Below are positions 1-9,313 of a DNA stretch of 9,313 nucleotides, piece after piece. The stretch's first letter is position 1. Each line of letters opens with the position of its first letter. This DNA comes from J088 sp003695505 [NCBI: Candidatus Dadabacteria bacterium] (GTDB lineage Bacteria; J088), in the NCBI GenBank assembly GCA_003695505.1, contig RFIY01000122.1, forward strand, positions 1 through 9,313, given 5' to 3'. The notes under the pieces are model-generated. The model did not search any database and was not told where the DNA came from. It worked only from the letters and a program-made list of their open reading frames with translations. The position numbers and the translations under genes were made by a program.

Positions 1-1
1 A

Positions 2-898
2 ATTCAGCAGGAAAGCGATCCCCAGGAAGACGATCTGCTTCCTGCGGACGGTTTCTTCTCCGGCCTGGCCTCGGCATTCGCCGCAGGACCAGACCAGGTA
101 CCGCAGCGTCTGCTCGCGCTGATCATCGACAACCGGCTCGACCTCGACGACCTGCAACGCATCGTACGTGATCTTCGTGCCAGTCTCGCTGGCAGCGAGC
201 CCTATGTGCCACACGATGCCGTCTGGGAAATGCTGCGCGATGCGTTGTCGATCCTGCCGGGATACGAAGGTCCACGCGATCCACTCGGCTTTCGTATTCC
301 GGGTCTCGATCTTTCGCGTCTGTTCACCTTTCCGGTTGTTGATCTGACCGATCCGGAAGAAGGGTTTTTCCCCTGGTTCTGTACGACGGACGCGGCCAGC
401 GAGCAGGGATGTGCCAGGCCTGGAGACATCCTGATCGACAGCGAACAGGAACCGTACGAAACCGATTCTGAGGGCAATCGCACGGCATTCGAGGATGCCG
501 GCGTAAACGGCACTCCCCAGTGCAACACCGTTGCCCAGCTCTGCCAGGGTCTCGACCTGCAGGCGCCCGGAGCCGGTAATGGACGTTGGGATGAGCCGAT
601 CGCGTTGCGCGCAACTGATCCGGAAGCGACAGCGGACAATGCTGCATTGCTGCCGCCCCTGGCGCATCCGACTCCGTGGCAGACGACCGACCCTCCGAAC
701 GACATTGTCGATCCGCTCTATATGTACTTTGGCAACCCCGATCTCAATGGGGCGTTCGTGCCGCTGACCGAAACCAGCGCCAATGGCGTGACATCCATCG
801 TCGTGGATCACGACCGATCCTATACGAATCCCGATCTGATGCGCCTGTTGTCCGTAGCGGCCTGGATCGCCGATTCACTGCCGGGGCTGCTCAAATGA
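2..898 (+). CDS. 3' part of an unrecognised, probably exported protein
   Basis: The frame is open from the left edge to a TGA at 896-898, so 298 residues are visible and the true start lies outside the window. I do not recognise the family. The N-terminal visible part is helical and acidic. The middle is rich in Pro, Gly, Asp and Thr and carries four cysteines within about 55 residues (codons between 380 and 544), a spacing that would suit disulfides in an exported protein; this is inference because the signal region is missing. The C-terminus is a hydrophobic or amphipathic helix ending in Leu-Leu-Lys. A GTG at 206 could serve as a start but has no good SD, and the same frame stays coding-like upstream, so I treat the gene as truncated by the window. 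Its stop overlaps the next gene's ATG (ATGA), which suggests co-translation with the SRPBCC protein. Confidence 0.75.
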   Translation: MQQESDPQEDDLLPADGFFSGLASAFAAGPDQVPQRLLALIIDNRLDLDDLQRIVRDLRASLAGSEPYVPHDAVWEMLRDALSILPGYEGPRDPLGFRIPGLDLSRLFTFPVVDLTDPEEGFFPWFCTTDAASEQGCARPGDILIDSEQEPYETDSEGNRTAFEDAGVNGTPQCNTVAQLCQGLDLQAPGAGNGRWDEPIALRATDPEATADNAALLPPLAHPTPWQTTDPPNDIVDPLYMYFGNPDLNGAFVPLTETSANGVTSIVVDHDRSYTNPDLMRLLSVAAWIADSLPGLLK

Positions 899-1377
899 AC
901 AATTCGACGCACCAGCTCCTGGCCACGCAATCACGACGATTTCCGGTCGACGCCGACCGTCTCTGGTTCTGGACGGCGAATCCGGACCGGTATGCACAAT
1001 GGTTTCCCGGCGTCGTCGCGATCGAATCACTGAGCAATGGACCGCTCCGGCCCGGATTCCAGATGCGGGAAACGGTGGCACTCGTACCCGGTTTGCATGC
1101 GCGCGGCAACCTCACCGTCCGCGAGTGCCGCCAACCGCATCGTCTGCAGATCGACGGCACACTGCCGCTCCTGAAACCGACGGTCGCATTCGTGATCGAC
1201 GATGTACCGGGCGGTGCGATCTTGCGATGGTCCATGTATACACGTCAGCACAATCCCGTCGTCGCCCGGCTACTCACCATCCTCGTGCGTCCAATGCTAC
1301 AACGACGCCTGCGGAAGGGCCTGGATCATCTTGGTCAGCTCGTTTCGTCGGAGCAGTCCAGATCAGCGCGGGTATAA
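895..1377 (+). CDS. SRPBCC (START/polyketide cyclase-like) family protein
   Basis: This 160-residue protein has the outline of the SRPBCC helix-grip fold. The opening strand is followed by a Val-Asp-Ala-Asp-x-Leu-Trp helix start and an Asn-Pro-Asp-Arg-Tyr-x-x-Trp-Phe-Pro segment (about residues 19-41), a signature shared by polyketide cyclase/dehydrase and START-like lipid-binding proteins. Alternating strands follow, then a long basic C-terminal helix (about 126-150). Family members bind hydrophobic ligands in a central cavity; the ligand here cannot be read from sequence. The ATG at 895 overlaps the upstream stop by ATGA, so translation is probably coupled. A longer in-frame start exists upstream, but it would run deep into the preceding gene and adds only low-complexity Arg/Ser-rich sequence. 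No signal peptide is visible, so a cytosolic location is likely. A link to the sterol genes 3 kb downstream is conceivable but unsupported. Confidence 0.75.
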   Translation: MNNSTHQLLATQSRRFPVDADRLWFWTANPDRYAQWFPGVVAIESLSNGPLRPGFQMRETVALVPGLHARGNLTVRECRQPHRLQIDGTLPLLKPTVAFVIDDVPGGAILRWSMYTRQHNPVVARLLTILVRPMLQRRLRKGLDHLGQLVSSEQSRSARV

Positions 1378-1378
1378 T
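1373..1378 (+). promoter_or_regulatory. Candidate -10 box for amtB
   Basis: A perfect TATAAT overlaps the stop of the SRPBCC gene and lies 69 bases before the amtB ATG, in otherwise GC-rich DNA. No convincing -35 hexamer is found 16-18 bases upstream, and no extended -10 TGn is present. A sigma-54 type GG-N10-GC element, common before nitrogen-regulated amtB genes, is not evident. The call rests on the -10 match alone. Confidence 0.35.
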
Positions 1379-1447
1379 GATTGCGTTCGTCTTGGCGAAC
1401 AATCGACAATCTGCCGATCAACGACGATCACCCGAGGAGAATCCGCC

Positions 1448-2782
1448 ATGTCCATGACACGTCGGCGCGTACCCGTGTGGAGTGTGCTCACCGTATTTGC
1501 GACCCTTGCCCCGGTTGCCGCACTGGCCGCCGACGACCCTGTCGATCACGGCACGACGGCGTGGATGATGATCTCGACGGCGCTTGTTCTGCTGATGGTG
1601 CCAGGACTGGCCATGTTCTATGGTGGCCTGGTGCGCACCAAAAACGTGTTGTCGACGATGATGCACAGTTTCAGCGCGATGGCCGTCATTGGCGTGCTCT
1701 GGGTCGTTTGCGGTTACAGCCTGACGTTCGGCAGCAGTATCCTTGGCGGCGCCGTCGGATGGAACTGGGACTATTTCTTTCTGAAAGGCATTGATGACGT
1801 CATCGTCGATGGCATTCCCGAATACATTCTTGCGATGTTCCAGGGCAAGTTCGCGATCATCACGCCGGCGCTGATCAGCGGCGCGATCGCCGAGCGCGTC
1901 CTGTTTCGTGGTTATGTCATGTTTATTTCACTCTGGTTCCTGCTCGTCTATGCGCCGCTGTGCCACTGGGTCTGGGCCAGCGACGGCTGGCTGTTCAATG
2001 CTGGCGCGATGGGTGTGATTGACCTCGCTGGTGGCCTGGTCATCCATGTCTCGGCCGGTGTCAGCGCCCTGGTTGCTGCGCTCTACCTCGGCGCCCGACG
2101 CGGCTTCCCAAAAACGCCGATGTTGCCGAACAACCTGGTTATGACCATGACCGGCGCCGGCTTGCTCTGGGTTGGGTGGTACGGTTTCAATGCCGGCTCG
2201 ACGCTCGGCAGCGGTCTCGATACGGCGCGCGCGCTGACGATGACACAGCTTTCAGCCGCAAGTGGCGCGCTGACCTGGCTGGCCATCGAGGCCATCAAGT
2301 TTCGCAAGGCGACGGCCCTCGGGATGGCTTCGGGGATCGTCGCCGGCCTGGTCGTGATCACCCCGGCGGCCGGCGTCGTCCAGCCAGTCGGCGCCCTGAC
2401 GCTTGGCGCGCTCTCGTCACTGATCTGTTTCTACGCATTGCAGTTGAAGTTCCGCTTCGGCTATGACGACAGCCTCGACTGCTTCGGTATTCATGGCGTC
2501 GGCAGCGGATTTGGTGTGCTGGCGCTGCCGTTTTTCCTGCGAGACAGCTGGTTGCAAGAGGCCGCGGCGGCCGCGGGCGGATCGTGGACCGCGCTCGACC
2601 AGTTCGGCATTCAGGTCATGGGGATGGCCGCGACGGTAGCCCTGGCTGCAACCATGACGTTGCTGATTTGTGTCATTGTAAACAAGACCGTCGGCTTCCG
2701 TTGCGACGAAGAAACCGAAGAAATCGGTCTCGATCAGAGCCTGCATGGCGAAGAGGGCTACGGATTCATGACCACGCGCTGA
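1448..2782 (+). CDS. amtB: Ammonium transporter AmtB (Amt/Mep/Rh family)
   Basis: This 444-residue inner-membrane channel carries ammonium into the cell, normally as a homotrimer. A signal peptide (about residues 1-27, ending Ala-Leu-Ala-Ala) precedes about eleven membrane helices. Family landmarks are present. FAIITPALI..GAIAER (about 135-150) follows the candidate outer gate Phe131, and Trp176 lies in the HWVW segment at the periplasmic mouth. Asp192 and His200 sit in IDLAGGLVIH, WYGFNAGS spans 244-251, and His349 is in FGIHGVGSG. His200 and His349 form the twin-histidine pore. The cytoplasmic tail has the usual Glu-rich GLDQSLHGEEGY ending that contacts PII proteins in known members. The ATG at 1448 has GAGGAG eight bases upstream; longer in-frame starts run into the SRPBCC gene and lack an SD. 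AmtB genes often follow glnK, but none is adjacent here. Length and pore residues indicate an intact transporter. Confidence 0.96.
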   Translation: MSMTRRRVPVWSVLTVFATLAPVAALAADDPVDHGTTAWMMISTALVLLMVPGLAMFYGGLVRTKNVLSTMMHSFSAMAVIGVLWVVCGYSLTFGSSILGGAVGWNWDYFFLKGIDDVIVDGIPEYILAMFQGKFAIITPALISGAIAERVLFRGYVMFISLWFLLVYAPLCHWVWASDGWLFNAGAMGVIDLAGGLVIHVSAGVSALVAALYLGARRGFPKTPMLPNNLVMTMTGAGLLWVGWYGFNAGSTLGSGLDTARALTMTQLSAASGALTWLAIEAIKFRKATALGMASGIVAGLVVITPAAGVVQPVGALTLGALSSLICFYALQLKFRFGYDDSLDCFGIHGVGSGFGVLALPFFLRDSWLQEAAAAAGGSWTALDQFGIQVMGMAATVALAATMTLLICVIVNKTVGFRCDEETEEIGLDQSLHGEEGYGFMTTR

Positions 2783-2815
2783 CTGGCGCTCAAGCTCGGT
2801 TCCTGTTAAGCTCTT

Positions 2816-2852
2816 ACCGGATACCGGCATCAGTCGGTATCCGGTTTTGTTT
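2816..2852 (+). terminator. Rho-independent terminator of amtB
   Basis: A perfect 11-bp inverted repeat, ACCGGATACCG (2816-2826) and CGGTATCCGGT (2835-2845), encloses an 8-base loop and runs straight into TTTTGTTT. It lies 34 bases after the amtB stop and separates the amtB unit from the RRM units. Confidence 0.92.
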
Positions 2853-2855
2853 GAC

Positions 2856-3069
2856 TGACGTTCTCCGCCTCACCTGCTCTCGTCCACGACGATCGGCAAA
2901 GGTCCAGAGACGCCGAACCGCGATTCCCGGAATGGGATCGGACGATTGAGCCTTACTTGCATTTTGATTTCCTGACCAGCAATGTTTTTTCCCCGCACGG
3001 CAGGCGCCCGCTGATGGCAGCGGTCTGTCGTACCGTGCACGCTTAACCTGTGTCGACAAGGAGCTTTCC
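2856..3069 (+). promoter_or_regulatory. Structured leader of RRM gene 1 (promoter and 5' UTR)
   Basis: This 214-base non-coding leader holds several hairpins. P1 pairs GATTCC (2922-2927) with GGGATC (2934-2939) around a 6-base loop. P2 pairs GCACGG (2995-3000) with CCGTGC (3033-3038) and encloses P3, CCGCTG (3008-3013) with CAGCGG (3018-3023). P4 pairs TGTGTC (3049-3054) with GACACA (3072-3077), which would enclose the SD (AAGGAG, 3058-3063) and GTG start. Equivalent hairpins occur in the leader of copy 2. An AT-rich stretch (2951-2990) between P1 and P2 could hold the -10 region, so P1 may belong to the DNA control region rather than the transcript. I cannot place the promoter with confidence. 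Confidence 0.6.
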
Positions 3070-3318
3070 GTGACACAATCCATTTATGTAGGCAATCTGC
3101 CCTACTCCGTCAGCGAACCCGAACTTCGTGGCCTGTTCGAACAGTACGGCGAAGTTCAAAGCGTCAACCTGATCATGGATCGCGAAACCGGTCGTCCGCG
3201 TGGCTTCGGTTTCGTGACGATGGAACGTGCCGACGCACTGAACGCGATCGAAGCACTCAACGGCACCGAACTCGGTGGCCGTACGATGCGTGTCAACGAA
3301 GCGCAACCGCGCCGCTGA
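3070..3318 (+). CDS. RRM-domain RNA-binding protein, copy 1
   Basis: This 82-residue protein is a single RNA-recognition motif. RNP2 is IYVGNL (residues 5-10) and RNP1 is RGFGFVTM (44-51), both with the aromatic residues that stack on RNA bases. The segment MDRETGRPRG preceding RNP1 is typical of bacterial and cyanobacterial glycine-poor RRM proteins. The protein ends soon after the last beta strand with a basic PRR tail. It probably binds single-stranded RNA in the cytosol as a chaperone or post-transcriptional regulator; the targets are unknown. The start is GTG, supported by AAGGAG seven bases upstream and by the identical arrangement in copy 2. It is monocistronic, between its own leader and terminator. 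It shares 70 of 82 residues with copy 2; differences cluster at residues 52-61, in the second helix away from the RNA face. Confidence 0.95.
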   Translation: MTQSIYVGNLPYSVSEPELRGLFEQYGEVQSVNLIMDRETGRPRGFGFVTMERADALNAIEALNGTELGGRTMRVNEAQPRR

Positions 3319-3324
3319 GACGCA

Positions 3325-3338
3325 GCTTCCATCGAAGC
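3325..3338 (+). other. Small 3' UTR hairpin shared by both RRM units
   Basis: GCTTC (3325-3329) pairs with GAAGC (3334-3338) around a 4-base loop, just after the stop. The same sequence recurs at 4085-4098 behind copy 2, inside an identical 20-base stretch of non-coding DNA. Its role is unknown; it could protect the mRNA 3' end or bind protein. Confidence 0.45.
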
Positions 3339-3341
3339 AAG

Positions 3342-3373
3342 AAGGCCGGCTCGTCAGGGCTGGCCTTTTTTTG
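3342..3373 (+). terminator. Rho-independent terminator of RRM gene 1
   Basis: AAGGCCGGC (3342-3350) pairs with GCTGGCCTT (3359-3367), with one G-T wobble, and is followed by a run of seven T (3366-3372). Confidence 0.9.
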
Positions 3374-3377
3374 TGCC

Positions 3378-3617
3378 TCGCGCGGCGTCGTCCCCGGTGT
3401 ATTTGCGACGCAACTCCGGCCTCCCGGGAACAGCCCCGAATGTTTCCGACTGTATCAATGCATCGAACCAGACCGGCAACGCGCACCGTCAAACCGCAGC
3501 CAGGCGTCTTCCGAAGCCTTTGTCCATGCGGCCTGTAGCGTCGCGTTGCACCGCACCGCCCGACCTGTTACAGTCAAGCACTGCCCGGGAACGGTCCCCG
3601 GCAGCGATATTCAAGAT
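3378..3617. other. Intergenic gap between the two RRM units
   Basis: These 240 bases do not belong to the duplicated unit, and I see no gene in them. The only structure of note is an imperfect inverted repeat, CTGCCCGGGA (3581-3590) with TCCCCGGCAG (3595-3604), pairing at 9 of 10 positions around a 4-base loop. It has no T-run and so is not a terminator; it may be a protein-binding site upstream of copy 2. Confidence 0.5.
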
Positions 3618-3829
3618 TGACGTTCTCCGTTTTCTCCGCTCTCGTCCTTTTCGACGGTCGCCAGTTTCCAGAGACGCCGTTACAGAGGCTTCCCCAGCGA
3701 AGCCGGACGATTGAGCTTTTTGTTTTTGTTTTCCCAGTTTTACATGATTTCTCGCACGCGTTTCGCGACGGCTGACCGCAGCCGCCGCCATATTCGCGTG
3801 CACCTTACCCGTGTCCAAAGGAGCTTTCC
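3618..3829 (+). promoter_or_regulatory. Structured leader of RRM gene 2 (promoter and 5' UTR)
   Basis: This 212-base leader mirrors that of copy 1. P1 is GGCTTC (3687-3692) with GAAGCC (3699-3704), again with a 6-base loop and again ending at GGACGATTGAGC. P2 is GCACGCG (3754-3760) with CGCGTGC (3795-3801). It encloses P3, CGGCTG (3769-3774) with CAGCCG (3779-3784), which has a compensatory change relative to copy 1. P4 is GTGTC (3811-3815) with GACAC (3832-3836), spanning the SD AAAGGAG and the GTG start. A T-rich stretch with TACATGAT (3714-3750) may contain the -10 region. The promoter is not placed with confidence. Confidence 0.6.
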
Positions 3830-4078
3830 GTGACACAATCCATCTACGTAGGCAACCTGCCCTACTCCGTCAGCGAACCCGAACTGCGCAATCTGTTCGA
3901 GCAGTATGGCGAAGTCGAAAACGTCAACCTGATCATGGACCGCGACACCGGCCGCCCGCGTGGCTTTGCGTTCGTGACCATGTCTTCGGCAGAAGCGGCC
4001 ACCGCCATCGGCGCCCTCAATGGCACCGACCTGGGTGGACGCACGATGCGCGTCAACGAAGCGCAACCGCGCCGCTAA
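3830..4078 (+). CDS. RRM-domain RNA-binding protein, copy 2
   Basis: This 82-residue paralogue of the protein at 3070 has an unchanged RNP2, IYVGNL (residues 5-10), and an RNP1 of RGFAFVTM (44-51), with Gly47 replaced by Ala. Both conserved RNP1 aromatics remain, so RNA binding should be retained. The twelve substitutions are mostly conservative or in the second helix (52-61). The GTG start has AAAGGAG seven bases upstream, as in copy 1. The gene has its own leader and terminator, so the two copies can be expressed separately and possibly under different conditions. The role is inferred to be RNA chaperoning or post-transcriptional control. Small RRM proteins of this kind in cyanobacteria are known to be cold-induced; that is not shown here. 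Confidence 0.95.
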   Translation: MTQSIYVGNLPYSVSEPELRNLFEQYGEVENVNLIMDRDTGRPRGFAFVTMSSAEAATAIGALNGTDLGGRTMRVNEAQPRR

Positions 4079-4102
4079 GACGCAGCTTCCATCGAAGCGA
4101 AC

Positions 4103-4132
4103 GGGCCGGCCCGCGAGGGCCGGTCTTTTTTT
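4103..4132 (+). terminator. Rho-independent terminator of RRM gene 2
   Basis: GGCCGGCCC (4104-4112) pairs with GGGCCGGTC (4117-4125), with one G-T wobble, around a GCGA (GNRA-type) tetraloop. A run of seven T (4126-4132) follows. It corresponds to the copy 1 terminator and isolates the sterol operon from upstream transcription. Confidence 0.92.
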
Positions 4133-4204
4133 GTGCCAGAGCGCAGACAGCCTGCGCCCCGGCAGACAAGACTGGAACCCGGCACGGAATCGTCGGGCGA
4201 TCAA

Positions 4205-4221
4205 CCGTTTGGTCAAAACGG
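4205..4221. promoter_or_regulatory. Small inverted repeat upstream of the sterol promoter
   Basis: CCGTTT (4205-4210) and AAACGG (4216-4221) form a 6-bp dyad with a 5-base spacer, ending four bases before the candidate -35 box. It may be an operator or activator site; short dyads also occur by chance. Confidence 0.35.
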
Positions 4222-4225
4222 CGGT

Positions 4226-4255
4226 TTGACAGGGGCAAAACGCATCTGGTACGCT
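4226..4255 (+). promoter_or_regulatory. Candidate sigma-70 promoter of the sterol operon
   Basis: A perfect -35 hexamer TTGACA (4226-4231) is followed after 18 bases by TACGCT (4250-4255), a weak -10 matching consensus at three of six positions. It lies between the RRM 2 terminator and the operon's first ATG, giving a predicted leader of about 40 bases. The weak -10 suggests low basal activity or dependence on a regulator. Confidence 0.5.
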
Positions 4256-4257
4256 TC

Positions 4258-4279
4258 GTGGAAAACGATTGTTTTCCAC
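4258..4279. promoter_or_regulatory. Perfect 22-bp palindrome, likely operator
   Basis: GTGGAAAAC (4258-4266) and GTTTTCCAC (4271-4279) are perfect inverted copies separated by GATT. The site directly follows the candidate -10 box, covers the expected transcription start and ends 12 bases before the SD GAGG (4291-4294). Its position and symmetry suit a repressor operator for a dimeric winged-helix protein, with the PadR regulator at the operon's end an obvious candidate. In RNA it could also form a hairpin. Confidence 0.6.
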
Positions 4280-4301
4280 CTGGACGGATCGAGGCCCCCG
4301 C

Positions 4302-6671
4302 ATGCCCATGCTGCCGGAACCGGACATCGTTGTGATTGGTGGCGGCCCCATTGGCTGCGCGGCCGCGCTGGCATTCGCGCGCGCCGGACAGCGCGTCTGG
4401 ATTGTCGAACAGGCCCCGGATGCGTGCCATAAACGGTTTGCCGGGGAGTGGCTGCATCCGCGCGGTCTGGACGTCCTGAGCGATCTTACCGGGTGGGACG
4501 CACCGCCATTCGTCCATGCCACCATGCCGGGTTTCATCGTCAAGGCACCGGGGCATGATCCCGTCACGCTACCGTATCTGCACGACGCACACGCCATCGG
4601 CTTCGACCATGGCGCCCTTGTCGAGGCACTGCGCGCACGACTGCACGACTGGAACAACATCCACTACATCGCTTCCGCACGCGCGACCGTCGATGGCTCG
4701 CAGGTACACATCTCGGGAGCCGTCGAAAGGGTCGTAACACCCGATCGCGTGATCGTCGCCGCCGGTCGAGCGGGCGCGCGCATGCTGCAATGTGCGCCGG
4801 CACAGTCGGTGTCGGTCATGGGCGGAATCGTTGTCGACCTGCCGGAACGCGATGTGCCGGAACACGCTCAGGTCATTCTCGGCGGCCCGGGCCCGATCCT
4901 GATCTACCGTATTGGCCTACGACGCGTGCGCATCAGCATTGACCTGCCGGCAGCGTTGCGCTCACTTCGCCGCCAGCCACAGTTGCTCAGCCACCTGCTT
5001 GAGCCATTTCTGCCATCGATGCTGTCGGCTCCCGTCCGCAAGGCCTTGCTGGCGAACGAAGTGACCTGGGCCGCCGCCTCATACCGGCCCCGTTGCCACT
5101 ATGGGACAGAACACGTCTCCGCTGTTGGTGACGCCGCCGGGACGGTTCATCCGTTGACCGCCGGCGGCCTGACGCTGGGCCTGCTCGATGTTGCAACCGT
5201 CGCCTCGCTGCCGTTTCACGACTGGCGCGAGCAGCGACTCCGGGACACGCTGGTACCGGAATGGCTGTCGCTTGCACTCTATGGTGTTTTTGCCGGGCAG
5301 CAGGCGGGCGCACGCCAGTTGCGGGACGGCGTGTTCCAGCACTGGCAACGGTCTCCCCGGATTCGCGAGCAGACGACGGCATTGCTCGCCATCGAAGAAA
5401 CGCGACCGGCCGCGTTCGCCCGGGTATTTACCCGGATCGGACTGGGCACCGCCGCCGTGTCGCTGACCGGCCAGCGGCAACCGCGCAACGCCGGAGCGGT
5501 CCTGCGTACATTGCTGCCCTGGGCACGCTGGCCGGTTGCCGCCGTGTTGCCAGAGCGCCTCGTCACGCAACGGCGTCGACGGTCGACGCCCGTCGCCCCC
5601 CTGAACCTGAACATTCCCCTGAAAGGATCGCAGCCGATGCCATTGACGAACGATCATCGTTACTGTCTGGAATCCCTCCAGGCCGTGTCACGCACGTTCT
5701 CCCAACCAATCCGTATGCTCGACGAGCCGTTGCAGACCGGCGTCGCCTGCGGATATCTGCTCTGCAGAGTCGCGGACACGATCGAGGATCATCCGGGCCT
5801 TGAACCGGCACAGCGGAATCGTCTCTTTCCGCTCTTTCTCGCGGTGCTTTCCCGCGAGATTTCGCCGGAGGTCTTCGCGGCCGCGTTTCCGCTTGATGAT
5901 CCGAACGATCCCGAGGTAGATCTGGCAACGCACCTGCCACGCGTCCTTCGTGTCCTCGATTCGATCCCCGGCGCACAACGAGATGCCGTGCTCTACTGGG
6001 TCGGCGAGATGGCGCGCGGCATGCAGATCTATACGCAGCGCCGCACCGACGATGGCGGTCTGCTCACGCTACTGACCATGCAGGATCTCGAAAGATATTG
6101 TTACTTCGTTGCCGGAACCGTTGGCCACATGCTGACCGAGTTGTTTATTGGCAGCCACCCCCATCTGCCCGAATCCTCGCGCCAACGCCTGACTGAGCTG
6201 GCGGAGTCGTTCGGCATGGGTCTGCAGCTCGTCAACATGATCAAGGATGTCGCCGACGACCTCGAGCGCGGCGTCGTCTATGTTCCTCGCGCCCTCTGCG
6301 CCCGGGCCAGGCTGACACCCGCGCAGTTGCTCGATCCGGCGCTGGGCGCCCGTGCGCAAGAAGCCCTGTCTCCGATGTTCACACTGGCCTGGACGATGCT
6401 GGACGATGCCGTCGAGTACACCTGCCTGCTCCCGACGGAGGCGACCGATCAACGGCTGTTCTGCCTGCTGCCGTTACTGATGGCCGGCGCGACGCTGAGC
6501 CACGCTCAGGATCACCCGGACCTGCTCAAACCCGGCGCGGCGGTGAAAATCTCGCGCGACGTCGTACATCGCATCATCGCCGACGCGCAGCGCTTGGCAA
6601 CGGACAACGATGCCATCCGAGCCCAGTGGCAAACCCTGCGCCACGCGTCCGCGCAGCGTCGCGCATCATGA
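4302..6671 (+). CDS. Squalene monooxygenase fused in frame to squalene synthase
   Basis: One uninterrupted 789-residue frame encodes two enzymes. Residues 1-~425 are a squalene-monooxygenase-type flavoprotein with an FAD-binding GGGPIG (13-18) and the strand-ending Glu36. It has GEWLHPRGLDVL (48-59, matching the eukaryotic GEFLQPGG segment), PGPILIYRI (196-204) and GDAAGTVHPLTAGGLT (276-291), the counterpart of the eukaryotic GDAxNMRHPLTGGGMT. Residues 446-789 are a squalene synthase, described separately. The first domain would make 2,3-oxidosqualene using O2 and reduced flavin; the second supplies squalene. Hydrophobic segments near 398-420 followed by RRRR may form a membrane-contacting tail at the junction. 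The ATG at 4302 has GAGG seven bases upstream; an in-frame TTG at 4269 lies inside the palindrome and is unlikely. The linker (431-445) looks like a former intergenic spacer: it contains an SD, and a C6 run lies at its start. The fusion may therefore be real or a one-base frameshift artefact. Confidence 0.85.
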   Translation: MPMLPEPDIVVIGGGPIGCAAALAFARAGQRVWIVEQAPDACHKRFAGEWLHPRGLDVLSDLTGWDAPPFVHATMPGFIVKAPGHDPVTLPYLHDAHAIGFDHGALVEALRARLHDWNNIHYIASARATVDGSQVHISGAVERVVTPDRVIVAAGRAGARMLQCAPAQSVSVMGGIVVDLPERDVPEHAQVILGGPGPILIYRIGLRRVRISIDLPAALRSLRRQPQLLSHLLEPFLPSMLSAPVRKALLANEVTWAAASYRPRCHYGTEHVSAVGDAAGTVHPLTAGGLTLGLLDVATVASLPFHDWREQRLRDTLVPEWLSLALYGVFAGQQAGARQLRDGVFQHWQRSPRIREQTTALLAIEETRPAAFARVFTRIGLGTAAVSLTGQRQPRNAGAVLRTLLPWARWPVAAVLPERLVTQRRRRSTPVAPLNLNIPLKGSQPMPLTNDHRYCLESLQAVSRTFSQPIRMLDEPLQTGVACGYLLCRVADTIEDHPGLEPAQRNRLFPLFLAVLSREISPEVFAAAFPLDDPNDPEVDLATHLPRVLRVLDSIPGAQRDAVLYWVGEMARGMQIYTQRRTDDGGLLTLLTMQDLERYCYFVAGTVGHMLTELFIGSHPHLPESSRQRLTELAESFGMGLQLVNMIKDVADDLERGVVYVPRALCARARLTPAQLLDPALGARAQEALSPMFTLAWTMLDDAVEYTCLLPTEATDQRLFCLLPLLMAGATLSHAQDHPDLLKPGAAVKISRDVVHRIIADAQRLATDNDAIRAQWQTLRHASAQRRAS
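5596..5601 (+). other. C6 run at the monooxygenase/synthase junction
   Basis: Six consecutive C lie just before the linker. With one C fewer, the monooxygenase would end at TGA 5602-5604, and two more TGA codons (5608, 5620) stand in that same frame. The synthase would then be a separate cistron with its own SD about 33 bases later. The run therefore decides between a fusion and two genes and is a possible site of sequencing error or slippage. Confidence 0.7.
5622..5639 (+). promoter_or_regulatory. Internal ribosome-binding site and start for squalene synthase
   Basis: AAAGGA (5622-5627) lies nine bases before the in-frame ATG at 5637-5639, exactly where the squalene synthase domain begins. 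It should allow separate translation of the synthase even if the longer frame is also read through. Confidence 0.65.
5637..6671 (+). CDS. sqs: Squalene synthase, second domain or independently started product
   Basis: Counted from the internal ATG, this 344-residue trans-isoprenyl diphosphate synthase joins two farnesyl diphosphates head to head to give squalene, using NADPH. Motifs in order are VSRTF (17-21), the first Asp-rich site DTIED (47-51), YCYFVAGTVG (154-163), and the second Asp-rich site KDVADD (203-208). The two Asp sites bind Mg-diphosphate. YC..VAG and the DTIED form resemble eukaryotic squalene synthase (YCHYVAG, DTLED) more than the HpnC/HpnD pair used in many bacterial hopanoid pathways. 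Phytoene synthase is the main alternative; the NADPH-type motif and the neighbouring oxidosqualene cyclase argue for squalene. No long C-terminal membrane helix is present, although a hydrophobic stretch lies near 276-285. The stop overlaps the cyclase ATG by ATGA, so translation of the two is coupled. It is in frame with the upstream monooxygenase without an intervening stop. Confidence 0.88.
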   Translation: MPLTNDHRYCLESLQAVSRTFSQPIRMLDEPLQTGVACGYLLCRVADTIEDHPGLEPAQRNRLFPLFLAVLSREISPEVFAAAFPLDDPNDPEVDLATHLPRVLRVLDSIPGAQRDAVLYWVGEMARGMQIYTQRRTDDGGLLTLLTMQDLERYCYFVAGTVGHMLTELFIGSHPHLPESSRQRLTELAESFGMGLQLVNMIKDVADDLERGVVYVPRALCARARLTPAQLLDPALGARAQEALSPMFTLAWTMLDDAVEYTCLLPTEATDQRLFCLLPLLMAGATLSHAQDHPDLLKPGAAVKISRDVVHRIIADAQRLATDNDAIRAQWQTLRHASAQRRAS

Positions 6672-8665
6672 ATCGCCCGGCCGAACAACTTTCCGCCACG
6701 ACCCGCGTTACGCCCGCCATCGCTGGCGCGGCGCACGCGCTCGCGCGAAGTCAGGCGCCGGACGGTTCGTGGCGGGCGCCGTACACCGGTCCGCTGTTTT
6801 TGCTGCCCGCCTGGGTCATTGCATTGCGGGTCTGCAGCCGGCTACCCGAACACACCGTCGCCGAAAAAATGTGCCGCCGGCTCGAACAGACGCAACGCCA
6901 GGATGGTAGCTGGGGCATTTCCATCGACGCCCCCGGCGCGGTCTACACAACAGTCCTCGCCTATGTGGCGCAGCGGCTGCTTGGCAAACCCGCGGAAGAA
7001 ACCGACCTCCGACGCGCCCGCAACTGGTTTCTGGTTCACGGCGGCGCACTCGGCGCCGCGCCGTGGGGAAAATATCTGTTGGCGACCTTGTCGTTGTACG
7101 ACTGGGACGGCGTGCTGCCGGTGCCACCCGAGTCATGGCTGCTGCCGCGTCGATTCCCCGCCCACCCTGCCAATTTCTGGTGCCACACGCGCATGGTCTA
7201 TCTGCCGCTGTCGTGGCTGTATGGACGGCGAGCCGCGTTGATGCCCGATCGCAACCTGCGCGCGCTTCGGGAAGAGCTCTACGACGCACCATGGGATGCA
7301 ATCCACTGGCCCAGCCATCGCACGCGAATCGCCGAAACCGATGCCGCCGAACCGCTGGCGGATGTCTGGCGTCCCGCGTCGCAGGCCCTTGCCCTCTGGA
7401 ACCGCTTCGGCTCCAGACGTCTTCGTGATCGCGCGCTCAAAGAAGTGTTACAGCAAATTCGCTTCGAAGACGAGAACACGCAGGGGCTCTGTCTGGGACC
7501 GGTCAACGCCGTGCTGCATACGATCGTCTGGCAGTTCGCCGATCCAGGGGGACTGCGGGTCGCCCGCCACCTGCAGACGCTCGAACGGGAGTACCGTTGT
7601 GACATCGATGATGCCATTGATCTGCAGGGATACCACAACAGTGCGTTGTGGGATACCGCCTTCAGCGGTCAGGCGCTCAGTGTCGCAGCCCGCACAGGAG
7701 CCCTCGAGGATACGGACGAATTGCAACGCACGCTACGACGCGCCCGACAGTTCGTGGATCGTCAGCAGATACGCACGAATCCCACACACCTGCATCGCGC
7801 CTTTCGGGATCGCACTGATGGCGCCTGGCCGTTTTCCGATGCGCGCCAGGGCTGGCCGACCGCCGACTGCACCGCTGAAGGTCTCGGCGCCTGGCTGTCG
7901 TTGTGCGCGGCGACGGACGAGCGTCCCGATCGACGCCGCGTGCGCATGGCGATCAACTATCTGCTGCGCATGCAAAACCCGGACGGTGGCTGGCCAACCT
8001 ATGAGCGGCAACGTGGCTCCGACGCGCTCGAGAAACTGAACCCGTCCGGTGTCTTTCGCAACATCATGGTCGACTACAGTTGGCCAGAGTGTACGGCCTC
8101 CGTACTCGAAGGCCTGATGCACGCGCTGCCGCACGCAACGGCCGGGCAGCGTCGGCGTATCGACCGCGCCATCGTGCGCGGCAAAGCCTATTTGCTGGAC
8201 ACGCAACGCCCGGACGGATCCTGGTACGGCGGCTGGGGCATCTGCTTCACCTACGGCACGATGTTCGGTATCGCCGGTCTGCGCGCCGCCGGCCTGCCGC
8301 CCGACGATCCACAGATTCGACGTGGCGCCGAGTTTTTGCTGGCGCACCAGAACCCGGACGGCGGCTGGGGCGAAACGCTGCATCACTGCATCGAGCAGCG
8401 CTGGGTCGGCAGCACGCCTAGTACCGTGGTTCAGACCGCCTGGGGTCTGCTGGGGCTGATCCATGGGGGTCTGGCAAGATGCGAGGGGGCGGCCAGGGCA
8501 GCCGCATGGCTGATGCGCAACCAGCAACCCGACGGGAGCTGGCCACACGACGCGGTCACCGGCGTCTTCAATCAGACCTGCGCCATCGACTATCCCCTTT
8601 ATGCACAACATTTCCCCCTGCGCGCGCTTGCGCTCTGGCACCTCCACAAGGGAGAAACGCAATGA
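6668..8665 (+). CDS. osc: Oxidosqualene cyclase (sterol cyclase)
   Basis: This 665-residue triterpene cyclase turns 2,3-oxidosqualene into a tetracyclic sterol skeleton, probably at the membrane surface. The acid motif is DCTAE (400-404), with Asp400 as proton donor and Cys401 and Cys485 (PECTASVL) as its expected partners. Squalene-hopene cyclases instead carry DxDD. Further cyclase signatures are WGKYLLATLSLYDW (133-146), WCHTRMVYLP with His173 (171-180), LQGYHNSALWDTAF (319-332), and WYGGWGICFTYGTMF (519-533). Six QW repeats (near 29, 78, 436, 513, 561 and 619) brace the alpha-barrel domains. By alignment to plant cycloartenol synthase, Tyr410, His477 and Ile481 correspond to Tyr322, Gln394 and Thr398 here. 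That favours lanosterol or parkeol over cycloartenol, as inference. The ATG overlaps the synthase stop and has no SD of its own, so expression depends on coupling. The 42-bp longer GTG start at 6626 lies inside the synthase. Confidence 0.95.
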   Translation: MNRPAEQLSATTRVTPAIAGAAHALARSQAPDGSWRAPYTGPLFLLPAWVIALRVCSRLPEHTVAEKMCRRLEQTQRQDGSWGISIDAPGAVYTTVLAYVAQRLLGKPAEETDLRRARNWFLVHGGALGAAPWGKYLLATLSLYDWDGVLPVPPESWLLPRRFPAHPANFWCHTRMVYLPLSWLYGRRAALMPDRNLRALREELYDAPWDAIHWPSHRTRIAETDAAEPLADVWRPASQALALWNRFGSRRLRDRALKEVLQQIRFEDENTQGLCLGPVNAVLHTIVWQFADPGGLRVARHLQTLEREYRCDIDDAIDLQGYHNSALWDTAFSGQALSVAARTGALEDTDELQRTLRRARQFVDRQQIRTNPTHLHRAFRDRTDGAWPFSDARQGWPTADCTAEGLGAWLSLCAATDERPDRRRVRMAINYLLRMQNPDGGWPTYERQRGSDALEKLNPSGVFRNIMVDYSWPECTASVLEGLMHALPHATAGQRRRIDRAIVRGKAYLLDTQRPDGSWYGGWGICFTYGTMFGIAGLRAAGLPPDDPQIRRGAEFLLAHQNPDGGWGETLHHCIEQRWVGSTPSTVVQTAWGLLGLIHGGLARCEGAARAAAWLMRNQQPDGSWPHDAVTGVFNQTCAIDYPLYAQHFPLRALALWHLHKGETQ

Positions 8666-9309
8666 GCTTGCGACACGTCATTCTTGGCTTGCTGGACCGG
8701 GATCCGATGAGCGGCTACGACATCAAGAAACGCCTGCGCGAGGATCTTCCAGGCTTCTGGAATGTCTCCGATGGACAGCTCTATCCCATGTTGCGACGAC
8801 TGGAACAGGACGGCGCGATTCAGCCGTATACCGATCACCTGCGGGATGAGGATCGGCACGCCTGGACCATCACCGAAGCCGGGCGGGAAGAGCTGCACGC
8901 CTGGTTGCTGGAACCTGTGCGCCGTATCGGCGATTTTAAGGATCCGTTTCTGATGCGACTCGCCTTCTTCGATCGTCTGCCGCGCAGTGTTGTCGAACAG
9001 CGACTCCGGTCGCAGATGCGACAGGGCGCCGACTTCCAGGACAGGATCGAGGACGCTCGCTCTACATACCAGCCCGGCGTCACGAGCTTCCAACGCACGC
9101 TGCTCGACTACGCGCTGCTTGGTGCAGAAATCCGCGCGTGCTTCCTTGATGTACTCGCGATTCGCGCGAGTCAGGGAACCCTGTCACGCACCGAGCCCTT
9201 GCTTGATGAAGAACAGCTCCTGGTCCTGCGTCGGGCACTGGACGAGATCCGCGACCTCGCTCGCGAGGCGCATACACCGCGCGTCCTGGCACGAACAGCC
9301 GCAGCCTGA
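8662..9309 (+). CDS. PadR-family transcriptional regulator
   Basis: This 215-residue protein opens with a PadR winged helix-turn-helix: ILGLLDRDPMSGYDIKKRL (about 7-25), the recognition region VSDGQLYPMLRRLEQDG (35-51), and the wing ending HAWTITEAGREEL (66-78). The part from about 90 to 175 matches the PadR C-terminal helical (Vir_act_alpha_C-like) domain, including FKDPFLMRLAFF, which mediates dimerisation and in some members binds ligand. A charged tail follows. PadR proteins are usually repressors released by a small molecule; the inducer here is unknown but could be a sterol, an intermediate or an unrelated lipid. The ATG overlaps the cyclase stop by ATGA and has GGGAGA seven bases upstream. 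A longer in-frame start near 8479 would lie within the cyclase gene and adds unrelated sequence. Its position as last gene of the operon suggests feedback control, perhaps through the palindrome at 4258. Confidence 0.93.
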   Translation: MSLRHVILGLLDRDPMSGYDIKKRLREDLPGFWNVSDGQLYPMLRRLEQDGAIQPYTDHLRDEDRHAWTITEAGREELHAWLLEPVRRIGDFKDPFLMRLAFFDRLPRSVVEQRLRSQMRQGADFQDRIEDARSTYQPGVTSFQRTLLDYALLGAEIRACFLDVLAIRASQGTLSRTEPLLDEEQLLVLRRALDEIRDLAREAHTPRVLARTAAA

Positions 9310-9313
9310 GCGG

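What the first reader, a model, noticed from the sequence alone, without database searches (positions are those of the whole stretch)
4302..6671. In-frame fusion of squalene monooxygenase to squalene synthase
There is no stop between the two domains, giving a 789-residue protein with the substrate-making enzyme joined to the substrate-consuming one. Channelling of insoluble squalene within one polypeptide would be attractive. I know of no described natural fusion of this pair, though I cannot search for one.
Basis: partly seen in the sequence, partly recalled or inferred. Interest (0 to 1): 0.8.

Follow-up and report, generated by a model that had tools for sequence, protein, structure and literature searches.

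The report
Two sterol genes read as one
In this uncultured bacterium two neighbouring genes that make and then oxidise squalene read through as one long gene, but the join hangs on a single base and the nearest relatives found keep the genes apart, so it is a very young fusion or a one-base error, while other bacteria do carry real, older fusions of the same two enzymes.

Summary
The open frame is there: 4302-6671, 789 codons without a stop, a squalene monooxygenase (SMO) then a squalene synthase (SQS). Its reading as an established channelling enzyme is only partly supported.

Against an old fusion: the SQS has its own ATG (5637) with an AAAGGA ribosome site; such strong sites precede 9 of 38 downstream starts but 4 of 327 internal ATGs in this genome. 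The next frame has TGA at 5602, 5608 and 5620, where the closest stand-alone SMOs end. The SMO groups with those stand-alone SMOs (98/88). In all 7 fetched loci with SMO directly followed by SQS, the frames are separate.

Against a simple artefact: no convincing frameshift in 20 other readable pieces of the assembly, though this test is blind to joins like this one.

The window has no X.

Best reading: an smo-sqs-osc-padR operon whose first stop was lost at a C6 run.

The parts
4302..5601 (+). squalene monooxygenase (SMO) part, residues 1 to about 434; GGGPIG (13), GDAAGTVHP (276)
   Evidence: Pfam SE 5.6e-21; phmmer to PDB 6c6n squalene monooxygenase 1.5e-19; motifs
5596..5601 (+). run of six C on which the join depends
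5602..5622 (+). TGA codons at 5602, 5608 and 5620 in the next frame (a fourth at 5644), where the closest stand-alone SMOs end
   Evidence: C-termini
5622..5627 (+). AAAGGA, ribosome-binding site for the SQS start
5637..6671 (+). squalene synthase (SQS), 344 aa from its own ATG; DTIED (residue 492 of the long frame) and DVADD (649)
   Evidence: Pfam SQS_PSY 7.4e-45; PDB squalene synthases from 3.3e-18; motifs
6668..8665 (+). oxidosqualene cyclase (OSC), 665 aa, DCTAE motif at residue 400; ATG overlaps the SQS stop
   Evidence: TIGR01787 536 bits over its cut-off 322.7; TIGR03463 633 bits under its cut-off 851; DCTAE
8662..9309 (+). PadR-family regulator, ATG overlaps the OSC stop
   Evidence: Pfam PadR 2.1e-18; overlap

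Best explanation
This is a tightly packed sterol operon, smo-sqs-osc-padR. SQS joins two farnesyl diphosphates to squalene, SMO makes 2,3-oxidosqualene and OSC cyclises it (activities inferred from family and motifs). SQS is still started from its own ATG and ribosome site. The SMO stop, which in the closest relatives sits at this spot, has been lost by one base at a C6 run, so the two frames run together. I think a private, recent change in this organism or strain is somewhat likelier than a consensus error (about 60:40). If real, the cell makes SQS alone plus some 789-residue SMO-SQS joined by a short proline-containing stretch. Shown: open frame, families, start site, next-frame stops, relatives' architecture. 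Inferred: recency, dual products, catalysis.
For: SQS ATG with AAAGGA: five-base ribosome sites precede 9 of 38 ATG starts of downstream genes against 4 of 327 internal in-frame ATGs in this genome. Next frame has TGA at 5602, 5608, 5620; background there is 9 stops in 432 codons over the SMO. The three stand-alone SMOs that group with the window (98/88 with L210 and L212, then 91/85 with L068) end 1 to 5 residues past the matching TP/AP position: STIHAPF*, STIDTPFALSA*, SSIETPMKIR*; window STPVAPL.... In 7 of 7 fetched loci with SMO directly followed by SQS the frames differ, by overlap or an 8-base gap. L142 has the same SMO-SQS-OSC order as three frames.
Against: Nothing convincing points to indel errors in this assembly: of 63 same-strand frame changes in 23 pieces (two of them wholly masked), 58 are ordinary overlaps, 4 plain gaps of 85-92 bases, and the last lies over ribosomal-protein-like genes on the other strand. 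14 of 15 C/G runs of six or more lie in intact frames, the window's own counted among them. SMO-SQS fusion has happened in this wider group (21 loci), so an older fusion is not far-fetched. The 7 adjacent loci come from about three lineages, five of them one genus. The window SMO is a long branch (1.73), and its SQS is unresolved in the larger tree.
Confidence: 0.7

Rival explanations
1. An established, maintained bifunctional SMO-SQS enzyme that channels squalene from the synthase to the monooxygenase.
For: Uninterrupted frame. SMO-SQS fusions with an extra domain recur in 21 genomes, some on single-contig assemblies (G170, G757). The genome has one match to this protein. No convincing frameshift elsewhere.
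Against: Own ribosome site and ATG for SQS; next-frame TGAs at the place where stand-alone SMOs end; closest SMOs are stand-alone; no direct join among the fetched relatives.
Confidence: 0.2
2. A one-base error in the consensus at the C run: the organism has two ordinary separate genes. This is one branch of the best explanation, named apart (it overlaps it and is not added to it).
For: The join rests on one base in a run of six C, with a stop in the expected place in the next frame; relatives separate.
Against: No convincing frameshift in 20 other readable pieces of the assembly; other long C/G runs in coding sequence lie in intact frames, one at a contig end excepted. The test is blind to an indel that joins two genes in one frame, as here.
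Confidence: 0.28
3. A shrunken member of the SMO-X-SQS family that has lost its middle domain X.
For: Same order of parts, followed by OSC as in L060-L062.
Against: SMO tree puts the window with stand-alone SMOs, not with any of the 21 fused ones; no remnant of X between residues 434 and 446; own ribosome site for SQS.
Confidence: 0.04

Closest known systems
   Same: Same two enzymes in the same order in one frame; in L060-L062 and L154 followed by a separate OSC.
   Different: Middle domain X of 223-378 aa, in most cases alignable to the C-terminal half of OSC but without DCTAE; the window has about 10 residues there and keeps a ribosome site.
SMO-OSC fusions ('fused SMO/OSC homologs' in the methods of PMC10070321, passage seen)
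   Same: Sterol-pathway neighbours fused, SMO at the N-terminus; 12 such loci met here: L063, L078, L079, L143, L151, L152, L156, L163, L170, L222-L224.
   Different: Partner is OSC, not SQS.
Separate SMO and SQS genes side by side (L102, L137-L142)
   Same: SMO directly followed by SQS, then OSC further on or at once (L142 exactly smo-sqs-osc).
   Different: Separate frames in 7 of 7.
Stand-alone SMO of L210, L212 and L068
   Same: Closest SMOs by tree, near-identical C-terminal motif PWARWP...ST..(T/A)P.
   Different: Stop just after that motif; in L210 and L212 OSC follows, and SQS lies on another contig of the same genome.

Membership tests
squalene monooxygenase (PF08491) | SE domain over Pfam cut-off | tested here: met
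   75.3 bits against 20.1
squalene monooxygenase (PF08491) | FAD motifs GxGxxG and GD...HP (motif names recalled) | tested here: met
   GGGPIG and GDAAGTVHP
squalene monooxygenase (PF08491) | epoxidation of squalene | not testable with these tools
   none
squalene synthase | SQS_PSY domain (PF00494) over cut-off and two Asp-rich motifs (recalled) | tested here: met
   154.1 bits against 26; DTIED and DVADD
squalene synthase | NCBIfam equivalog TIGR01559 over its curated cut-off | tested here: not met
   113.5 bits against 286.75, yet the best of the SQS/phytoene-synthase models by E-value; so filed as SQS-like by domain, motifs and PDB matches, not as a TIGR01559 equivalog
SMO-X-SQS fusion proteins (defined here) | SMO and SQS in one frame | tested here: met
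SMO-X-SQS fusion proteins (defined here) | middle domain X of 223-378 aa | tested here: not met
   about 10 residues between residue 434 and the SQS Met 446
SMO-X-SQS fusion proteins (defined here) | SMO groups with the fused SMOs in a tree | tested here: not met
   groups with stand-alone SMOs L210 and L212, 98/88
oxidosqualene cyclase (neighbour gene) | squalene/oxidosqualene cyclase model over cut-off and DCTAE | tested here: met
   TIGR01787 536.2 against 322.7; DCTAE. TIGR03463 itself 632.7 against 851, not reached

The most novel reading that the evidence does not exclude
The organism really makes one direct SMO-SQS polypeptide, with a short linker and no cyclase-like spacer, as an independent and very young repeat of a fusion that other bacteria reached with a decayed cyclase between the two enzymes: the same pair joined by two routes, which would make squalene channelling between them testable.
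Probability: 0.35. Interest if true: 0.55.

Novelty: new variant of a known kind. Interest (0 to 1): 0.42.

Why it matters
Squalene is insoluble, so a cell that joins its maker to its first consumer would be a natural test of channelling. The window itself is a weak witness. The stronger lead is what it led to: SMO and SQS held in one chain by a cyclase-like spacer without the catalytic motif, in 21 genomes, besides SMO-OSC and HMGR-FPPS-SQS-dehydrogenase fusions. Bacterial sterol synthesis seems to be wired into multi-enzyme proteins again and again, and I found no account of the SMO-SQS kind in the listings and passages seen.

Tried and rejected
Placing the genome: no 16S found in the draft, though the same search rang in only 9 of 14 control genomes; its phylum in the held set contains only itself; RpoB is 55-56% identical to E. 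coli and at best 64% to another genome that is alone in its held phylum. So no close relative was available. Plasmid records gave no place that covers 80% of the protein.

Considered and rejected: shared descent of the join with the SMO-X-SQS proteins (SMO tree). The first SQS tree put the window with two stand-alone SQSs (92/79); the second, with more rows, left it unresolved within a 43-row group, so the SQS tree is not used as evidence. The first SMO tree was also unresolved; I had added L208, L210, L212 and L222-L224 and dropped L072, L107, L064, L105 and one L156 row; I dropped 11 divergent SQS rows.

Limits: the frameshift check finds only frame changes between coding stretches of 150 bases or more and cannot see an indel that puts two genes in one frame; two of its 23 pieces were wholly masked (N) and their 5,502 bases may be counted in its coding total of 131,309. 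In one search one regular expression (GD motif) was one residue short and was repeated. The 21 fused loci are those I fetched; search lists were cut by E-value and by candidate number, so they are a lower bound and not a frequency.

Full report
What is there. One open frame runs from ATG 4302 to TGA 6671, 789 codons. Its first part is a squalene monooxygenase (Pfam SE 5.6e-21; closest PDB chain 6c6n, squalene monooxygenase, 1.5e-19) and its second a squalene synthase (SQS_PSY 7.4e-45; PDB squalene synthases from 3.3e-18). It lies in a packed run of genes: OSC starts inside the SQS stop at 6668 and PadR inside the OSC stop at 8662. The OSC has DCTAE. The draft genome has one match to this protein at E <= 0.001.

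The junction. Residues 434-446 carry the join. Six C stand at 5596-5601, and in the next frame TGA stands at 5602, 5608, 5620 and 5644; over the SMO that frame has 9 stops in 432 codons. The SQS ATG at 5637 is preceded by AAAGGA. In pieces of this genome, a five-base ribosome site lies at -16 to -5 of 9 of 38 ATG starts of downstream genes, and of 4 of 327 in-frame internal ATGs (four-base sites: 16 of 38 and 18 of 327). An earlier, smaller count gave 3 of 157 internal ATG or GTG codons.

Relatives without a middle domain. I fetched 7 loci in which SMO is directly followed by SQS (L102, L137-L142). In all 7 the two are in different frames; five overlap by 11 bases over an ATG...TGA, one overlaps at its listed start, one has an 8-base gap. 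Five of the seven are one genus, so this is about three lineages. L142 has the window's order SMO-SQS-OSC in three frames. The SMOs nearest to the window in the tree, L210 and L212 (98/88) and then L068 (91/85), are stand-alone and end within five residues of the window's STPVAP. In L210 and L212 the next gene is OSC, and SQS is on another contig of the same genome.

Relatives with a middle domain. A broad search led to one order in which many genomes have SMO and SQS in a single frame. Fetched and checked, 18 genomes of that order and 3 of another phylum-level group carry SMO-X-SQS, some on single-contig assemblies (G170, G757). 48 of 183 genomes in that order had any match at E <= 1e-40; in the other group 49 of 195 at 1e-42. 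X is 223-378 aa. Each of the 21 X pieces matches at least one other by blastp at E <= 1e-3. 17 of 21 match an OSC at E <= 0.001, nearly always its C-terminal half; one more (L163) matches weakly and elsewhere; L164, L166 and L168 gave no OSC match. The X of L060 passes the Pfam cut-off for the C-terminal cyclase domain (35.9 against 26.1 bits). 25 of 27 OSC rows have DCTAE; 0 of 21 X have it or a looser form. All 21 fused proteins keep the FAD and GD motifs and both Asp-rich motifs as I wrote them. I infer that X is a worn-down cyclase half. Other fusions met: SMO-OSC in 12 loci, HMGR-FPPS-SQS-dehydrogenase in L063 and FPPS-SQS in L066, SQS joined to a squalene-hopene-type cyclase domain in L169 and to a 3beta-HSD-like domain in L170.

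Error or real. 23 pieces (143,014 bases, 5,502 masked) gave 63 same-strand frame changes: 58 normal overlaps, 4 plain gaps of 85-92 bases, and one odd plus-strand call in L172, where the minus strand reads like ribosomal proteins L14 and L24 (recognised from memory). Of 15 C or G runs of six or more, 14 lie in intact frames, the window's own included, and one at a contig end. So indel errors look rare, but the test cannot see an indel that joins two genes in one frame. Weighing this against the start site and the next-frame stops, I put a recent private join somewhat above a consensus error, about 60:40, and an established fusion at about 0.2. These odds are judgement, not a calculation.

Literature. 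In ten searches (listings only, several cut short of the papers found) no listed title or abstract start describes an SMO-SQS fusion. PMC10070321 mentions 'fused SMO/OSC homologs' in its methods (passages). PMC10202945 and the nannosterol paper PMC10152446 mention none in the passages seen, and PMC4919349 has no occurrence of 'fused' or 'fusion'. The PNAS study of bacterial steroid evolution is not held.

Verdict. As a claim of a new channelling enzyme it is unproven: a just-joined or misread gene pair. The firmer and more interesting result is the family of SMO-X-SQS proteins with a cyclase-like spacer.

Noticed in passing
L060:6057-9650, L061, L062, L151-L168: 21 single-frame SMO-X-SQS proteins; X resembles in most cases an OSC C-terminal half without DCTAE.
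   Followed up: partly
L063:13021-17691 (-): A 1556-aa frame with HMG-CoA reductase, polyprenyl synthetase, SQS and 3beta-HSD/epimerase domains; SMO-OSC fusion (7345-10875) on the same contig.
   Followed up: no
L151 and L152: An SMO-OSC fusion lies just upstream of and on the same strand as the SMO-X-SQS gene, which would fit tandem duplication followed by wear of one cyclase.
   Followed up: no
L169:5798-8872 (+): SQS fused to a cyclase with full squalene-hopene cyclase domains and no DCTAE.
   Followed up: no
L078, L079 (MAGs titled Gammaproteobacteria): SMO-OSC fusions of 1149 and 1124 aa.
   Followed up: no
window 3070-3318 and 3830-4078 (+): Two near-identical 82-aa genes in tandem that look like RRM RNA-binding proteins (recognised from memory, no family search).
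   Followed up: no
window 895-1377 (+) and 1448-2782 (+): SRPBCC (polyketide cyclase / lipid transport) gene followed by an ammonium transporter, upstream of the sterol operon.
   Followed up: no
L073 and L074 (G000 contigs C153 and C89): The rpoB region lies on two contigs whose shared stretch differs by a few residues, a sign of mixed strains in the draft genome.
   Followed up: no
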